DNA of 64,000 nt from assembly GCA_900696495.1 (NCBI GenBank), contig CAADGI010000012.1:124001-188000 (forward strand). The letters run 5' to 3'. The notes beneath the pieces are model-generated. The model was given only the letters and a program-made list of their open reading frames with translations. It made no database searches and was not told the DNA's origin. This DNA is from an uncultured Alphaproteobacteria bacterium. Its GTDB lineage: Bacteria; Pseudomonadota; Alphaproteobacteria; Micavibrionales; Micavibrionaceae. How positions within the stretch are numbered: position 1 is the first letter of the stretch; every line of letters begins with the position of its first letter. This document shows positions 1 to 64,000 of the stretch, piece after piece. The translations under genes were made by a program, and so were the position numbers.

Positions 1-1280
1 TGAAAGTTCTTATTATCGGCTCCGGCGGCCGTGAGCACGCGTTGGCATGGGCTATTTCGCAATCAAAATATTGCGACGAGCTTTATTGCGCGCCGGGAAA
101 CGCCGGAATCGAGTCGCTGGCCGAGTGCGTTCACATTAACGCCGAGGACATCAACGGCATCGTCAATTTCGTCAAGGAACATAAAATAAATTTCGTCGTC
201 GTCGGGCCGGAGGGGCCACTGGTGGCGGGGCTGGCGGATGCGATACGCGCGCTCAAGATTCCGGTATTCGGCTGCAGCAAGGCGGCGGCGCGGCTTGAAG
301 GCTCGAAGGCTTTCATGAAAGATCTGTGCGCGAAGTACAACATTCCGACGGCGGCGTACGGACGCTTCACCGATTTCGACAAGGCGCGGGATTTCATCAA
401 GAAGAACGGCGCGCCGATTGTCGTTAAAACCGACGGTCTCGCGGCGGGCAAGGGCGTGATTATCGCGCCGACGGAGAAAGAAGCGCTGGAGGCGGCGAAG
501 GATATGCTTTCGGGCAAGTCGTTCGGCATGGCGGGCAAGGAAATCGTGATCGAGCAATTCCTGGAGGGCGAGGAACTCAGCTATTTCGCGCTGGCGGACG
601 GCAAGACGATGCTGCCGCTTTCTTCGGCGCAGGATCACAAGCGCGCCTATGATGACGACCAGGGGCCGAATACCGGCGGCATGGGGGCTTATTCCCCGGC
701 GCATTTGATGACGCCGGAGCTCGAGGAGAAAATCCTGACGCGCCTGATCAAGCCGACGATCGAGGCGATGGCACGCGAGGGTTGCCCGTTCACGGGCGTA
801 TTGTTTGCAGGGATTATGGTGGTGAAGGGCGAGCCGATTTTGCTGGAATATAACGTGCGTTTCGGCGACCCGGAATGCCAGACGCTGATGGCGCGGCTGA
901 AGGGGGATGTGCTGGAAATGCTGCGCGCGGCGGCGGAAGGTCGGCTGCACCAGGTGAGCGACGATATCGCGTGGCTGGCGAAGCCGTCGCTGTGTGTCGT
1001 GATGGCGGCGAAGGGTTATCCGGGTGAATATAAGAAAAACACCGTGATCCGCGGGCTGCAGCATGCGAGTCATGTGCCGGGCGTTTTTGTGTTTCACGCA
1101 GGCACGGCGCGCGGCGCGGGCGGAAAAGTCGTCAGCACGGGGGGGCGCGTGCTCGGCGTGACGGCGCTTGGAAATACAGTGGCCGAGGCGCAGGCGCAGG
1201 CCTACCGCGCGGTCGACAAGATCGACTGGCCGGACGGATTCTGCCGGAGAGATATCGGATTCAGGGCGATCAAGGGTTAG
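1..1280 (+). CDS. purD: Phosphoribosylamine--glycine ligase (GARS), start cut by one base
   Basis: ATP-dependent ligation of glycine to phosphoribosylamine, second step of de novo purine synthesis, cytosolic. The window opens on the TG of an ATG, so only the first base is missing; the protein reads MKVLIIGSGGREHALAW and has 426 residues, the usual PurD length. The N-terminal Rossmann-like GSGGREHA motif, the ATP-grasp segment VVKTDGLAAGKGVI (about residues 139-152) and the metal-binding RFGDPECQ motif are all visible. Its 3' end overlaps the end of the convergent minus-strand gene by 11 bp. The upstream region lies outside the window. Confidence 0.96.
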   Translation, partial: KVLIIGSGGREHALAWAISQSKYCDELYCAPGNAGIESLAECVHINAEDINGIVNFVKEHKINFVVVGPEGPLVAGLADAIRALKIPVFGCSKAAARLEGSKAFMKDLCAKYNIPTAAYGRFTDFDKARDFIKKNGAPIVVKTDGLAAGKGVIIAPTEKEALEAAKDMLSGKSFGMAGKEIVIEQFLEGEELSYFALADGKTMLPLSSAQDHKRAYDDDQGPNTGGMGAYSPAHLMTPELEEKILTRLIKPTIEAMAREGCPFTGVLFAGIMVVKGEPILLEYNVRFGDPECQTLMARLKGDVLEMLRAAAEGRLHQVSDDIAWLAKPSLCVVMAAKGYPGEYKKNTVIRGLQHASHVPGVFVFHAGTARGAGGKVVSTGGRVLGVTALGNTVAEAQAQAYRAVDKIDWPDGFCRRDIGFRAIKG

Positions 1281-1959
1281 GGTCTGCCGGCGCGGGTTCG
1301 GTCCCAGATTCAAGCTTTGATCCTGGTTCAAGTTCACGCTGTGGTTCGATTTCCGGTTCGGTCGATGAAGGAGGAGGGGACTCTACAGGCGCAGGCGCGC
1401 TTTGCCGCTCAATTGTTTCCTGATTCACCGGCGTGTGCGGCTTCTTATCCTCGGGGCAATGGGCGAGAGTAAATATCGCTGTAAGCAGGCCGGCGCCGAT
1501 CAAAAAACTGTTCTTGGCTTTCTTGGCCGCGGTTAAGTGTTGCTTTAATTGTAAATCCAGAAATCTGAGAGCCTGATCCTTGGTCGCCTCGGTGGTCCAG
1601 AAGTGCCGCAAGCGCTTGTTCGACCAAGAGCCCGTGGGATCCCTGTGGCTGCTTTCAACGATCATGTACTGGGTTGCGTTAAGATTGTCCGGATCGAATG
1701 TATAGAGGTTCACGCCCACGAATATTCTTTTCCCGAAATAAGGAATAAGAGTCAACGGACCGTCGTAAAAGTGAATCCTGTAGCCGGTTTTATGTTTGGT
1801 CATGCGAAGGACCGCATGAAGCGGGTTTTTAACAAGAGCGTCCGCGGATGTGTATTGTTTCAGCCTCGGTCCGAATTCCCTGAGAATACGATCGCGGGTT
1901 TCTTTTCTCCCTACGCGATATTTGTCGCTTTCATGGTAATCCGGCATGCATCCTCTCAA
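1270..1959 (-). CDS. Hypothetical protein with one membrane segment and a Pro/Glu-rich tail
   Basis: 229 residues, not recognised as a known family. The first 150 residues are soluble and charged. A hydrophobic stretch around residues 150-166 (FLIGAGLLTAIFTLAHC) is probably a single transmembrane helix. It is followed by a low-complexity tail rich in Pro, Glu and Ser. The topology suggests a membrane-anchored protein with a disordered C-terminus. The gene converges on purD with an 11-bp overlap and appears monocistronic. An in-frame ATG four codons downstream (1947) is an alternative start. No function is proposed. Confidence 0.65.
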   Translation of the reverse strand: MRGCMPDYHESDKYRVGRKETRDRILREFGPRLKQYTSADALVKNPLHAVLRMTKHKTGYRIHFYDGPLTLIPYFGKRIFVGVNLYTFDPDNLNATQYMIVESSHRDPTGSWSNKRLRHFWTTEATKDQALRFLDLQLKQHLTAAKKAKNSFLIGAGLLTAIFTLAHCPEDKKPHTPVNQETIERQSAPAPVESPPPSSTEPEIEPQRELEPGSKLESGTEPAPADPNP

Positions 1960-2038
1960 GCCTCAAAAGGCCAGAAAGTTGTATAGTTTGATATAAAAAA
2001 TGTCAATTTATTTCGTAAAATATAGTAAATGACAAGTT

Positions 2039-2488
2039 TCAGCGCTTGTTTTTGAAATAATCTTTCAAAATCTGGCTGGCCTGGGGGGTGTCGAGATGGC
2101 GGATTTCGGGCCGGTGGTGGCAAGTGGGCTGGTCATAGAATTTGCCGCCGTGGAAGACGCCGCCGCCTTTGGCATCGAGAGCGCCGAAGATGACACGCCG
2201 GATACGGGCGAAGCTGATGGCCGCCGCGCACATCGCGCAGGGCTCGAGGGTTATATAGAGATCGTACTCTGGAATGCGCTGGGCGTTTTCGTCGTTGCAT
2301 ACCTGGCGGATGACAAGGATCTCGGCATGGGCGGTCGGGTCTTTGAGTTCTAAAGTTCTATTGCCGTTCGCAGCGGCGATTTCTCCGGTGGCGATGTCGA
2401 CGAGCACGGCGCCGATGGGCACTTCGTCGCGGGCGGCGGCGCGCCTCGCTTCTTCAAGCGCCATGCTCATATAGTTTTCTTCTGTCAT
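2039..2488 (-). CDS. tadA: tRNA adenosine(34) deaminase / nucleoside deaminase
   Basis: Zinc-dependent deaminase, expected to convert A34 to inosine in tRNA-Arg(ACG). The cytidine-deaminase fold signatures are present: HAE (ligand His and catalytic Glu, in TAHAEILVI) and PCAMC (two Cys ligands). I start the protein at MTEENYMSMALEEARRAA, giving 149 residues, the normal TadA size. A longer frame runs up to 2536, but that part is encoded by a palindromic repeat (2499-2594) and is unlikely to be translated. Related guanine deaminases share the fold, but the MALEEARRA and PIGAVLV context fits TadA best. Confidence 0.9.
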   Translation of the reverse strand: MTEENYMSMALEEARRAAARDEVPIGAVLVDIATGEIAAANGNRTLELKDPTAHAEILVIRQVCNDENAQRIPEYDLYITLEPCAMCAAAISFARIRRVIFGALDAKGGGVFHGGKFYDQPTCHHRPEIRHLDTPQASQILKDYFKNKR

Positions 2489-2498
2489 AAAAATATTT

Positions 2499-2594
2499 AA
2501 ACCACAGAGTTCACTGAGAGCACAAAGAAAAAACACAGAAAAATTATTATTGTTTCTTCATGAAATCTCTGTGTGTTCTGTGTTCTCTGTGGTT
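2499..2594. repeat. Palindromic repeat, AACCACAG family, copy A
   Basis: An imperfect inverted repeat with outer ends AACCACAGAG and CTCTGTGGTT, and inner short CACAGAG/CACAAAG units spaced about 9-11 bases apart. It fills the space between the divergent tadA and pseudouridine synthase genes. Related copies are at 7671-7770 and 8770-8847, and one with different core sequence at 62660-62726. Confidence 0.8.
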
Positions 2595-2604
2595 ATATTT
2601 ATTA

Positions 2605-3339
2605 ATGGATAAGAGAGAAAGAGTAGCAAAGGTGATGGCGCGGGCGGGCCTTTGCTCGCGGCGCGACGCCGAACGCTGGATTCTGGAGGGCCGCGTCAAG
2701 CTCAACGGCGCAGTGCTGAAAACGCCGGCGGTGACGGTGAGTGAAAAAGACGAAATCATTGTTGATGGCAAAGAATTGCAGGCGGCGGAGAAGACACGGC
2801 TGTATTTATACCATAAGCCGGAAGGGCTGGTAACGAGCGCGAAGGACGAGCGTGGGCGCGCGACGGTGTTCGGTTCGCTGCCGCCTGAGATGGGGCGGGT
2901 GGTCAGCGTCGGGCGGCTCGATCTCAACACGGAAGGCTTGCTGTTGCTGACGAATGACGGGGGGTTAGCGCGGCACCTGGAATTGCCGACGACGGGCTGG
3001 CGGCGGCGGTACAAGGCGCGCGTGCATGGACGCGTCGATGAAGGAAAATTGCAGGCGCTGGAGAAGGGGATCACGATCGAGGGGTTTCATTATAAATCGA
3101 TCGAGGCGCGGCTGGAAAAACAGACCGGCACCAATGCGTGGATCGATATCGTACTGACGGAAGGTAAAAACCGCGAGGTGCGAAAGGTGATGGAGGCGCT
3201 GGAGCTGCGCGTCAACCGCCTGATCCGCACTTCGTACGGGCCGTTCAGTCTGGGCGATTTGCCGAAGGGCGCGGTGATCGAAGTGAAGCCGAAGGTGCTG
3301 CAGGAACAGCTCGCGGGATATTTCAAGAGCAAGGGATGA
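2605..3339 (+). CDS. RsuA/RluB-family rRNA pseudouridine synthase
   Basis: Isomerises a specific uridine in ribosomal RNA to pseudouridine. The 244-residue protein has an N-terminal S4 RNA-binding domain (RVAKVMARAGLCSRRDAERWI...GRVKLNG) followed by the synthase domain with the catalytic-Asp motif GRLDLNTEGLLLLTNDG. The start at MDKRERVAKV is chosen because the upstream in-frame 15 codons lie inside a palindromic repeat. The stop overlaps the rsmD start by 4 bp (ATGA), suggesting translational coupling of two rRNA-modification enzymes. RluB is the closest guess, but substrate specificity cannot be read from sequence. Confidence 0.9.
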   Translation: MDKRERVAKVMARAGLCSRRDAERWILEGRVKLNGAVLKTPAVTVSEKDEIIVDGKELQAAEKTRLYLYHKPEGLVTSAKDERGRATVFGSLPPEMGRVVSVGRLDLNTEGLLLLTNDGGLARHLELPTTGWRRRYKARVHGRVDEGKLQALEKGITIEGFHYKSIEARLEKQTGTNAWIDIVLTEGKNREVRKVMEALELRVNRLIRTSYGPFSLGDLPKGAVIEVKPKVLQEQLAGYFKSKG

Positions 3340-3902
3340 GAGTTGTTGGCGGAAAATATGGCAGTCGGATTCTGAAAGCACCGAAGAATGACGCGGTCAG
3401 GCCGACGAGCGACAAGCTGCGCGGCGCGATTTTCAATATATTGCGGAGCCGCGGCGTTCTGGATGGAGCGCTGGCGATGGATTGCTTCTGCGGCACTGGC
3501 GCGCTGGGGATTGAGGCGTTGTCGCAGGGGGCGGACACCTGCGTGTTCGTCGATAATGCCCGCGCGTCGTTCGATCTCGCGAAGGAGAATGCGGCAACGC
3601 TGAAGATCGGCGGTGAGGCGGAATTTATTTTTCGCGATGCGACAAAAATGGGGCCGAGACCGCCGAACGTACCTGCGCGGACGCTTGTTTTTCTCGACCC
3701 GCCTTACCGGAAAAATCTTGCGCCGCAGGCGCTGAACTCTTTGATTCAGGGCGGTTGGCTGGCGGCGGATGCATTCTGCATCATTGAAGTTGAAAAGGAT
3801 TTTATCGCGGCGTTGCCGTCCGGTTACGCCGCGCTGGATGAAAGAATTTACGGCGAGACGAAGCTGATCCTGGCCATCGCGTCGTCGAGCGACCCCGTAT
3901 AA
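3336..3902 (+). CDS. rsmD: 16S rRNA (guanine966-N2)-methyltransferase
   Basis: SAM-dependent methylation of G966 of 16S rRNA in the 30S subunit. Visible motifs are the N-terminal RVVGGKYGSRILKAP with RPTSDKLRGAIFNIL, the SAM-binding DCFCGTGALGIEALS loop and the catalytic DPPY (FLDPPYRKN). The length of 188 residues is typical. The start overlaps the preceding pseudouridine synthase stop by 4 bp. The last 55 bp are also coding on the opposite strand for the end of uppP. Confidence 0.95.
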   Translation: MRVVGGKYGSRILKAPKNDAVRPTSDKLRGAIFNILRSRGVLDGALAMDCFCGTGALGIEALSQGADTCVFVDNARASFDLAKENAATLKIGGEAEFIFRDATKMGPRPPNVPARTLVFLDPPYRKNLAPQALNSLIQGGWLAADAFCIIEVEKDFIAALPSGYAALDERIYGETKLILAIASSSDPV

Positions 3903-4711
3903 ATCAGCGAGAGCAGCAAAAGGCCGAGCGCGATGCGGTAGATCGCGAAAGGCGTGAAGGTCCATGTGCGCAGCCATTTCATCAAAAAGGCGATAGTTGT
4001 CAGCGAAGCGATGAAGGAGAATGCCACGGCCACGGCCGCGTCCAGAGTCATTTCCACGCTGCCCTGGCTGAGCAAATCCAGTGCGCCGATTGCGCCGGCA
4101 GCCGATGTCGCGATGATCGAGAGCAGGAATGAGAAAGGCGCAGCCTCGGGGCGGTTCAGGCCAAGCGCGCGGCCAGCGGTCATGGTAATGCCGGAGCGCG
4201 AGGTGCCGGGAATAAGCGCGAGCGCCTGCGCGCAGCCGATGAGAAGCGCGTCTTTCAGTTTCATGTCCTGAATCGTTTTGCGCACAGGGGCGCGGGCGTC
4301 AACGATCCAGAGCAGGATGCCGTAGAGCAGTGTGCACCAGGCGACGATCTCGACCGAGCGCAGGAAATCGGGCTGGGTTTTGTGCAGCAAAAATCCGGCG
4401 GCGAGGGCGGGGATGGAGGCGACTATCAGATATAAATCGAAGCGCGCGCCGGAATCGGAAATGTTGCCGGTGACAAGTTTCGGCACGCCCGCCAGCATTT
4501 TTAAAACATCTTTTCTGAAATACAGAAGAACCGCCAGGAGCGAGCCAACATGGACGGCGAGGTCGAGGATGAGGTCTTCCTCCCACGCGCCGTCGACCTT
4601 GCCCCCTTCGAGGACGGCATGGGTAAGCAGCAAATGACCGCTGGAGCTGATCGGCAGGAATTCGGTGATGCCCTGGACGAGCGCGAGGATGGCGATGTGA
4701 AGAAGCGGCAT
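3848..4711 (-). CDS. uppP: Undecaprenyl-diphosphatase
   Basis: Integral membrane phosphatase (BacA/UppP) that recycles undecaprenyl pyrophosphate to the monophosphate lipid carrier for peptidoglycan and other envelope polymers. The N-terminal GITEFLPISSSGHLLL motif and the second active-site motif PGTSRSG (about residues 168-174) are clear, with several hydrophobic helices between and after them. The 287 residues are slightly longer than the typical 265-275. The 3' end overlaps rsmD by 55 bp in antisense. In other alphaproteobacteria uppP is often close to fzlA, which is also near here. Confidence 0.95.
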   Translation of the reverse strand: MPLLHIAILALVQGITEFLPISSSGHLLLTHAVLEGGKVDGAWEEDLILDLAVHVGSLLAVLLYFRKDVLKMLAGVPKLVTGNISDSGARFDLYLIVASIPALAAGFLLHKTQPDFLRSVEIVAWCTLLYGILLWIVDARAPVRKTIQDMKLKDALLIGCAQALALIPGTSRSGITMTAGRALGLNRPEAAPFSFLLSIIATSAAGAIGALDLLSQGSVEMTLDAAVAVAFSFIASLTTIAFLMKWLRTWTFTPFAIYRIALGLLLLSLIYTGSLDDAMARISFVSP

Positions 4712-4775
4712 GATGAGCTAACTTATAATTAGGGGGCAACCTTGATTTTTTTACACCATAAAGGAAAATAAATGC

Positions 4776-4985
4776 ATGGTCTATGTCATGGGCGCAACCG
4801 GTTTTGTGATGGGATTTGTCTTCGGGCAGATGCTGCTTTATTTCCTGCTGCGCCACCGCAAGCGCAGCGAGTTGCTGGAGGATAAGAGCCTGTGGTGGCA
4901 ATATGGAATTATAAACTGGGTGTGCGCGGGTATGGGCGCGTATGGCCTGATTGAATTATATAGACTTTATTTCGGTCCTTATTGA
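4776..4985 (+). CDS. Small hypothetical membrane protein
   Basis: 69 residues with two hydrophobic segments (about 3-23 and 44-62) separated by a charged loop RHRKRSELLEDK, consistent with a two-helix inner-membrane protein. An AAGGA ribosome-binding sequence at 4761-4765 lies 10 bases before the ATG. An overlapping ATG at 4772 is in another frame. It is transcribed divergently from uppP and precedes the YceI genes. Family not recognised. Confidence 0.6.
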   Translation: MVYVMGATGFVMGFVFGQMLLYFLLRHRKRSELLEDKSLWWQYGIINWVCAGMGAYGLIELYRLYFGPY

Positions 4986-4990
4986 TCCTG

Positions 4991-5044
4991 CCCCATTGAT
5001 CTTGGATGGGGATGTCCTAATATCTTTTTGAGGTTTCACCCCAT
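4991..5044 (+). promoter_or_regulatory. Two mutually exclusive hairpins before yceI
   Basis: CCCCAT (4991-4996) pairs with ATGGGG (5006-5011). The same ATGGGG could instead pair with CCCCAT (5039-5044), which directly abuts the yceI ribosome-binding site AAGGAG (5046-5051). The first hairpin may be a weak terminator of the 69-residue gene; there is no immediate T run. A regulatory role is only suggested. Confidence 0.3.
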
Positions 5045-5058
5045 AAAGGAGATAAATC

Positions 5059-5652
5059 ATGCGTTTCATTCCCGCCTTGCTCGGTTTTGTGCTTGTTGCC
5101 GGTTTTGCCGTTCCAGCCTCGGCTGAAAAATTCATTCTCGACAAGCCGCATACGCAGATCATCTTCAAGGTGAACCATATGGGGTTCAGCCATTCCTACG
5201 GCAAGTTCACGGATTACAAGGGCGAGATCAATTTCGATGAAACCGACCCGACCAAATCGAATACCGAGGTGACGATCCAGACGGCGAGCCTCGATCTCGA
5301 CGACGACAAATGGAACGAGCATATGAAGAGCAAGGATTTCTTCAATGTCGAACAATTCCCGACCATGACGTTCAAAAGCACCGGTATTGAAAAAACCGGT
5401 GACAAAACGGCGAACATCACGGGCGACCTGACATTGCTCGGCGTCACCAAGCCAGTGACGCTGGCGGTGCAGCAAAACAATATGGGCAAGCACCCGATGA
5501 AGGGCATCAACGCGACAGGATTTTCCGCGAGCGGCAAGATCAAGCGCTCGGACTTCGGCATGACGAATGGCATTCCCATGGTTGGCGACGAAGTCGATAT
5601 CATTATTGAAGTCGAAGCCTACGGCGAGGATAAAAGCGTCGGTAACAATTAA
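5059..5652 (+). CDS. YceI family secreted lipid-binding protein
   Basis: A periplasmic protein of the YceI family, lipocalin-like beta-barrels that bind polyisoprenoid chains. Signal peptide: MRFIPALLGFVLVAGFAVPASA, cleaved before EKFILD. The mature domain has the family hallmarks HTQIIFKVNHMGFSH, EQFPTMTFKST and GDLTLLGVTKPVTL. 197 residues, full length. A strong AAGGAG lies 7 bases before the ATG. The stop is 11 bases before the next gene, which itself ends in another YceI domain, so the two probably form an operon. Confidence 0.92.
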   Translation: MRFIPALLGFVLVAGFAVPASAEKFILDKPHTQIIFKVNHMGFSHSYGKFTDYKGEINFDETDPTKSNTEVTIQTASLDLDDDKWNEHMKSKDFFNVEQFPTMTFKSTGIEKTGDKTANITGDLTLLGVTKPVTLAVQQNNMGKHPMKGINATGFSASGKIKRSDFGMTNGIPMVGDEVDIIIEVEAYGEDKSVGNN

Positions 5653-5663
5653 GGCCTTTGCCC

Positions 5664-6899
5664 GTGCAGCTCAGGAACACGCCGGATCGTTTCGGTTTTA
5701 TCTCGAAATTCTTCCACTGGTCGGTGGGAGTCCTGGTGCTGATCCTGCTGCCGGTCGGGTTTCTGATGACGGGCATGGAATTCAGCCCGTCGAAACTCAC
5801 TCTTTATATGTTGCATAAATCCTTCGGGATTACCGTGCTTGTTCTCGTAATCGGGCGGGCGGCGTGGCGCATTATTTCACCGCGTCCGAAGAAGCTGCCG
5901 ACCCATAAAGAATGGGAAGACAAGCTGGCCAAGGCCGTTCACTTCGCGCTCTATGTCTGTCTTATCCTGATGCCGCTGTCGGGCTGGGTGATGTCGTCGG
6001 CGGGCGGATTTCCGGCGACGTTCTTTGGCTTGTTCCCGTTGCCTGTGCTGATGCAAAAGAACGAGGATGTTTTTGAGATCACGCGGAATGTTCATACCGT
6101 TATTGCCTGGAGCATCCTCGGGTTGCTGGCGTTGCATTTCGCCGGGGCGTTCAAGCATCACCTGATCGACCGCGATGAAACGCTGCAGCGGATGACGAGT
6201 TACAAGGTCACGTGGTGGTGGGGTTTGCTGCTGGCTGCGGCGGCGGGGTTGCTGTGGACGTCGCCTGTCGCTCTCGGGCTCCTGAGCGATAGCGGCAAGG
6301 GCAAGAGCGAGGCCGCGAGCATTGCCGATGATAATTCCGGCAAGGAAGGACGCGATGAAGTTCTCAAGGATCAGTTGAACGACTTGGACAAGGACGCATG
6401 GCAGATCGACATGGGCGCGAGCGCGATCAGGTTCGAGGCATCGCAGTACGGCGAAAAATTCAACGGCGAGTTTAAAAATTTCGGCGGGAAAATACTTTTC
6501 GACCAGTCGAAGCTGGAGGACGCTTATGCCGATATCTGGATCGACATCACCAGCATCCAGACGGGGAGCGCCGACCGCGACGGGCAGGCGAAGTCGGCCG
6601 ACTGGTTCGATACGGCCAAGTTCCCGCGCGCGCAGTTCGTTGCCGATTCATTTTCCAAAACAGGGACGAATCAGTATGTCGCCCACGGCGCGCTGACGAT
6701 CCGCGGGCAGGCGGTGCTGGTGGACCTGCCCTTCACGCTGCAGTTGCGGGAATCGCCCGACGGGCAGGCGGCATTAATGGAGAGCGAAATCACGCTGAAT
6801 CGCCTCGATTTCGGCATCGGGCAGGGGCAGTGGCAGGCGACTGACACCGTCGGCAATACGGTGAAGATCAGCATCACCCTGGTTGCCGATTCGCGCTGA
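5664..6899 (+). CDS. Cytochrome b561 fused to a C-terminal YceI domain
   Basis: The N-terminal half (about residues 1-215) is a bacterial cytochrome b561: DRFGFISKFFHWSVG starts the first of four helices, and conserved His residues in helices 1, 2 (MLHKSFG) and 4 (HTVIAWSILGLLALHFAGAFKHH) would bind two b hemes. The C-terminal half (about 245-411) is a YceI domain exported to the periplasm. The family role is quinol or superoxide-linked electron transfer, and the YceI part may deliver a quinone-like lipid (inference). GTG at 5664 is preferred over TTG at 5658 because AAGG (5651-5654) is then 9 bases away. Confidence 0.85.
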   Translation: MQLRNTPDRFGFISKFFHWSVGVLVLILLPVGFLMTGMEFSPSKLTLYMLHKSFGITVLVLVIGRAAWRIISPRPKKLPTHKEWEDKLAKAVHFALYVCLILMPLSGWVMSSAGGFPATFFGLFPLPVLMQKNEDVFEITRNVHTVIAWSILGLLALHFAGAFKHHLIDRDETLQRMTSYKVTWWWGLLLAAAAGLLWTSPVALGLLSDSGKGKSEAASIADDNSGKEGRDEVLKDQLNDLDKDAWQIDMGASAIRFEASQYGEKFNGEFKNFGGKILFDQSKLEDAYADIWIDITSIQTGSADRDGQAKSADWFDTAKFPRAQFVADSFSKTGTNQYVAHGALTIRGQAVLVDLPFTLQLRESPDGQAALMESEITLNRLDFGIGQGQWQATDTVGNTVKISITLVADSR

Positions 6900-6994
6900 G
6901 TTGCGCTTTTCCGGAAAACACTTTAGGAATCTGAGGCATAACCGTATTTTAGGGACTGTTCATAGAAGAACCGGTCCGTTAAGGTGAAAATGTT

Positions 6995-7663
6995 ATGAGA
7001 ACATTGTTTCATCTGTGGCTTCACCCCTTTTCGCGCAAGGTCAGGGTTGCTCTGACCGAGAAGAAACTCGATTTCGAACTGCAGATCGAAAAGGTCTGGG
7101 AGCGCCGCACGGAATTCCTGGCGCTGAACCCGGCGGGGGATGTGCCTGTATTGATTGAGAAAGACGGGACCACGCTCGCGAACTCGCAGGTCATTTGCGA
7201 ATATCTGGAAGAAGTTTACCCGGAAGTGAATCTGCTCGGCCACGACCCGGTGCAGCGCGCGGAGACGCGCAGGCTGGTGAGCTGGTTCGACGTGAAGTTC
7301 AACCGCGAGGTGACGGACAACCTGATCGGCGAGAAGCTGATGAAGCAGTTCCTGAAAACCGGGGAGCCGCATGCGCCGGCGGTGCGCGCGGGCCACGCGA
7401 ACATTCATTACCATCTCGATTATATTGGTTTCCTGACCGAAAAGCGCAAATGGCTGGCGGGCGATAATTTTTCACTGGCGGATATTGCCGCCGCGGCGCA
7501 TCTGTCGGCCATTGATTACATTGGCGACGTGCCATGGGAAGAGCATGAGGCGGCGCGCGAATGGTACGCGAAGATGAAATCGCGGCCGAGCTTCAAGCCT
7601 TTACTGGATGACAGAATTCCCGGCTTCACGCCCTCGAACCATTATGAGGACGTTGATTTTTAA
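6995..7663 (+). CDS. fzlA: GST-fold protein, probable FtsZ-binding FzlA
   Basis: 222 residues with an N-terminal thioredoxin-like GST domain (LFHLWLHPFSRKVRVALTEK) and a helical C-terminal domain (WLAGDNFSLADIAAAAHLSAIDY). The segment KVWERRTEFLALNPAGDVPVL closely resembles the alphaproteobacterial FzlA family, which lacks GST activity and binds FtsZ at the division site. That uppP and cell-envelope genes lie close by fits the usual FzlA neighbourhood. A plain glutathione S-transferase is the alternative. AAGGTG lies 9 bases before the ATG. Confidence 0.78.
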   Translation: MRTLFHLWLHPFSRKVRVALTEKKLDFELQIEKVWERRTEFLALNPAGDVPVLIEKDGTTLANSQVICEYLEEVYPEVNLLGHDPVQRAETRRLVSWFDVKFNREVTDNLIGEKLMKQFLKTGEPHAPAVRAGHANIHYHLDYIGFLTEKRKWLAGDNFSLADIAAAAHLSAIDYIGDVPWEEHEAAREWYAKMKSRPSFKPLLDDRIPGFTPSNHYEDVDF

Positions 7664-7670
7664 AGTTTTT

Positions 7671-7770
7671 AACCACAGAGCGTACAGAGTTAAAAAGAGA
7701 CCGCAGAGTATTTATTATTTTAAATAAAAAAATCTTCGCGTACTCAATTTTTCTCTGTGAACTTTGTGGT
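7671..7770. repeat. Palindromic repeat, AACCACAG family, copy B
   Basis: Outer ends AACCACAGAG and ACTTTGTGGT flank an AT-rich centre, with internal ACAGAG and GCAGAG units. It sits immediately after the FzlA-like stop and before the epimerase start, and is related to the copies at 2499-2594 and 8770-8847. Confidence 0.75.
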
Positions 7771-7798
7771 GAAAATAAAAAATAAAATTAAGGGTGCG

Positions 7799-8728
7799 AT
7801 GAAAAAACTTTTCTGCTTTGGTTACGGTTATACCTGCGATTATCTCGGCCATGAGCTGCTCAGCCGGGGCGGGTGGAGTGTTGCGGGCACGACGCGCGAC
7901 CGTGAAAAGCGCACGGCGTTGCGCGCACGGGGAATCCAGGCGCATATTTTCGATCACGAGCACCCGCTTGCCGATCCGCATCTAATCCTGCAGGGCACGA
8001 CGCACCTTGTTATCTCGACGCCGCCGGATGATGGCGGCGACCCGTCTTACCTGATGCACGCGGCGGATATTCTCGAGATCCCGACGCTGGAATGGGTCGG
8101 GTATTTGTCGACGACCGGCGTTTACGGCGACCGCGGCGGCGAATGGATCGACGAGCGCGCGGAGCTGACGCCTTCGTCGCGGCGCGGTTCAAGGCGCGTG
8201 CGGGCGGAAGAGCAATGGCTTTCGCTGTATAAGGATCACGGGTTGCCGGTAGAGATTTTCCGGCTGGCGGGGATTTACGGGCCGGGGCGCAGCGCGCTGG
8301 ATTCCGTGCGCGCCGGCGTCGCGCGGCGTATCAATAAACCGGGCCATGCGTTCGGGCGCGTGCATGTCGAGGATATCGTGCAGACGCTGCTGGCGTCGTT
8401 CGAGCGGCCGAAGCCGGGGCAGATTTATAACGTGGTTGACGATGTGCCCGCGCCGAGCCACGAAGTTATCGCCTATGCGTGCGAATTGCTCGGGCGGCCG
8501 GCGCCGCCGCTGGTGGATTTCGAGGATGCGAATCTCGCGCCCATCACGCGCAGCTTCTACATGGACAACCGCCGCGTTAAGAACGACCGGATCAAGACCG
8601 AGCTTGGCGTGCATCTGAAATACCCGGATTTCCAGTCAGGCCTGCGCGGCTGCAAGGATGCGGAAGAACATGCCGTTGCGAACATATTTAGAGGTATGGA
8701 CGGCGAAGACGCGCATAATACCGGCTGA
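7799..8728 (+). CDS. NAD(P)-dependent epimerase/dehydratase (extended SDR)
   Basis: 309 residues. The N-terminal nucleotide-binding loop is unusual (CFGYGYTCDYLGHELL, in place of the classic GxxGxxG). The catalytic region reads YLSTTGVYGDRGG, followed by LAGIYGPGRSALDSVRAG and HVEDIVQTLL, which are typical of YeeZ/extended SDR proteins acting on nucleotide sugars. The substrate is unknown. The start MKKLFCFGYGY is preferred; a longer frame from 7757 runs through a palindromic repeat. A partial second type of repeat (GTCATCGCGAGG, 8731-8742) follows the stop directly. Confidence 0.85.
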   Translation: MKKLFCFGYGYTCDYLGHELLSRGGWSVAGTTRDREKRTALRARGIQAHIFDHEHPLADPHLILQGTTHLVISTPPDDGGDPSYLMHAADILEIPTLEWVGYLSTTGVYGDRGGEWIDERAELTPSSRRGSRRVRAEEQWLSLYKDHGLPVEIFRLAGIYGPGRSALDSVRAGVARRINKPGHAFGRVHVEDIVQTLLASFERPKPGQIYNVVDDVPAPSHEVIAYACELLGRPAPPLVDFEDANLAPITRSFYMDNRRVKNDRIKTELGVHLKYPDFQSGLRGCKDAEEHAVANIFRGMDGEDAHNTG

Positions 8729-8769
8729 CTGTCATCGCGAGGCAAGTTTCGCGAAAAAATCAATTTTTT

Positions 8770-8847
8770 AACCACAGCGGCCACAGCGAATACACAGGAG
8801 ACATTTGCGCAAAACGCGCTGTGATTTCGCCTGTGTTCGCTGTGGTT
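8770..8847. repeat. Palindromic repeat, AACCACAG family, copy C
   Basis: Ends AACCACAGCGGCCACAGCG and TTCGCTGTGGTT are near-perfect complements and enclose CACAGGAG...CCTGTG. It separates the convergent epimerase and histidine kinase genes and ends directly before the kinase stop codon, so it may double as a bidirectional terminator. Confidence 0.8.
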
Positions 8848-10569
8848 TTATTGTTTTCGAGTTTGTTTCGCGCTCGCGTCGCGGGGAAGGCGCACGGTGA
8901 CGGACGTTCCGGCGCCGACTTTTGAATCGATCAATAACGCGCCGCCATGCATTTCCACCAGTTCCTTTGTGATGGCGAGGCCGAGGCCCGTGCCTTCATG
9001 GTCGCGCGTATAATGCGACGAGACCTGCTCGAACGGGTTGGTGATCGACGCCAGTTTATGGGCCGGGATGCCGATGCCGGTGTCGGTGATTTTCAGCGTA
9101 ACGGATTCCTTGCGCTCGGCGCATTCGATGCTGACATGGCCGCCCTTGGGCGTGAATTTCACCGCGTTCGAGAGAATATTTAAAACCACCTGCAATACCG
9201 CGCGGCGGTCGGCGATGATGAGCGTGTTTTCGTCGCCGAGTTTCTCAAGGTCGATACGGACGGCGGCGTCGGACGCGCGGCTTTCCATCATGTGCGCGGC
9301 GAGGCGGACGGTTTTGGCGACGTTGACCTCTTCAAAGCCAAGTTCGTATTTCCCGGCCTCGATTTTCGACATGTCGAGGATGTCGCTGATGAGATCGAGC
9401 AAATGCTCGCCGGATTCGCGGATGCCCTGGATATATTCGAGATATTTTTCCGTGCCGATGGGGCCGAGGAGCTGGCGGTGCATCATCTCGGAAAAACCGA
9501 TGATGGCGTTGAGCGGCGTGCGCAACTCGTGGCTCATATTGGCGAGGAACTGGGTTTTCGCGGCGTAGGCGCGTTCGACGGCCTCTTTCGAGTGTTTCAG
9601 TTCGCGCTCGTGCAGCGTGCGCTCGGTCATGTCCTGCATGATGCCGTAGAGCGCCGTGACTTCGCCGTTATTATCCTTGGCGCAGCGTCCCTCGCAGCGT
9701 ATGTAGCGTATGTCGCCGCCGGGGCGGGTGATGCGGAATTCCATTTCGTAATTCTGCTGGCCTAATCCTGCGCGCTGAAAGGCGTGGTTGGCGCGTGCGC
9801 GGTCGCTCTTGTGCACGAGCGCCATCATGCTCTGGACTGTCGGGGCGAAATTGTTTTTATCGACGCCGAAGATTTTGTAGAGCTGCTCCGACCACTGGAT
9901 TTCATCCTGGCCTAAATTCCAGTTCCAGTGGCCGAGACCGCCGATGGATTCGGCTTCGCCCAGCTGGCGCTCGCGGCGGCCCAGCGCCATCTGCTGCTCC
10001 CGCAACGCCGTGACGTCGCGGCCGACGCAATACATGCGGCCGCCGGTGCGGCGCTGACGCCATTCGATCCAGCGAGGCGCGCCGGATCTGGTCACGATAC
10101 GGGCCTGGAATTCGGCGGGCGCGGTGTCTTCGGGTTCGTCGAAGCCGATATTGCGGATGGTGCTGCGGATATAGGGTTTGTCCTCGGGGTGGAAGAGATC
10201 GAGGAAATCGGTTTTCGCCGCGCCGTTCGCGCCGAAGAGGCTTTGGAATGCGGCGTTGGAGCGGGTGATCTCGCCGTTTTCATCGACGACGACCATGATC
10301 TCGCCGGAGAGATCGGACAAAGCAAGGAAATCCGCTTCGGCTTCGGTCTGGGTTTCGGAGCCGACGAGATAACGTGTCTTGTCCGGGGCGATCAGCCAGT
10401 TGAAGCGGAAATCGACGTTGCTTTTGCGATTGCCCGCGAGCGTGCGGAAGGTTTCGTTGGTGAAGACGCGCGCGCCGTCCTCGGAAATGGCGAGGCGCGC
10501 CACGTCTTCCTTGTGGACGGGGATGGATTCAGAATCCTGGTGCTTTATCTTGCGGGTCAGCGGAAACAT
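8848..10569 (-). CDS. PAS-domain sensor histidine kinase
   Basis: 573 residues, no transmembrane segment, so a cytoplasmic sensor kinase. Two PAS domains are clear (about 85-195, and 210-325 ending RYIRCEGRC...GIMQDMTER), plus a weaker PAS-like segment at the N-terminus. The HisKA box MSHELRTPLNAIIGFSEMM holds the phospho-accepting His. It is followed by the N box (NILSNAVKFTPKGG), G1 (DTGIGIP) and G2 (GTGLGLAITKELVEMHGG). No receiver domain and no neighbouring response regulator are present, so it is an orphan kinase. The architecture resembles alphaproteobacterial cell-cycle and stress kinases, but the partner is unknown. Confidence 0.92.
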   Translation of the reverse strand: MFPLTRKIKHQDSESIPVHKEDVARLAISEDGARVFTNETFRTLAGNRKSNVDFRFNWLIAPDKTRYLVGSETQTEAEADFLALSDLSGEIMVVVDENGEITRSNAAFQSLFGANGAAKTDFLDLFHPEDKPYIRSTIRNIGFDEPEDTAPAEFQARIVTRSGAPRWIEWRQRRTGGRMYCVGRDVTALREQQMALGRRERQLGEAESIGGLGHWNWNLGQDEIQWSEQLYKIFGVDKNNFAPTVQSMMALVHKSDRARANHAFQRAGLGQQNYEMEFRITRPGGDIRYIRCEGRCAKDNNGEVTALYGIMQDMTERTLHERELKHSKEAVERAYAAKTQFLANMSHELRTPLNAIIGFSEMMHRQLLGPIGTEKYLEYIQGIRESGEHLLDLISDILDMSKIEAGKYELGFEEVNVAKTVRLAAHMMESRASDAAVRIDLEKLGDENTLIIADRRAVLQVVLNILSNAVKFTPKGGHVSIECAERKESVTLKITDTGIGIPAHKLASITNPFEQVSSHYTRDHEGTGLGLAITKELVEMHGGALLIDSKVGAGTSVTVRLPRDASAKQTRKQ

Positions 10570-10673
10570 ATCGGTAAAAATAAGTGCGGGAGCGGGATGG
10601 GATGCTCTTATATACCATAATCTAATTCACGCCGGATGTAAAAGAAAAACCCGGTAAATTAACCTCTTCCTCC

Positions 10674-10701
10674 CCCAACTCCCTCCCTCAGGGAGGGGGT
10701 A
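10674..10701 (-). terminator. GC-rich hairpin downstream of the redoxin gene
   Basis: CTCCCTC and GAGGGAG form a perfect stem with a very short loop, 15 or more bases past the minus-strand redoxin stop. There is no long T run after it, so it is either a weak terminator or a processing hairpin. Confidence 0.4.
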
Positions 10702-10715
10702 AGGAAAGTCAAAGA

Positions 10716-11327
10716 TTAATCGGCGTATTTTACCGCGCAGCCGTAAGGCTGGGAGGTCGGGGTTTCGACCGGCTTGCCGGCTTCGATATCGCTCAGGGCG
10801 GCAAGCACATAATTTTTCGCGGCGGCGGCGTCTTCAGGCTTGGGCGAGGGGTTATCATCGATCGCGCCTGCGTAGACGAGCGTGCCTTCCTTGTCGATCA
10901 CGAACATGTGCGGCGTGGTCTTGGCATCATAAGCCTTGCCGATCTTGCCGTCCTCGTCGAGGATTTCAGCGGAGGGCGCGCCGCCCGCGTCGGTCATGAT
11001 CTTCTTCGCTTCCTCGGCGCTGACGTGGCCCTGACGGCCCGGCGCGCTGGAGTTGACGGTGATCCATTCAACGCCCTTCGCGGCGGCTTCTTTCTGCGTC
11101 TTCTGCATGTTGCCGCTGCCGTAATGTTTTTTCACGTAGGGGCATTCATTGTTCGTCCATTCGAGGACGACGATCTTGCCCTTGAGGTCGGACAATTTTA
11201 CGGCCTTGCCGTTGACGTCGGTGGCGGAAAAATCGGGCGCGGGCTGGCCGACGGTGGGCGCGGCAATCGCGGGCGCGGCGAAAGCCAGTATGGCGGTGGC
11301 CGTTATTGTGGCTAAAAATCTGTTCAT
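10716..11327 (-). CDS. Secreted redoxin-domain (AhpC/TSA-like) protein
   Basis: 203 residues: signal peptide ending FAAPAIAAP, then a thioredoxin/peroxiredoxin fold (VGQPAPDFSATDVNGKAVKLSDLKGKIVVLEW). Only one Cys is at the active site (NECPYVKKHY); there is no CxxC, and a second Cys sits near the C-terminus (PYGCAVKY). This resembles a family of periplasmic single-Cys redoxins found beside DsbD-like reductases. The neighbour upstream on the same strand is indeed DsbD/ScsB-like (28 bp gap), a plausible electron donor. A peroxidase role is inference. Confidence 0.88.
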   Translation of the reverse strand: MNRFLATITATAILAFAAPAIAAPTVGQPAPDFSATDVNGKAVKLSDLKGKIVVLEWTNNECPYVKKHYGSGNMQKTQKEAAAKGVEWITVNSSAPGRQGHVSAEEAKKIMTDAGGAPSAEILDEDGKIGKAYDAKTTPHMFVIDKEGTLVYAGAIDDNPSPKPEDAAAAKNYVLAALSDIEAGKPVETPTSQPYGCAVKYAD

Positions 11328-11355
11328 GGGTCTCTCCTTTGCTTAGGCGTTCAAT

Positions 11356-13431
11356 TTAATTCCCGGTCACGGCTTTGGCAACGATGCCGGGGGTTAAAAT
11401 CTGCGGCAGTATGACCGGGGCGGGTCTTTCGCCGTTGCTGCGCGGGCCGTAATAGACATAGATCGGCACGCCGTTTCGTCCAAAACCGTTCAGATATTCC
11501 GTAATTTCAGGGTTCTGGTTGGTCCAGTCGCCGATTAAATATTTTACGCCTTTATCGGCGAAAAGCCTGCGCGTGGAGGGGGTGTCGATGGCCACCGCAT
11601 GATTGACCTTGCATGTGATGCACCAGGCGGCGGTCATCTCGACGAACGCCGCATCGCCGCCCTCGAGGATTTGCGAGAGTTTTTGCGGCGACCATTCCTC
11701 GCCGAAAGTCATGGCTTCTTCCGGTTTCTGCGTGCCGCCCGGGATCATTATCAGCGCGGCAAGGAAAGACAGAACCGCGAATACGCGGACGATATTTTTC
11801 CAGAGCAATGCCGCCGGTTCGTGGCGCAGCAGCCAGATTCCGAACGCGATGAAGACGAGGCCCATCAGCGCGGCGAAGACGCCCATCTGGCCGGATTGCT
11901 GGCTGAGCACCCAGATCAGCCACGCGGCGGAGGCGTACATCGGGAAAGCGAGGAGCTGTTTGAAAGTGTGCATCCATGCGCCGGGCGTTGGCAGAATTTT
12001 CTGCAGCGCGGGGATGAAGGAGAGCGCGAGATAAGGCAGCGCGAGGCCGAAGCCGAGCACCGCGAAAACGAGCAGATTGATGAAAGGCGCTTGCGTCAGC
12101 GCAAAGCCGAGCGCGACACCCATGAACGGCGCGGTGCAGGGCGTGGCGACGATCGTCGCGAGCGCGCCGGTGAAAAAGGAATGGCCGGGCGTGTTGCCCT
12201 GCGTTAGCTTGTTGCCGACATTGCCGAGATGGCCGCCGATTTCAAAAATGCCAGAGAGGTTGAGGCCGATGATGAAAAAGAGCCATGCAAGGACGGTGAC
12301 GATTTCGGGGCTTTGCAATTGAAAGCCCCAGCCGATCTGCGCGCCGCCGGATTTGAGCGCGATGAGCAGGCCTGCAATGATCAGGAAGCTAAGAATAACG
12401 CCCGCAGTGTAGGCGAGGCCGTGCAGGCGCGCCCTGGCCGGTTCCTTCTCGGCGATTTTGACGAGGCCGAGCGCCTTGATCGAAAGGACCGGGAAAACGC
12501 AGGGCATCAGGTTCAGGATCAAACCGCCGAGCAAGGCGAGGAAAAGGGCGACGACAAGCGATTGGGAAGTCGGCGTGCCCGGTGCAGGCACAGGCGTTGC
12601 GGCGGGCGGATTGGCCGAGAGCGCGGCGGTGAATTCATAGGCATTCATCGGGCCGCTGTCTTCCATGCTCCAGAGGAGGAGACCGGGAACTGCGCTGACT
12701 TCGTTCAATGCGCGCTGGCCGCGCTGCTGTTTGATGGTGAGGCGGCCGCCTTCGATGGTGATTTCGCTCGGCGCGGTGTTTTCGACCATGCCCCATTCGG
12801 CGGGGATGTAATCGTAACGTTTCACGCCCTGGCTCCAGGTGACGGGCATATCGATTACAAATATGCCGTTCTGCTCGGCATAGGTGGCAGGGCTGGAATT
12901 GGGCATCGGCATTTTGCCGCGTGCGTTTTCAAAATAGCTGCTGTTGTCGGCGTTGCTGGAGTCCGGGCCGTTCAGCGTGATCGTGTATGTGCCGCTTTCG
13001 GGTATACAGATTTCCTTGCACACTAGTACATCGATACCGGCGGTGAGGGTGACGGGCCCTTCGGGCAGTTCGGCAGGTGCGTGGATTTTTTGCAGCAAGA
13101 TAACGCCGTCTTCGTAGCCGTAATTCAGAAGCGGGCCGTAGGGGAGTTTGTGCGGAACGGGCCATTCGATGTCGCCCGCCTGAAATCCGTCCGGCATCGA
13201 CCATTGGATGCGCGGCGCGGCGCCGGAATCGCCTGGATTTTTCCAGTAGGTATGCCAGCCGGGGGCGATGGATTGTTCGATCGCCACATATATCTCGCCG
13301 CCGGGCTTCAGGACGCCCTCGGGGACGAGGCGGAGCTGGACATAAGGCCCTTCGCCGTCCTGCGCGTGAACAGGGCCGATGCTTAAAGCGAAAAAAAGGC
13401 TGATCAAACAGGCTTTTAAAAGACGGCGCAT
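11356..13431 (-). CDS. DsbD/ScsB-type thiol:disulfide interchange protein
   Basis: 691 residues. After the signal peptide (MRRLLKACLISLFF...GPVHAQ) comes a periplasmic DsbD N-terminal-like domain to about residue 265. Then comes a multi-helix DsbD core (LGGLILNLMPCVFPVLSIKAL... and ATPCTAPFMGVALGFAL, each with its membrane Cys). It ends in a thioredoxin-like domain with CxxC (TAAWCITCKVNH). It carries electrons from cytoplasmic thioredoxin to periplasmic acceptors. The long N-terminal domain with APGWHTYWKNPGDSG is the ScsB-like variant. A longer frame to 13509 is rejected because the signal peptide begins at 13431. Probable operon with the redoxin. Confidence 0.9.
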   Translation of the reverse strand: MRRLLKACLISLFFALSIGPVHAQDGEGPYVQLRLVPEGVLKPGGEIYVAIEQSIAPGWHTYWKNPGDSGAAPRIQWSMPDGFQAGDIEWPVPHKLPYGPLLNYGYEDGVILLQKIHAPAELPEGPVTLTAGIDVLVCKEICIPESGTYTITLNGPDSSNADNSSYFENARGKMPMPNSSPATYAEQNGIFVIDMPVTWSQGVKRYDYIPAEWGMVENTAPSEITIEGGRLTIKQQRGQRALNEVSAVPGLLLWSMEDSGPMNAYEFTAALSANPPAATPVPAPGTPTSQSLVVALFLALLGGLILNLMPCVFPVLSIKALGLVKIAEKEPARARLHGLAYTAGVILSFLIIAGLLIALKSGGAQIGWGFQLQSPEIVTVLAWLFFIIGLNLSGIFEIGGHLGNVGNKLTQGNTPGHSFFTGALATIVATPCTAPFMGVALGFALTQAPFINLLVFAVLGFGLALPYLALSFIPALQKILPTPGAWMHTFKQLLAFPMYASAAWLIWVLSQQSGQMGVFAALMGLVFIAFGIWLLRHEPAALLWKNIVRVFAVLSFLAALIMIPGGTQKPEEAMTFGEEWSPQKLSQILEGGDAAFVEMTAAWCITCKVNHAVAIDTPSTRRLFADKGVKYLIGDWTNQNPEITEYLNGFGRNGVPIYVYYGPRSNGERPAPVILPQILTPGIVAKAVTGN

Positions 13432-13482
13432 GAGTCCCCTATATGCTTGACTTGGACGGCCAGCCCGGAAAGACTGGCCCGT

Positions 13483-15480
13483 ATGAAAGTAGCACTTTCT
13501 GATACGCAATCAAAGACGCCCGCCCTTCTCTGGGCCCCCGCGAAAAACGGCGCGGAAATCTCGGTGCTGGCCGATTTCGTGCGGTTTGTCGAGGCGCGCG
13601 GGGCGGGGCCGTTCGGCGGTTTCGACCACGCGGCGTTTCTGAAGCTGCAGGGCTGGGCGGTGAAAGAGCCCGCAAAATTCTGGGACGCGGTGTGGGATTT
13701 TTCAGGCGTGATCGGCGACAAGGGCGCGGACGTTATTAAAAAAATTCCCGGCGTGCCGTGGGCGCGGTTTTTTCCCGACAGCAAGATTTCCTATGCGGAG
13801 AATTTACTGCACCGCGTGCACAAGAAACCCGACGACCCGGCGATCATCGCGCGGACACAGAACGGGCCGGATAAAGTTTTAACGTGGGAAGATCTGTGCC
13901 ACGAGGTGAGCATCTGGCAGCAGGCGCTGGAGGCGGCGGGAATCGTCGAGGGCGACCGGGTTGCCGTTTACCTGCCGAACATTCCCGAAGTCGTGATTAT
14001 TTTACTGGCAGCGTCGAATATCGGCGCGGTGTTTGCCTCGGCGGGAATGGAGATGGGGCAGGCCGATCTCGTCAACCGTTTCAAACAGGTGCAGCCGAAA
14101 ATCCTGGTGACGGCGGAAGGTTATGTTCACGGCGACAAGACGATCGACCGCAAAAATGTGATCGAGCATGTGCGCGGGGAAATATCATCACTCGAAAAAA
14201 TCGTTGTCCTGACCGAGGGCGACCATGAATTTACGGCGGGGTTCGAGCCGCAGCCGCTGAAATTTGTCCGCCGCGGTTTCAACCACCCGCTTTATATTCT
14301 GTTTTCTTCGGGCAGCACGGGAAAGCCGAAATGTTTCGAGCATTCGACAGGCGGCGTGATGCTGAAGCATCTCAGCGAATATCTTTTGCATTGCGATATC
14401 CGCGCGGGCGACCGGGTTTTTTATCATGCAACGCCGAGCTGGATGATGTGGAACTGGCTGGCGGGTGCGTTATCGACCGGCGCGGCGATTTTGCTGTATG
14501 ACGGCTCGCCCGCGTTTCCGGATGCGTACGCGCAGTGGGAATTCACGACGTCGAACGGGTGCACGCATCACGGTTCGGCGGCGCCGGTGATTTTGAGCTG
14601 GGAGCAGGCGAAGATTATTCCGCGCGAGCGTTATGATCTGTCGGGTCTGCGCATGGTGATGTCGACGGGCGCGGTTTTGCCGAAACAGGGATTTGAGTTC
14701 ATTCACGCGTCCGTGAAATCGAATGTGAAGATCGGCAGTATTTCCGGCGGCACGGATATTGTCGGGTGTTTCCTCGGCGGTAATGCGTTCACGCCGACCT
14801 ATGCGGGGCAGATTAACGGACCGATGCTGGGCTGCGACGTGCAGGTGTGGGACGAGGATGGAAAAGTTCTGGGCGCGGGTGAGGCGGGCGAACTGGTTTG
14901 CGTGAGCCCGTTTCCGTCGATGCCGCTGCGTTTCGTTGATGATGAAAAAGGCGAGCGTTACAGCGCCGAGTATTTTGAATTTTATCCGGGTAAGCATGTA
15001 TGGCGGCACGGCGATTCCATTGAGAAGACCGCGCAGGGGCAGTTCGTGATTATCGGGCGTTCGGACGCGACGCTGAACCAGAACGGCGTGCGGATCGGGA
15101 CGGTGGCGATTTACGATCAACTGAAACCTTTTGCCGACCGGATTAAAGAAGCGGCGGCGGTGGATTTCTCGCGGCCCGACAACAGGCAGACGATCACGGT
15201 TTTGTTCCTGGCGCTGAAAGACAATGCGGGCGAAGTGCCGGACGATCTAAAGGTCGGGATTAAAAAGGCGGTAAAGGATAATATTACGCCTTACGCGATT
15301 CCGACCGAGATCATCGCGGTGCCGGGCGTGCTGAAGACGCCGAACGGCAAGATCGCGGAAGTGGTGATGAAAAAAATTATTTCGGGCAAGCCGATTCCGA
15401 ATGCGTCGCTTTATGGCGAGGAGCTGGTGAAGAATTTTGAGGCTATTGGCCGTGATCTGCTGAAAAAGTACGGTGGCTGA
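13483..15480 (+). CDS. aacS: Acetoacetyl-CoA synthetase
   Basis: Activates acetoacetate to acetoacetyl-CoA with ATP, feeding ketone bodies or PHB breakdown products back to central metabolism. It is an ANL-superfamily adenylate-forming enzyme of 665 residues. The P-loop reads LFSSGSTGKPK, and the family-specific segment SWMMWNWLAGALSTGAAILLYDGSPAFPD distinguishes it from acetyl-CoA synthetase. The C-terminal Lys region reads LKTPNGKIAEVVMKK. ATG 13483 is chosen; a TTG at 13447 would add 12 residues. It is divergent from the DsbD-like gene, and its stop overlaps the next start (TGATG). It works with BdhA at 38.6 kb. Confidence 0.92.
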   Translation: MKVALSDTQSKTPALLWAPAKNGAEISVLADFVRFVEARGAGPFGGFDHAAFLKLQGWAVKEPAKFWDAVWDFSGVIGDKGADVIKKIPGVPWARFFPDSKISYAENLLHRVHKKPDDPAIIARTQNGPDKVLTWEDLCHEVSIWQQALEAAGIVEGDRVAVYLPNIPEVVIILLAASNIGAVFASAGMEMGQADLVNRFKQVQPKILVTAEGYVHGDKTIDRKNVIEHVRGEISSLEKIVVLTEGDHEFTAGFEPQPLKFVRRGFNHPLYILFSSGSTGKPKCFEHSTGGVMLKHLSEYLLHCDIRAGDRVFYHATPSWMMWNWLAGALSTGAAILLYDGSPAFPDAYAQWEFTTSNGCTHHGSAAPVILSWEQAKIIPRERYDLSGLRMVMSTGAVLPKQGFEFIHASVKSNVKIGSISGGTDIVGCFLGGNAFTPTYAGQINGPMLGCDVQVWDEDGKVLGAGEAGELVCVSPFPSMPLRFVDDEKGERYSAEYFEFYPGKHVWRHGDSIEKTAQGQFVIIGRSDATLNQNGVRIGTVAIYDQLKPFADRIKEAAAVDFSRPDNRQTITVLFLALKDNAGEVPDDLKVGIKKAVKDNITPYAIPTEIIAVPGVLKTPNGKIAEVVMKKIISGKPIPNASLYGEELVKNFEAIGRDLLKKYGG

Positions 15481-16019
15481 TGCGTGGGTATTTCGGCATA
15501 GGCGTCGAGCAGATCAGCAAGGAATATAACGCGGGCAATCTCGTGCGTTCGGCGCATGCGTTCGGCGCGAGTTTTTTCTTCACGATCAATAGTGATCTGG
15601 ATCTCTATAAGCTCCGCATGTCGGACACGGCGGATTCGTTCGATCACCTGCCGTACCATCAATTCAAGAGTGTCGACGACATGGAATTGCCGAAAGGCTG
15701 TGCGCTGGTCGGCGTGGAATTCATCGACGAATCCATCGATTTGCCGAGCTTTCGCCACCCGATCCGCGCGGCCTACGTGCTGGGGCCGGAGATGGGCAGC
15801 CTGTCACCCGCGCTAGTCAAGCGTTGCGATCATGTCATCAAAATCCCTATGAAATTCTGCGTGAATGTCGGCGTGGCGGGCGCGATTGTGATGTATGATA
15901 GATTGCTTTCGATGGGGCGTTTTGCCGCGAGGCCTGTCGGCGCGGGAGGCCCTTCGGAGCAGCCGGAAAAGCCGGTCTTCGGCACTCACCGCCGCAAGGT
16001 GCGAACGAAGAAGAGCTGA
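15480..16019 (+). CDS. SpoU/TrmH-family RNA 2'-O-methyltransferase
   Basis: 179 residues of SPOUT-fold methyltransferase. Visible motifs are motif 1 (KEYNAGNLVRSAHAFGAS), motif 2 (AAYVLGPEMGSLSP) and motif 3 (VIKIPMKFCVNVGVAGAIVMYDRL), which form the knotted SAM site. The usual NVSVAAAI of TrmH is NVGVAGAI here. Target RNA (tRNA or rRNA) unknown. Start and stop overlap aacS by one base, implying co-transcription despite unrelated functions. The C-terminal tail past about residue 150 is basic and probably disordered. Confidence 0.85.
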   Translation: MRGYFGIGVEQISKEYNAGNLVRSAHAFGASFFFTINSDLDLYKLRMSDTADSFDHLPYHQFKSVDDMELPKGCALVGVEFIDESIDLPSFRHPIRAAYVLGPEMGSLSPALVKRCDHVIKIPMKFCVNVGVAGAIVMYDRLLSMGRFAARPVGAGGPSEQPEKPVFGTHRRKVRTKKS

Positions 16020-16022
16020 GAC

Positions 16023-16361
16023 ATGAACAGATATTTTGCGATTCTTTTAATCCTGATTTTTATCTGCCCTCAAAAGGTTTCTGCCGAGGAGCAGAAGACG
16101 CGCATCGGGCGCCAGATCGAGGCGCAACATTCCCGCCAGAACCAGATCAAACAGAACAACAAAACACGGCTGCAGAAACAAAAATCGCAGGACCAGAGAA
16201 AATACGACCGTGAAATACGCCAGCAGGAACAAAGATGGCGCCAGAACGAACAGCGCATGAACAAGATTAAGCAGGATAACAAGAGCAGGCTGAACAAGCA
16301 GAAACAACGCGCCAAGAAGCGGCTCAACAACGATACCGGTTCGTTCCGCTACAACGATTAA
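16023..16361 (+). CDS. Secreted Gln/Lys/Arg-rich hypothetical protein
   Basis: 112 residues: signal peptide (MNRYFAILLILIFICPQKVSA) followed by a highly charged, almost hydrophobe-free chain of Gln, Asn, Lys and Arg. It contains an internal duplication: NQIKQNNKTRLQKQKSQ is repeated as NKIKQDNKSRLNKQKQR, joined by an RQQEQRWRQNEQR linker. A single long basic helix or disordered nucleic-acid/polyanion-binding peptide in the periplasm is plausible, but function is unknown. It starts 3 bases after the SpoU stop and overlaps the convergent anti-sigma gene by 4 bp. Confidence 0.65.
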   Translation: MNRYFAILLILIFICPQKVSAEEQKTRIGRQIEAQHSRQNQIKQNNKTRLQKQKSQDQRKYDREIRQQEQRWRQNEQRMNKIKQDNKSRLNKQKQRAKKRLNNDTGSFRYND

Positions 16362-17038
16362 ATTCTCAGCAATGTATGCAGCAGGCGGTGCAAGCCGCTG
16401 AATTGCGCCGGGCCGGATGTCACCACCATGTAGAATCCACCCTGGCGGTCGCAGGATTTGCCCTTGTGGCGGCAGGTTTCATCCATGACGATGAGGTCGC
16501 CGCGCTTGTGAACGCCGGTTTCATCCATCAGCGCGCCATCCAGAACCAGTGTCAGTTCCATCGCGCGCGGCGCCATGCGCGGGGCTTCGATGCCGCGACC
16601 GGCTTTCAGAAATCTTGTCTTGCTCTGCGGGCATTCGAGGGAAAGCTCGAAACTTTGGACGCCGGGGCGCACCGTGCGCCAATGCACATGCTGCACGCGG
16701 CAGGCGACGGAGCGCTTGAGGCAGAGCGGAATTGAAAGTCCTTCGGGGAACACGAGTTCGTACATTTCCTCGCGTTGCTGCGCGGCTTCGGGGGCATCGA
16801 GGCGGTTCAGGACATTGGCAAGGCTTTGCTTGCGCATGGAAACGGGTTCGCAATATTTTTCCATCAGCGCGCCGCCGAGCGCCTCGCATTCCTCGACTTT
16901 TTCCTTGGCCTGCGGCGAGAGCGCGATATGGCTCGCGACGATCAGGCTCTGCGCCTGGTCGAGAAGACCCGCCGCATAGCTCAGCAGCAATGTCTCATAC
17001 GCGTCCTGCAATGCGGCTTGTTGCTGGTTCACTGCCAT
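16358..17038 (-). CDS. ChrR-like anti-sigma factor with degenerate zinc sites
   Basis: 226 residues, resembling ChrR, the zinc anti-sigma factor that holds the ECF sigma factor RpoE until singlet oxygen or related stress. The N-terminal anti-sigma domain is recognisable (LLLSYAAGLLDQAQSLIVASHIAL...EALGGALMEKY), and a cupin-like domain follows (MELTLVLDGALMDETGVHKRGDLIV). However, the His-x3-Cys-x2-Cys ligands are His-x3-Ser-x2-Ala, and the N-terminal ligand His is Asp. In the cupin the HxH pair is Met-x-Pro, while the Glu and last His remain. It overlaps the sigma gene by 10 bp. ChrR ligand positions are from memory of the Rhodobacter protein. Confidence 0.82.
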   Translation of the reverse strand: MAVNQQQAALQDAYETLLLSYAAGLLDQAQSLIVASHIALSPQAKEKVEECEALGGALMEKYCEPVSMRKQSLANVLNRLDAPEAAQQREEMYELVFPEGLSIPLCLKRSVACRVQHVHWRTVRPGVQSFELSLECPQSKTRFLKAGRGIEAPRMAPRAMELTLVLDGALMDETGVHKRGDLIVMDETCRHKGKSCDRQGGFYMVVTSGPAQFSGLHRLLHTLLRI

Positions 17039-17658
17039 AACTCCTTGATTGTTTTATTTTTGCGCAGGCGTTCGAGCGCGAGACGGATCCTGGATTTGAC
17101 GGTGCCGAGCGGCAGGCCGGTTTCCTCGGCGATGTCGGCATGCGATTTGTCCTCGAAGAAAGACTGGCGCAGAAGCATGGCCTGTTCTTCCGGGAGTTCG
17201 TCCAGCGCCCCGGCGATCGATTCAATTTCCTGCCGGCGCATGGCGTTGCCGCGCGGCGAGTCCGCGCTTTGAATAAGGTCGGGGTCGGTCGGCGCGACCT
17301 CGAAGCGCCCGGTTTTGCGGAGGGCGTCGATCTTGCGGTTTCGCGCGATGGTGAAAATCCATGTGCTGGCCCCGGCCTGGGCGGGGTTAAAGGAAGGGGC
17401 CTTGTTCCAGACGGTCAGCATGGTTTCCTGGGCGAGTTCGTCGGCGACGTCCTCGGGGCTTCCGCCTTTCATCAGGAAGGATTTCACCCTTGGGGCGAAG
17501 TGCTCGAACAGCTGCACAAAACTCTCCTTGTTGCGGTTCTCAGCGACATCCAGCAAAAGCCGCTCAAAATGACCCTCCCGGCCGGTCTCGGGCGGGCGGT
17601 TCGGGGCGGGGGCCTTGACGGCCCTGTCCAGGGGTTTATGTGCCATGGCTGTATTCAT
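17029..17658 (-). CDS. rpoE: ECF RNA polymerase sigma factor, RpoE/ECF11-like
   Basis: 209 residues. Sigma region 2 (FVQLFEHFAPRVKSFLMKGGSPEDVADELAQETMLTVW, then STWIFTIARNRKIDALRK) recognises the -10 element. Region 4 (LDELPEEQAMLLRQSFFEDKSHADIAEETGLPLGTVKSRIRLALERLR) recognises the -35. The adjacent ChrR-like gene and the TGATCC-N18-TAAAAA promoter upstream point to the singlet-oxygen-type RpoE group. I start at 17658 (MNTAMAHKPL), because the longer frame to 17739 would run through the promoter; ATG 17646 is also possible. A proline-rich N-terminal extension of about 35 residues precedes region 2. Confidence 0.9.
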   Translation of the reverse strand: MNTAMAHKPLDRAVKAPAPNRPPETGREGHFERLLLDVAENRNKESFVQLFEHFAPRVKSFLMKGGSPEDVADELAQETMLTVWNKAPSFNPAQAGASTWIFTIARNRKIDALRKTGRFEVAPTDPDLIQSADSPRGNAMRRQEIESIAGALDELPEEQAMLLRQSFFEDKSHADIAEETGLPLGTVKSRIRLALERLRKNKTIKELWQ

Positions 17659-17708
17659 AGGCCTTTTTGTCTCCGGGTCCAGAAAAAACCATGGGATAAC
17701 CCTTGCAG

Positions 17709-17738
17709 TTTTTACGGTTTCGTAAGGATTTCGGATCA
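17709..17738 (-). promoter_or_regulatory. Putative ECF (RpoE-type) promoter of the sigma/anti-sigma operon
   Basis: Read on the minus strand: TGATCC (17733-17738), exactly 18 bases, then TAAAAA (17709-17714). This is close to the known RpoE consensus TGATCC-N18-TAAGA. Transcription would start near 17702, giving a leader of about 44 bases before the sigma start, so autoregulation is likely. Confidence 0.65.
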
Positions 17739-17840
17739 CTTTTTTTACTTTTTGGGCTTACACTAATAGAAGAGATATGGTTTACTCCCTTACTATCCCC
17801 CAATTTATTTATGGAAAAGGTTAAATACGGTACTGGACCC

Positions 17841-18353
17841 ATGGTAAATAAGTTATCTCTAATATTTGGCTTGGCCCTGTTTTGCGCATTTTCAGCCCCG
17901 GCCTTTGCAGGCGAGCCGCGCCTTCTGAAAGCTTACGGCGACTGGGAAGCGTACTTCTTCGAGGAAGGCAGCAGCAAGGTTTGCTACATGGCGGCCAAGC
18001 CCAAGAAGAATGAAGGCGAATATAAATCGCGCGGCGACATTCATGCATTGATCACGCACCGTCCCGGCGAAGGCAGCCGCAACGTGTTCAGCTATATCGC
18101 GGGTTACACCTACAAGCCTGCGTCCGATGCGACCATCGAGATCGACGGACAGAAATTCGTGCTCTTTACCAAGGACGATACCGCGTGGGCGGTTGACGGC
18201 GAGGATGACGACAAGATCGCCGCCGCCGTACGCTCAGGCACCAGCATGACGGTAAGCGGCGTTTCATCGCGCGGCACCAAAACCAAGGATACGTTCAGCC
18301 TGTCGGGTTCTTCGGGCGCTTACGAGCGCATAACCAAGGAATGCGGCGGCTAA
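17841..18353 (+). CDS. Invasion-associated locus B (IalB)-like secreted protein
   Basis: 170 residues with signal peptide MVNKLSLIFGLALFCAFSAPAFAGEP. The mature part has the IalB family opening, KAYGDWEAYFFEEGSSKVCYMAAKPKK, and two Cys (about 43 and near the C-terminal KECGG) that may form a disulfide. IalB proteins are common alphaproteobacterial periplasmic or surface proteins of poorly known role. The gene is divergent from the ECF sigma operon. An in-frame ATG at 17811 would add 10 residues, but the signal peptide supports 17841. Confidence 0.82.
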   Translation: MVNKLSLIFGLALFCAFSAPAFAGEPRLLKAYGDWEAYFFEEGSSKVCYMAAKPKKNEGEYKSRGDIHALITHRPGEGSRNVFSYIAGYTYKPASDATIEIDGQKFVLFTKDDTAWAVDGEDDDKIAAAVRSGTSMTVSGVSSRGTKTKDTFSLSGSSGAYERITKECGG

Positions 18354-18374
18354 GGATACGGAATATTTTTGACT

Positions 18375-18854
18375 ATGAAATACGTTGAAGTTTCGAAAAA
18401 AATAAAACTGGGTGTGGATGTTTCGGAAGAAGATCTGAAGCAGGCCTTGGTGACGCGTTTTCGCCGCACCTTCGCGGTGGATGATCTGCGCGAACAGCCG
18501 GGCAATATTCACCTCAGCGCCACCAGCGGCGGTCCCGGGCGCATGATGCGGCACGCGCGCGTCAATCTCAACGTCACTTTTGTAAAAACCAAGGATACGG
18601 CGCGGATCGTCATCTATGGCTATACGCAGGTCGCGAAATCCTTGCTGATTTCATACAGCATCCTGTTTTTCCTCGTTCTGGTGACCGGCCTGCTGCCCGG
18701 ATCGGTATCCACCAGTGAAGACAGCGGCGCGCAGGATGCGCTGGTGTTCCTGATTTTTGGAATTTTCATATTTTATGATATTAACAAACGCCTCAGCGAC
18801 GCGCAGGAATACCTGGAATCGCTGCTGGATTCAGTTGAAACCGAATTTGGGTGA
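18375..18854 (+). CDS. Hypothetical two-helix membrane protein
   Basis: 159 residues, not recognised. A soluble N-terminal domain of about 90 residues is followed by two hydrophobic segments (LLISYSILFFLVLVTGLLPG and ALVFLIFGIFIFYDI), separated by an acidic loop, and a short amphipathic tail. It lies 21 bases after the IalB-like gene on the same strand, so the two are probably co-transcribed. Confidence 0.7.
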   Translation: MKYVEVSKKIKLGVDVSEEDLKQALVTRFRRTFAVDDLREQPGNIHLSATSGGPGRMMRHARVNLNVTFVKTKDTARIVIYGYTQVAKSLLISYSILFFLVLVTGLLPGSVSTSEDSGAQDALVFLIFGIFIFYDINKRLSDAQEYLESLLDSVETEFG

Positions 18855-18858
18855 TTTT

Positions 18859-18885
18859 ATCCCAAGGTCTTTACCGGACCTTGGG
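18859..18885 (+). terminator. Strong hairpin after the two-helix membrane protein gene
   Basis: CCCAAGGTC and GGACCTTGGG form a stem around a TTTACC loop, just 5 bases after the stop codon. The following bases are not a T run, so Rho-independent termination is uncertain. It separates this gene from the M23 peptidase. Confidence 0.5.
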
Positions 18886-19037
18886 CTATCGGAAGTTGGA
18901 ATTGAATGTTTAGTATGCTAATCGGGACAAGACTAAGGAAGTCAGTTTTAAGCAACGCATTTATGCGCGTTGTTCCGGGTAACATACAGCCAGCAGCTGG
19001 CAGCGTTACGATTTTAAAACACCGGGTTGGGTCATTG

Positions 19038-20522
19038 ATGACATCGCTGAACAACACTATCGCGCTGCACAGGTTTTTGCGCCTGCGTCACCGCCACATC
19101 TTCACACGCCATGACCGCATTCGCCTGCGTTATGTCGCCGGTACGGCTGTCTGCGCGGCTGTCGGCCTGTTCAGCATTTTCAGCGACACGGGCGCGGCGG
19201 TATTCAGCAGGCTGTATGGCAATCCGGCCGCGTATTACGCAGCCTTGAACCCGGCCGGCGGCGAGGGCGGCGAGAATTACACCGTCTCATCCCTGGCTTC
19301 CCCGGGCCTTTCGACAGTCATCCAGGACCGCGTTTCGGACGGCATGCGCCGCGCGTCGCTGGCGATTCAAAAGGCGCCCAAGCGCGACTACCGCGACATT
19401 GAAATCGGCCGCGGCGATACGCTGGCCGGTGTGTTGCAGGAAGCCGGCGTTACGGGCGCGGATTCATACCAGGTGGTCAAGGCGCTGAGCGAGCATTACG
19501 ACCCGCGCGGCGTGAAACCCGGCCAGAAGATCAGCGTTCACTTCAAGCCCGGCACCGAAGACGTCTTCACCAAGATGACGATGCAGGTCGATCCCATCAA
19601 GGAAATCACGGTCCTGAAAGATGGCGATAAATTCGCGACTGAAATGTCCGAGAAGAAGCTGGTGAAGAATACCTATGCGGGCAAGGCGGAGATTGAAACC
19701 TCACTTTATGGTTCGGCCGCGCGCGCAGGCATTCCTTCGGCCGTCATCGCCGACATGATCCGCATTTATTCCTGGAACATCGACTTCCAGCGCGACATCC
19801 AGCCCGGCGACAAGATGGAAGTGATGTATGAGGCCGAAGAAACCGAAGACGGCGAGTATGCGAAATTCGGCAACATCCTTTATGCGAACCTGACGGTCGG
19901 CGGCAAGGACGTCCAGATTTACAGATATGAGATGGCCGACGGCCGCGTCGATTATTTCCAGCCGAACGGTTTCAGCATCCGCAAGACGCTGATGAAGACG
20001 CCGATCGATGGCGCGCGTATTTCATCGGGTTTCGGCCTGCGCCGTCACCCGGTTCTGGGTTACAACAAGATGCATAAAGGCGTCGACTTCGCCGCGCCGA
20101 CCGGCACGCCGATTTACGCGGCAGGCGATGGCATTCTTGAATATGCGGGCCGCTTCAGCAGCTACGGCAATTACATCCGCATCCGCCACAATTCACAGCT
20201 CAAGACCGCTTATGCGCACATGCACCGCCTCGGCAAAGGCATGAAGGTGGGCGCGCGCGTATCGCAGGGCGATGTCATCGGTTATGTCGGCACGACAGGG
20301 CGTTCCACGGGACCGCACCTGCATTATGAAGTCATGCTGAACAACAAGCAGGTGAACCCGAAGTCGGTCAATCTGCCGACGGGCGAACAGCTGACAGGCA
20401 AGGAATTCCAGAAGTTCAAATCGTATATCAATACGATCCACCAGCAATATGTCTCGCGCAGCGAAGGCATGAAATTCGCGCAGAATTTCTTCTTCCCCGG
20501 CAGCGCCAAAGGCCTGAATTGA
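19038..20522 (+). CDS. M23-family murein metallopeptidase
   Basis: 494 residues. An N-terminal membrane anchor (YVAGTAVCAAVGLFSIFSDTG) is followed by a LysM/OapA-like segment (DIEIGRGDTLAGVLQEAGV...GQKISVHF). The C-terminal LytM domain carries the zinc ligands: His and Asp in MHKGVDFAAPTGTPIYAAGDG and the HLHYE motif. It is predicted to cut peptidoglycan cross-links in the periplasm, like MepM/YebA. The start MTSLNNTIALHRF is preferred; an upstream ATG at 18906 would add 44 residues with atypical codon use, although a GGAA-rich leader precedes it. Confidence 0.9.
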   Translation: MTSLNNTIALHRFLRLRHRHIFTRHDRIRLRYVAGTAVCAAVGLFSIFSDTGAAVFSRLYGNPAAYYAALNPAGGEGGENYTVSSLASPGLSTVIQDRVSDGMRRASLAIQKAPKRDYRDIEIGRGDTLAGVLQEAGVTGADSYQVVKALSEHYDPRGVKPGQKISVHFKPGTEDVFTKMTMQVDPIKEITVLKDGDKFATEMSEKKLVKNTYAGKAEIETSLYGSAARAGIPSAVIADMIRIYSWNIDFQRDIQPGDKMEVMYEAEETEDGEYAKFGNILYANLTVGGKDVQIYRYEMADGRVDYFQPNGFSIRKTLMKTPIDGARISSGFGLRRHPVLGYNKMHKGVDFAAPTGTPIYAAGDGILEYAGRFSSYGNYIRIRHNSQLKTAYAHMHRLGKGMKVGARVSQGDVIGYVGTTGRSTGPHLHYEVMLNNKQVNPKSVNLPTGEQLTGKEFQKFKSYINTIHQQYVSRSEGMKFAQNFFFPGSAKGLN

Positions 20523-20530
20523 CAATTCCG

Positions 20531-20629
20531 CCTGCGAGTCCCCGCCTTCGCAAAGACAAGCTGCGCGAAGCAATCCAGTAAAAAAAAATGGATCGCCACG
20601 CCGCGCTTAATGCGCGGCTCGCGATGACG
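20531..20629. repeat. Palindromic element, GCGAAGCAATCCAG family, copy 1
   Basis: Carries GCGAAGCAATCCAGT...TGGATCGCC...CTCGCGATGACG, matching the elements at 47191-47287 and 56861-56932. The two halves are separated by an A run, and the right half contains an extra CGCCGCGC/GCGCGGC hairpin. It lies between the M23 peptidase stop and the convergent hypothetical gene. Confidence 0.7.
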
Positions 20630-20634
20630 ATGGG

Positions 20635-21102
20635 TTAGGGTTTAAGTTCAAGATTGGAAAGTCGCGCCATATAGGCGACAAAGTCAGGGTCTTCGCCCTG
20701 AACGAGGGTCGGCAACATTTCATGGAAGTTCGGGCGGCCGATCCAGAGCCTGATGTAATCCTCCCACGAATTCCACATGCGCCGGTAGGCGAGTTCCTTC
20801 TCCCCGTAGAGCAGGATGAAGGCGCGTTCGAACAGATTGATCAGCATTTCATAAAGAATTTTCTGCTGGCGCCTGAGTTCCGGGTCTTCCAGTTCCCGGT
20901 TATGCTGGTCGATGTCGGGATGTTCGAACAGGCGGCCGAGGATGTGATCGTAATGGTCCATCAGCTTGTCGTAGATCTCCTCCTGCTCGGCCTGGCGCTC
21001 CTTTTTCTGCTCGTGCATGAAGACCAAAATCGCGAACGGAATGCCGAAGATCGTCGCCGCGTAGCTTAAAAATTCAAAGATTTCGAGGACCTGCCAGTTC
21101 AT
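20635..21102 (-). CDS. Hypothetical protein with N-terminal membrane helix
   Basis: 155 residues. An N-terminal hydrophobic helix (YAATIFGIPFAILVFMHEQ) is followed by a long charged helical region (KKERQAEQEEIYDKLMDHYDHILGRLFEHPDI) and a W-rich C-terminal half (MWNSWEDYIRLWIGRPNF). Its start overlaps the SURF1 stop by 4 bp (ATGA), so it is the last gene of the cytochrome oxidase operon. Family not certain; it resembles DUF4760-type membrane proteins. No proven link to the oxidase. Confidence 0.75.
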   Translation of the reverse strand: MNWQVLEIFEFLSYAATIFGIPFAILVFMHEQKKERQAEQEEIYDKLMDHYDHILGRLFEHPDIDQHNRELEDPELRRQQKILYEMLINLFERAFILLYGEKELAYRRMWNSWEDYIRLWIGRPNFHEMLPTLVQGEDPDFVAYMARLSNLELKP

Positions 21103-21809
21103 TTTCTTAAAAACCTGAGCACAAAAATCACGGCGAGAATGGCCGCCATGGTGAACCAGAATATCGCATATTGCAGGTGATTGTTGGGGGGCGTCATTTT
21201 CGCCGAAACGGCGATGGGGTAATCTCCTTCCGTTTCACCGCCTTCCAGCATGAAAAGAGCGTCATGAAGTGCGGGAATGTTTTTAGCCCTGGCGATGGCC
21301 TGAGTATCGGGTTTATACCATTTATCGATTTCGGGCTGGTTTTCGGGCGTGAAAGGGCTGCCGTCCCATTTCCGGCGCAGCATGCCAATAATGCCGCCGC
21401 TTTGCGCGTTTCTTTGCGCGGCGTCACGCGCTTCGGCTGTTTCATGCGCGGATGTCCAGTCAGTGGGAACCCAGCCGCGATTGATGAGGATATAGGTGCC
21501 GTCTTCGAGGCGAAGCGGCGTATAGACATGGCGGCCAGGAAGGTTTTTATAGGTGCGGGGGCCGATGAGAATTTGTTTTTCGAATTCATAAGTCCCGCGC
21601 ACACTGCCGCGCCGGAAATCTTCACTGCCTCTGAAGTCATCTGAATCCAGCAGAATTTGCGATGCGTCTTTTGAAAGTTCGGCATCCATCTGGCGCAGAA
21701 GATCCTCCTTCCATGCAAGGCGGTGCATTTGCCACGCGCCGAGCCCGCAGAGAATCGCGATTCCCAACAAGGTCATGAGAGTCGGCAGCCATAAATCCCG
21801 CTTAGACAT
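21099..21809 (-). CDS. SURF1-family cytochrome c oxidase assembly protein
   Basis: 236 residues with the SURF1 layout: one helix at each end (LWLPTLMTLLGIAILCGLGAWQMHRL and AIFWFTMAAILAVIFVLRFLRK) and a periplasmic domain between. Signatures are GAWQMHRLAWKEDLL, GRHVYTPL, LINRGWVP and NNHLQYAIFWF. It assists heme a insertion into oxidase subunit I. Located after ctaG-ctaE-DUF983, the usual alphaproteobacterial order; its start directly abuts the DUF983 stop. Confidence 0.93.
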   Translation of the reverse strand: MSKRDLWLPTLMTLLGIAILCGLGAWQMHRLAWKEDLLRQMDAELSKDASQILLDSDDFRGSEDFRRGSVRGTYEFEKQILIGPRTYKNLPGRHVYTPLRLEDGTYILINRGWVPTDWTSAHETAEARDAAQRNAQSGGIIGMLRRKWDGSPFTPENQPEIDKWYKPDTQAIARAKNIPALHDALFMLEGGETEGDYPIAVSAKMTPPNNHLQYAIFWFTMAAILAVIFVLRFLRK

Positions 21810-22169
21810 TTATTCCCAGTCAGTGGCTCTGTGTTTGTATTGCAGGGCTATTATATAGGCTTTCAGGGGCCGCAACATCCCGATTGTGGCGCCTATGGCG
21901 ATAACGCCCCAGAGCAGCGCATGGATCCACAAGGGCGGCTGCAGCCACGCATCTAAAATAAGAGCGCCGGGAACCAGTGAAAAGCCCAGGATGAAGATAA
22001 GGAAAACAGCAGGGCCGTCAGCGCTGTCGTTTTTGCTTAAATCCAGGCCGCAGACCGCGCATTTGTCGCGCAGATCCAGCGTGATGCCGGGTTTATAGAG
22101 GTCACCCTGTCCGCATTTCGGGCATTTGCAATGCCAGCCGAGGCGTAAGGGCTCCCGGTCCGGCAGCAT
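21810..22169 (-). CDS. DUF983 family membrane protein
   Basis: 119 residues: a zinc-ribbon-like N-terminus with two CxxC pairs (CKCPKCGQGDLY and CAVCGLDL), followed by two hydrophobic helices (VFLIFILGFSLVPGALILDAWL and IHALLWGVIAIGATIGMLRPL). DUF983 proteins sit between oxidase subunit III and SURF1 in many alphaproteobacteria and are thought to belong to oxidase biogenesis, with biochemical role unknown. Three bases separate it from ctaE. Confidence 0.9.
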   Translation of the reverse strand: MLPDREPLRLGWHCKCPKCGQGDLYKPGITLDLRDKCAVCGLDLSKNDSADGPAVFLIFILGFSLVPGALILDAWLQPPLWIHALLWGVIAIGATIGMLRPLKAYIIALQYKHRATDWE

Positions 22170-22172
22170 GGT

Positions 22173-23108
22173 TTACTCTGCTGCGGCTGGCGCAGGATCG
22201 GCAGGCGCCTCGATGGCTTTGGGCGCCGCCGCGGCCTTTGCCGCCGCCGCCGCTTTCGCTGTGTGGTCGATGCCGACCACGTTGCCCCACCAGTAAACGG
22301 CGATGAACAGGAACAGCCAGACCACGTCGACGAAGTGCCAGTACCAGGCGGCGGCTTCGAAACCGAAGTGACGCTCAGTCGTAAAGTGACCCTTGGCGGC
22401 GCGTACCCAGCAGACGATCAGGAACACTGTGCCGACGAAAACGTGAAAGCCGTGAAAGCCGGTCGCCATGAAGAAGGCGGAAGGGTAGATGCCGTCGGTG
22501 AATTTGAAATGCGCGTGCGCGTATTCGTAGATCTGGAAGCAGAGGAACACGATGCCGAGGCCGACCGTGATGCCGAGCGCCTGCACGGCTTCTTTCTGGC
22601 GGCCTTCGAGAATGGCGTGGTGCGCCCATGTAACCGTGCAGCCCGAGAGCAGCAGGATCATGGTCATCAGGAAGGGCAGGCCGAAGGGCGCGATGACTTC
22701 CATGCCTTTCGGCGGCCAGACATAACCGATTGCCTCGGTCGGATAAAATGCCGCGCCGAAAAACGCCCAGAAGAATGCGACGAAGAACATGACTTCGGAT
22801 GCGATGAACAGCGCCATGCCGAAACGCAGACCCACTTCCGTGATCTTATTGTGAACGCGTTCGGTCACGCTTTCGAAAATGATGTCTTTCCACCAGAAGA
22901 ACATAACGGCGAGAACAGCCAGAACGCCGAGCACGACGCCTTTCAGCCCGACAGCCATGCCGCCGATCTGGACCTTGTGCATGAACATGACCGCGCCCAT
23001 GGCCAGGAAACCGGCCGCGAGGGAGCCAATGAGGGGCCAGATGCTGGGACGGACAAGGTGGTAGGGGTGGGGTCTGCCTGTGCTTGCGTATTCGACGTGA
23101 TCAGCCAT
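22173..23108 (-). CDS. ctaE: Cytochrome c oxidase subunit III
   Basis: 311 residues with the seven-helix subunit III fold. Signatures: HPYHLVRPSIWPL at the N-terminus, RFGMALFIASEVMFFVAFFWAFF, and the C-terminal GFHGFHVFVGT...HFGFEAAAWYWHFVDVVWLFLF. Subunit III stabilises the catalytic core and proton uptake of the aa3 oxidase. After the last helix (YWWGNVVGI) there is an unusual Ala/Pro/Lys-rich tail of about 35 residues, longer than the family norm and probably disordered. It is in the minus-strand oxidase operon, 29 bases after ctaG. Confidence 0.96.
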   Translation of the reverse strand: MADHVEYASTGRPHPYHLVRPSIWPLIGSLAAGFLAMGAVMFMHKVQIGGMAVGLKGVVLGVLAVLAVMFFWWKDIIFESVTERVHNKITEVGLRFGMALFIASEVMFFVAFFWAFFGAAFYPTEAIGYVWPPKGMEVIAPFGLPFLMTMILLLSGCTVTWAHHAILEGRQKEAVQALGITVGLGIVFLCFQIYEYAHAHFKFTDGIYPSAFFMATGFHGFHVFVGTVFLIVCWVRAAKGHFTTERHFGFEAAAWYWHFVDVVWLFLFIAVYWWGNVVGIDHTAKAAAAAKAAAAPKAIEAPADPAPAAAE

Positions 23109-23137
23109 GGTGTTTCATTATCCTGGGTGGAGGTTAG

Positions 23138-23803
23138 TCAATTGGTGCCCTGTATAGCAGGGTTGCCCTCATTGTAAAAGGCATCGAGGGCGTCTTCAAG
23201 CTCTTTGGATTCAACCGGATAGAACGTATAGGACAGGGTTATGGCCTTTACATCCTCCATGTCGGGGTCGTCGTTCATGGCGGGGTCGACAAAGAACATA
23301 ACCGGCATGGAGACGTCTTGGCCGGGCTGCAGGGCCTGTTCGTCGAAGCAGAAACACTGGATTTTGTGGAAATACTTGCCCGCCTTGAAGGGGGTGACGT
23401 TATAGATGGCGGTGCCTGCCGTAGCCGTATTGCTGCGGTTTTTCGCATGGAAGGCCGCCAGACCCTTTTCCCCCAGCCGGACGTCGATTTCCCGGAGTTC
23501 GGGCTTGAAATCCCACATCATGTTTCGGCCGGTGCTGGCGTTAAACTTGATGGTCACAACGCGGTCGAGGACCTTATCGGGGAGGGTTTCGGCCGTGCGG
23601 GTCGTGCCGTCGAAGCCCGTCATGCGGCAAAAAAGGTTATAAAGCGGAACAGAGGCAAAAGACAAGCCTACCATAAAGAGAAAGACTGTGAATACCGCCA
23701 GCCCGGTACGGGCGTTTTTACGGATTAAGTCCTGCTGCGTCCGGAGCGGGGGGGCCGGCGGTTTCGTGTTCGGATCCGGGTTGTTCTTGTTCATAGTTAC
23801 CAT
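23138..23803 (-). CDS. ctaG: Cytochrome c oxidase assembly protein CtaG/Cox11
   Basis: Copper chaperone for the CuB site of oxidase subunit I. 221 residues: one N-terminal membrane helix (GLAVFTVFLFMVGLSFASVPLYNLFCRMTGF, the classic Cox11 signature with its Cys), a periplasmic beta-domain, and the copper-binding CFCF motif (IQCFCFDEQAL). The start is MVTMNKNNP or MNKNNP four codons on. Its first 86 bases overlap, in a different frame, the end of the upstream secreted-protein gene. Confidence 0.95.
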   Translation of the reverse strand: MVTMNKNNPDPNTKPPAPPLRTQQDLIRKNARTGLAVFTVFLFMVGLSFASVPLYNLFCRMTGFDGTTRTAETLPDKVLDRVVTIKFNASTGRNMMWDFKPELREIDVRLGEKGLAAFHAKNRSNTATAGTAIYNVTPFKAGKYFHKIQCFCFDEQALQPGQDVSMPVMFFVDPAMNDDPDMEDVKAITLSYTFYPVESKELEDALDAFYNEGNPAIQGTN

Positions 23804-24068
23804 GCGAAGCTTTTAAATTGTTCTCGTAGCGCTGGATTACCTCTTCCCGCATGGCGGTGAAGTTCTTGCGGCGCGTTTCCAGGTCACGGCGGAATTTAAC
23901 GTTTTCCTGCATATATGCAATTCTGCGGCTGTAAATATCGTAGTATTCGCCGACGCCGGGCTCGGTTCTGGTATGTCCGTCCTGGACCTCCATTTCAGCC
24001 GCCGCCGGGCGGGCGAGCAAAACCGTAAAAAAAAGCGCAAAAACAACAATATAAGGGTATCTGGACAT
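23718..24068 (-). CDS. Secreted hypothetical protein in the oxidase operon
   Basis: 116 residues, not recognised. Clear signal peptide MSRYPYIVVFALFFTVLLARPAAA, cleaved before EMEVQ. The mature part is charged and helical (YYDIYSRRIAYMQENVKFRRDLETRRKNF), with a Pro/Gly/Ala-rich end and no Cys or His metal motif. The C-terminal 28 codons overlap ctaG in another frame. It occupies the place between the coxF-like gene and ctaG, where most alphaproteobacteria have no additional gene. Gene reality rests on the signal peptide and operon position. Confidence 0.6.
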   Translation of the reverse strand: MSRYPYIVVFALFFTVLLARPAAAEMEVQDGHTRTEPGVGEYYDIYSRRIAYMQENVKFRRDLETRRKNFTAMREEVIQRYENNLKASHGNYEQEQPGSEHETAGPPAPDAAGLNP

Positions 24069-24119
24069 AGGAAACCTGTAATCTGAACCTATAATCCAGT
24101 TTACCTGAGAATGCAGGGT

Positions 24120-24239
24120 CTATCCACCGGCAATTTTAACCATGGTAATGACCCAGAACAGGGCGATGAAGCCGAGAATCGCTGCGCCGACCGCGATATT
24201 TTTCTTGAGCTTGGTTTTATGAATGGGGCCGTGCGGCAT
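24120..24239 (-). CDS. Small CoxF-like membrane protein
   Basis: 39 codons: a basic N-terminus (MPHGPIHKTKLKKNIAV) then one helix (GAAILGFIALFWVITMVKIAGG). The size, the ending of type FWVITMVKIAGG, and the position between ctaB and ctaG match the tiny CoxF-type proteins of alphaproteobacterial oxidase operons. Twelve bases separate its start from the ctaB stop. It is too short for most gene finders. The role is presumed to be oxidase assembly. Confidence 0.75.
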   Translation of the reverse strand: MPHGPIHKTKLKKNIAVGAAILGFIALFWVITMVKIAGG

Positions 24240-24251
24240 CAATATATCTCC

Positions 24252-25133
24252 CTACAAGACCATAACCGCGAGGAAAAGGGCGAAGAGGTAAAAGACCGAG
24301 TAGCCGAACATCAGCTTGGCGTTTTTAAGATTTGTGCTGGCGAGGACGCGGATCGCCGTGAAGACGAAAAAGCCGCTGAGCGCGGTGGCGGCGACCAAAT
24401 AATTAAAATTTTCAAAGCCGAAGAAATACGGGCTGAGCGTCAGCGGCAGGAGAATAAGCGTGTAAACCAGCATCTGGATTTTGGTGCGGCGCTCGCCGGC
24501 GACGACGGTCATCATCGGGATGTCGGCGCGCTTGTAATCCTCGTTGGCGAACAGCGAAAGCGCCCAGAAATGGGGCGGGGTCCAGAAGAAAATGATGAGG
24601 AAAAGAATGACCGGATAGAGCGTGATATCGCCGGTGACGGCGGCCCAGCCGATCATGGGCGGGAACGCGCCCGCCGCGCCGCCGATGACAATGTTCTGCG
24701 GTGTCAGGCGTTTCAGCCAGATGGTGTAGATAAAAACGTAAAACAAATTCGCGGCAGCGAGCAGCGCGCCCGCCAGCCAGTTGAGCGCAAGGCCCATCAT
24801 GACGACAGAGGCCAGCGAGAGAATGATGCCGAATGAAAGCGCCTCCTCGGGCCTCACGCGACCCATGGGCAGGGGACGGAAGCGGGTCCTGTGCATTACC
24901 GCGTCGATATCGCGGTCGAACCACATATTGATAGCGCCTGCGGCGCCCGCGCCCACGGCGAGGCAGAGCATGGCGATGAAAGCGAGAAACGGGTGAAGCT
25001 GGTGGAAACCGGGGGCGATCCACATGCCGGCAAAGCCGCTGAATACGACGAGGCTCATCACCTTCGGCTTGAGAAGCAGAAAGTAATCGGAGACGCGGTC
25101 GTCGGTCATATCCAGAGACTGGGCGCGGTTCAT
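24252..25133 (-). CDS. ctaB: Protoheme IX farnesyltransferase (heme O synthase)
   Basis: 293 residues, UbiA-superfamily membrane prenyltransferase that adds farnesyl to heme B, giving heme O for the oxidase. The first Asp-rich motif is NMWFDRDIDAVMHRTRFRPLP; the second region reads HFWALSLFANEDYKRADIPM. About nine hydrophobic helices are visible (e.g. VMSLVVFSGFAGM and YSVFYLFALFLAVMVL). It is in the minus-strand oxidase cluster, just upstream of the coxF-like gene. A COX15-type heme A synthase is not in this window. Confidence 0.95.
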   Translation of the reverse strand: MNRAQSLDMTDDRVSDYFLLLKPKVMSLVVFSGFAGMWIAPGFHQLHPFLAFIAMLCLAVGAGAAGAINMWFDRDIDAVMHRTRFRPLPMGRVRPEEALSFGIILSLASVVMMGLALNWLAGALLAAANLFYVFIYTIWLKRLTPQNIVIGGAAGAFPPMIGWAAVTGDITLYPVILFLIIFFWTPPHFWALSLFANEDYKRADIPMMTVVAGERRTKIQMLVYTLILLPLTLSPYFFGFENFNYLVAATALSGFFVFTAIRVLASTNLKNAKLMFGYSVFYLFALFLAVMVL

Positions 25134-25171
25134 CCTTCGTTATTTAGGGCATTCAGGCCCTGGATGCAATG

Positions 25172-25573
25172 TCAGTGAAAGGCAGGTTCATGCGCCGGGG
25201 TGCGGGGCTTGCCGGGGGTGCCGCTGCGCGATGAAAGCAGGCGCAGCAAGGCATCGGGAGGCGTCATGCGGGCTTCGCGCAGGCGGGCAATGGCGGAGTG
25301 TGCGTTACGGCCGGCCGGTGTCGCGCTCAGCGTATGGACTGAACTCATGCCGAACGTTTGGGACAGGCTTTCAGACAGCATTTTGTTGGCGGTCAGTGTG
25401 CTGCTGAGCAGGGAAATGATGCCGTTTTCATCAAGGCTGGATGAGCCGGCCAGATCGGTTTGTTTATCTGTTTCAATGACAGGAAAAGCTGCAAAAAAGT
25501 CCTCAGAAAGACTGATCGATCCCCTGGAAACATCCCGTTCGATTTGCTCGGCGTATGTCGTGAACATAGTCAA
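25172..25573 (-). CDS. Hypothetical protein between ctaD and ctaB
   Basis: 133 residues, mostly polar, with many Ser/Thr and Leu; no membrane segment, signal or recognised domain. It lies downstream of ctaD beyond a strong terminator-like hairpin, and 38 bases before ctaB. Most alphaproteobacterial operons have ctaB directly after ctaD, so this is an insertion in the usual order. Its own promoter may drive ctaB and the assembly genes (inference). Function unknown. Confidence 0.55.
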   Translation of the reverse strand: MTMFTTYAEQIERDVSRGSISLSEDFFAAFPVIETDKQTDLAGSSSLDENGIISLLSSTLTANKMLSESLSQTFGMSSVHTLSATPAGRNAHSAIARLREARMTPPDALLRLLSSRSGTPGKPRTPAHEPAFH

Positions 25574-25590
25574 TCAATACCATAAAAAGC

Positions 25591-25620
25591 ACTTTAGCCA
25601 CAAATTTTTGTGGCTAAAGT
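25591..25620 (-). terminator. Perfect 14-bp hairpin after ctaD
   Basis: ACTTTAGCCACAAA and TTTGTGGCTAAAGT are exact complements with a 2-base loop. On the minus strand they are followed by GTGCTTTTTATGG, and on the plus strand by a T-rich stretch. It probably ends the ctaC-ctaD transcript and may work in both directions. Confidence 0.75.
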
Positions 25621-25647
25621 ATTGAATTTATTTATTTTTTTATCCTT

Positions 25648-27285
<1,638 letters not shown>

Positions 27286-28062
27286 CTATTCGCCTTTTTT
27301 GGCTTCAATCCATGCGTTGAATTCTTCCTTGGGCACGGCATGAATTTCGATCGGCATATAGGCGTGATCCTTGCCGCAGAGCTCGGAGCACTGGCCGTAA
27401 TAAATGCCGGGTTTCGTGATGCGCACCCAGGTTTCGTTGGTGCGGCCGGGCATCGCGTCGATCTTGATGCCGAGCGAGGGCACCGCGAAAGCGTGGATGA
27501 CGGCGGCGGCAGTGGTTAGAATTTGAATATTGGTATCAAGTGGCAGGACGACGGCATTGTCGGTCGAGAGCAGGCGGACCTGGTTTTTGGCAGGGTCGAT
27601 TTCTTTTTCCGGCACCATGTAGGACAGGAAATTGACGCCGTCGTTGTCGGGGTATTCATAGCCCCAGTACCATTGATAGCCGGTGACTTTCAGCGTCATT
27701 TCGGGATTCGGCGTGCGGTCGGTGAAATAGAGCAGGCGGAACGAAGGCACCGCGATGATCAGGAGGATAAGCACCGGCACAACGGTCCAGACGATCTCGA
27801 TCATGACGTTGTGCGAGAATTGCGCGGGAACCGGATTGGCGCGCTTGTTAAAGCGGACGATCACGTAAACCAGAAGGAAGAGAACGAAAACCGTAATGGC
27901 GGCGATGATCCAGAGCACGAATGTATAAAGGAACTGGATGTGCTCCGCGGAGGGCGATGCGGCTTCCTGAAACCAAAGTTGCCAGGGATGCGAGTGGGTT
28001 GCCAATGCAGGCGAAGCGGTCAGGAGAAGGGCGGTCACGGCCGCAAAAAGGATTCGGATCAT
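27286..28062 (-). CDS. ctaC: Cytochrome c oxidase subunit II
   Basis: 258 residues: signal peptide (MIRILFAAVTALLLTASPALA), two helices (LYTFVLWIIAAITVFVLFLLVYVIVRF and VWTVVPVLILLIIAVPSFRLLYF) and a periplasmic cupredoxin domain. The binuclear CuA site is intact (IHAFAVPSLGIKID and CSELCGKDHAYMPI), so it accepts electrons from cytochrome c. There is no fused C-terminal cytochrome c domain. First gene of the minus-strand oxidase cluster; the 141 bases upstream are AT-rich and contain its presumed promoter. Confidence 0.97.
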   Translation of the reverse strand: MIRILFAAVTALLLTASPALATHSHPWQLWFQEAASPSAEHIQFLYTFVLWIIAAITVFVLFLLVYVIVRFNKRANPVPAQFSHNVMIEIVWTVVPVLILLIIAVPSFRLLYFTDRTPNPEMTLKVTGYQWYWGYEYPDNDGVNFLSYMVPEKEIDPAKNQVRLLSTDNAVVLPLDTNIQILTTAAAVIHAFAVPSLGIKIDAMPGRTNETWVRITKPGIYYGQCSELCGKDHAYMPIEIHAVPKEEFNAWIEAKKGE

Positions 28063-28203
28063 TTTTATATATCGTGCTGTTTTAGTTTATGAACTTACAA
28101 TTATTCCCGGGGCCTAATATGCCTGATTTTTCATCGGGGATACACTTAAAATTAGCTGAAACAAAAAGCAAGTCCCTACAATTTTGTCTTTTGGGGCGGG
28201 CTG

Positions 28204-28929
28204 TTATCCCTCGCCCTGCATTTTTGCATAACCAAGGGCAAGGATAACGGCCGTTTCGCAGCGCAGGACGGTTTCGCCAAGGGAGAGGGGCCGGACATTG
28301 GACAGGCCGCTCAAAAAGGCGAATTCATTGTCATCAAAACCGCCCTCGGGCCCGGTCAGGAAGGCCCAGGAGGTTTGCCGGAAGGTTGAAATGTGGGGCG
28401 ATTCCCCGCGTTCGCAGCACCAGAGGAGCGGATTTGGCCCGGCCCAGCCGGTTATCCTGGTTTTAAGATCGGACAGGGGGTGCAGGGTCGGGATCTCGAA
28501 GCGCTCGCATTGCTCGGCGGCTTCCATGATCTGGGCGCGGATGCGCTCCTCGTTGATTTTGCGGATCTCCGTGCGGTTGGTCAGGACGGGGTGAATGTCG
28601 GTGGCGCCGAGCTCGACCGCCTTTTCGATGATGATATCCATCCGGTCTTTCTTGATGGGGGCGAAGAGCAGGTGCATTTCCATGGATTTTTCAGGCTGTT
28701 CGCGGATTTTACCTTTAAGAGTTACGGTGCAGCCGTCGCCGCCGAATGCCGCAATGCCCGCCAGCCATTCGCCGTCGCGCCCGTTGAACAGGCGGATGAA
28801 ATCGCCCGGCTTGCGGCGCAGAACGTTTTTAAGATAATGCGCCTGCGCGGTTTCAAGGTTGACCGTTGCATTGGCGGCGAAATTGCGATCAATGTAGAGG
28901 CGCGGAAGTTTTGTAAAATCAGAAGCCAT
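28204..28929 (-). CDS. rsmE: 16S rRNA (uracil1498-N3)-methyltransferase
   Basis: 241-residue SPOUT methyltransferase that methylates U1498 of 16S rRNA. Family motifs: LPRLYIDRNF at the start, AHYLKNVLRRKPGDFIRLFNGRDGEW, KKDRMDIIIEKAVELGATDIHPVLTNRT, WAFLTGPEGGFDDNEFAFL and SLGETVLRCETAVILALGY. The start is MASDFTKLPRLY; a longer frame to 28953 is less likely. It is back to back with ubiA, with only 6 bases between the proposed start codons. Confidence 0.95.
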   Translation of the reverse strand: MASDFTKLPRLYIDRNFAANATVNLETAQAHYLKNVLRRKPGDFIRLFNGRDGEWLAGIAAFGGDGCTVTLKGKIREQPEKSMEMHLLFAPIKKDRMDIIIEKAVELGATDIHPVLTNRTEIRKINEERIRAQIMEAAEQCERFEIPTLHPLSDLKTRITGWAGPNPLLWCCERGESPHISTFRQTSWAFLTGPEGGFDDNEFAFLSGLSNVRPLSLGETVLRCETAVILALGYAKMQGEG

Positions 28930-28935
28930 AGCGCA

Positions 28936-29823
28936 GTGAACACGAAAACACATACCGATATCAAGCGCGAAGGGGGGGTGGAAAAGCTCCTCCCACGGTT
29001 TTTGCGGCCCTATGCGGCCTTGGCGCGGCTCGACCGGCCGATCGGCATGTGGCTGTTACTGCTGCCGGGTTGGTGGGCGATTATGCTCGCCTCGGGCGGC
29101 GTCACACGCATGGATGGAGCGGCGTGGAAAACTTTCGCGCTGTTTGGAATCGGCGCGATTGTCATGCGCGCGGCGGGTTGCGTGGTCAATGATTTGTGGG
29201 ACCGGGATCTCGACAAGAAAGTCGGGCGTACGAGCGCGAGACCGCTGGCGTCTGGTGAGGTAAACGTCAGGCAGGCGATTGGATTTCTCGTTGCGCTTCT
29301 TGGTGTCGGCCTGATTATTTTGCTGCAGATGAATGCGCTGACTATTTTGCTCGGCATTTTGAGTTTGCCGCTGATCGCGATCTATCCATTGATGAAACGC
29401 TTCACATGGTGGCCGCAATTATTTCTCGGCTTCACATTCAATTTCGGCGCGTTGATGGGATGGAGCGCGGTGACGGGTGCGATCGAATTTCCGGCGGTGC
29501 TGCTGTATGTGGGCGGGATTTTCTGGACGCTTGCGTACGATACGATTTACGCGCACCAGGACAAGGAGGACGATGCGCTGGCGGGGATCAAATCGACGGC
29601 GCTGCTGTTCGGCGCTGAAAGCAAAAAATATGTCAGCGTGTTTTTTGCCATCGCTTATGTCCTGATATTCACGGCGAGCCAGAGTTTGTTTCTTGTTCCT
29701 GCGGCGCTGCATCTCGCGTGGCAATTGCATGCGTGGAAGCCTGACGACGCGGCGAGTTCGTTGCGCGTTTTTAAATCCAACCGTGATTTCGGGATTTTGG
29801 TTTTAGCGGGAATGGCAATTTAA
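28936..29823 (+). CDS. ubiA: 4-hydroxybenzoate polyprenyltransferase
   Basis: Membrane prenyltransferase that attaches the isoprenoid tail to 4-hydroxybenzoate in ubiquinone synthesis. The first Asp-rich motif is NDLWDRDLDKKVGRTSARPLASG; the second is AYDTIYAHQDKEDDALAGIKSTALLFG. The family start RLDRPIGMWLLLLPGWW is present, with seven to nine helices. I start at GTG 28936 (about 295 residues). GTG 28978 (MEKLLPRFLRPY) is an alternative, since no good ribosome-binding site favours the first. Supplies quinone for the oxidase-linked chain. Confidence 0.93.
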   Translation: MNTKTHTDIKREGGVEKLLPRFLRPYAALARLDRPIGMWLLLLPGWWAIMLASGGVTRMDGAAWKTFALFGIGAIVMRAAGCVVNDLWDRDLDKKVGRTSARPLASGEVNVRQAIGFLVALLGVGLIILLQMNALTILLGILSLPLIAIYPLMKRFTWWPQLFLGFTFNFGALMGWSAVTGAIEFPAVLLYVGGIFWTLAYDTIYAHQDKEDDALAGIKSTALLFGAESKKYVSVFFAIAYVLIFTASQSLFLVPAALHLAWQLHAWKPDDAASSLRVFKSNRDFGILVLAGMAI

Positions 29824-29829
29824 TCAATT

Positions 29830-29863
29830 ACGTCGTCCCCGCCAGCCTTCGCTGGCATGACGG
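29830..29863. repeat. Short palindrome after ubiA
   Basis: CGTCGTCCCCGCCAGC...GCTGGCATGACGG forms a small imperfect hairpin, directly after the ubiA stop and before the convergent GDH gene. Its ends (CGTC...GACG) resemble a shortened version of the element at 58871-58951. It could serve as a terminator. Confidence 0.45.
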
Positions 29864-29870
29864 AAGATAT

Positions 29871-32800
29871 TTAACCGCCGTATAAGGTACGTAAACGCTG
29901 CTCGGCGATGACGAGCATCGGCAGGTCGACGGTGCCCGCGCTTTGCAGCGAGGAAATCACGGGCTCGGCCTGCGCGACGAGGTCGGCATTCTTCCTGAAC
30001 CAGTCATTGGCGATGCCGTCTTTTTTACCGTTCTTAACATCTTTCAGCATGCGCGTGGTTATGCCGGCCTGCGAACCGTAGAGCTGGTTAACGAGCGCGG
30101 CGGTGGCCTCGGCGTGCCATGCGTTTTCGGAGGCCATGAAGCGGGCTTGCTGGCGCATCCAGTCGAGATGGAAATGGCGGCCGACTTCGAAATAGGTGCG
30201 GGTGACGGCGCGCAGATCGGCTTTCTGTTTCAAAGTGATGCTTATGATGTCGCAGGCCGAGGAAAGAACGGGCATGAGCGCGATCTGGTGCGCGAGATCT
30301 TTCGGCAGGCCGTCGGCGATATTTGTCTGTTCGCGCTGCTTGATGCCTTCGCGCACGTCATCGGTGACGAGATCGACCAGGTGTTTGCGCAGATCAGCGA
30401 TGCCTTCGCCGTAATCCTTGATATGCGCGCTGAGGTTAAAGTTGCGCGCGCCGCGCGTCAGGAACCAGGTGATGACATGTTCCGCCGTGTGGGCGATTTC
30501 GCGCATGGCCTTGAGCTGGACCATGGCCGGAACCTTGTTGTCCAGGCTTTCAATCGCGTTCCAAAGCTTGCGCAACTCGAACGCTTCGCGTGTGACGACG
30601 TAGGCGCGAGCGACTTCGGCGGCGCCGGCGCCGGTTTTCTTCATGCGCGATTTGATGAAGGTGGGGCCGAGGCGGTTGATCAGCGAGTTGGCCAAGCCTG
30701 TCGCGATGATTTCGCGGTGCAGTTTGTGACGCTTGATTTCTTTCTCGTATTTTTCCTGTAGCGCTGTGGGGAAATAAACCATCAGGCGCTCATGCATGTC
30801 CGGGCTGTCAGGGATGTCGGTGTCGAGCAACTCGCGCGTAAAGTTGATTTTCGCGTAAGAAAGAAGAACGCAAAGTTCGGGGCGCGTCATGCCCTTGCCC
30901 AGATGCAGGCGCTGCGCCACCGTTTCGGCGTCAGGAAGGCCTTCGAGCACGCGGTTGAGGCCATGGTTGCGCTCGAGTTCCTTGATGAATTCTTCCTGCA
31001 GGCTGAGCGTTTCACGCGCCTGAAGCTCGGCGAGGCTGATGGCCTGGCCTTGCTGGTAATTGTTGCGCAGGACATGATCGGCGACTTCGGGGGTCATTTT
31101 TTCAAGCAATTTATTACGCGCGGCGATATCCATCTTGTGCGTCTTGCCGCTCATGACGTCGCTCATGAGGATTTTGATGTTCACCTCGACATCGGAGGAG
31201 TTGACGCCGGCGGAATTGTCGAGGAAGTCGGTGTTCAGGCGACCGCCTTTTTCCGCATATTCGATGCGGCCGTGCTGGGTCATCGCGAGGTTCGCGCCTT
31301 CGCCCACGACCGCGGCATGCAGTTCATTGCCATTAATACGAATAGCGTCGTTCGCCTTGTCGCCGACATCGGCGTGGGTTTCGTTCGTGCCTTTGATGTA
31401 GGTGCCGATACCGCCGAACCACATCAGGTCGCAGCGGCTTTTGAGCATCACGTTCATAAGCTCGAACGGCGAAACCTTTTCGCGCGAAATGCCGAAGCGT
31501 TTCTGGATTTCGGGCGTGAGCTGAAGCGATTTTTCGCTGCGGTTATAAATACGCCCGCCCTTGGAGAGTTTTTTGGTGTCGTACTGGTCCCAGCCAAGCA
31601 CGCCGTCGAACAGGCGCTGGCGCTCCTTGAAGCTTGAGGCCGTATCCGGATCGGGGTCGCAGAAAATGTGGATGTGGTTAAATGCGCCGACCAGGCGGAT
31701 ATGTTCGGACAGCAGCATGCCGTTGCCGAAAACGTCGCCGCCCATGTCGCCGACGCCGATGACATCGAACGGTTTTTCCTGGATGTTGTGGTTGAGCTGG
31801 CGGAAGTGGAGTTTCACGCATTCCCACGCGCCGCGGGCGGTGATACCCATTTTCTTGTGGTCGTAACCGGCGCTGCCACCCGAGGCAAAAGCGTCGCCGA
31901 GCCAGAAGTCGTAATCTTTCGAAAGACCGTTGGCGATATCGGAGAAACTTGCCGTGCCCTTGTCGGCGGCAACGACGAGATAAGGGTCATCGCCGTCACG
32001 GCGTATGACGTCTTTCGGCGGGATGACTTTTTCGCCCTTCAGATTGTCGGTGATGTCGAGCATGCCGCGAACGAGCGTTTTGTAGCATTCGATGCCCTCG
32101 GCCTGGAAGGCTTTGCGGTCGGGCTGCGGCGTTTTTACAACGAAGCCGCCCTTGGCGCCCATTGGTACGATGACGGCGTTCTTGACGTTCTGCGCTTTCA
32201 GAAGACCGAGAACTTCTGTGCGGAAATCCTCGTGGCGGTCGGACCAGCGGATGCCGCCGCGCGAAACCTTGTCGGCGCGGAGATGAATACCCTCGACGCG
32301 CGGGGAATAGACGAAAATTTCGCGGTAGGGGCGCGGCTCGGGCAGTTCCGGGATTTTCGTGGAGTCGAATTTCAGCGAGAGATAGGATTTCGCCTCGCCG
32401 TTTTCCTGCGTCTGATAATAGTTTGTGCGCAGCGTCGCCTCGATGAGGCCGGCGATGGTGCGCAGAATGCGGTCCTGGTCGAGCGATTCAACATTTTCAA
32501 GATGGCTGTTGATCTCGACCGAGAAATTTTCATTGTCGGCGATCTTGTCCTTTTTGGCGGAGGGGGCGAACAGGGCCTTGAAGCGATTCACCAGCAAGGT
32601 GGCGATATCCGGGTGCTGGGTCAGAGCGCTCTGGATGTAAGGCTGGCCGAAGGGCGAGCGGATCTGGCGCATGTAGCGCACGTAGGCGCGGAGGATGTTG
32701 ATTTCCTGCGCGTCCAGCCCGGCGTTGAGAATGAGCTTGTTGAGCGTGTCGCTCTCCATCTCGCCGTACCAGATCTTGCTGAAAGCCAATTCGAAATTCT

Positions 32801-34664
32801 TCTTCACTTCGTTTAGCTTGATGCCGGATGTTTCAGCCGGGATGTCGACGAGGAAATCGTGAATCCAGACGGAATGCGGCGCGCCCTGCGGTTTGACCTC
32901 GAAGGGAAGCTCGGAGATGGCGCGCAGGCCCATATTCTCAAGGATCGGCAGCACGTTCGAAAGCGGCATCGGCGCGCCGGGGTTATAGGTCTTGAGGCGA
33001 AGCTGGGTGCTTTCCACGCCTTCGGGGCGGTAGAGGTCGAGAGTCATTTTGCCGGAAGCAAGACATTGCTCGATTTTTTCGAGATCAAATACGGCCTGGC
33101 TGGCGCGGTAACGCGAAGTGTAACCAACCGGAAAAGCGTCGCCGTATTTGAGAGTCAGCGCGGTGACGCGGTCTTCGTCTTTCAGCTCTTCCGCGAGCGC
33201 CGTGCGGAGGCGTTCGGCGAGCGTTTGCCCGGCTTCCTGGAGTTTCATCTCGACCTTTTCGGGGTCGTATTTCGGCGGGTTTTTCTGGTTGATGTTGATG
33301 ATGAACATCACCCGCGCGAAAACGGAATCATCGAGCGTCGTGTAGAAATTCGAAAGCTGGCCGTTCAGTTCGGATTCAAGAATACGGCCGATCGCCTTGC
33401 GCAGGCCGGTGCCGAAACGGTCGCGCGGAACGTAAACAAGGCATGAAACGTAACGCTTGAAAGCGTCGAGACGCATAAAGAGGGCGATGCGCTGGCGTTC
33501 CTGCAGGCGAAGAATTTCAAGCGCGATCTCGTAAAGTTCTTCGTTCGGGATCTGGAACAGTTCATCGCGCGGGTATTTTTCGAGAATATGGCGCAATGTT
33601 TTGCGGTTGTGGGAACCCGGCAGGAAGTCCGACATTTCCATGATCTCGTCGACTTTTTCGCGCAGATACGGCACGTCGCTGACGCTGCGGGAATAGGTGA
33701 CGGAGGTGAAGAGGCCGAGGAAAAGCTTTTCGCCCTTGGGATTTCCATTCGCATCATAGGTTTTGACGGCGATGGCGTCCATCGGCACGCGGCGATGGAC
33801 GGTCGAGAGGCGGTTGGTTTTCGAAACCGAAACCGGCGGCAGGTCGCGGCGGAGTTGCTGCAGGTTGCGCGGCAGGCCTTCTTCATTTTCGTTAATGAAA
33901 GCCGGGGTAATGTCGTCGTTCAGCAAGCCGAGGCTCTCACCCTTGACCGTTTTGCTCTGGAGGTTTTTAGCCTGACCGGTGAACTGATATTCGCGGTAGC
34001 CGAGCAGCGTGAAGTTGTTGTCGTGCAGATAATCAAGGAAGGCGCAGTAGCGCTCGATATCCTTCGCAGCGTATTTCGTTTTGGCTCGGGCGAGCTCGTT
34101 GCGCGCGTCTTTCAGCCGCTCCAGCATGGGTTTCCAGTCGCGGTTGGCGATATGGACATCTTCGAGCGCAGTGGCAAGGCCGGCTTGCAGAGATTTCAAT
34201 TGTTCATCCGAGAGCGTTTCGCGGATGTGAACGTGGATGTGCGACTGGCGCACGTAATCCTTTTTCGGCGTGTCCGAGGCGTCGACCATCTTGCCGCTTT
34301 TGTCGTAACGCACATAAACGACCGGGTGCAGCAAAAGATCGATGAGAAGATTCTTTTTGTTGATCTCGGCGGCGATGGAATCGACGAGGAACGCCATGTC
34401 GTCGTTGACGAAATCGATGACCGTCTTGCGGTAGGATTCGCCTTTCAGCACCGCGCTGCCGACCTCGAATTTACGGTCGCTGGGTTTGCGCGAACGGGCG
34501 AGGTTCCAGTGGCGCACCGTCATCTCGGCGAAGAGTTCAGGGTCGTATTGCTCGAGGTCTTCGCGGGGGACGCGGGCGGCGAGGGCCTTCAATAAATTTT
34601 TCTGGGCTTCCGGGGCGTTGGCCGGGAGGGTGGAGAGTGCTTTTTGTATGTATGATTTCAGCAT
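29871..34664 (-). CDS. Large NAD-specific glutamate dehydrogenase
   Basis: 1597 residues, the very large (about 180 kDa) NAD-GDH class known from Caulobacter, Pseudomonas and Streptomyces, which deaminates glutamate to 2-oxoglutarate and ammonia for catabolism. The catalytic core is near the middle: GGIRWSDRHEDFRTEVLGL, the catalytic-Lys motif VPMGAKGGFVVK, and the NAD-binding VIGVGDMGGDVFGNGMLLS. The long N-terminal part contains ACT-like regulatory regions and the C-terminal third is helical, as in the family. Full length and intact. Monocistronic by spacing. Confidence 0.97.
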   Translation of the reverse strand: MLKSYIQKALSTLPANAPEAQKNLLKALAARVPREDLEQYDPELFAEMTVRHWNLARSRKPSDRKFEVGSAVLKGESYRKTVIDFVNDDMAFLVDSIAAEINKKNLLIDLLLHPVVYVRYDKSGKMVDASDTPKKDYVRQSHIHVHIRETLSDEQLKSLQAGLATALEDVHIANRDWKPMLERLKDARNELARAKTKYAAKDIERYCAFLDYLHDNNFTLLGYREYQFTGQAKNLQSKTVKGESLGLLNDDITPAFINENEEGLPRNLQQLRRDLPPVSVSKTNRLSTVHRRVPMDAIAVKTYDANGNPKGEKLFLGLFTSVTYSRSVSDVPYLREKVDEIMEMSDFLPGSHNRKTLRHILEKYPRDELFQIPNEELYEIALEILRLQERQRIALFMRLDAFKRYVSCLVYVPRDRFGTGLRKAIGRILESELNGQLSNFYTTLDDSVFARVMFIININQKNPPKYDPEKVEMKLQEAGQTLAERLRTALAEELKDEDRVTALTLKYGDAFPVGYTSRYRASQAVFDLEKIEQCLASGKMTLDLYRPEGVESTQLRLKTYNPGAPMPLSNVLPILENMGLRAISELPFEVKPQGAPHSVWIHDFLVDIPAETSGIKLNEVKKNFELAFSKIWYGEMESDTLNKLILNAGLDAQEINILRAYVRYMRQIRSPFGQPYIQSALTQHPDIATLLVNRFKALFAPSAKKDKIADNENFSVEINSHLENVESLDQDRILRTIAGLIEATLRTNYYQTQENGEAKSYLSLKFDSTKIPELPEPRPYREIFVYSPRVEGIHLRADKVSRGGIRWSDRHEDFRTEVLGLLKAQNVKNAVIVPMGAKGGFVVKTPQPDRKAFQAEGIECYKTLVRGMLDITDNLKGEKVIPPKDVIRRDGDDPYLVVAADKGTASFSDIANGLSKDYDFWLGDAFASGGSAGYDHKKMGITARGAWECVKLHFRQLNHNIQEKPFDVIGVGDMGGDVFGNGMLLSEHIRLVGAFNHIHIFCDPDPDTASSFKERQRLFDGVLGWDQYDTKKLSKGGRIYNRSEKSLQLTPEIQKRFGISREKVSPFELMNVMLKSRCDLMWFGGIGTYIKGTNETHADVGDKANDAIRINGNELHAAVVGEGANLAMTQHGRIEYAEKGGRLNTDFLDNSAGVNSSDVEVNIKILMSDVMSGKTHKMDIAARNKLLEKMTPEVADHVLRNNYQQGQAISLAELQARETLSLQEEFIKELERNHGLNRVLEGLPDAETVAQRLHLGKGMTRPELCVLLSYAKINFTRELLDTDIPDSPDMHERLMVYFPTALQEKYEKEIKRHKLHREIIATGLANSLINRLGPTFIKSRMKKTGAGAAEVARAYVVTREAFELRKLWNAIESLDNKVPAMVQLKAMREIAHTAEHVITWFLTRGARNFNLSAHIKDYGEGIADLRKHLVDLVTDDVREGIKQREQTNIADGLPKDLAHQIALMPVLSSACDIISITLKQKADLRAVTRTYFEVGRHFHLDWMRQQARFMASENAWHAEATAALVNQLYGSQAGITTRMLKDVKNGKKDGIANDWFRKNADLVAQAEPVISSLQSAGTVDLPMLVIAEQRLRTLYGG

Positions 34665-34777
34665 CGCCGTATTGTTTTATAAGGAAACTTCTTGTGCGCT
34701 AAAATGAGGCTTGGGGGCGGGTCCGTCAAGGCCCCCGGACAGGGTTTTATTTTGTCATAATGTAATTAAATGAGCGT

Positions 34778-35083
34778 TTAGCCCGTCCAGGCCTTTGAGA
34801 AAAGAAAAAGGATCAATGTTGGCAGCACCAGCCAAGTCATGAGCAGGTTTATGGGCGGAACCAGCTTGCGCCTGAACATAATCGTGGCGAGCATGACGGC
34901 GCCGTATAAAATCATGACCAGGGAAAGATTGCTGAACAGTTTGGCGATATGGTCGGCGCCTTCTTCATGCGGGTAAAGCATGCCCATGAAAAAAAGGCCG
35001 ACGCCGCCGCCGATCGAAAGAGCCCCGTTACGGGCGGCCCGGCGGACTTTTTTATTCAAACGCTCTTCGGGATTGTCCCACAT
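34778..35083 (-). CDS. Small hypothetical three-helix membrane protein
   Basis: 101 residues starting MWDNPEERLNKKVRRAARNG, with three hydrophobic segments (ALSIGGGVGLFFMGMLY, LSLVMILYGAVMLATIMF and LLMTWLVLPTLILFLFS). No recognised family. It is 26 bases after the TlpA-like gene on the same strand, so it may be part of the cytochrome c maturation operon. A longer frame to 35152 overlaps the TlpA-like gene and is not favoured. Confidence 0.6.
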   Translation of the reverse strand: MWDNPEERLNKKVRRAARNGALSIGGGVGLFFMGMLYPHEEGADHIAKLFSNLSLVMILYGAVMLATIMFRRKLVPPINLLMTWLVLPTLILFLFSKAWTG

Positions 35084-35109
35084 GATTTCAAGCCTAGCAA
35101 AAAAAGCGC

Positions 35110-35646
35110 CTACAGTGAATCGATGATTTTCTGCAGCATGCCAGGCTCCCATTCCGCGCCGATGATTTTTTCGCGGACGTTCAGGCCGCGGTCGGTGAGG
35201 ATGGTTTCCGGCAGCCGGGTGACGCCGAAGATTTTCAGCGTGACGTCCGTACGGTCGTGAGCGATGAAGACATTGTCCGTGGGCTCCTTTTGCTGCTGCA
35301 GGAATTTTTTGATGTCGTCTTCTTTGGCGTCCGAGGAGAGCGCGATGAGGACTACACTATTTTTATTCTCCGCGGCGATTTTTAAAAGCGCGGGGAATTC
35401 CACAACGCAGGGCGCGCACCATGTCGCCCAGAAATTGATGATGACGATTTTATTTTTGAAATCGCGGGCGTTGCGGGTTTTGCCGGAGAGATCGGTGAAG
35501 CTGAAATCGGGCAGCGGTTTGATTTCCGTTTTCGCGCGGGCGGGCATCGATGCGCCGTCGAAATAAATCGTGAGGCCGTAGCCGAGCGCGGCGACGGCGA
35601 GGAACAAAGCGGCGTTAAGCCAGAGCGTGACGCGTTTTTTCTGCAT
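35110..35646 (-). CDS. TlpA/ResA-like membrane-anchored thioredoxin
   Basis: 178 residues: an N-terminal anchor (LWLNAALFLAVAALGYGLTIYF), then a periplasmic thioredoxin fold with the active site FWATWCAPCVVEFPAL (WCxPC) and the cis-Pro loop TRLPETIL. In System II cytochrome c maturation such a protein reduces apocytochrome heme-binding Cys before ligation. Context supports that role: its start overlaps the ccsA 3' end by 32 bp, downstream of ccsB and ccsA. A general disulfide reductase is the alternative. Confidence 0.9.
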   Translation of the reverse strand: MQKKRVTLWLNAALFLAVAALGYGLTIYFDGASMPARAKTEIKPLPDFSFTDLSGKTRNARDFKNKIVIINFWATWCAPCVVEFPALLKIAAENKNSVVLIALSSDAKEDDIKKFLQQQKEPTDNVFIAHDRTDVTLKIFGVTRLPETILTDRGLNVREKIIGAEWEPGMLQKIIDSL

Positions 35647-37408
35647 TCAGTTTCCAAAGTATTGCGATGAGAAGGGTTTCGCCCGCGCAGAAAAGCGCGA
35701 GCGCGAGCGCGATGCCGGTGATGAAGCCGTAAGAGTGCAGGCCGATGCCGAGCAGGTTGACTCCGAACCATGCCAGCGCGACGATGACGTTCAAAAACGC
35801 AACGGCGGCGAGAAACGCGAAGCGGTTCAGGCGGCCAGCGATGCGGCCATGCTGGATCCAGATCAGCCACAGGACGATCAGCAGCGCGCCGTTTTCCTTC
35901 GGGTCCCAGCCCCAGAAACGCCCCCAGGACTGATCGGCCCAGATGCCGCCTAAAATAGTGCCGATGCCGGTGAGCAACAGCGCGGCGAGGGTGGTTTTAT
36001 AAATGCTGTCGTAAAGCAGGTTGAGTTGCTGGGCAGGCGCATTTTTCAGGCGAAGGATGAACCATGCGTGGGCGAACGTCGCGGCGAGGATGCTGATGCC
36101 GTATCCGGCGGTGATACAGAGTACATGCGTGCCGAGCCAGAAGCTGGTGTTCAGCACCGCGACGAGCATTTCCATGCTCTCGCCCCGCTGCAGCAAAAAC
36201 GGCGCGAGAAAGAGCAGGAAGGCGGCGGCGCCTTGCCCCGCAAAGAGCGCGACCAGGTTTTTGCGGCGCAGGTAAAGCGCAAGCGCTGCGGCAGCGCAGA
36301 TCAGGCTGACGAACAGCAACGATTCATAAAGCGTGCCGACCGGCGGGCGGTTCAGGATGATGACGCGTGACGAGATGCCGGCGATGTGCAGCGCAAGGCC
36401 GAAGCCGAGGCAGAGCAGCGGAAAAAGCATGCGGTTGCTTTTGCGGTAAAGTTCCGCGGCGAGAATGATGATGCCGAGCAGGTAGAAGCCCATCGCCGCC
36501 GGGAAGGGGCCGGTGACGTTGTAGGCTTTTTCGAGATAAATCTTAAAGGGTGTTTTGCCCCTCGCGGCATCGGCTGCTGCGCGCCAGTCCTCGGCGTCGT
36601 CGGCGCGATAGGCTACGGCCATGTTCTGCCAGGTTTTCAGGTCATCGTTCTGCAGAAGCGACTGCCACGGCGAAAGAAACCGGCCGTCTTTATTGATGAT
36701 TTTTAAAGTGCCGTTGTTCGCACCGGCGGTTTTGATTTCCTGCAGCGCGAAGGCAAGGGCCGCGAGCTTTTTTTCGTCGTCATTGTATTTAGCAGGATCG
36801 GCGCCTTTTTTCCTGACGAGCTTTGCGGCGTTTTTTTGTATTTTGTCTTCATTGCTGCGGTAATCGACATAGGCGCTTTCAGTTTTGCCGGTGCCGTAAG
36901 GCGCGGGCGCATCGATGCCGAGCGGCAGCACAGCGGAGAAACTGCGCAGCAATTCGCTGTAGATCGCGACATCGTCATAAAGCCTGAGCGCCGCCTGCTG
37001 CTGGGCGGTCAGTTTTTCAGGATCGGCGCCGCGCAGGCCTTGCGTTTCCGCTGCGTGGGCCGCGAGGCCGGGCGCGAGTTCGGAGAAGGAAAACAGTGTT
37101 TTCTTTTTGTCGAGGCCGAAATGTTCGCGCACGGCAGGATTGGTAATTTCAAAAACCGGCTTTTCGGCCGCGCTCGCCGGGTCGAATAAAACTTCCGCCA
37201 GCCATTCAGTGGCGCCGTGGCCGTGCACGGCTTCGCGGCCGGAAAATTCACGCAGCATGATGCGGGCATAACTGTCTAATGGCTTGACGCGGCCTTCATG
37301 CAGCACGGGCAACAGGCTGAAGGACTCGTAATTCAGTTTAGGTTCGGCCGCGGCCGCGATATTCGTGCAGCATAGAAACAGCAGGAGCGCGGCAAGGATT
37401 TTTTTCAT
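35615..37408 (-). CDS. ccsA: System II cytochrome c synthase subunit CcsA, N-terminally extended
   Basis: 597 residues. After a signal peptide (MKKILAALLLFLCCTNIAAA) there is a soluble domain of about 270 residues (FSLLPVLHEGRVKPLDSYARIMLREFSG...). The CcsA membrane core follows, with the tryptophan-rich heme-binding WGRFWGWDPKENGALLIVLWLIWIQH and conserved His residues (e.g. LGTHVLCITAGYGI). It exports heme and ligates it to apocytochrome c together with CcsB. Typical CcsA proteins are about 320 residues; this long form, with its HEGRVKPLD opening, resembles the type in Bacteroidetes and Planctomycetes. It overlaps ccsB by 4 bp. Confidence 0.88.
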   Translation of the reverse strand: MKKILAALLLFLCCTNIAAAAEPKLNYESFSLLPVLHEGRVKPLDSYARIMLREFSGREAVHGHGATEWLAEVLFDPASAAEKPVFEITNPAVREHFGLDKKKTLFSFSELAPGLAAHAAETQGLRGADPEKLTAQQQAALRLYDDVAIYSELLRSFSAVLPLGIDAPAPYGTGKTESAYVDYRSNEDKIQKNAAKLVRKKGADPAKYNDDEKKLAALAFALQEIKTAGANNGTLKIINKDGRFLSPWQSLLQNDDLKTWQNMAVAYRADDAEDWRAAADAARGKTPFKIYLEKAYNVTGPFPAAMGFYLLGIIILAAELYRKSNRMLFPLLCLGFGLALHIAGISSRVIILNRPPVGTLYESLLFVSLICAAAALALYLRRKNLVALFAGQGAAAFLLFLAPFLLQRGESMEMLVAVLNTSFWLGTHVLCITAGYGISILAATFAHAWFILRLKNAPAQQLNLLYDSIYKTTLAALLLTGIGTILGGIWADQSWGRFWGWDPKENGALLIVLWLIWIQHGRIAGRLNRFAFLAAVAFLNVIVALAWFGVNLLGIGLHSYGFITGIALALALFCAGETLLIAILWKLNAEKTRHALA

Positions 37409-38493
37409 GCGCGTTTCTCCCGCATCACGAAGGCGAGATGCAGTAAAAGGCCTGCGGCCATGATTAATGTGCCGATATAGGGGAACAGGCGCCCCTTGTT
37501 CTCGACGACGCTTAAAATGGTGGCCTGCATTTTATCGGTTTGCTCGAAGGAGGACTGGTAGAAAGTGTAGCCTTTATAGCGCAGCGGCTTGTTCATCTCG
37601 ATGCGGGCAGGCCATTCGAGGCCGTTATCGAGGATGACGATGTCGGAGCTGTAGCCGCGCGCCTTGTCGGTGCCGGGATAGATTTCTTTTTCAAAATCGC
37701 TGAGACGGATGGTGAAAGGCAGCATGCTCTGGCGTTTGCCGAAGACGATTTTGTATTCCTTTTCATTGGCGTAAAGCGTGATGGGTTCGGGCATGCCTTC
37801 GAAGGCGATGTATGTTCCGTCCTGATCCTTCAGTCCTGCGATTGAAAAACTCAGACCGGGGAGATCGGCTTCCGGTTCCTTGCCGGGTTCAATGGATTCC
37901 AGCGCCATGAACTTGGCCATGCCGTGGTAATTACCTTCGTTTTCCCGCTTCACGATGGCGCAGTTGACGCAGGTGTTCTGAACGATCAGGTCAAACGGCA
38001 CGCCGGTGATACGCAGTTTCAACTGGTCGAACGGTTTTGCGATCTTGAGAACGTCGTTTTCGAAAATATAAAGCGTGCGCTGGTGGTAATCGTAGAGGTA
38101 GCGGCTCTCGGTATCCTCGGGGATGACCATGAAGCTTTCCTTCGCCCCGGTGGCGGTGAGCAATCCGCCGAACAGCAGGACAAGCACGCCGAAATGGGTG
38201 AGGTTGATCCCCGCGCGGCGGCGCGACCATTCGCTGAAAGCGAGAAACTTGATGAGAAGACTGGCGGCGATGAGGCCGATCAGCATATAGCCGCCGGGCA
38301 GGGGCAGCGGCCCCATCCAGAAAAAAAACGACGAAAAAAACTTTTTCTGCGCGGCATAAAGACCCATCGGGCCCTGGGCCAGCGTGCCCGCGACAAGCAG
38401 CACCATCAGCGGCGGGAGCATGTAGAACGGCGCATCGGCGCGCGTGACGGCCACGGCCAGTTTCCTGCACTTCTGAAGCGTTTTTTTCAACAT
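37405..38493 (-). CDS. ccsB: System II cytochrome c biogenesis protein ResB/CcsB
   Basis: 362 residues. Helices at about 20-40 (FYMLPPLMVLLVAGTLAQ), 60-85 (GYMLIGLIAASLLIKFLAF) and 95-115 (FGVLVLLFGGLLTATGAKESF), a large periplasmic domain, and a last helix near the C-terminus (LFPYIGTLIMAAGLLLHLAFVM). The periplasmic part has ResB-like KGYTFYQSSFEQ. Partner of CcsA in heme ligation to cytochrome c. The start MLKKTLQKCRK is used; a longer frame to 38583 overlaps the divergent bdhA and is rejected. First gene of the minus-strand maturation operon. Confidence 0.85.
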   Translation of the reverse strand: MLKKTLQKCRKLAVAVTRADAPFYMLPPLMVLLVAGTLAQGPMGLYAAQKKFFSSFFFWMGPLPLPGGYMLIGLIAASLLIKFLAFSEWSRRRAGINLTHFGVLVLLFGGLLTATGAKESFMVIPEDTESRYLYDYHQRTLYIFENDVLKIAKPFDQLKLRITGVPFDLIVQNTCVNCAIVKRENEGNYHGMAKFMALESIEPGKEPEADLPGLSFSIAGLKDQDGTYIAFEGMPEPITLYANEKEYKIVFGKRQSMLPFTIRLSDFEKEIYPGTDKARGYSSDIVILDNGLEWPARIEMNKPLRYKGYTFYQSSFEQTDKMQATILSVVENKGRLFPYIGTLIMAAGLLLHLAFVMREKRA

Positions 38494-38565
38494 GGGGAGC
38501 ACTATAAGGTGTGCGGGGGTGACGGTGGAAGGCAAATCTGCTAAAAAAACGGGGAAAGGATTCCC

Positions 38566-39366
38566 ATGCATACATCTTCCCAAAAGTCACTCAAAGGCAG
38601 GACCGCCCTGATTACCGGCTCGACCAGCGGCATAGGCCTTGGCATGGCGAAAGGACTGGCGGCGGAAGGGGCTGATATTATCATCAACGGCCTTGGCGAT
38701 GAAGGGGAAATCGAGAAAACGCGCAAGGAAATCGAGGGGCTGGGCGTGCGCTGCGTTTATGACGGCGCCGACATGACCAAGCCCGCGCAGATCACCGCCA
38801 TGGTGGAGAAGACGGTCAAGGATTTCGGGAAAATAGATATCCTGGTCAACAATGCAGGATTGCAGCATGTTTCTCCAATTGAGGAATTCCCGCCGGAGAA
38901 ATGGGATGCGTTGATCGCGATCATTCTCTCATCCGCCTTTCACACGACGCGCGCCGCCGTTCCGGTGATGAAGAAAAACAAGTGGGGGCGGATTATCAAT
39001 CTTGCTTCCGCGCATGCGCTGGTGGCTTCGCCGTTCAAGGCGGCTTATGTCTCGGCCAAGCACGGGTTGCTGGGTTTTACCAAGACGATGGGTGTCGAAC
39101 TGGCGCAGAGCGGCATCACCTGCAACGCGATCTGCCCGGGTTACGTGCATACGAAGCTGGTCGACAACCAGATTGCGGCGACGGCGAAGGCGCGGGGAAT
39201 ATCCGAGGAAGAAGTCGTGAATAACGTCCTGCTGGCGGCGCAGTGGACGAAAAAGTTCGTGACCGTGGAACAAATCGCCGCTCTTGCTGTTTTCATATGT
39301 AGTGACGCAGCCCAAAATATTACGGGCACTGCGTTGCCGGTAGATGGTGGCTGGACTGCTGCGTAA
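38566..39366 (+). CDS. bdhA: 3-hydroxybutyrate dehydrogenase
   Basis: NAD-dependent oxidation of D-3-hydroxybutyrate to acetoacetate. 266-residue classical SDR: cofactor loop TGSTSGIGLGMA, NNAG motif, and catalytic Ser-Tyr-Lys in INLASAHALVASPFKAAYVSAKHGLLG. The stretch LQHVSPIEEFPPEKWDALIAI and the C-terminal ITGTALPVDGGWTA are diagnostic for the BDH family. Together with acetoacetyl-CoA synthetase (13.5 kb) it makes a PHB or ketone-body use pathway. It is divergent from ccsB. Confidence 0.93.
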   Translation: MHTSSQKSLKGRTALITGSTSGIGLGMAKGLAAEGADIIINGLGDEGEIEKTRKEIEGLGVRCVYDGADMTKPAQITAMVEKTVKDFGKIDILVNNAGLQHVSPIEEFPPEKWDALIAIILSSAFHTTRAAVPVMKKNKWGRIINLASAHALVASPFKAAYVSAKHGLLGFTKTMGVELAQSGITCNAICPGYVHTKLVDNQIAATAKARGISEEEVVNNVLLAAQWTKKFVTVEQIAALAVFICSDAAQNITGTALPVDGGWTAA

Positions 39367-39566
39367 GTTCTGACAATATTTTTTCACAAAATAATGTGTT
39401 GCAGCACGGTATGTATTGAAATGCTTATATAATAAGCATTTAGCAATGCTGTCCTAATTTTATTACCAAATTTTGCCCTAAAGACGCTTTAAAACAATGT
39501 TGACAGCGGTTTTGAGGTAATTTCATAATTTTACCAATATAAAAAAATAAAGTTGGACGGGTCGTT
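39367..39566. other. AT-rich intergenic region before the glucosidase
   Basis: 200 bases, strikingly AT-rich compared with the flanking genes. No hairpin, tRNA or small ORF is convincing. It presumably holds the promoter of the downstream GH13 gene. Confidence 0.5.
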
Positions 39567-41426
39567 TTGAGCGTAACAGAGAGTTTTCAACGTCATAAGG
39601 GCGAAGCGCCCGATCAGCATGGCGGAACGCTAAGAAAAAGCGGCGACGAGATGATCTATCAGATCTATCCGCGCTCCTTTAAGGATTCCGACGGCAACGG
39701 CCAAGGCGACATTAACGGCATCACCAGCATGCTGGATTACATTCAAACCCTCGACGCTGATGCGATCTGGATTTCACCAATGTATCAATCACCGCCCGGG
39801 CCGGAAGGTGATGGCGGTTATGCCGTCGAGGATCACCGCAGCATCGATTCCGTTTACGGTACTCATGAAGATTTCAAAAATTTGCTGACGGAAGCGCACG
39901 GCCGGGGACTGAAGGTCTATATGGATTTTGTCCTGCCCCACACGGCGAACACGCATCAATGGTTCGAAGCCAGCAGAGACCCGACGCATCCCCAACATGA
40001 AGAATATAAAGATTTTTACGTCTGGCATAAGGGACATCACCTGATCGATGGAAAATCTTATCCCACTGAGGAGGCGATAGTAATCGCGAAAGAAAGAGGC
40101 CTTCAACTCCCTGCCGTTCCGCTGGTGCCTAATAACTGGAAATCAGTATTCGGAACCAAAGGCAAGGATGATTCTGCATGGAGATGGGATTCCAAGCGTG
40201 AGGCATTTTACATGCATCATTTTTTACCGAGCCAGCCTGCGGTTAATCTCAATCTTAATCACGTACAGGATAGAGTATTCGATGATATGCGGTATTGGAT
40301 TGATATGGGCGTCGATGGTTTTAGACTCGATTCCGTTCCCTTCGCAAATTACGATCCGGAATTCCGTGATAATGAATGGCTGCACGGTGAGTATCCCTAT
40401 ACCGGTCTTGGGTGGGAAGATCAAAAATTTACGCGCAGCATGTGCCAGGACTCAACGAAGGAACTAATCGGTCGAATGCGGAAGCGTTTCCCGTCCGATC
40501 AGCTGATGGGCGAGGCTATTGCGGGAGATATTGGAGGAAAGGATTCAATTAAGGTGGCCGCAGATTATGTCGAGGCAGGGCTGGACAGCTGTTACACGAC
40601 TTATGGATGGGCGATTGGCTCCTCCCACGCTGATTACATTCGCGGGCTACTAGAAGGAATTGTGGAAAAATTTCCCAACGGCGGCGTATGGCTGCCGGTC
40701 AGCACGCATGATTGCTACGAAAAAAGTCCGCGTACATACACGCGCATCGCCGAACATCTTGAAAGAACGGGGCAAGGGCAATATCTCGACAAAGCCTATA
40801 AGCAAACATTACAAATTTTTGCGACATTCGGCACATTCTCTCTCTACCAAGGGGATGAGTTGGGTTTGCCGAATGCGCGCATGGGCAGGGATATCCCGCT
40901 GGAAAAAGCCAGGGATCCCATCACGCATACAATGGGCCCAGATCGCAGCCGCGACGTTGTGCGTACGGCTTTCCCCAGCAATTCAACGCAAAAACATGCC
41001 GGCTTTTCTGATTCCGACGATCCTTATCTTCCAGTGGCAGGACCGCACAAAGAGCTGGCGGTGGACATCCAAAAAGGAAATCCGAATTCAACGCTGGTGT
41101 TCACGCAGAACCTTCTTCGCTGGCGCAAGGAGCAGCCTGCGCTTAAAGATGGCAAGGTAAAAATACTACCCACGATTGGCGACACGGTGGCCTTTCTGCG
41201 CGAAAACGAAGAGCAGATTATTCTTTGTGCTTACAATCTTAGTTCCGACGAATTTGCTTTCAGGCCTGCGGATGTTCTCAATCATGAAGAGTTAAGCAAG
41301 CTGGGACTGACAAGGGATTTCCTGTTTTACATGGGGCCTTATGACAGTCAGTTCGCGGGAAGGGGCAAGCCCCAGCCGGAATATGAGCATGAACTTCATC
41401 ATGTGCCCGCATCGGCAATGGCCTAA
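39567..41426 (+). CDS. GH13 family alpha-glucosidase
   Basis: 619 residues of the alpha-amylase superfamily (oligo-1,6-/alpha-glucosidase type). Visible are the start of the barrel (MIYQIYPRSFKDSDGNGQGDINGI), the nucleophile Asp region GFRLDSVPFANYD, the acid/base Glu in MGEAIAGD, and a His-Asp in VSTHDCYE. A C-terminal beta-domain follows. The start is TTG 39567, with a GGACGGG-like sequence about 5-12 bases upstream; there is no ATG before residue 29. Third-codon positions are visibly more AT-rich than in neighbours, suggesting more recent acquisition. Exact sugar specificity is unknown. Confidence 0.88.
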   Translation: MSVTESFQRHKGEAPDQHGGTLRKSGDEMIYQIYPRSFKDSDGNGQGDINGITSMLDYIQTLDADAIWISPMYQSPPGPEGDGGYAVEDHRSIDSVYGTHEDFKNLLTEAHGRGLKVYMDFVLPHTANTHQWFEASRDPTHPQHEEYKDFYVWHKGHHLIDGKSYPTEEAIVIAKERGLQLPAVPLVPNNWKSVFGTKGKDDSAWRWDSKREAFYMHHFLPSQPAVNLNLNHVQDRVFDDMRYWIDMGVDGFRLDSVPFANYDPEFRDNEWLHGEYPYTGLGWEDQKFTRSMCQDSTKELIGRMRKRFPSDQLMGEAIAGDIGGKDSIKVAADYVEAGLDSCYTTYGWAIGSSHADYIRGLLEGIVEKFPNGGVWLPVSTHDCYEKSPRTYTRIAEHLERTGQGQYLDKAYKQTLQIFATFGTFSLYQGDELGLPNARMGRDIPLEKARDPITHTMGPDRSRDVVRTAFPSNSTQKHAGFSDSDDPYLPVAGPHKELAVDIQKGNPNSTLVFTQNLLRWRKEQPALKDGKVKILPTIGDTVAFLRENEEQIILCAYNLSSDEFAFRPADVLNHEELSKLGLTRDFLFYMGPYDSQFAGRGKPQPEYEHELHHVPASAMA

Positions 41427-41428
41427 TT

Positions 41429-42271
41429 TCAGCCAGGCAGGATTTCCGATTTTTTGATGATGAAAAACCCGCCATTTACGGCGATGGAAAATTCCTGGCC
41501 ATTTTTTGCCGCGATTTTTCCCGGCGGCAGGTTATGTTTTTCTTTTTTAATTTCGTGAGCGTGGACGGCGTAAATATTTCCTTCGATCATCGCGAGGCTG
41601 CCGTAATGGCCGAAGGCGCGGGCGATTTTTTCGAGGCGTTCGAGCGGCAGGTTCCAGTTTAATAAACGCATCTGGTCGCTGGGTGGCGGGAAATTCAGCG
41701 CTTCGCTTTCATTCTGCTTTTTTGCATTGTTCCAATATTTTGGCAGGTCTTTCATGATTTCGGCCATGAGTTCCGGCGCGCGCGCCGCGATGCGGCCAGA
41801 GAGGCTTTCGACCGTTTCATTATTCGAGAGTTCAAATTTTTCCTGCGCGATGATGTCGCCGGCGTCCAGCTCATCGGCGAGCTTGTGAATTGTAAATCCC
41901 GCTGCTTCCGGATGGTCGAGCAGGATGAAGGGAATGGGCATAAGGCCGCGGCCTTTCGGCAGGAAGGCCGGGTGTACGTTAACGCCGTAAGCGGGCGCGG
42001 TGTCGGGAATTTTGTAGAGATAGCCAGCGGCGATAAAAATTTCCGCGCCTTTGTCTTTCATCGCGTCGATATCCGCGCCGCGCGGCTTTTCAAAATGGAC
42101 GGGGATATCCAGTTTTTTGCCGAGCGCGTCGGTTTCGCGGTTGAAGTTGAAAATATTATCGCAGGGAAAAGTGAACAGCCCGACCGGTTCGTGTCCATCC
42201 TTCATCAGGCGATGGACGATGCCGAGCATGAAATCATATCCGCAATAAACGAATTTCATAGCCAACATCAT
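41429..42271 (-). CDS. Formyltransferase-fold protein (Fmt-like)
   Basis: 280 residues resembling methionyl-tRNA formyltransferase and other N10-formyl-THF-dependent transferases. The catalytic triad is visible: Asn and His in GVNVHPAFLPKGRG and Asp in KLADELDAGDIIAQE. The C-terminal domain is about 80 residues and divergent. Short, unlike full Fmt (about 310), so it may formylate a sugar or another amine; the substrate is unknown. Two starts are possible, 42271 and 42259 (MKFVYCGYDF). Both sit within or next to a perfect 8-bp inverted repeat. Convergent with the GH13 gene, 2 bases apart. Confidence 0.82.
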   Translation of the reverse strand: MMLAMKFVYCGYDFMLGIVHRLMKDGHEPVGLFTFPCDNIFNFNRETDALGKKLDIPVHFEKPRGADIDAMKDKGAEIFIAAGYLYKIPDTAPAYGVNVHPAFLPKGRGLMPIPFILLDHPEAAGFTIHKLADELDAGDIIAQEKFELSNNETVESLSGRIAARAPELMAEIMKDLPKYWNNAKKQNESEALNFPPPSDQMRLLNWNLPLERLEKIARAFGHYGSLAMIEGNIYAVHAHEIKKEKHNLPPGKIAAKNGQEFSIAVNGGFFIIKKSEILPG

Positions 42272-42278
42272 TGGCTAT
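42258..42278. promoter_or_regulatory. Inverted repeat over the formyltransferase start
   Basis: ATAGCCAA (42258-42265) and TTGGCTAT (42271-42278) are exact complements around CATCA. They cover the two candidate start codons. They could be an operator, an RNA hairpin affecting initiation, or chance. Confidence 0.3.
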
Positions 42279-42306
42279 TTGCGAAGGCGCGGCAAGCTTT
42301 AAGGAT

Positions 42307-42531
42307 TTAAACTTTTTCGTCGAAGGCGCGGAGCAGGTCTTTTTCCATGTCTTCCGCGACCCGGATCGTCATCAGATTGGCTTTATAAGAGGTCTCGGCG
42401 ATTTTCATCTTCACGATTTCCCCGGCGAGATCTGCGCCTTCCTGCGGGTTGGCGATTTTATTGGCGCTTTCGGCCACCTGTTTTGTGGCGAAACCCAGAC
42501 CCTGCAGCGCTATTCCAATGGCGTTTATCAT
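42307..42531 (-). CDS. Small protein resembling the C-terminus of flagellar rod/hook proteins
   Basis: 74 residues. The segment ADLAGEIVKMKIAETSYKANLMTI matches the C-terminal helix of flagellar rod and hook proteins (FlgC/FlgE-type VDLAxEMVNMxxAxxxYxAN). The short N-terminus (MINAIGIALQGLGFA) fits the N-terminal helix of the same coiled coil. No other flagellar gene is in the window, so it may be an orphan rod-like protein or a relic; axial assembly is inferred only. It lies 35 bases upstream of the formyltransferase-like gene on the same strand. Confidence 0.7.
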   Translation of the reverse strand: MINAIGIALQGLGFATKQVAESANKIANPQEGADLAGEIVKMKIAETSYKANLMTIRVAEDMEKDLLRAFDEKV

Positions 42532-42608
42532 CTTTTTATAATACCATGAAAATATTAACGGCGCATTGAGAAATGCCCTGTTCCCACTCCTGATAAGGCC
42601 TTGAAATC

Positions 42609-43094
42609 ATGCGTTTTTCCGCGTTTTTGACCCTGTTTTTCGTTGTTTTTGCGGCATTTCCGGCTCCTGCCGAGGCGGGGTTCTGGAAGGATGTGAAGTG
42701 CTGGTTCATCATCTGCACCGGCAGCGGCGACGAGGTTTTCACCCGGCCGGAGCTTGAGGATGGCAAGACGCCGCACAATATCCAGTTTGCGGATGATCCC
42801 TGGACGCCGCAGCAATGGATTGATTCCCGCGGCAGTGCGGCGGCAGTGGTCGACGGGTTTTACAAGGCGGGAATCGTTACCGACCAGTCGCGCCACTGGC
42901 GCACGGGCGTTCCCATTCTCGAAGTCGGGCAGGGTTTCATGCGCCTGTCGGGTCAGGAGAAGCGCCGTGTCGCGAAATTCATGGATTACAGCTTTCAAAA
43001 TACGGAAGGGTACGGCGGCACATATCTGCTGCGCCACAAGGCCAGCGGTGATTCCATCGGCGTCTATAACGCCGAGGGCCTTCAGCTCCAGTAA
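42609..43094 (+). CDS. Secreted hypothetical protein
   Basis: 161 residues. Signal peptide MRFSAFLTLFFVVFAAFPAPAEA, then a mature part beginning GFWKDVKCWFIICTGSGDEVF with two Cys in close spacing that may form a disulfide. The rest is a compact W- and Y-containing domain with no recognised family. It converges on the EamA transporter gene, whose stop directly follows. Function unknown. Confidence 0.7.
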   Translation: MRFSAFLTLFFVVFAAFPAPAEAGFWKDVKCWFIICTGSGDEVFTRPELEDGKTPHNIQFADDPWTPQQWIDSRGSAAAVVDGFYKAGIVTDQSRHWRTGVPILEVGQGFMRLSGQEKRRVAKFMDYSFQNTEGYGGTYLLRHKASGDSIGVYNAEGLQLQ

Positions 43095-44042
43095 TCATTT
43101 TAGATTTTTCGCACGCAGTTCTACTACTCGTTCGCGGTGGATGATGTAAAGATTGGCTGCGAGAATGATAAAGCCGCCGAGGAAGACCGACAGGCCCGGC
43201 ATATAATCCCAGATGAAGACATCGAAAATCGTCGCCCAGACAAGGCCCGTATAATTCAGCATTGCCACCAGGCCAGTCGGCGCGATGCGGAACGCCGAGG
43301 TCAGAAAATATTGCGCCAGCATGGCCGAGATCCCGACGCCGAGAAGCAGCAGAAATTCATCAGGCCCGGGCATTTTGCCGACAAAGGGCATGAACAGGCC
43401 GCCGATGACGATACCGCTGAGGATGAAATAAAACGTAACGCCGAGGGAATCTTCGCTCCTGAGATAGCGCAGCATGGTGTTTGTGAAGGCATGAGAGCAT
43501 GCGGCGACGAAGGCGATAAGGACGCCGATGAGCGGGAGATCTCCCGAGGGGCGCACCATTAAAATAACGCCCAACATGCCGATAATGATGGCCGACCAGC
43601 GCCGCCAGCCCATATGTTCGCCGAGCGCGAAGAACGCGACCGCAGGGGTCAGGATAATTCCGGCGAAAAGAATCACGGTCGTTTCAGCCATTGGCAGATA
43701 CTGGAACGCGGCGAAGGTAATGATCAGCCCGATCGTGCCGACCACCGCGCGCAGCAATAACGCGACCGGCTTCCGGGTTTTCAGGACATTCCATTTTTTA
43801 AAAGCGGCGATGTAAATGATCAGCGGCACAATCGCCACAATGTTTCTGTAAAACGCGATCTCCGCCGGGTGGTGATGTTCCATCAAGAGTTTCGCGCAGG
43901 CTTGCATAATGCCAAAGAGAAAATAGGCCATGAGGCCGAAGGTGATTCCCCGCATGATGTTGTCCTGCTCAGGGGCGGGGACGTAGAGAATCTCCGGGAT
44001 TGCCGGGTGGGATGTCTGGGAAATATCTGTTTTTTCAGTCAT
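43095..44042 (-). CDS. EamA/DMT-family transporter
   Basis: 315 residues with ten hydrophobic helices arranged as two EamA repeats (RGITFGLMAYFLFGIMQACAKLLMEHHHPAEIAFYRN... and PLIGVLIAFVAACSHAFTNTMLRYL). Members export amino acids or other small metabolites through the inner membrane; the substrate is unknown. The conserved helix ends (e.g. AFYRNIVAIVPLIIY) support the family. It is divergent from the GT2 gene across a 99-base AT-rich gap. Confidence 0.88.
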   Translation of the reverse strand: MTEKTDISQTSHPAIPEILYVPAPEQDNIMRGITFGLMAYFLFGIMQACAKLLMEHHHPAEIAFYRNIVAIVPLIIYIAAFKKWNVLKTRKPVALLLRAVVGTIGLIITFAAFQYLPMAETTVILFAGIILTPAVAFFALGEHMGWRRWSAIIIGMLGVILMVRPSGDLPLIGVLIAFVAACSHAFTNTMLRYLRSEDSLGVTFYFILSGIVIGGLFMPFVGKMPGPDEFLLLLGVGISAMLAQYFLTSAFRIAPTGLVAMLNYTGLVWATIFDVFIWDYMPGLSVFLGGFIILAANLYIIHRERVVELRAKNLK

Positions 44043-44071
44043 TTAGGATTAAGTCTTAATTATTTACATAA

Positions 44072-44108
44072 TTAAAGATAGATTAATGCGCTTAAGAGGC
44101 TTTATAAT
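44072..44108 (+). promoter_or_regulatory. Candidate CtrA site and promoter of the GT2 gene
   Basis: TTAA-N7-TTAA (44072-44075 and 44083-44086) matches the CtrA binding consensus of alphaproteobacteria. TATAAT lies at 44103-44108, so the site would cover the -35 position, as in CtrA-activated promoters. In an AT-rich gap a chance match is possible. Confidence 0.4.
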
Positions 44109-44141
44109 GAAATAAAGTAACTGCACTGAGTTTGGGGGCAA

Positions 44142-45185
44142 ATGCGTACAACGACGCCGGGAATAAGCGTCATAATTCCTTGTTATAATACCGGCCGCTA
44201 CATTCATGAAGCTGTAGATTCCGTTCGCGCACAAAAAACTTCCGTGCCGTACGAAATTATTATTATTGATGATGGCTCAACGGATCCACACACGCATGAA
44301 GTTCTAACTAAGCTGAAGCGTGAACAGCCTGATATCGGTCTTTTTTATAACGGTGTAAATAAAGGTCTTCCTGCCACACGAAATGTCGGGCTGGAATATG
44401 CACGTTACTCTTACATTCTTCCGCTAGATTCTGATGACAAATTATCAACCGAACCCATGCTGCTCGAACGAGGCGGCTATCTCGACCGTACCTTTGCGGC
44501 TTTTGAGCGCGATCCGTCATTAACCATGGCTTACAGCCGTTACCGCATTTTTGGTGCCATTGACCATGTTAATAAATGTCGCCCTGCTTTTGATGAAAAA
44601 GCAATGCTTTCACGTTGCCTTATTGGTGCATATGCAGTTTATCGCTGTGATGATGCGCTGGCTGTGGGCGGCTATAAAACTGAAATGACTCATTCTGAGG
44701 ACTGGTTTATGAATATCGCGTTGATGAATCTTGCGGTCAGGCGTGGCGATGAGCCCAAAGTTCATTTCATAGAAGATCCGCTATATTGCTATCGTCGAAA
44801 TCGTAACGGCACTTCAATGACATCAAAGCCGAAAATGTCGATATCGCAAATTCTGACAGAAATCACGCGTCACAATCCCGCAATTTACGCAAAGCACTAC
44901 CCTAGCCAAAGAGGGCAGGAACTTATGGATTCAATTATGGCTGACCGTAAAACTATTCTCATGCATGAAACCAAGGAACTGTTCTATACATGCGCGCGCC
45001 ATCCAATCTCGTCTTACAAGGACCAGTCATGGCACCTGGCCATGTTCGAGATACCGCGGGTTACGCGCAAAGTGCTAAGCCATTTCGGACTTGCGGCTGA
45101 TGACGGTGTTCCCGCAACGCAGAACGAAAGCGCTCATGCCGTGCCGGGCGAGGGCATTGCCACTCCGCAGACGGGCCTTCAATAA
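44142..45185 (+). CDS. Family 2 glycosyltransferase
   Basis: 347 residues. N-terminal GT-A domain: ISVIIPCYNTGRYIHEAVDSVRAQ, IIIIDDGSTDP, NKGLPATRNVGLEYARY and the metal-binding LPLDSDD, with HSEDWFMNIAL as the late acidic motif. No membrane helices, so it is a cytosolic transferase, probably for surface polysaccharide or lipid glycosylation. The C-terminal 110 residues are unrecognised. Codons are more AT-rich at third positions than in neighbours, hinting at transfer. The gene is divergent from the EamA gene and ends 12 bases before the convergent ilvC stop. Confidence 0.9.
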   Translation: MRTTTPGISVIIPCYNTGRYIHEAVDSVRAQKTSVPYEIIIIDDGSTDPHTHEVLTKLKREQPDIGLFYNGVNKGLPATRNVGLEYARYSYILPLDSDDKLSTEPMLLERGGYLDRTFAAFERDPSLTMAYSRYRIFGAIDHVNKCRPAFDEKAMLSRCLIGAYAVYRCDDALAVGGYKTEMTHSEDWFMNIALMNLAVRRGDEPKVHFIEDPLYCYRRNRNGTSMTSKPKMSISQILTEITRHNPAIYAKHYPSQRGQELMDSIMADRKTILMHETKELFYTCARHPISSYKDQSWHLAMFEIPRVTRKVLSHFGLAADDGVPATQNESAHAVPGEGIATPQTGLQ

Positions 45186-45197
45186 AATTACGGCGAA

Positions 45198-46373
<1,176 letters not shown>

Positions 46374-46398
46374 GAGCTCTTATTTTACAAGGCGATTC

Positions 46399-46794
46399 AT
46401 GAAATTTGATTCAAGCACCACCACGAAACCCATGACCGTCGATGAAACGGCGAGCAAGATGTTCAGCCTGCTGGTGGATTTTTGCGATGCCGTCGAGCTG
46501 AAAAGGGATACGTACGAAGCGTTCCTCGCGCTTGAGAAAATGGATAAGACCATCGAAGAAGCCGAAAAAATCCAGGCAAGGCCGCAAGATAAGCTGGATG
46601 ATTGGGCAGTTCGCAATAAATGCTTCATGCTGCGCCATTATGCGCGCGAGGCTTTCCGGGAGGTCAGGAGTCTGGAGCCGAGCTGGGGAAAAATTATTGC
46701 GCTAAAATGCACAATTGAAAGCATCGTCTCCGAGATGCGGTGGCATAGCAATAAACGTATTGCAGGACCTGTGCCGGACCCGGCAGCTAATTAA
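46399..46794 (+). CDS. Hypothetical helical protein
   Basis: 131 residues, soluble, mostly charged helices (ETASKMFSLLVDFCDAVELKRDTYEAFLALEKMDKTIEEAEKIQ), no signal or membrane segment. No recognised domain. The start at 46399 is favoured because AAGG (46389-46392) precedes it; ATG 46372 would add nine residues. It is divergent from ilvC and converges on the lipoprotein gene with no gap. Function unknown. Confidence 0.7.
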   Translation: MKFDSSTTTKPMTVDETASKMFSLLVDFCDAVELKRDTYEAFLALEKMDKTIEEAEKIQARPQDKLDDWAVRNKCFMLRHYAREAFREVRSLEPSWGKIIALKCTIESIVSEMRWHSNKRIAGPVPDPAAN

Positions 46795-47301
46795 TTAAGG
46801 CCTGTTCATGCCCTGTTCGACCGTTTCGGTCAGCTTCAGGTGTTCTTCCATGGAGCCGAGGATTTCCTTGCCTTCCATGCCCCAGGTTTTTTCATCCATC
46901 TTGAGCTGGTAAATTGTCGCGGTGTGGCCGAGGAAATTGAAATTCTCGGCAAAGATGCAGCGGATTTCCTTGTCTGCGTCATACCAGCCGTCGGAGTCGA
47001 CAACCGTCAACCGCACTTCCCGGTAGCCTTTGCCCAGATCAGGCGAGTCGCGGAAAATGTGGTCTTTCACTTCCTTGATCTTGTGGCCTTCTTCCATGAA
47101 AAGCTCGGCGCCGGCGGCGCAGCCGTTCTGCAGGCGGATGTCGGCCTGTTCGCGCGACATGCAGCCGGTGAGGCTCAACAAAGCGACTATCGTCATTGCG
47201 AGCGGCCAGCGGGAGCGAAGCAATCCAGGGTTCATGGAAGTAAAACTGGATTGCTTCGTCAGCCTTACGGCTTCCTCGTAATGACGGTTTTTCATTTGCA
47301 T
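46795..47301 (-). CDS. Lipoprotein with an N-terminus derived from a palindromic repeat
   Basis: 168 residues. Lipobox LLSLTGC with the hydrophobic core MTIVALLSLTGC, so lipid-anchored. The mature part is unrecognised (EVRLTVVDSDGWYDADKEIRCIFAENFNFLGHTATIYQL). The start ATG 47301 is preferred because GGAG ends 7 bases upstream. The 33 residues from NRHYEEAVRL to SRWPLAMT are translated from a palindromic element (47191-47287), giving an abnormally long n-region. A short start at 47196 would skip the element, but no ribosome-binding site supports it. ATG 47307 overlaps the ilvN stop by 4 bp. Confidence 0.75.
   Translation of the reverse strand: MQMKNRHYEEAVRLTKQSSFTSMNPGLLRSRWPLAMTIVALLSLTGCMSREQADIRLQNGCAAGAELFMEEGHKIKEVKDHIFRDSPDLGKGYREVRLTVVDSDGWYDADKEIRCIFAENFNFLGHTATIYQLKMDEKTWGMEGKEILGSMEEHLKLTETVEQGMNRP
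47191..47287. repeat. Palindromic element, GCGAAGCAATCCAG family, copy 2 (intragenic)
   Basis: Left end CGTCATTGCGAGCGGCC, AGCGAAGCAATCCAGG, a centre, then ACTGGATTGCTTCGTC and right end CCTCGTAATGACGG. Same architecture as 56861-56932. It lies inside the lipoprotein reading frame, keeps it open, and has 97 bases with an internal stem of more than 12 bp. Confidence 0.85.
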
Positions 47302-47303
47302 GG

Positions 47304-47879
47304 TCATTCTCCTTTTTTAATTTCTTTTTTCATCTTGCCGCGCGAAAGGGCGGCGATGCCGGTGCGGCTGACATCGGCAAGGCCGAGCGGGCGCATCAGA
47401 TTGACGAAAGCATCGATCTTTCCGGCGGTGCCGGTGACTTCGAAAATGAATGAATCTAGTGTGGAATCCACAACGCGGGCGCGGAAGATATCGGCGATGC
47501 GGAGCGCCTCGATGCGCTGGTCGCCTTCGCTCTTGACCTGGACGAGCGCAAGCTCGCGGTCGACGAACGGGCCGCTGACGGTGAGGTCGCGGACTTTCTG
47601 CACGGGCACCATGCGGTCGAGCTGAGTTTTGATTTGTTCAATCACGCGCGGCGTGCCGGTGACGACGATGGTGATGCGCGAGAGGTGTTTGTCGTGATCG
47701 GTTTCGGCGACGGTGAGGCTTTCGATGTTGTAGCCGCGCCCGGCGAACAGGCCGATGACGCGGGCGAGAACGCCGGGTTCGTTGACGACGAGAATGGACA
47801 GCGTGTGCGATTCAATATTCTGCAGGGCCGGCGTGGCCCCGTAGACGCTTTTGCTGGGTTTTTCTTTTGGCTTGGCCAT
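47304..47879 (-). CDS. ilvN: Acetolactate synthase small (regulatory) subunit
   Basis: 191 residues. N-terminal ACT domain (HTLSILVVNEPGVLARVIGLFAGRGYNIESLTVAETDHDKHLSRITIVV) binds valine for feedback inhibition, and a C-terminal IlvN domain follows (IEALRIADIFRARVVDSTLDSFIFEVTGTAGKIDAFVNLMRPLG). Long form, as IlvH/IlvN of IlvI-type enzymes. It lies 40 bases after ilvB in the attenuated transcript and overlaps the lipoprotein gene by 4 bp if 47307 is used there. Confidence 0.95.
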   Translation of the reverse strand: MAKPKEKPSKSVYGATPALQNIESHTLSILVVNEPGVLARVIGLFAGRGYNIESLTVAETDHDKHLSRITIVVTGTPRVIEQIKTQLDRMVPVQKVRDLTVSGPFVDRELALVQVKSEGDQRIEALRIADIFRARVVDSTLDSFIFEVTGTAGKIDAFVNLMRPLGLADVSRTGIAALSRGKMKKEIKKGE

Positions 47880-47919
47880 GTCCCTGTTTTAGCAGAGATT
47901 TGCCTCGATATGAAGGGGT

Positions 47920-49716
47920 TTAAACCAGCTTTTTATCGAACTTTTCTGCGTCCGCCGAGAGAATCATCTCGTTATGGGCCTTGCCGGAGGGGATCATCGG
48001 GAAGCAGTTTTCGCGCTGGTCGATGCGGACATCAACCAGTGTCACCTTGTCGGTCTTCATCATTTCCTGGATGACCTTGTCAAGCTCGGCGGGCGTTTCG
48101 GCGCGCAGGCCAATGCCGCCATAGGCTTCGGCGAGTTTGACGAAGTCGGGCAGCGAGTCGGTATAGCTTTCGGAATAGCGTTCGCCGTGCAGGAGTTCCT
48201 GCCACTGGCGGACCATGCCCATCCACTGGTTGTTCATGATGAAGACTTTGACCGGCAGGCGGTACTGCACGGCGGTGCTCATTTCCTGAATGTTCATCAG
48301 GATCGAGGCTTCGCCCGCGACATCGACGACCAATGCGTCGCGGTGCGCCATCTGCGCGCCGATCGCGGCGGGCAGGCCGTAGCCCATCGTGCCGAGGCCG
48401 CCGGATGTCATCCAGCGGTTGGGCTGGTCGAAGGGCAGGAACTGCGCCGCCCACATTTGGTGCTGGCCGACTTCGGTGGAGACATAGGCGTCGCGCTTGT
48501 CTTTGGAAATGAAATGCGCGAGGCGCTGGAGCGCGTATTGCGGTTTGATGATTTTATCGCTGTTTTTATAGGCGAGGCAGTTCTGGCCGCGCCATTCGTC
48601 GATCTGTTTCCACCATTTTTTCAAGGCGGCGGCGTCGGGCTTGCAGCCTTTCTTCTTCCAGACCTGCAGCATGGCTTTCATGGCTTCGCCGGCATCGGCG
48701 ATCAGGCCGATATCGACAGGAACGTTTTTGTTGATCGAGCTCGGATCGATGTCGATGTGGATTTTAACCGAGTTGGGCGAGAAGGCATCGACGCGGCCGG
48801 TGACGCGGTCGTCGAAACGAGCGCCGATGCAGATCATGACGTCGCAATCATGCATCGCCCAGTTGGCCTCGAAGGTGCCGTGCATGCCGAGCATGCCCAG
48901 CCACTGTTCATCGGAAGCCGGGTAAGCGCCGAGGCCCATCAATGTCGATGTAATCGGGAAGCCGGTTTCGCGCACGAGATCGCGCAGAATTTTCGAGGCC
49001 TGCGGCCCGGCATTGATGATGCCGCCGCCGGTATAGAAAACCGGGCGCTTGGCCTGCGCCATCAGTTCGACTGCGGCCTCGATGCCGTCCATGTCGGGCA
49101 TGGTGCGCGGTTTGTAGGCGTGCTTCATCGAGTCTTTCGCGGCCTTGTAATTGCCTTGGGCAAATTGAATATCTTTTGGAATGTCGATCACGACGGGGCC
49201 GGGGCGACCGGAACGCGCGACGTGGAATCCTTCGTGGATCGCGCCCGCGAGTTCGTTGACGTCCTTGACCAGGTAATTGTGTTTCGTGCAGGGGCGCGTG
49301 ATGCCGGTGGTGTCGGCTTCCTGGAATGCGTCGGTGCCGATCAGATGCGTCGGGACCTGGCCGGTAATGCAGACGACGGGAATGGAATCCATCAGCGCGT
49401 CGGTCAGGCCCGTAACGGCGTTCGTCGCGCCGGGACCGGAGGTGACGAGGAACGCGCCGACTTTTCCGGTCGAACGCGCGTAGCCTTCGGCGGCATGGGC
49501 CGCGCCCTGTTCATGGCGGACGAGGACATGCTTGATACGGTCCTTGTTCTTGAACAGTTCGTCGTAAATCGGCAGGACGGCGCCGCCGGGATAACCGAAA
49601 ATAACCTCGACGCCCTGTTCGATGATGGCCTCGATCACCATTTCCGCGCCGGTGATTTTTTTCGCGGGAGCGGGCGTGGTTTTGCCTGCCGCTCTCTTGG
49701 CTTCGGTGGTGCTCAT
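47920..49716 (-). CDS. ilvB: Acetolactate synthase large (catalytic) subunit
   Basis: 598 residues. Thiamine diphosphate enzyme condensing pyruvate with pyruvate or 2-oxobutyrate, first step of Val/Leu/Ile synthesis. N-terminal VIEAIIEQGVEVIFGYPGGAVLPIYD (with catalytic-Glu region HEQGAAHAAEGYARSTGK), central FAD-type domain, and the ThDP-binding GDAxxxxN equivalent DVAGEASILMNIQE (the usual Gly-Asp appears as DVAGE). Start MSTTEAKRAAGK at 49716, with AAGGA 8 bases upstream, preferred to 49740. An attenuator precedes the gene. Confidence 0.95.
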   Translation of the reverse strand: MSTTEAKRAAGKTTPAPAKKITGAEMVIEAIIEQGVEVIFGYPGGAVLPIYDELFKNKDRIKHVLVRHEQGAAHAAEGYARSTGKVGAFLVTSGPGATNAVTGLTDALMDSIPVVCITGQVPTHLIGTDAFQEADTTGITRPCTKHNYLVKDVNELAGAIHEGFHVARSGRPGPVVIDIPKDIQFAQGNYKAAKDSMKHAYKPRTMPDMDGIEAAVELMAQAKRPVFYTGGGIINAGPQASKILRDLVRETGFPITSTLMGLGAYPASDEQWLGMLGMHGTFEANWAMHDCDVMICIGARFDDRVTGRVDAFSPNSVKIHIDIDPSSINKNVPVDIGLIADAGEAMKAMLQVWKKKGCKPDAAALKKWWKQIDEWRGQNCLAYKNSDKIIKPQYALQRLAHFISKDKRDAYVSTEVGQHQMWAAQFLPFDQPNRWMTSGGLGTMGYGLPAAIGAQMAHRDALVVDVAGEASILMNIQEMSTAVQYRLPVKVFIMNNQWMGMVRQWQELLHGERYSESYTDSLPDFVKLAEAYGGIGLRAETPAELDKVIQEMMKTDKVTLVDVRIDQRENCFPMIPSGKAHNEMILSADAEKFDKKLV

Positions 49717-49771
49717 ATCGAGGTTCCTTCTTTTATTCATGGTTCAGTCTTTTACATCTGTTTTCGGCATT

Positions 49772-49798
49772 AAAAAACCCCGGACTTTCGGGCCGGGG
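49772..49798 (-). terminator. Attenuator terminator upstream of ilvB
   Basis: On the minus strand CCCCGG (pairing CCGGGG) with a 9-base loop, followed directly by TTTTTT: a classic intrinsic terminator, about 56 bases before the ilvB start at 49716. The GGCCCG within it can instead pair with CGGGCC at the end of the leader coding region (49828-49833). Confidence 0.85.
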
Positions 49799-49824
49799 CG
49801 CTTCGGGGGAACTATGGCAATAGC

Positions 49825-49899
49825 CTAGGCCCGGAGCGCCTCCTTAAGGAGCACCACGAGGACGAGGTTGTTCAGGCCGATGTTCAATGTCTTGATCAT
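49825..49899 (-). CDS. ilv leader peptide (attenuation)
   Basis: 24 codons, too short for ordinary gene calling. The peptide begins MIKTLNIGLNNL and continues with the Leu/Val run LVLVVLL (residues 12-18), ending KEALRA. Eleven of its 24 codons are Leu, Val or Ile, the products of the pathway encoded downstream. Ribosome stalling at these codons would favour the CGGGCC/GGCCCG antiterminator over the downstream terminator. The stop TAG is followed directly by the attenuator. A CTCCTTAAGGAG palindrome lies in the end of the leader. No close E. coli ilvL sequence identity is claimed; the identification rests on composition and position. Confidence 0.85.
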   Translation of the reverse strand: MIKTLNIGLNNLVLVVLLKEALRA

Positions 49900-49909
49900 G
49901 GGGTTGGTT

Positions 49910-50425
49910 TTACATGTTTATGCCGGGGCTGGCAAGTTCTTCTTTCCTGATCAGGAACAGGCGGGGGCGTTTGGTTGCAGCCGGGGGTGGAGATGCAGGC
50001 AAGGGCTCCATGACGCTTTCTTTTTCATCGCTTTGCTGATTACTCCTCAGCATTTCTATAAATTTTTCCCGAAGGCGTTTTGAGAAATCGGGGCTATCCA
50101 TAAAAAGCTGATGTCTGCCCCGGGCGACAGCATCCTTGCTCAATGCTTGGACGCCATTGAGTGATTGTTCATTAAAATCGAATATTACATCTTCGCAGTT
50201 ATAAACATTTCCGCCCTTTTCATGGCTAACTGTGCCGAATTGTTCAGCCAGAACCATGTATACGCTGGTCCGTAATTTTACGTTGTATTCGTTGATGTCG
50301 TTTTTGTCGAAATGCATTTGCCTCAGAATTCTATTCATTTGCGAAAAACGTAAAACGCCTTTTGCATTCTGCGGAAAAGCAGCATCGGCAATGATATCCG
50401 GAATTTTTAAAGAGGGCTGTCCCAT
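49910..50425 (-). CDS. Hypothetical protein upstream of the ilv leader
   Basis: 171 residues, soluble, no recognised family. It contains helical and polar stretches and a Pro/Ala-rich region near residue 145 before the basic end KRPRLFLIRKEELASPGINM. Codon use is more AT-rich than the housekeeping genes around it. It ends 10 bases upstream of the ilv leader start, and is preceded by a second hypothetical gene (50428-50760) with a 2-base gap, so the two look like a co-transcribed pair. Function unknown. Confidence 0.65.
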   Translation of the reverse strand: MGQPSLKIPDIIADAAFPQNAKGVLRFSQMNRILRQMHFDKNDINEYNVKLRTSVYMVLAEQFGTVSHEKGGNVYNCEDVIFDFNEQSLNGVQALSKDAVARGRHQLFMDSPDFSKRLREKFIEMLRSNQQSDEKESVMEPLPASPPPAATKRPRLFLIRKEELASPGINM

Positions 50426-50427
50426 GG

Positions 50428-50760
50428 CTATTTCATACTATGTTCAAGAACATTGGTATTAAAAATACGTGTTTTGTTTTTTACCTTCGTTTGAACGCTT
50501 TTGCTGAAATCATTGAAGACATCCATGGGACTTTTCGGTCCGCCATTTGGATATTCGCCCCCGGGAAGAATGCGTTCCTCACTCGCGCGTGACAGGAGCT
50601 CGTCTATGATCATGATGGCCTCGGTGTTAAAACCGGCCTCGCGCATTCTTTCATAACGTTCCCGGATGGGACGAATCTCGGCGTGATAGCACGTAGCGCT
50701 GCCTGACCTGTTGTAAAAGGCCTCGATTATCGTTTCGCTGATCTCTTTCGGGGTGCCCAT
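50428..50760 (-). CDS. Hypothetical protein
   Basis: 110 residues, soluble. N-terminal helical part (MGTPKEISETIIEAFYNRSGSATCYHAEIRPIRERYERMREAGFN) and a Lys/Asn-rich end. No signal, membrane segment or recognised domain. It starts 61 bases downstream of the miaA stop, across an AT-rich gap, and is directly followed by the 49910-50425 gene. AT-rich codon use. Function unknown. Confidence 0.6.
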   Translation of the reverse strand: MGTPKEISETIIEAFYNRSGSATCYHAEIRPIRERYERMREAGFNTEAIMIIDELLSRASEERILPGGEYPNGGPKSPMDVFNDFSKSVQTKVKNKTRIFNTNVLEHSMK

Positions 50761-50821
50761 AAAATTCTCCTGATTTTTATATAAGCGATTTTATTTACAT
50801 AAATATAATAATATTGTCAAG

Positions 50822-51703
50822 TTAAAGCTGGTTTTTGAACCAGGTGACCTGCCTTTTCGCGTATTGGCGGGTTTGGGTCCGGGCGAGGGTTATGGCGGTT
50901 TCGAGGGGGATTTTGGCCTCAAGATGATCGCGTAAATGGGCGAAGCCGAGAGCTTTGGCGAGCAGGGCAGTTTCCGGGATTTCACCTCTGTCGATGCGCG
51001 CTGCGATATTTCTGACCTCGTCCAGCGCGCCGTTATCCAGCATTTTTAAAAAGCGTTCGTCGCAGCGGCGGTAGAGTTCTTCGCGTTCCGGCATGATTTT
51101 GTGAATTTGAAAATTCCAGTTTTCCGGCGGCGCGTTTTTGGTTTCTTTCTGCCAGTCGGATAATTTTTCTCCGGTCGCCTCGAACACTTCCCACGCGCGG
51201 ACGGTGCGGGCGGCGTGTTCGGGATGAAACCGCGCGGCGGATTCCGGGTCGCGCTTTTTCAGTTCTTCATGCATGGCGGCGCTGCCGATTTGCTTCAGCC
51301 GTGCGTTCGCGCGTTCGCGAATTTCCGGCGGCGTTTCGGGAATGGGCGAAAGACCTTCCATCAGCGCCTTGATATAAAGTCCCGTGCCGCCGCAAATGAT
51401 GGGCGTTTTGTTTTCCGCGAGCGCGTTTTCAATTTCGCGCACGGCCATCGTTTGCCAGATCCCCGCCGAGCAGGGTTCGCCGGGCTGAAGCGCGCTGTAG
51501 AGAACGTGCGGCGCTTCGCGGAGGTCTTCCTGTGACGGTTGTGCCGTTAAAATACGCAGCCCGTCATAAATCTGCATGGAGTCGCAGTTGATAACGACGC
51601 CATCCAGTTTTTGCGCGAGACCGATGGCGAAGGCCGACTTGCCGCCGGCGGTAGGGCCGGCGACGATATGAATAGTAGTGGAATCGCCGCGATTATTGCT
51701 CAA
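50822..51703 (-). CDS. miaA: tRNA dimethylallyltransferase
   Basis: Transfers a dimethylallyl group to A37 of tRNAs that read codons starting with U. 293 residues. P-loop VAGPTAGGKSAFAIGLA (canonical GPTASGKS has Ser where this has Gly), substrate motif INCDSMQIYDGLRILTAQPS, tRNA- and substrate-binding GGTGLYIKALMEGLSPIPE, and the C-terminal TRQYAKRQVTWFKNQ. It overlaps the degP 3' end by 11 bp, downstream of degP, which is the common alphaproteobacterial gene order near ilvB. Intact. Confidence 0.96.
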   Translation of the reverse strand: MSNNRGDSTTIHIVAGPTAGGKSAFAIGLAQKLDGVVINCDSMQIYDGLRILTAQPSQEDLREAPHVLYSALQPGEPCSAGIWQTMAVREIENALAENKTPIICGGTGLYIKALMEGLSPIPETPPEIRERANARLKQIGSAAMHEELKKRDPESAARFHPEHAARTVRAWEVFEATGEKLSDWQKETKNAPPENWNFQIHKIMPEREELYRRCDERFLKMLDNGALDEVRNIAARIDRGEIPETALLAKALGFAHLRDHLEAKIPLETAITLARTQTRQYAKRQVTWFKNQL

Positions 51704-53219
51704 TCTGCGGCTTTTCCTTTTCCGGTTCGGCTTTGGATTTTTTATTATCCAGCTTCAGCGCGACGAAACGCACGTCGCCTTCGCGGTTCAGGAGCAGGAG
51801 CACGGAGGTGCGCTTGTTCTGGACCGCCTTGTCGACGATCTCGACGACCTTCTGCGGGTCTTTCACCGCCTGCTGGTTGATTTCGACGATGACATCGCCC
51901 GGCAGCAGGCCCTTTTCCGCCGCTTCGGACATGTCGGCGACGCCGGTGACGACCACGCCATCCACGTTGCCGGGGATGAGATAATCCTGTCTCAGCGTAT
52001 CGGACATGCCCGACAGGGTGAGGCCGACGGAGTCGATTTTTTCGCCTTTGCCTTCGGAGCGCGGGCCGCCGCTTTCGAGCAGGCCATCCTCCTCGGCTTT
52101 TTCAAGTTCGCCGACTTTGACTTTCGTCGTCAGTTCCTTGCCGTCACGCCAGTAGGTGAGCGTGCTGTCGGCGCCGATCGCGGTTTCGGCGACGAGGCGC
52201 GGCAGTTGGCGCATGGCGGAAAGTTTCTCGCCGTTGAAGGAGAGAATGATATCGCCGGGCTGGAGCCCAGCGGTTTCAGCCGGGCCCTTGGGCGTGATGC
52301 TGGCGACCAGCGCGCCTTCGGCGTGCGGGAGGCCGAGGCTTTCGGCGATTTCGGGCGTGACGCTCTGGATGCGAACGCCGAGCCAGCCGCGGCGCGTGCG
52401 GCCGAATTCGACGATCTGTTTTACAACGGGTGCGGCGAGCGCGGAAGGAATCGCGAAGCCAATGCCGACGGAGCCGCCTGATGGCGAGAAGATCGCGGTG
52501 TTGATGCCGATGACTTCGCCCTTCAGGTTGAACATCGGGCCGCCGGAATTGCCGCGGTTGATCGATGCGTCGGTCTGGAGAAAGTCGTCATAGGGACCGG
52601 AATTGATGTCGCGCGCGCGCGCGGAAATAATGCCCGCCGTGACGGTGCCGCCGAGACCGAAGGGGTTGCCGATCGCGACAACCCAGTCCCCGACGCGGAG
52701 GACATCGCTATCCCCGAATTTCAGGGCGGTGAGTTTTTTCTTGGTGTCGACCTTGATAACGGCGAGGTCGGTTTTTTCGTCGCGGCCAATGACTTCGGCG
52801 GTGACGGTTTCATCGTCGTGGAATGTGACGCGCACTTCCTCGGCGTCGCGGACGACGTGGTTGTTGGTGACGATCAAGCCTTTTTCGGCATCGACCACGA
52901 AGCCGGAGCCGAGCGAGGCCTGCGGCGTTAACGGAGCACCGCCGCCGCGTTTTTGCATGAATTCTTCAAAGAAATCCTCGAACGGCGAACCGGGCGGGAA
53001 TTGCGGCATCTCGGGGTAATCCTCGGGCGCTTCCATTTTCTGGGTCGAGGAAATATTGACGACCGCCGGGAGGAGCGGCGTGACCAGGTCGGCGAAGCTG
53101 CCGGGCGCGTTTGCCGCGAGCGGGCTTTTGGGTTGTTCCTGCACGGCGGCCTGGGCGAACTGAAAGCCTGCGAAAGAAATGACACAGATAGCGAGTGTGG
53201 TGATGAGAGTGTTGCGCAT
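51693..53219 (-). CDS. degP: DegP/HtrA (Do) family periplasmic serine protease
   Basis: 508 residues: signal peptide MRNTLITTLAICVISFAGFQFAQA, trypsin-like domain with His (VTNNHVVRDAEEV), Asp (EKTDLAVIKV) and Ser (INRGNSGGPMF), then two PDZ domains (residues about 290-380 and 410-480). It degrades or refolds misfolded envelope proteins. The start at 53219 is supported by the signal peptide; a longer frame to 53282 is rejected. It lies in the run hflK-hflC-DUF2065-degP-miaA, a conserved neighbourhood. The linker before the protease is Pro-rich (PEDYPEMPQFPPGSPFEDFFEEFMQ). Confidence 0.95.
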   Translation of the reverse strand: MRNTLITTLAICVISFAGFQFAQAAVQEQPKSPLAANAPGSFADLVTPLLPAVVNISSTQKMEAPEDYPEMPQFPPGSPFEDFFEEFMQKRGGGAPLTPQASLGSGFVVDAEKGLIVTNNHVVRDAEEVRVTFHDDETVTAEVIGRDEKTDLAVIKVDTKKKLTALKFGDSDVLRVGDWVVAIGNPFGLGGTVTAGIISARARDINSGPYDDFLQTDASINRGNSGGPMFNLKGEVIGINTAIFSPSGGSVGIGFAIPSALAAPVVKQIVEFGRTRRGWLGVRIQSVTPEIAESLGLPHAEGALVASITPKGPAETAGLQPGDIILSFNGEKLSAMRQLPRLVAETAIGADSTLTYWRDGKELTTKVKVGELEKAEEDGLLESGGPRSEGKGEKIDSVGLTLSGMSDTLRQDYLIPGNVDGVVVTGVADMSEAAEKGLLPGDVIVEINQQAVKDPQKVVEIVDKAVQNKRTSVLLLLNREGDVRFVALKLDNKKSKAEPEKEKPQIEQ

Positions 53220-53288
53220 AGGGGGATGGTCCTCTGTTACCAGTTGCAGCAGTAAAATAGGCCTGCCCCTTGGCGCGGTCAACAGCGG

Positions 53289-53498
53289 TCAAAACAGGTG
53301 GAATGCCCTTAATATATAGATGGCCGTAACGCCAAGCACCGCCATAAGCAGGCCGAACAGGCGCAGCGGCTGGGTCGGCATGGACAGGGCCATTGCCATA
53401 AGTTTTTTAACCTGGTCAGGGAAAAGGGCGTAGATCAGGCCTTCAATCACGAAAACGAGGAAGAAAGCCGTGAGGAGCGTGAGCGTGAAGGGCGACAT
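53289..53498 (-). CDS. DUF2065 family small membrane protein
   Basis: 69 residues with two hydrophobic helices (FTLTLLTAFFLVFVIEGLIYALFP and RLFGLLMAVLGVTAIYILRAF), and the family core LIYALFPDQVKKLM. YjeT-like proteins are commonly encoded next to hflC. Role unknown. It starts 17 bases after the hflC stop. Confidence 0.9.
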   Translation of the reverse strand: MSPFTLTLLTAFFLVFVIEGLIYALFPDQVKKLMAMALSMPTQPLRLFGLLMAVLGVTAIYILRAFHLF

Positions 53499-53515
53499 GG
53501 CGCGTCAGCCTATCG

Positions 53516-54562
53516 TCACGGCGCCGCGGGGCCGCTGGTATGGTCTTGGAAGTAACGGAAGAAATCGCTTCCCGGGGAGAGGATCAGCCTCGTTTCCGGA
53601 TCGGCCAGCGTGTTCTTGTAAGCTTCCATCGAGCGCATGAAGCCGTAGAAATCCTTGTCCTTGTTAAAGGCGTCGGCGTAAATCTTGATCGCGTCCTTGT
53701 CGCCCTGGCCCTTGATCATCTGCGCATCGCGGTTGGCTTCAGCGAGAATGACGGTGCGGTCCTTCTCGGCGGTGGAGCGGATTTCCAGCGCGCGCTCTTC
53801 GCCTTTCGCGCGGGTTTCGGTGGCGCGCTCCTTCAGGTCGGAAATCATGCGACGCACGGTGGAGGTGCGAAGGTCGGCCGTGAGATCGGCGCGGACGATG
53901 CGGACGTCGACGATTTCGATGCCGAGTCTGTCCTGCATGATCTTATTGTTCACGCGTTTTTTGATTTCTTCCATGATCGCTTCGCGTTCGGAAGAGAGAA
54001 GCGCTTGCAGGGTGACGCTGCCGAGCACGCCGCGCGTGGCATCGTTCAGGATGCTTTCGAGACGCTGGTCGGCGTTGGCGGTGGTGCGCAGGGTTTTCAG
54101 GAACTGCAGCGGGTCGTTGATTTTATAACGCGCGAAGGTGTCGGCGATGATGGGTTCGCCGCTGACATTCTGGATTTCGGGCGCGGGCGGCGCTTCGCCT
54201 TCAGCAGGCGGGGCGTCCGGCGTTTCGGGCGTTGTTTCCACATCCGGCTCGATGCCTTCCGCTTTTTGCGCGGGTGTCAGCGTGTAATGCTGGAAGCTCG
54301 AGCTGGCGATAACGACCTGCTCGGGCGGCGGATCGACCGAGAGAATGCGGCGGTCGAAATAACGCACTTCCTGCACCAGCGGAATTTTGAAATGAAGGCC
54401 GGGGCCTTTGGTGAAAGTGGACGGATCGTTCGGGTTGCCGATGGGTTGGCCAAGCTGAAGAACGATGGCCTGTTCGCGCTGGTCAACGATGAACAGCGAT
54501 TGCGAAGCGCCGATCAGGACGGCGGCGAGAACCAGAAGCAATACTATGGATGTCTTGCTCAT
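53516..54562 (-). CDS. hflC: HflC, SPFH-domain modulator of FtsH protease
   Basis: 348 residues. N-terminal membrane anchor (IVLLLVLAAVLIGASQSLFIVDQREQAIVLQLG), then a periplasmic band-7/SPFH domain. HflC forms a large cage complex with HflK that encloses and modulates FtsH. There is a Pro/Glu/Ala-rich insertion (IEPDVETTPETPDAPPAEGEAPPAPEIQ) of about 30 residues not found in E. coli HflC. It overlaps hflK by 4 bp. Confidence 0.93.
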   Translation of the reverse strand: MSKTSIVLLLVLAAVLIGASQSLFIVDQREQAIVLQLGQPIGNPNDPSTFTKGPGLHFKIPLVQEVRYFDRRILSVDPPPEQVVIASSSFQHYTLTPAQKAEGIEPDVETTPETPDAPPAEGEAPPAPEIQNVSGEPIIADTFARYKINDPLQFLKTLRTTANADQRLESILNDATRGVLGSVTLQALLSSEREAIMEEIKKRVNNKIMQDRLGIEIVDVRIVRADLTADLRTSTVRRMISDLKERATETRAKGEERALEIRSTAEKDRTVILAEANRDAQMIKGQGDKDAIKIYADAFNKDKDFYGFMRSMEAYKNTLADPETRLILSPGSDFFRYFQDHTSGPAAP

Positions 54563-55734
54563 TGCACGAGTCCTTCCGGCGTTGTCGTCTGAATTTCCGG
54601 CTTCGGCGCGGCGCGCACCGATGATTTGTTAAGCTCATTCAGGGGCAGGTACGGCACGACGCCCTGGCCGCCATTTTTATCGAGAATGATTTTTTGCGCG
54701 TTCTTCAGCACTTCTTCCATCGTCTCGATATAAATACGTTCCTTGGTTACGTCCTTGCCGCCGAGATAAGCCGCATAGACGGAATTGAAACGGTCAGCGT
54801 CGCCGTTCGCCTTGGCGATGACGGACTGGCGGTAACCTTCGGCCTCGCGGTTCATTTGGGTCGCGAGACCGCGCGCTTTCGGCAAAATATCCTCGCGGTA
54901 GGCCTCGGCGCGGTTCTGGACATCCTCGGCGTCCTGTTTTGCGGACTGAACATCCTGGAAGGCGTCCTGCACGTCGGGGTGGACTTCGGCCTTTTTGATC
55001 AGGACCTGGGAAATTGTGACGCCGGATCTGTATTCATCAAGATTTTGCTGGATGATCGCCTTGGTTTTCGCGGCGACCTCCTCGCGTTTATTAGTGATGA
55101 TCGGGAACATTTCCGTCTGGCCGACGACATCGCGGATGGCGGATTGTGCGACCTGTTTAATGGTGTTTTCCTGGTCTTCGATGTTGAAGATGAAATCCTC
55201 GGCCGATTTGATGCTCCACTGCAGCACGATGTTGAGGTCGACGATGTTGCGGTCCGAAGTCAGCATCAGGCTTTCCTCGGGCAGGTCGCGCTGGCCGCGT
55301 TCGCCGGTGCGGTCATAGGCTTCGGTGAAGCCGATATTCATCGAGCGCAGTTCGTTGACCTTGACGGTTTCCGCCGTTTCGATCGGTGCGGGGAAGTGGT
55401 AGCCGAGGCCTTCCTTGTCGACGGTGCGGACCCACGCGCCGAAACGCTGGATCACGACGTTGTCGCCGGGATTGACGATGAAAAAACCGCTCGCCAGCCA
55501 GAGCGCGACAACGGCTAGAAGAATGACCCCGATAATGCTGAAGGAGTTGAGTTCGCCGGGCATGACGCTGCGGAAATTCTGCTGGGCGCGGCGCAGCATT
55601 TCATCGATATCCGGGGGTTCATTGCCGCCGCCGGGGGGCCTTTGTCCGCCGCCGCCCCATGCGCCGCGATCGTCATTGCCGGGCCGGCCCCAGGGGTTTT
55701 TCCTTTTATTGTCGGGTTTATCGTCCCAGCCCAT
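54559..55734 (-). CDS. hflK: HflK, SPFH-domain modulator of FtsH protease
   Basis: 391 residues. Gly/Pro/Asp-rich cytosolic N-terminus (DKPDNKRKNPWGRPGNDD...), one membrane helix (FSIIGVILLAVVALWLASGFFIV), and a SPFH domain (GDNVVIQRFGAWVRTV...). The C-terminal region is helical. It is the partner of HflC, whose start overlaps its stop by 4 bp (ATGA). First gene of the minus-strand run that leads to degP and miaA. Confidence 0.95.
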   Translation of the reverse strand: MGWDDKPDNKRKNPWGRPGNDDRGAWGGGGQRPPGGGNEPPDIDEMLRRAQQNFRSVMPGELNSFSIIGVILLAVVALWLASGFFIVNPGDNVVIQRFGAWVRTVDKEGLGYHFPAPIETAETVKVNELRSMNIGFTEAYDRTGERGQRDLPEESLMLTSDRNIVDLNIVLQWSIKSAEDFIFNIEDQENTIKQVAQSAIRDVVGQTEMFPIITNKREEVAAKTKAIIQQNLDEYRSGVTISQVLIKKAEVHPDVQDAFQDVQSAKQDAEDVQNRAEAYREDILPKARGLATQMNREAEGYRQSVIAKANGDADRFNSVYAAYLGGKDVTKERIYIETMEEVLKNAQKIILDKNGGQGVVPYLPLNELNKSSVRAAPKPEIQTTTPEGLVQ

Positions 55735-55825
55735 GATTTTCGCGCCTGAATCCTGTTTTTGCGTGTTTTGTTTTTAACGGTTATAAGAATATCTCTTTCG
55801 CCTAGGAAAGCAAGGATAACGGGCC

Positions 55826-56893
55826 ATGAAACCGGCTGTTTTGCAGAAGGAAATTAAAGATAAAATAATGGGGGCACTGGGTCGTGTGAACGATCCCGGG
55901 CGCGGGCGCGATATTGTTTCGCTGGGCATGGTTGCGGGTCTGCAGGTGGCCGAAGACGGCAACGTGATTTTCATGATCGAGGTCGACCCGGCGCGCGGGG
56001 CCAAGCTGGAGCCATTACGTCAAGAGGCGGAGCGCGCGGCGGCGGGTGTCGCGGGCGTGCGGAAAGTCACCGCCGTCCTGACCGCGCAAAAATCCGCGAA
56101 TGATCCGCATGGCATGGAAAAAAATCCGCGCCTTGAACTGCCGATTAAAAACATCATCGCGGTGGCGAGCGGCAAAGGCGGCGTCGGCAAATCGACGGTG
56201 GCGATGAACCTTGCGGTTGCGCTTGGCAAGGCCGGTCAATCGGTCGGCTTGCTGGATGCCGATATTTACGGGCCGAGTGTGCCGAAAATGTCGGGCCTCG
56301 AAGGACAGAAGCCGAAACAGAATGATGACGGCAAACTCATCCCGCTTTCCGCGCACGGTTTAAAAATCATGTCGATCGGTTTTATGCTGCAGCAGGAAGC
56401 GCCGCTGGTCTGGCGCGGGCCGATGGTGCAGACGGCCGTTTATCAAATGCTGCGCGATGTCGCATGGGGCGCGGATGAAAACCCGCTCGATGTTCTCATC
56501 GTCGACATGCCGCCGGGTACAGGTGACGCGCAACTGACGCTGGCGCAGAAAGTGCCGGTGACGGGCGCGGTGATCGTTTCGACGCCGCAGGATATTGCGC
56601 TGATCGACGCGCGCAAGGCCGTGGCGATGTTCCAGAAAGTGAATGTAAAAATTTTGGGCCTCATCGAAAATATGAGCACGCATGTCTGCAGCAATTGCGG
56701 GCATGAGGAGCATATTTTCGGCCATGGCGGCGCGAAGCGCGAGGCCGAAAAACTCGGCGTGCCGTTCCTTGGTGAAATTCCGCTGAATGCGAAAATTCGG
56801 AAAAATTCGGACGAGGGAAGGCCTGTTTCTGAAGATATTTTTGCGGAAATTTCCAAAGTTGTCATTGCGAGCGCAGCGAAGCAATCCAGTTAG
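55826..56893 (+). CDS. apbC: Iron-sulfur cluster carrier protein ApbC/Mrp
   Basis: 355 residues. An N-terminal MIP18/DUF59 domain (LQKEIKDKIMGALGRVNDPGRGRDIVSLGMV) precedes the P-loop NTPase (IIAVASGKGGVGKSTVAMNLAVAL, then GLLDADIYGPSVPKM) and the cluster-binding CxxC (HVCSNCGHEEHIFG). It assembles and transfers Fe-S clusters to apoproteins. The last 11 residues (VVIASAAKQSS) and the stop codon come from a palindromic element (56861-56932), so the native C-terminus was probably altered by insertion. Divergent from hflK. Confidence 0.94.
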   Translation: MKPAVLQKEIKDKIMGALGRVNDPGRGRDIVSLGMVAGLQVAEDGNVIFMIEVDPARGAKLEPLRQEAERAAAGVAGVRKVTAVLTAQKSANDPHGMEKNPRLELPIKNIIAVASGKGGVGKSTVAMNLAVALGKAGQSVGLLDADIYGPSVPKMSGLEGQKPKQNDDGKLIPLSAHGLKIMSIGFMLQQEAPLVWRGPMVQTAVYQMLRDVAWGADENPLDVLIVDMPPGTGDAQLTLAQKVPVTGAVIVSTPQDIALIDARKAVAMFQKVNVKILGLIENMSTHVCSNCGHEEHIFGHGGAKREAEKLGVPFLGEIPLNAKIRKNSDEGRPVSEDIFAEISKVVIASAAKQSS

Positions 56894-56932
56894 AATGGAT
56901 CGCTTCGTCGGCTTTGCCTCCTCGCGATGACG
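56861..56932. repeat. Palindromic element, GCGAAGCAATCCAG family, copy 3 (overlaps apbC end)
   Basis: GTCATTGCGAGCGCAGCG...AAGCAATCCAGT, then ATGGATCGCTTCGTCGG...CCTCCTCGCGATGACGG. It provides the final codons of apbC. After the stop it also forms a long hairpin that could terminate both apbC and the convergent folA. Similar to 47191-47287 and 20531-20629. Confidence 0.85.
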
Positions 56933-56935
56933 GCG

Positions 56936-57448
56936 TTATTTTCTTTCCAGCACGTAGAACGTAAAGGGCGGATCGCCTTCGCGCGGGTCTTCCGAAACGA
57001 CGTTCCAGTCGTTCCAGTCGAAATCGGGAAAAAACGTATCGCCCTCATACTCGCGGTCGATGATCGTGATGTAGAGGCGTTCCGTAACCGGCAATGTTTC
57101 CTTATAAATCTGGCCGCCGCCGATGATGAAAATTTCCTGAACGTTCATCTCTTTCGCTTTTTCCATCGCCAGCGCCAGGGCTTCATCGATGGTTTTGACG
57201 AAGAACGGGCCGTTCTCGTTGACAGGCTCCGTAAAGGCGCTGCTGATGACGATGTTGGGGCGTCCCGGCAGCGGCTTGCCGAGTGATTCATACGATTTGC
57301 GGCCCATGACCACCGGGTGGCCGAGCGTCGTTCTTTTGAAATATTTGAAATCCTCGGGGATGTGCCAGGCGAGACCGTTTGCGACCCCGATCACCCGATT
57401 GCGGGCCATGGCTGCAATTGACGAAATTGTTATTTTCGTGGCATTCAT
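56936..57448 (-). CDS. folA: Dihydrofolate reductase
   Basis: NADPH-dependent reduction of dihydrofolate to tetrahydrofolate. 170 residues. Visible family motifs: ISSIAAMARNRVIGVANGLAWHIPEDFKYFKRTTLG (with the catalytic acidic residue as Asp/Glu in PED), HPVVMGRKSYESLGKPLPGRPNIVIS, and EIFIIGGGQIYKETL. The partner ThyA is nearby on the same strand, so folate recycling with dTMP synthesis is a functional pair, separated by an unrelated hypothetical gene on the other strand. Confidence 0.96.
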   Translation of the reverse strand: MNATKITISSIAAMARNRVIGVANGLAWHIPEDFKYFKRTTLGHPVVMGRKSYESLGKPLPGRPNIVISSAFTEPVNENGPFFVKTIDEALALAMEKAKEMNVQEIFIIGGGQIYKETLPVTERLYITIIDREYEGDTFFPDFDWNDWNVVSEDPREGDPPFTFYVLERK

Positions 57449-57575
57449 GGACCTATACTTTATAGGGGTGTTTTAAGGCTGTATATGGCTGTTTTTTGTC
57501 ATTATTGACAGTTTTACTTGACATAACAAATGGACTATATTAAGGTCCAAGACTTCAAGATTCAGGGAGATATAA

Positions 57576-58019
57576 ATGCGTTCGATTCCGGGCAAAGTCA
57601 GTTTATTGCAAGGCCGTGTACATTCATATTTTGGAAAAATTAATAAATCGCACGACGCAATGTCGATTGATACATTCAGCCGGGAAAGTTTTATTGATGC
57701 CGCACATCAGCAATTTGCCGCTGATCATGTCATAGCCGAAGTAAAATCTTTTTCCATGGGGCCAGATCGTTTTAAAGTTTATATTACCGGAGACGATCAG
57801 GCTGGAATTCAAAGCTCCCTGCGCAAAATTTTTTCCCAGCTAAATATTGAAGGTATGGTCGAAGTTGTTAAAAAGCCGCAATCCATTAAAGGCGAAGCAT
57901 ACAGCACATGGCTGAAAAACGATCAAAAGGTGGAACAGGTCATGAATAATTTCGGCCGCCGGCAAGTTTCATCTGAATCAGGAGCAGTTGAAGTGCATGC
58001 CCCTGCGGCGAGAGCCTAA
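57576..58019 (+). CDS. Hypothetical protein between folA and thyA
   Basis: 147 residues, soluble, no recognised domain. Contains [31 protein letters not shown], which looks like a small alpha/beta fold, and a positively charged N-terminus. AT-rich codons compared with folA and thyA. Two TTGACA hexamers lie at 57505 and 57518, and GGGAGAT precedes the ATG. Its stop overlaps the convergent thyA stop by 4 bp. Function unknown. Confidence 0.65.
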
Positions 58020-58810
58020 ACCGCAACCACGCCCTTGATGTGCGGGTGCGCGTCGTAGCCGACGAGCTCGAAATCCTCGAATTTGAAATCGAAAATATTG
58101 TTGACGTGCGGGTTGAGATGCATTTCCGGCAGCGGTTTGGGCTCGCGCGTTAACTGGAGCTGCGCCTGCTCGATGTGGTTCGAATACAAATGCGCATCGC
58201 CGAATGTGTGCACGAATTCGCCGGGTTTCAGTCCCGTCACCTGCGCGACCATTAATGTAAGCAAAGCATAAGACGCGATATTGAATGGCACGCCGAGGAA
58301 AATGTCGGCGCTGCGCTGGTAGAGCTGGCAGGATAATTTTCCGTCCGCGACATAGAACTGGAAAAAGGCGTGGCAGGGCGGCAGCGCCATCTTGCCGATC
58401 TCGCCGACATTCCACGCGGAGACGATCAGGCGGCGATCGTCGGGGTTAGCCTTGATGCGCTCGATCACATTCGAAATCTGGTCGATGGCACGGCCGTCGG
58501 CGGTGGGCCAAGATCGCCATTGATGCCCGTAGACGGGGCCGAGATTGCCGTCTTCGTCGGCCCATTCGTCCCAGATGCGCACGCCGTTGTCTTTCAGGTA
58601 TTTGATGTTGGTGTCGCCGGAAAGGAACCAGATCAGTTCATGGACGATGGATTTCAGATGAAGCTTTTTCGTCGTGACCATCGGAAAGCCTTCCGATAAA
58701 TCGAAACGCATCTGGCGTCCGAAAACGCTCAAGGTGCCGGTGCCGGTGCGGTCTTCTTTTTTCGCGCCGTTTTCGAGAACGTCACGCATCAGGTCGAGAT
58801 ATTGCTTCAT
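58016..58810 (-). CDS. thyA: Thymidylate synthase
   Basis: Methylates dUMP to dTMP using methylene-THF. 264 residues, same as the E. coli enzyme. Signature: catalytic Cys in [46 protein letters not shown] and the C-terminal [10 protein letters not shown]. Generates dihydrofolate that FolA recycles. Intact; the ATG is followed by [30 protein letters not shown] as in the family. Confidence 0.97.
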
Positions 58811-58870
58811 GGGAAGAGTTTCTTTGATTCTTATTTAAAAGGCAATTTTCGTTGTTTCATCACCCACAGA

Positions 58871-58951
58871 CGTCATTCCGGCGAAAGCCGGAATCCATCG
58901 TTCAATTCAGTGGAAACGGATAAATGGACCCCGGCTTTCGCCGGGGTGACG
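58871..58951. repeat. Palindromic element, CGTCATTCCGGCGAAAGCC type
   Basis: CGTCATTCCGGCGAAAGCCG and CCGGCTTTCGCCGGGGTGACG are imperfect complements around a short centre with GGAATCCA. A very widespread type of bacterial palindromic element, lying between thyA and msrB. A shortened relative is at 29830-29863. Confidence 0.75.
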
Positions 58952-58954
58952 ATA

Positions 58955-59539
58955 TTACTTTTCAAACAAAGCCTTGTATTCGCCGTAGCCCTTGGCATCG
59001 AGTTCGGCCAGCGGGATGAATTTCAACGAGGCGGAGTTCATGCAATAGCGCAGGCCGCCCTTGTCCTTCGGCCCATCTTCGAAAACATGGCCGAGGTGCG
59101 AATCACCCGAAGCCGAGCGGATCTCGGTGCGGGCGGCGCCGAGTTTATAATCCTGATGTTCCTTCACGAATTTGGGGTCGAGCGGTCTGGTGAAGCTTGG
59201 CCAGCCGGTGCCGGAATCGTATTTATCCCTGGATGAAAATAACGGCTCGCCGGTGACGACGTCGACATAGATGCCGTCTTCCTTGTTGTCCCAGTATTCA
59301 TTGTGGAACGGGCGTTCGGTGCCGTCATGCTGCGTGACGTAGCGCTGCATTTCGGTGAGGCCGTCAATGGCTTCCTGGGTCTTGGCATAGGGTGCTTTGG
59401 TCACGGGCAATTCTCCTGTGTTCGATTCTGCGGCGTTTGACTCAGCCTCCGGGGGCGGTTCCTCGGCGGGATCTGCGGCATAGGCAGGCACCTGGAACAG
59501 CGACAGGGCGGCGATGGTCAGCATCAGTGTTTTATTCAT
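58955..59539 (-). CDS. msrB: Peptide methionine sulfoxide reductase B, secreted form
   Basis: 194 residues: signal peptide [23 protein letters not shown], an acidic linker, then a full MsrB domain. Conserved GTGWPSF and [11 protein letters not shown] (catalytic Cys) are present. The two CxxC zinc pairs of the common type are replaced (e.g. [13 protein letters not shown]), so it is the zinc-free form. It would reduce oxidised methionine in the periplasm, with an unidentified thiol donor (the DsbD-like protein is a candidate by inference). Confidence 0.93.
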
Positions 59540-59681
59540 GGGATCCCTTTTAGATTATATGGATGAGGGTTTGGTTTTCTCAAGTTGCCCCTTTATACGG
59601 GTGCAAGATGCCCACCCGGCGGAATAAATTGTTAACTTATTGAAATAATTTATAAATTTTTAAAAAATGCCTATGAAATTC

Positions 59682-59709
59682 TTGATTTTTAAGGATTTTT
59701 CCCTATAAT
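59682..59709 (+). promoter_or_regulatory. Promoter of the tmRNA gene
   Basis: TTGATT (59682-59687), a 16-base spacer and a perfect TATAAT (59704-59709) lie a few bases before the acceptor piece. The transcript would start near 59716. Confidence 0.7.
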
Positions 59710-59715
59710 AAGAAA

Positions 59716-60123
59716 TGCCGGTTCGCCGGTTATGACGCTAAACGCGGATACGTAATAGACGTTATGGACCCGGGGGCAGTGCCCGGCGGCTCCACCACTT
59801 CAGTAATAAGTATAAGTTATAAGAAATAATATTTTTAAAGCTTTTCACTTATAGCTTACGTACTGAAGCGGCGGGGCCGAAACAGGATCGACATGCGTAT
59901 TAAAGGTATTTTGCGGCGTCCGGAATAGGCCTAACGTTACTGGGCCATTTGATAGTTGCAAATGACAACTCTCAGTTCGTAGCCGCTAACGACAACGTCG
60001 TTCGCGAAGTTCGTAAGGCCGCCTAATTGGGCACTTTACGTTGCTACACCTTAATCCCTTCCTACTAACCTAGGAAGGTGGGGTCCGGTGGGTACCTCGC
60101 AACAGAAACCCACCATTTTTTTT
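59716..60123 (+). ncRNA. ssrA: Two-piece (permuted) transfer-messenger RNA
   Basis: Ribosome rescue RNA. The acceptor piece comes first and ends in CGGCTCC-A-CCA (59787-59797). The coding piece starts at 59873 with GGGGCCGAAACAGGATCGAC, whose GGGGCCG pairs with CGGCTCC to form the 7-bp tRNA-like acceptor stem (one G-U). A 75-base AT-rich spacer with an outer stem (CTTCAGTA/TACTGAAG) lies between and is removed in maturation. The resume codon is GCA 59958 after GATAGTT. The tag has 22 codons to TAA 60024-60026, starting ANDNSQFV and ending RKAA. A hairpin terminator (GGTGGGT/ACCCACC, then eight Ts) ends at 60123. Confidence 0.95.
60087..60123 (+). terminator. Intrinsic terminator of ssrA
   Basis: GGTGGGT (60087-60093) pairs with ACCCACC (60108-60114), followed by an A and eight Ts (60116-60123). 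Confidence 0.85.
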
Positions 60124-60150
60124 ATTGCCGGGTGCGTGTAGACTTTCCTG

Positions 60151-62067
60151 ATGACTCGCTGGCTTTTTCCTTTCATCTGGCTTTTGTGTTTTGCTGCAGC
60201 GCTGATGCCGTTCGCGGCATATGAGGCGGAGTTCATCTTTATCGCCGTGTCATTGCTTGCCGTGGCGGTTTCGTTCGCGATGTTGAAATATGATTTCACG
60301 GTGCGCGTGACGCGAACGGACGCAGCCGTGCTGATCCCGGTTTTTGCGTTCTGGAGTGTTGCGCTGGCGAGCGTCGCGCTTTCTGAAATTCCGACGATCA
60401 GCCTGATTTACTTCGGTGTGTTCAGCCTGTTTCCATTGTCTTTTTGCTGCGGCATGCTGGCGCGCGAAAAAATGTGGTTTTTTGCAGTAGCCGGGATCGG
60501 GTATGCATCATTGGCAACGGTTATTTTGCTGCACGATTTTGTGCTCGTTTCAACCGAAGCCGTGCCTTCACTGCGCATCCAGTGGCCCTTTGCCGATGCG
60601 AACGCGCTGGCAGGATTTCTGCTGCCGGGTTTTTTTGCGGCGCTGGGGTTGATGCTGGGCAGCAGGCGGCGCGCTGATTCCAATATCGGAATGATGCTTG
60701 CAATCCTGGCAGTTGCAGGGGTGATGGCGACCGGCAGCCGGGGCGGCCTGGCGGCAATGATCTGCGCGCTCGCGGTGTTTACAATTTTGTCATGGCCGCA
60801 GATCATGCACCATAAACGCTGTGTTTTTCTTTTTCTCGCCGCGATAGCGGTGTTGGCGATGATTCCGGGCCTTGTGCCCGAACACAATGCGGGCGAGCGC
60901 ATAATCCTTACCCTGACCGGCCAGGAGCCGTTTTTATGGACACGGCCCGCGATCTGGGCCGGGGCGTGGCAGATCGCGCGGGAGCATTTCTGGACCGGCA
61001 CGGGAATCGGCACATTTTATTTATATTATCCGGCCGTCAATGCGGGCGATTATTATTCGGCCGGGCGCATGGCGCATAACGACCCGCTGCAATTCTGGGC
61101 GGAAATGGGGGTGTTGGCCCCATTACTGTTCTACGGGTTCATTCTCGTGGCTTGCGTTTTAACCTGGCGGGCTTTGAAAAACTTCCCGCGCGATGATGTA
61201 AGACGCATGCGGATTATCGCGCCGTTCTGTGCGCTGGGTGCTTTGGTGCTTCATGCGCATGTGAACTTTCCTTTTTATATTCCTGCGACGCTGATGCTGG
61301 CGGGTATCTTTACGGGGTGCTGGTTCGTGCAGGTGCGGCAGGCCATGGCCGGCGCAGATGCCGCGAAGCCGCTGCGGCACAGGCAAGCGTTGAAAATTGT
61401 ATTGATTGTGCCGCTGCTGGCGATTTTATACGGCTTCATGATTCTGCAGGCCAGCCACATAGTTTTTATGCGCGGTGATCTGCGCGGGCAGGTAGGCGAT
61501 CTGACCGGATTTGCAGATGATATCAACAAGGCGAGTCGGATGGCCGGACGAAAAAATACGGATTCGTTGTTAATGGCCGCGCAGGTAAATGTTGCAAGCC
61601 TGCAGGCGCAGGGCGGCATTGCGCGTAAAAATTCGCAGCAGCTGCATGACGAGACCGTGAAGTTACTGGATGAAGTTCGAAGTCTTAACCCGCTTCTCGT
61701 TGCAACAGCGCACACGCGGGGGTTGCTGGCGGTGAGCCGTGCATTGCTGGGACTCGGCGGTGAAGGAAGCCCGGAGATTTTTTTCCAGGAGTCACTGGCG
61801 TTAGATCCGCGTTTCTTCCCTGCACGTATCGATCTGGCGCGTTATTACATGCGCAGGCATAACAAGCCGAAAGCGTTCTCGGTGCTGGAAGACGGACGAA
61901 AATGGGTCGATGCCGCCGATGCGCCGGATGTCTATTACGAGATGCTGGCGAGCAGCGCGATGGAACAAGGCCGCCATGATATAAGCCGTTTTGCGCTTGA
62001 AAGACTGGCCCGTTCCAAACGCCTGCAGGCCGCCAATTCCGCGCCGGATAGTGGAAAATTGCCGTAA
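60151..62067 (+). CDS. O-antigen ligase-like polytopic membrane protein with C-terminal helical repeats
   Basis: 638 residues. Ten or more helices in the first 450 residues, with the Wzy_C/O-antigen ligase core region (ATGSRGGLAAMICALAVFTIL and FWTGTGIGTFYLYYPAVNAG...MAHNDPLQFWAEMGVLAPLLFYGFIL). The last 190 residues are soluble, with helix-turn-helix units like TPR (FFQESLALDPRFFPARIDLARYYMRR). A transferase or polymerase of surface glycans is likely, or a similar Wzy-type protein; substrate unknown. Confidence 0.85.
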   Translation: MTRWLFPFIWLLCFAAALMPFAAYEAEFIFIAVSLLAVAVSFAMLKYDFTVRVTRTDAAVLIPVFAFWSVALASVALSEIPTISLIYFGVFSLFPLSFCCGMLAREKMWFFAVAGIGYASLATVILLHDFVLVSTEAVPSLRIQWPFADANALAGFLLPGFFAALGLMLGSRRRADSNIGMMLAILAVAGVMATGSRGGLAAMICALAVFTILSWPQIMHHKRCVFLFLAAIAVLAMIPGLVPEHNAGERIILTLTGQEPFLWTRPAIWAGAWQIAREHFWTGTGIGTFYLYYPAVNAGDYYSAGRMAHNDPLQFWAEMGVLAPLLFYGFILVACVLTWRALKNFPRDDVRRMRIIAPFCALGALVLHAHVNFPFYIPATLMLAGIFTGCWFVQVRQAMAGADAAKPLRHRQALKIVLIVPLLAILYGFMILQASHIVFMRGDLRGQVGDLTGFADDINKASRMAGRKNTDSLLMAAQVNVASLQAQGGIARKNSQQLHDETVKLLDEVRSLNPLLVATAHTRGLLAVSRALLGLGGEGSPEIFFQESLALDPRFFPARIDLARYYMRRHNKPKAFSVLEDGRKWVDAADAPDVYYEMLASSAMEQGRHDISRFALERLARSKRLQAANSAPDSGKLP

Positions 62068-62149
62068 TTTCAAGATGTTGTTTTCGGTGAACAGGCCTGT
62101 GAACAGTCTATAACCGGGCTTGATTTTCACCGCCATGCTTGCGACATAT

Positions 62150-62653
62150 ATGGTGATGAAAGATGAAGACGACATTCTGCGGTATGACCGGATGGTGGAA
62201 GGCGCGCTGCGCGGCGTGGTCAAAAGCTCCATCCAGGAAGTGATCGAACACGGTCTGCCGGGCGATCATCATTTTTACATCACGTTCCTTACCGATTATC
62301 CCGGTGTCAAAATTCCCGATTATCTGCGCGACCGTTATCCCGGCGAGATGACCATCGTGCTGCAATATCAATTTTCCGATTTGTCGGTGAAGGACGAGGC
62401 GATGAATGTCACGCTGTCGTTCAACAACGAACCCGAGCGCCTGAAAATTCCGCTGGCGGCGATCAGCATTTTCGCCGACCCGTCGGTGAATTTCGCGCTG
62501 CAGTTCCAGCCGATGGGCGAGTCGCTGGAAGAGGCCGACCTCGCCGTGCTCGACGAGCTTGAAGGGCCCGACGATGACGGCTCGAAACCCAAGGGCGGCA
62601 AGGGCAAGAAGACGGGCGAGGTTGTCTCCCTCGACAAGTTCAGGAAAAAATAA
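62150..62653 (+). CDS. sspB: Alphaproteobacterial SspB, ClpXP adaptor
   Basis: 167 residues. Matches the Caulobacter-type SspB: ILRYDRMVEGALRGVVKSSIQEVIEHGLPGDHHFYITFLTDYPGVKIPDYLRDRYPGEMTIVLQYQFSDLSV, followed by a PSVNFALQFQP core, an acidic flexible linker and a C-terminal VVSLDKFRKK (ClpX-binding tail, as in the family). It delivers tmRNA-tagged proteins to ClpXP. ATG 62150 is chosen; 62156 and 62135 are also in frame. About 2 kb from ssrA, a functional pairing with the unusual tag. Confidence 0.93.
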   Translation: MVMKDEDDILRYDRMVEGALRGVVKSSIQEVIEHGLPGDHHFYITFLTDYPGVKIPDYLRDRYPGEMTIVLQYQFSDLSVKDEAMNVTLSFNNEPERLKIPLAAISIFADPSVNFALQFQPMGESLEEADLAVLDELEGPDDDGSKPKGGKGKKTGEVVSLDKFRKK

Positions 62654-62659
62654 AAAAGT

Positions 62660-62726
62660 TTAACGCGAAGAACCGAAGATTCGAAGAAACTATTTAAAAT
62701 TTCGTAACTTCGGATCTTCGCGTTAT
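62660..62726. repeat. Palindromic repeat with TTAACGCGAAGA ends
   Basis: TTAACGCGAAGA and TCTTCGCGTTAT are complements, with internal CGAAGA units about 9-10 bases apart, the same design as the AACCACAG copies but a different core. It lies between sspB and the hydrolase gene. Confidence 0.7.
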
Positions 62727-62735
62727 ATTTTTAAA

Positions 62736-63695
62736 ATGTTTTGGAAGAAAGATATTAACCCTAAATCTGAACCCCTGAAAGTTCTCCTCCGGCGCGGGGC
62801 ATTTTTCGATTCCGCGCGCGGGCGCACAATTCCGTTCAAATTATATTATCCATCCGGCGAGGGATCGCCCGGAAAAATGCCGGTAATCATTTGGTCGCAT
62901 GGCTACGGGGGAAACCGCGACGGGGCGGGGTTTTTATCCCGTTATGTTGCGAGCCACGGATATGTGATCATTCACCTGACGCATACCGGTTCGGATAGTT
63001 CGCTATGGGAGGGCAAGCCCGGCCACCCGTGGGATGTGTTGCGCAAAAGCCCGATCACGCGCGCGATGACGGTGGAGAGATTCCAGGACGTGCCTGCCGT
63101 TTTGAATCAGTTGCCGGGATGGGCAGCGGAGAATGCAGATGTTGGCGCGCTGATGGATTTGAACACGATGGGCATGTCCGGTCATTCGTTCGGCGCGATG
63201 ACGACGCAGGCCATGGCAGGCGAGAATTTCCCCGGCGATGATGACGCGCCTGCAGGCGAACTCGTGAGTTACAAGGAAAACCGTTTTAAAGCCGCCATTG
63301 CGTACAGCCCGGTGCCGATCCGGAAATTGGTCGCCGAAACGCCGGAGAAGCATTTCTACGGGCCGATTTCACTGCCGATTTTTTACATGACGGGTACGAA
63401 TGATGACTCGCCGCTGGAGGGATTTACCTACGACCGGCGCGTGGTGGTTTATGGTTATACCGGCGCGGCGGAGAAATATTTACTGGTGCTGAAAGATGGC
63501 GACCACATGGTTTACAACGGCACGCGCGGGAAACTTGAGGCCAATCCGTTGCGCGAACCGCACGAGGATTTCATCAAGGTCATGAGCCTGGCGTTCTGGG
63601 AAGCTTATCTGAAAAACGATGCGGCGGCGCTGGAATGGCTGAACGGCGGCGCGAAAACGTGGCTCGGCGGCGCTGGCGAATTGAAAACGCCGTAG
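62736..63695 (+). CDS. Alpha/beta hydrolase, secondary-metabolite or lipase-like
   Basis: 319 residues, alpha/beta-hydrolase fold. Oxyanion/N-terminal motif IIWSHGYGGNRDGAGF, nucleophile elbow GMSGHSFGAM (GxSxG), acid near TGTNDDSPLEG and a late His in KDGDHMVYNG. No signal peptide, so cytoplasmic. Similar to platelet-activating-factor acetylhydrolase-like or other esterase families; substrate unknown. Confidence 0.85.
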   Translation: MFWKKDINPKSEPLKVLLRRGAFFDSARGRTIPFKLYYPSGEGSPGKMPVIIWSHGYGGNRDGAGFLSRYVASHGYVIIHLTHTGSDSSLWEGKPGHPWDVLRKSPITRAMTVERFQDVPAVLNQLPGWAAENADVGALMDLNTMGMSGHSFGAMTTQAMAGENFPGDDDAPAGELVSYKENRFKAAIAYSPVPIRKLVAETPEKHFYGPISLPIFYMTGTNDDSPLEGFTYDRRVVVYGYTGAAEKYLLVLKDGDHMVYNGTRGKLEANPLREPHEDFIKVMSLAFWEAYLKNDAAALEWLNGGAKTWLGGAGELKTP

Positions 63696-63756
63696 GGAAC
63701 TATTCTGTTTCTCTTCCGTTTGAGGATTTCCCAAATCAGCAACGAGGAGAGAACCT

Positions 63757-64000
63757 ATGAAAATCAGCGAAGTTATGACCACCGATTGCGAGTGGATCAC
63801 GCCGGAAACGACCGTGACCGAGGCCGCGAAAATCATGCGCGACGGGGATTTCGGATTTCTCCCGGTCAGCAATTTTGAAGAAAAGAAACTTATAGGCACG
63901 CTGACCGACCGCGATATCGTCGTGCGCTGCACGGCGGCGGGTTTCGATCCGAACAAACACGAGGTCAAACATATCATGACCGAGAACGTGCTTTATTGCT
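63757..64000 (+). CDS. CBS-domain protein, 5' part only
   Basis: 81 codons visible before the window end: MKISEVMTTDCEWITPETTVTEAAKIMRDGDFGFLPVSNFEEKKLIGTLTDRDIVVRC, a complete first CBS motif, then the beginning of a second (HEVKHIMTENVLYC). CBS domains bind adenine nucleotides. A strong GAGGAGAG lies 5 bases upstream of the start. The rest is outside the window. Confidence 0.9.
   Translation, partial: MKISEVMTTDCEWITPETTVTEAAKIMRDGDFGFLPVSNFEEKKLIGTLTDRDIVVRCTAAGFDPNKHEVKHIMTENVLYC

Follow-up and report, generated by a model that had tools for sequence, protein, structure and literature searches.

Several attenuators of branched-chain amino acid operons resemble the locus described here. 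In Escherichia coli, ilvBN and ilvGMEDA are described with the same mechanism as we propose below and the same target pathway, with leaders of 32 amino acids compared with 24 here (PMC6123439). For alphaproteobacteria, an ilvB leader peptide and an ilvIH cis element are mentioned in PMC1273637 and PMC2573895, and also in PMC6123439 (citing Vitreschak et al. 2004); as far as these mentions go, they likewise place a branched-chain leader and an attenuator before an acetolactate synthase operon, although their leader peptide and helix sequences differ from those in our sequence. The ilvBN attenuator of Caulobacter crescentus is described with tandem branched-chain codons (PMC4117421, citing Tarleton et al. 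1994) and is thus another case of ilvBN attenuation by such a leader in an alphaproteobacterium; the codons named in that description are for Ile and Val, whereas the run here is of Leu and Val. Corynebacterium glutamicum, from another phylum, also has an attenuator with a branched-chain leader before ilvBNC, but its peptide (MTIIRLVVVTARRLP) and hairpins are different; its transcription start and leader start codon are one nucleotide apart, and the leader is reported to be made with no ribosome-binding site (PMC11857589). The trpL leader of Sinorhizobium meliloti is, like ours, an alphaproteobacterial attenuator leader, but for Trp rather than Leu/Val; its open reading frame (ORF) is leaderless, and functions in trans are reported for trpL/rnTrpL (PMC7298713, PMC10117765). 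We put 80 named loci, almost all of them alphaproteobacterial to judge by their titles, through a crude leader filter, which kept 39 (L032, L100, L109 and L110 look wrong); Rhizobiaceae loci carry branched-chain leaders that, compared by layout, match ours, such as MKNSIVLIVVGRRMGRMV. Our literature search, for which subscription papers were mostly out of reach, found no paper on an ilvB leader in relatives of Micavibrio.

We analysed a stretch of 64,000 nucleotides (the window) from an uncultured alphaproteobacterium of the family Micavibrionaceae. An earlier note, made from the letters of the sequence, had proposed an unannotated ilv attenuator in this window. We find that the region before ilvB very probably encodes a ribosome-mediated (trp-type) transcription attenuator that would sense charged leucyl- and valyl-tRNA and control the ilvB-ilvN transcript, as judged from sequence comparison and RNA folding. 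The features of the locus are collected in Table 1. The leader frame, its LVLVVLL run at residues 12-18 and its TAG (49827-49825) proved exact to the base, as did the CCCCGG/CCGGGG hairpin followed by TTTTTT ending at 49772, with ilvB, named by NF006581, downstream. The note described the frame as a Leu/Val/Ile leader; the regulatory run itself holds only Leu and Val, both Ile being at residues 2 and 7.

Table 1. Features of the ilvB leader locus in the window, with tRNA-Leu genes of related loci
Feature	Position	Strand	Placement	Basis
Predicted -35 element, TTGCCA	49930..49935	-	36 nt before leader ATG, within 3' end of upstream ORF	Sequence; TTG[AC] likewise placed in relatives
Predicted -10 element, TAAAAC	49907..49912	-	17 nt past -35, 7 nt before ATG; overlaps upstream ORF stop codon	Inference; not a consensus sigma-70 site
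Leader ORF, 24 codons + TAG, MIKTLNIGLNNLVLVVLLKEALRA	49825..49899	-		Sequence; conserved in family
Regulatory codons 12-18, CTC GTC CTC GTG GTG CTC CTT (LVLVVLL)	49846..49866	-		Sequence
Segment 2, predicted 5' arm of conserved antiterminator (GGAGGCGCT)	49835..49843	-	Within leader ORF, directly past Leu/Val run	Folding and co-variation
Segment 3, predicted 3' arm of antiterminator (AGCGCC)	49797..49802	-	Overlaps terminator 5' arm	Folding and co-variation
Intrinsic terminator hairpin, GCCCCGG...CCGGGGT	49777..49799	-		-12.8 kcal/mol; pairs co-vary
Terminator U-run, T6	49772..49777	-		Sequence
ilvB, acetolactate synthase large subunit	47920..49740 (longest frame)	-		NCBIfam NF006581, 1063 bits vs cut-off 974
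ilvN, acetolactate synthase small subunit	47304..47879	-		NCBIfam NF008864, 222 bits, above cut-off
ilvC, ketol-acid reductoisomerase	45198..46304	-		NCBIfam NF004017, 570 bits, above cut-off
tRNA-Leu (CAA), genus g34	L025 1224-1310; L192 273-359; L194 602-688	Opposite to ilvB		

The distance from the end of the U-run to the first ATG of the ilvB frame (49740) is 31 nt, and to the second (49716) 55 nt; the second, eight codons further on and with GAAGGA upstream, is probably the start codon of ilvB, to judge from the sequence. Two ORFs lie between the leader and miaA, with no NCBIfam family and only Pfam matches below their cut-offs. Elsewhere, the window holds a permuted alphaproteobacterial tmRNA (59678-60117, plus strand; RF01849, 210.8 bits).

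The window contains 1,081 short ORFs with distinct stops (600 on the plus strand and 481 on the minus strand). A terminator-like hairpin lies within 100 nt of 25 of them (15 and 10, respectively), and a single one of these 25, the ilvB leader, has at least six Leu, Val or Ile in eight residues. The bare fold of the leader (129 nt) was not significant (z = -1.62; 12 of 200 shuffles fold as well), and the case therefore rests on comparison across genomes. A scan of 49500-51000 with an E. coli-like consensus listed no promoters on the minus strand, and the leader hairpin was absent from the six terminators that it listed. No Rfam leader family reached its gathering score over the leader region, where the only weak match was to anti-hemB (E = 0.18; 17.6 bits, with 49.5 required).

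To follow the leader through the family, we looked for IlvB in 58 genomes (that of the window included) and then in 104 family genomes, 75 of which had a match at 1e-100. A covariance model, R1, was built from 19 leaders that had been found by reading upstream regions (18 within the family, and L024 from a different family in the order; L030 was left out), and matched 65 of the 104 family genomes at E <= 1. In 52 of the 75 genomes with ilvB the match lay 27 to 1,072 nt upstream of that gene on the same strand, each time at E <= 0.01, and 34 of these 52 lay outside the R1 training set. One more leader (G110, MKNLFNIVNVVVNLLVVLLVGQGSVHV) was missed by R1 and found by eye. A leader thus precedes ilvB in 53 of the 72 family genomes with a readable ilvB upstream region, G006, G099 and G106 being left out as unreadable with ilvB cut by a contig end. 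The other 19 keep ilvB, and no leader was found when their upstream regions were read by eye; this absence is patchy, with genera g8 and g35 holding both states. Loss of the leader frame or its pairing in close relatives that keep ilvB was what the earlier note would have counted against the attenuator. All three genomes of the window's genus retain the frame, its run and both helices, and the 19 genomes without a leader found are more distant members of the family.

A second model, R2, trained on 33 leaders from genera other than the window's, recovered the leader copy in the window with a score of 61.7 bits (E = 5.9e-13; runner-up 10.1 bits) and placed it first in the whole genome of its strain (E = 1.9e-11; next E = 0.036). 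This test was held out for training but not for selection, because the 33 leaders were collected with R1, which included the window copy. Beyond the leader itself, R1 gave four weak places in that genome (E 0.65 to 7.8) and R2 seven (0.036 to 0.9), one of them common to both and ten in total; the seven that were read contained no Leu/Val/Ile leader, and the 400 nt preceding leuA in the same genome likewise showed no leader. Across the family, the leaders retain the Leu/Val/Ile run and the switch pairing, while their peptides differ in length (21-37 amino acids) and N-terminus.

The antiterminator is where our results depart from the earlier note, which had pointed to CGGGCC (49833-49828) with GGCCCG (49794-49789). 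That pairing is present, at -14.5 kcal/mol, but it belongs to the window strain alone and is not conserved: its six perfect pairs occur in 1 of 52 leaders (the window's), and over the 52 the leaders' own pairing is no better than shuffled (-1.89 vs -1.95 kcal/mol, p = 0.62). It is probably the wrong helix for the antiterminator. The conserved antiterminator predicted from the comparison is GGAGGCGCU with AGCGCC, a co-varying helix that lies directly upstream of CGGGCC, competes with the terminator and amounts in the window to -19.5 kcal/mol vs -14.5 for CGGGCC/GGCCCG. Five perfect pairs in a row are found in 45 of the 52 leaders and six in 29. Own segments pair at -15.4 kcal/mol, compared with -13.2 (s.d. 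0.32) when segments are exchanged between species, and none of 10,000 shuffles did as well as the own segments; in 18 leaders alone the same comparison gave p = 0.0005. These 52 were taken from 56 leaders by leaving out L002 and L003 (same-genus near-duplicates of L001), G093 (a duplicate of G092) and L030 (outside the family).

Pair counts were made on an alignment, A3, of the 33 leaders used for R2, because in the MAFFT alignment A2 some terminators are one base out of place. A3 was drawn from 36 further leaders (34 held-out ones plus G099 and G105) by leaving out G093, G099 and G105. In A3, standard pairs fill 72.9% of antiterminator cells, compared with 27.5-57.9% when the arms are slid by 1-3 columns. 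The antiterminator exceeded shuffles on three measures, namely cells paired (reached by 0 of 500), cells changed on both sides (6 of 500) and covariation score (2 of 500), and did not do so for pairs changed on both sides (273 of 500) or further pair types (95 of 500); the cells changed on both sides number 12, but 16-18 once the partner is offset by -1 to -3. The terminator likewise co-varies on three of five measures, with 85.5% of its cells paired and 19 changed on both sides (values that none of 500 shuffles attained), and is not above shuffles for pairs changed on both sides (392 of 500) or further pair types (345 of 500). The RNAalifold consensus of A3 contains the terminator only, the antiterminator being absent. 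The two helices cannot coexist because bases 49799-49797 are common to both. The alignment of ilvB upstream regions that the earlier note had suggested as a check thus bears it out in the recurrence of leader codons and terminator, with another, co-varying antiterminator in place of the one it named.

The alternative folds, the other check named there, were computed with the ribosome at successive codons, folding the RNA from an assumed ribosome edge, set 12 nt beyond the A-site codon's first base, as equilibrium folds rather than kinetics. In these folds the window RNA switches at the Leu/Val run. With the full hairpin available, the probability of the terminator is 0.68, 0.53, 0.00, 0.00, 0.10, 0.76 and 0.93 at codons 12-18, the three lowest values being those for L14, V15 and V16 as A-site codons; at the stop codon it is 0.92. 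Without a ribosome it is 0.07, and with the ribosome at codons 1-7 it is 0.02-0.11; in either state the window leader would also favour the antiterminator, unlike most of the other 19 leaders folded without a ribosome.

Across all 56 leaders, which include near-duplicates, the terminator probability with the full hairpin exceeds 0.9 at the stop in 54, and dips below 0.5 within the last 14 positions (stop included) in only 28, the window's among them; in the first 20 leaders, L004, L014, L015, L016, L017 and L030 have no dip. The codons at which dips occur are Leu, Val or Ile in 88 of 97 cases, compared with 374 of 784 for all positions examined. Folds were also computed without the terminator 3' arm, on the assumption that the choice of helix precedes its synthesis. 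Upstream pairing of the 5' arm (P > 0.5) then occurs at one or more Leu/Val/Ile codons in 55 leaders of the 56, and at the stop codon in only one (G060), a contrast that is flattered because the best of several codons is set against one stop position; mean probabilities are 0.60 at Leu/Val/Ile codons and 0.08 at the stop. The sole leader without this folding at a Leu/Val/Ile codon is L030, from another family of the order.

Ahead of the leader in the window, TTGCCA at -36 is followed by 17 nt, TAAAAC, 7 nt and the ATG, and no Shine-Dalgarno sequence was seen before that ATG on reading the sequence. A TTG[AC] motif lies 35-36 nt ahead of the leader ATG in 44 of 56 leaders, a count biased in the motif's favour where several in-frame ATG codons were present, as the script then chose the motif-bearing one. 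Of the 20 leaders in the first set, 16 have it at -35 or -36 and L005 has it at -37, and L022, L024 and L030 have none near these positions; of the 36 further leaders, 28 carry it at -35 or -36, two at -37 and two at -39, with single cases scattered elsewhere. Because a -35-like box stands at a fixed distance from the ATG and no Shine-Dalgarno was seen, the leader mRNA of the window is probably leaderless, with transcription predicted to start at the ATG or within 1-2 nt of it. Of the Rhizobium-type loci, ten carry TTGAC at -37, whereas in Bosea, Azorhizobium and Ancylobacter loci TTGAC is at -59 or -60, which leaves room for a leader with a Shine-Dalgarno sequence. We dropped the leaderless start as a novelty, given the precedents of C. 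glutamicum ilvBNC and S. meliloti trpL.

Put together, these elements suggest how the attenuator might work. Transcription would begin at the leader ATG or 1-2 nt off, and a ribosome would load on the leaderless mRNA. When Leu or Val is scarce, the ribosome would stall in codons 12-18 and leave GGAGGCGCU free to pair with AGCGCC; as folding and co-variation indicate, this pairing would use up part of the terminator 5' arm and RNA polymerase would read on into ilvB. When Leu and Val are plentiful, the ribosome would run to the TAG and cover GGAGGCGCU, the GCCCCGG/CCGGGGU hairpin would form and transcription would stop at the U-run about 128 nt from the start. The earlier reading of the locus as an ilv attenuator thus gains support from the leader, terminator and co-varying antiterminator of the 53 genomes and from the switching of the window fold at its Leu/Val run.

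Other explanations of the locus were weighed against this one. The hairpin might be an ordinary terminator of the upstream ORF (49910-50425), with a Leu/Val-rich frame beside it by chance and the ilvB promoter past the terminator, and that ORF does end 10 nt ahead of the leader ATG, with the terminator coming after it. The leader, however, accompanies ilvB in 53 of the 72 family genomes that could be read, the antiterminator co-varies, the U-run is no more than 55 nt away from the probable ilvB ATG, and the scan with an E. coli-like consensus listed no minus-strand promoter-like site, all of which makes this account very improbable. We are as little inclined to regard the attenuator as a relic, correctly built but no longer regulating, for example in a strain living on imported amino acids. 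Such decay would fit the 19 family genomes that keep ilvB without a leader found, some of them with another conserved upstream element, but not the retention of frame, run and both helices in all three genomes of the window's genus.

A further possibility is that the peptide or the terminated small RNA has its main role in trans, as in S. meliloti trpL, and that the terminator merely ends that gene. Like rnTrpL, the precedent described in PMC7298713 and PMC10117765, the RNA would indeed be a short leaderless mRNA, about 128 nt long, but the variation in peptide length and N-terminus, set against the upkeep of run and switch pairing, is what attenuation in cis selects, and we consider a main role in trans extremely unlikely. 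Somewhat less improbable, though still unlikely, is that the attenuator is leaderless throughout the family and that its terminated product, some 128 nt long, also acts in trans, through the RNA or through the hydrophobic Leu/Val peptide; this idea is modelled on the reported Sinorhizobium trpL, and the hosts would be small-genome relatives of Micavibrio. The reading that we favour remains attenuation of ilvB-ilvN in cis.

Leaders also stand before genes other than ilvB in the family. Neither G112 nor G019, both of genus g18, has an IlvB match at 1e-100. In G112 (L151 1073-1250), the Leu-rich MLTKNLLILALLLDLSQESPGICRI and a terminator-like hairpin precede a leuA-like gene (2-isopropylmalate synthase NF002086, 415 bits, below the cut-off of 532), a locus that R1 matches at only E = 0.026. 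G007 (L158) has a Leu-rich leader, MKNQNTSLLLLTLLLMNP, before leuA (above cut-off) as well as an ilvB leader. The sequences suggest that leader content follows the downstream gene, being Leu-rich before the leuA-like gene in G112, where IlvB has no match. A Leu-rich leader was also observed in G019 (L150). In G003 (L145 2800-4819) the leader is kept, and of ilvB only the first codons remain, continuing into an ilvN that is itself truncated (profile positions 37-162 of 164), with ilvC behind it; this locus is either a decaying operon or an assembly fault.

A second conserved block precedes ilvB in some relatives. It consists of an AT-rich box like TTATAATTTTATTTCGTTTTTTGGAA and a TTG- or TTGAC-type -35-like box and, in most cases, a terminator-like hairpin such as AAAGCC...GGGCTTT plus a T-run. 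The block lies between leader and ilvB in L011, L013, L015 and L027, occurs without a leader in L007, L018, L019, L021, L184, L185, L189 and L191, and is not in the window; nine loci searched gave no Rfam match at gathering score. The block is possibly a separate regulatory element that replaces the leader where the latter has been lost. In the three genomes of genus g34, in which no leader was found, a tRNA-Leu gene with anticodon CAA lies a few hundred bases upstream of ilvB on the opposite strand (Table 1).

The kind of switch described here is well known, and its probable occurrence in a little-studied group related to Micavibrio leaves our knowledge of attenuation as such unchanged. The analysis yields covariance models for a leader that Rfam does not recognize, and the 56 leaders, in most of which the ORF starts at a fixed distance from a -35-like box, make leaderless initiation of an attenuator testable across species. 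The switch is patchily missing across the family while ilvB is kept, and where it is present it shows how these relatives of Micavibrio probably sense branched-chain amino acids.
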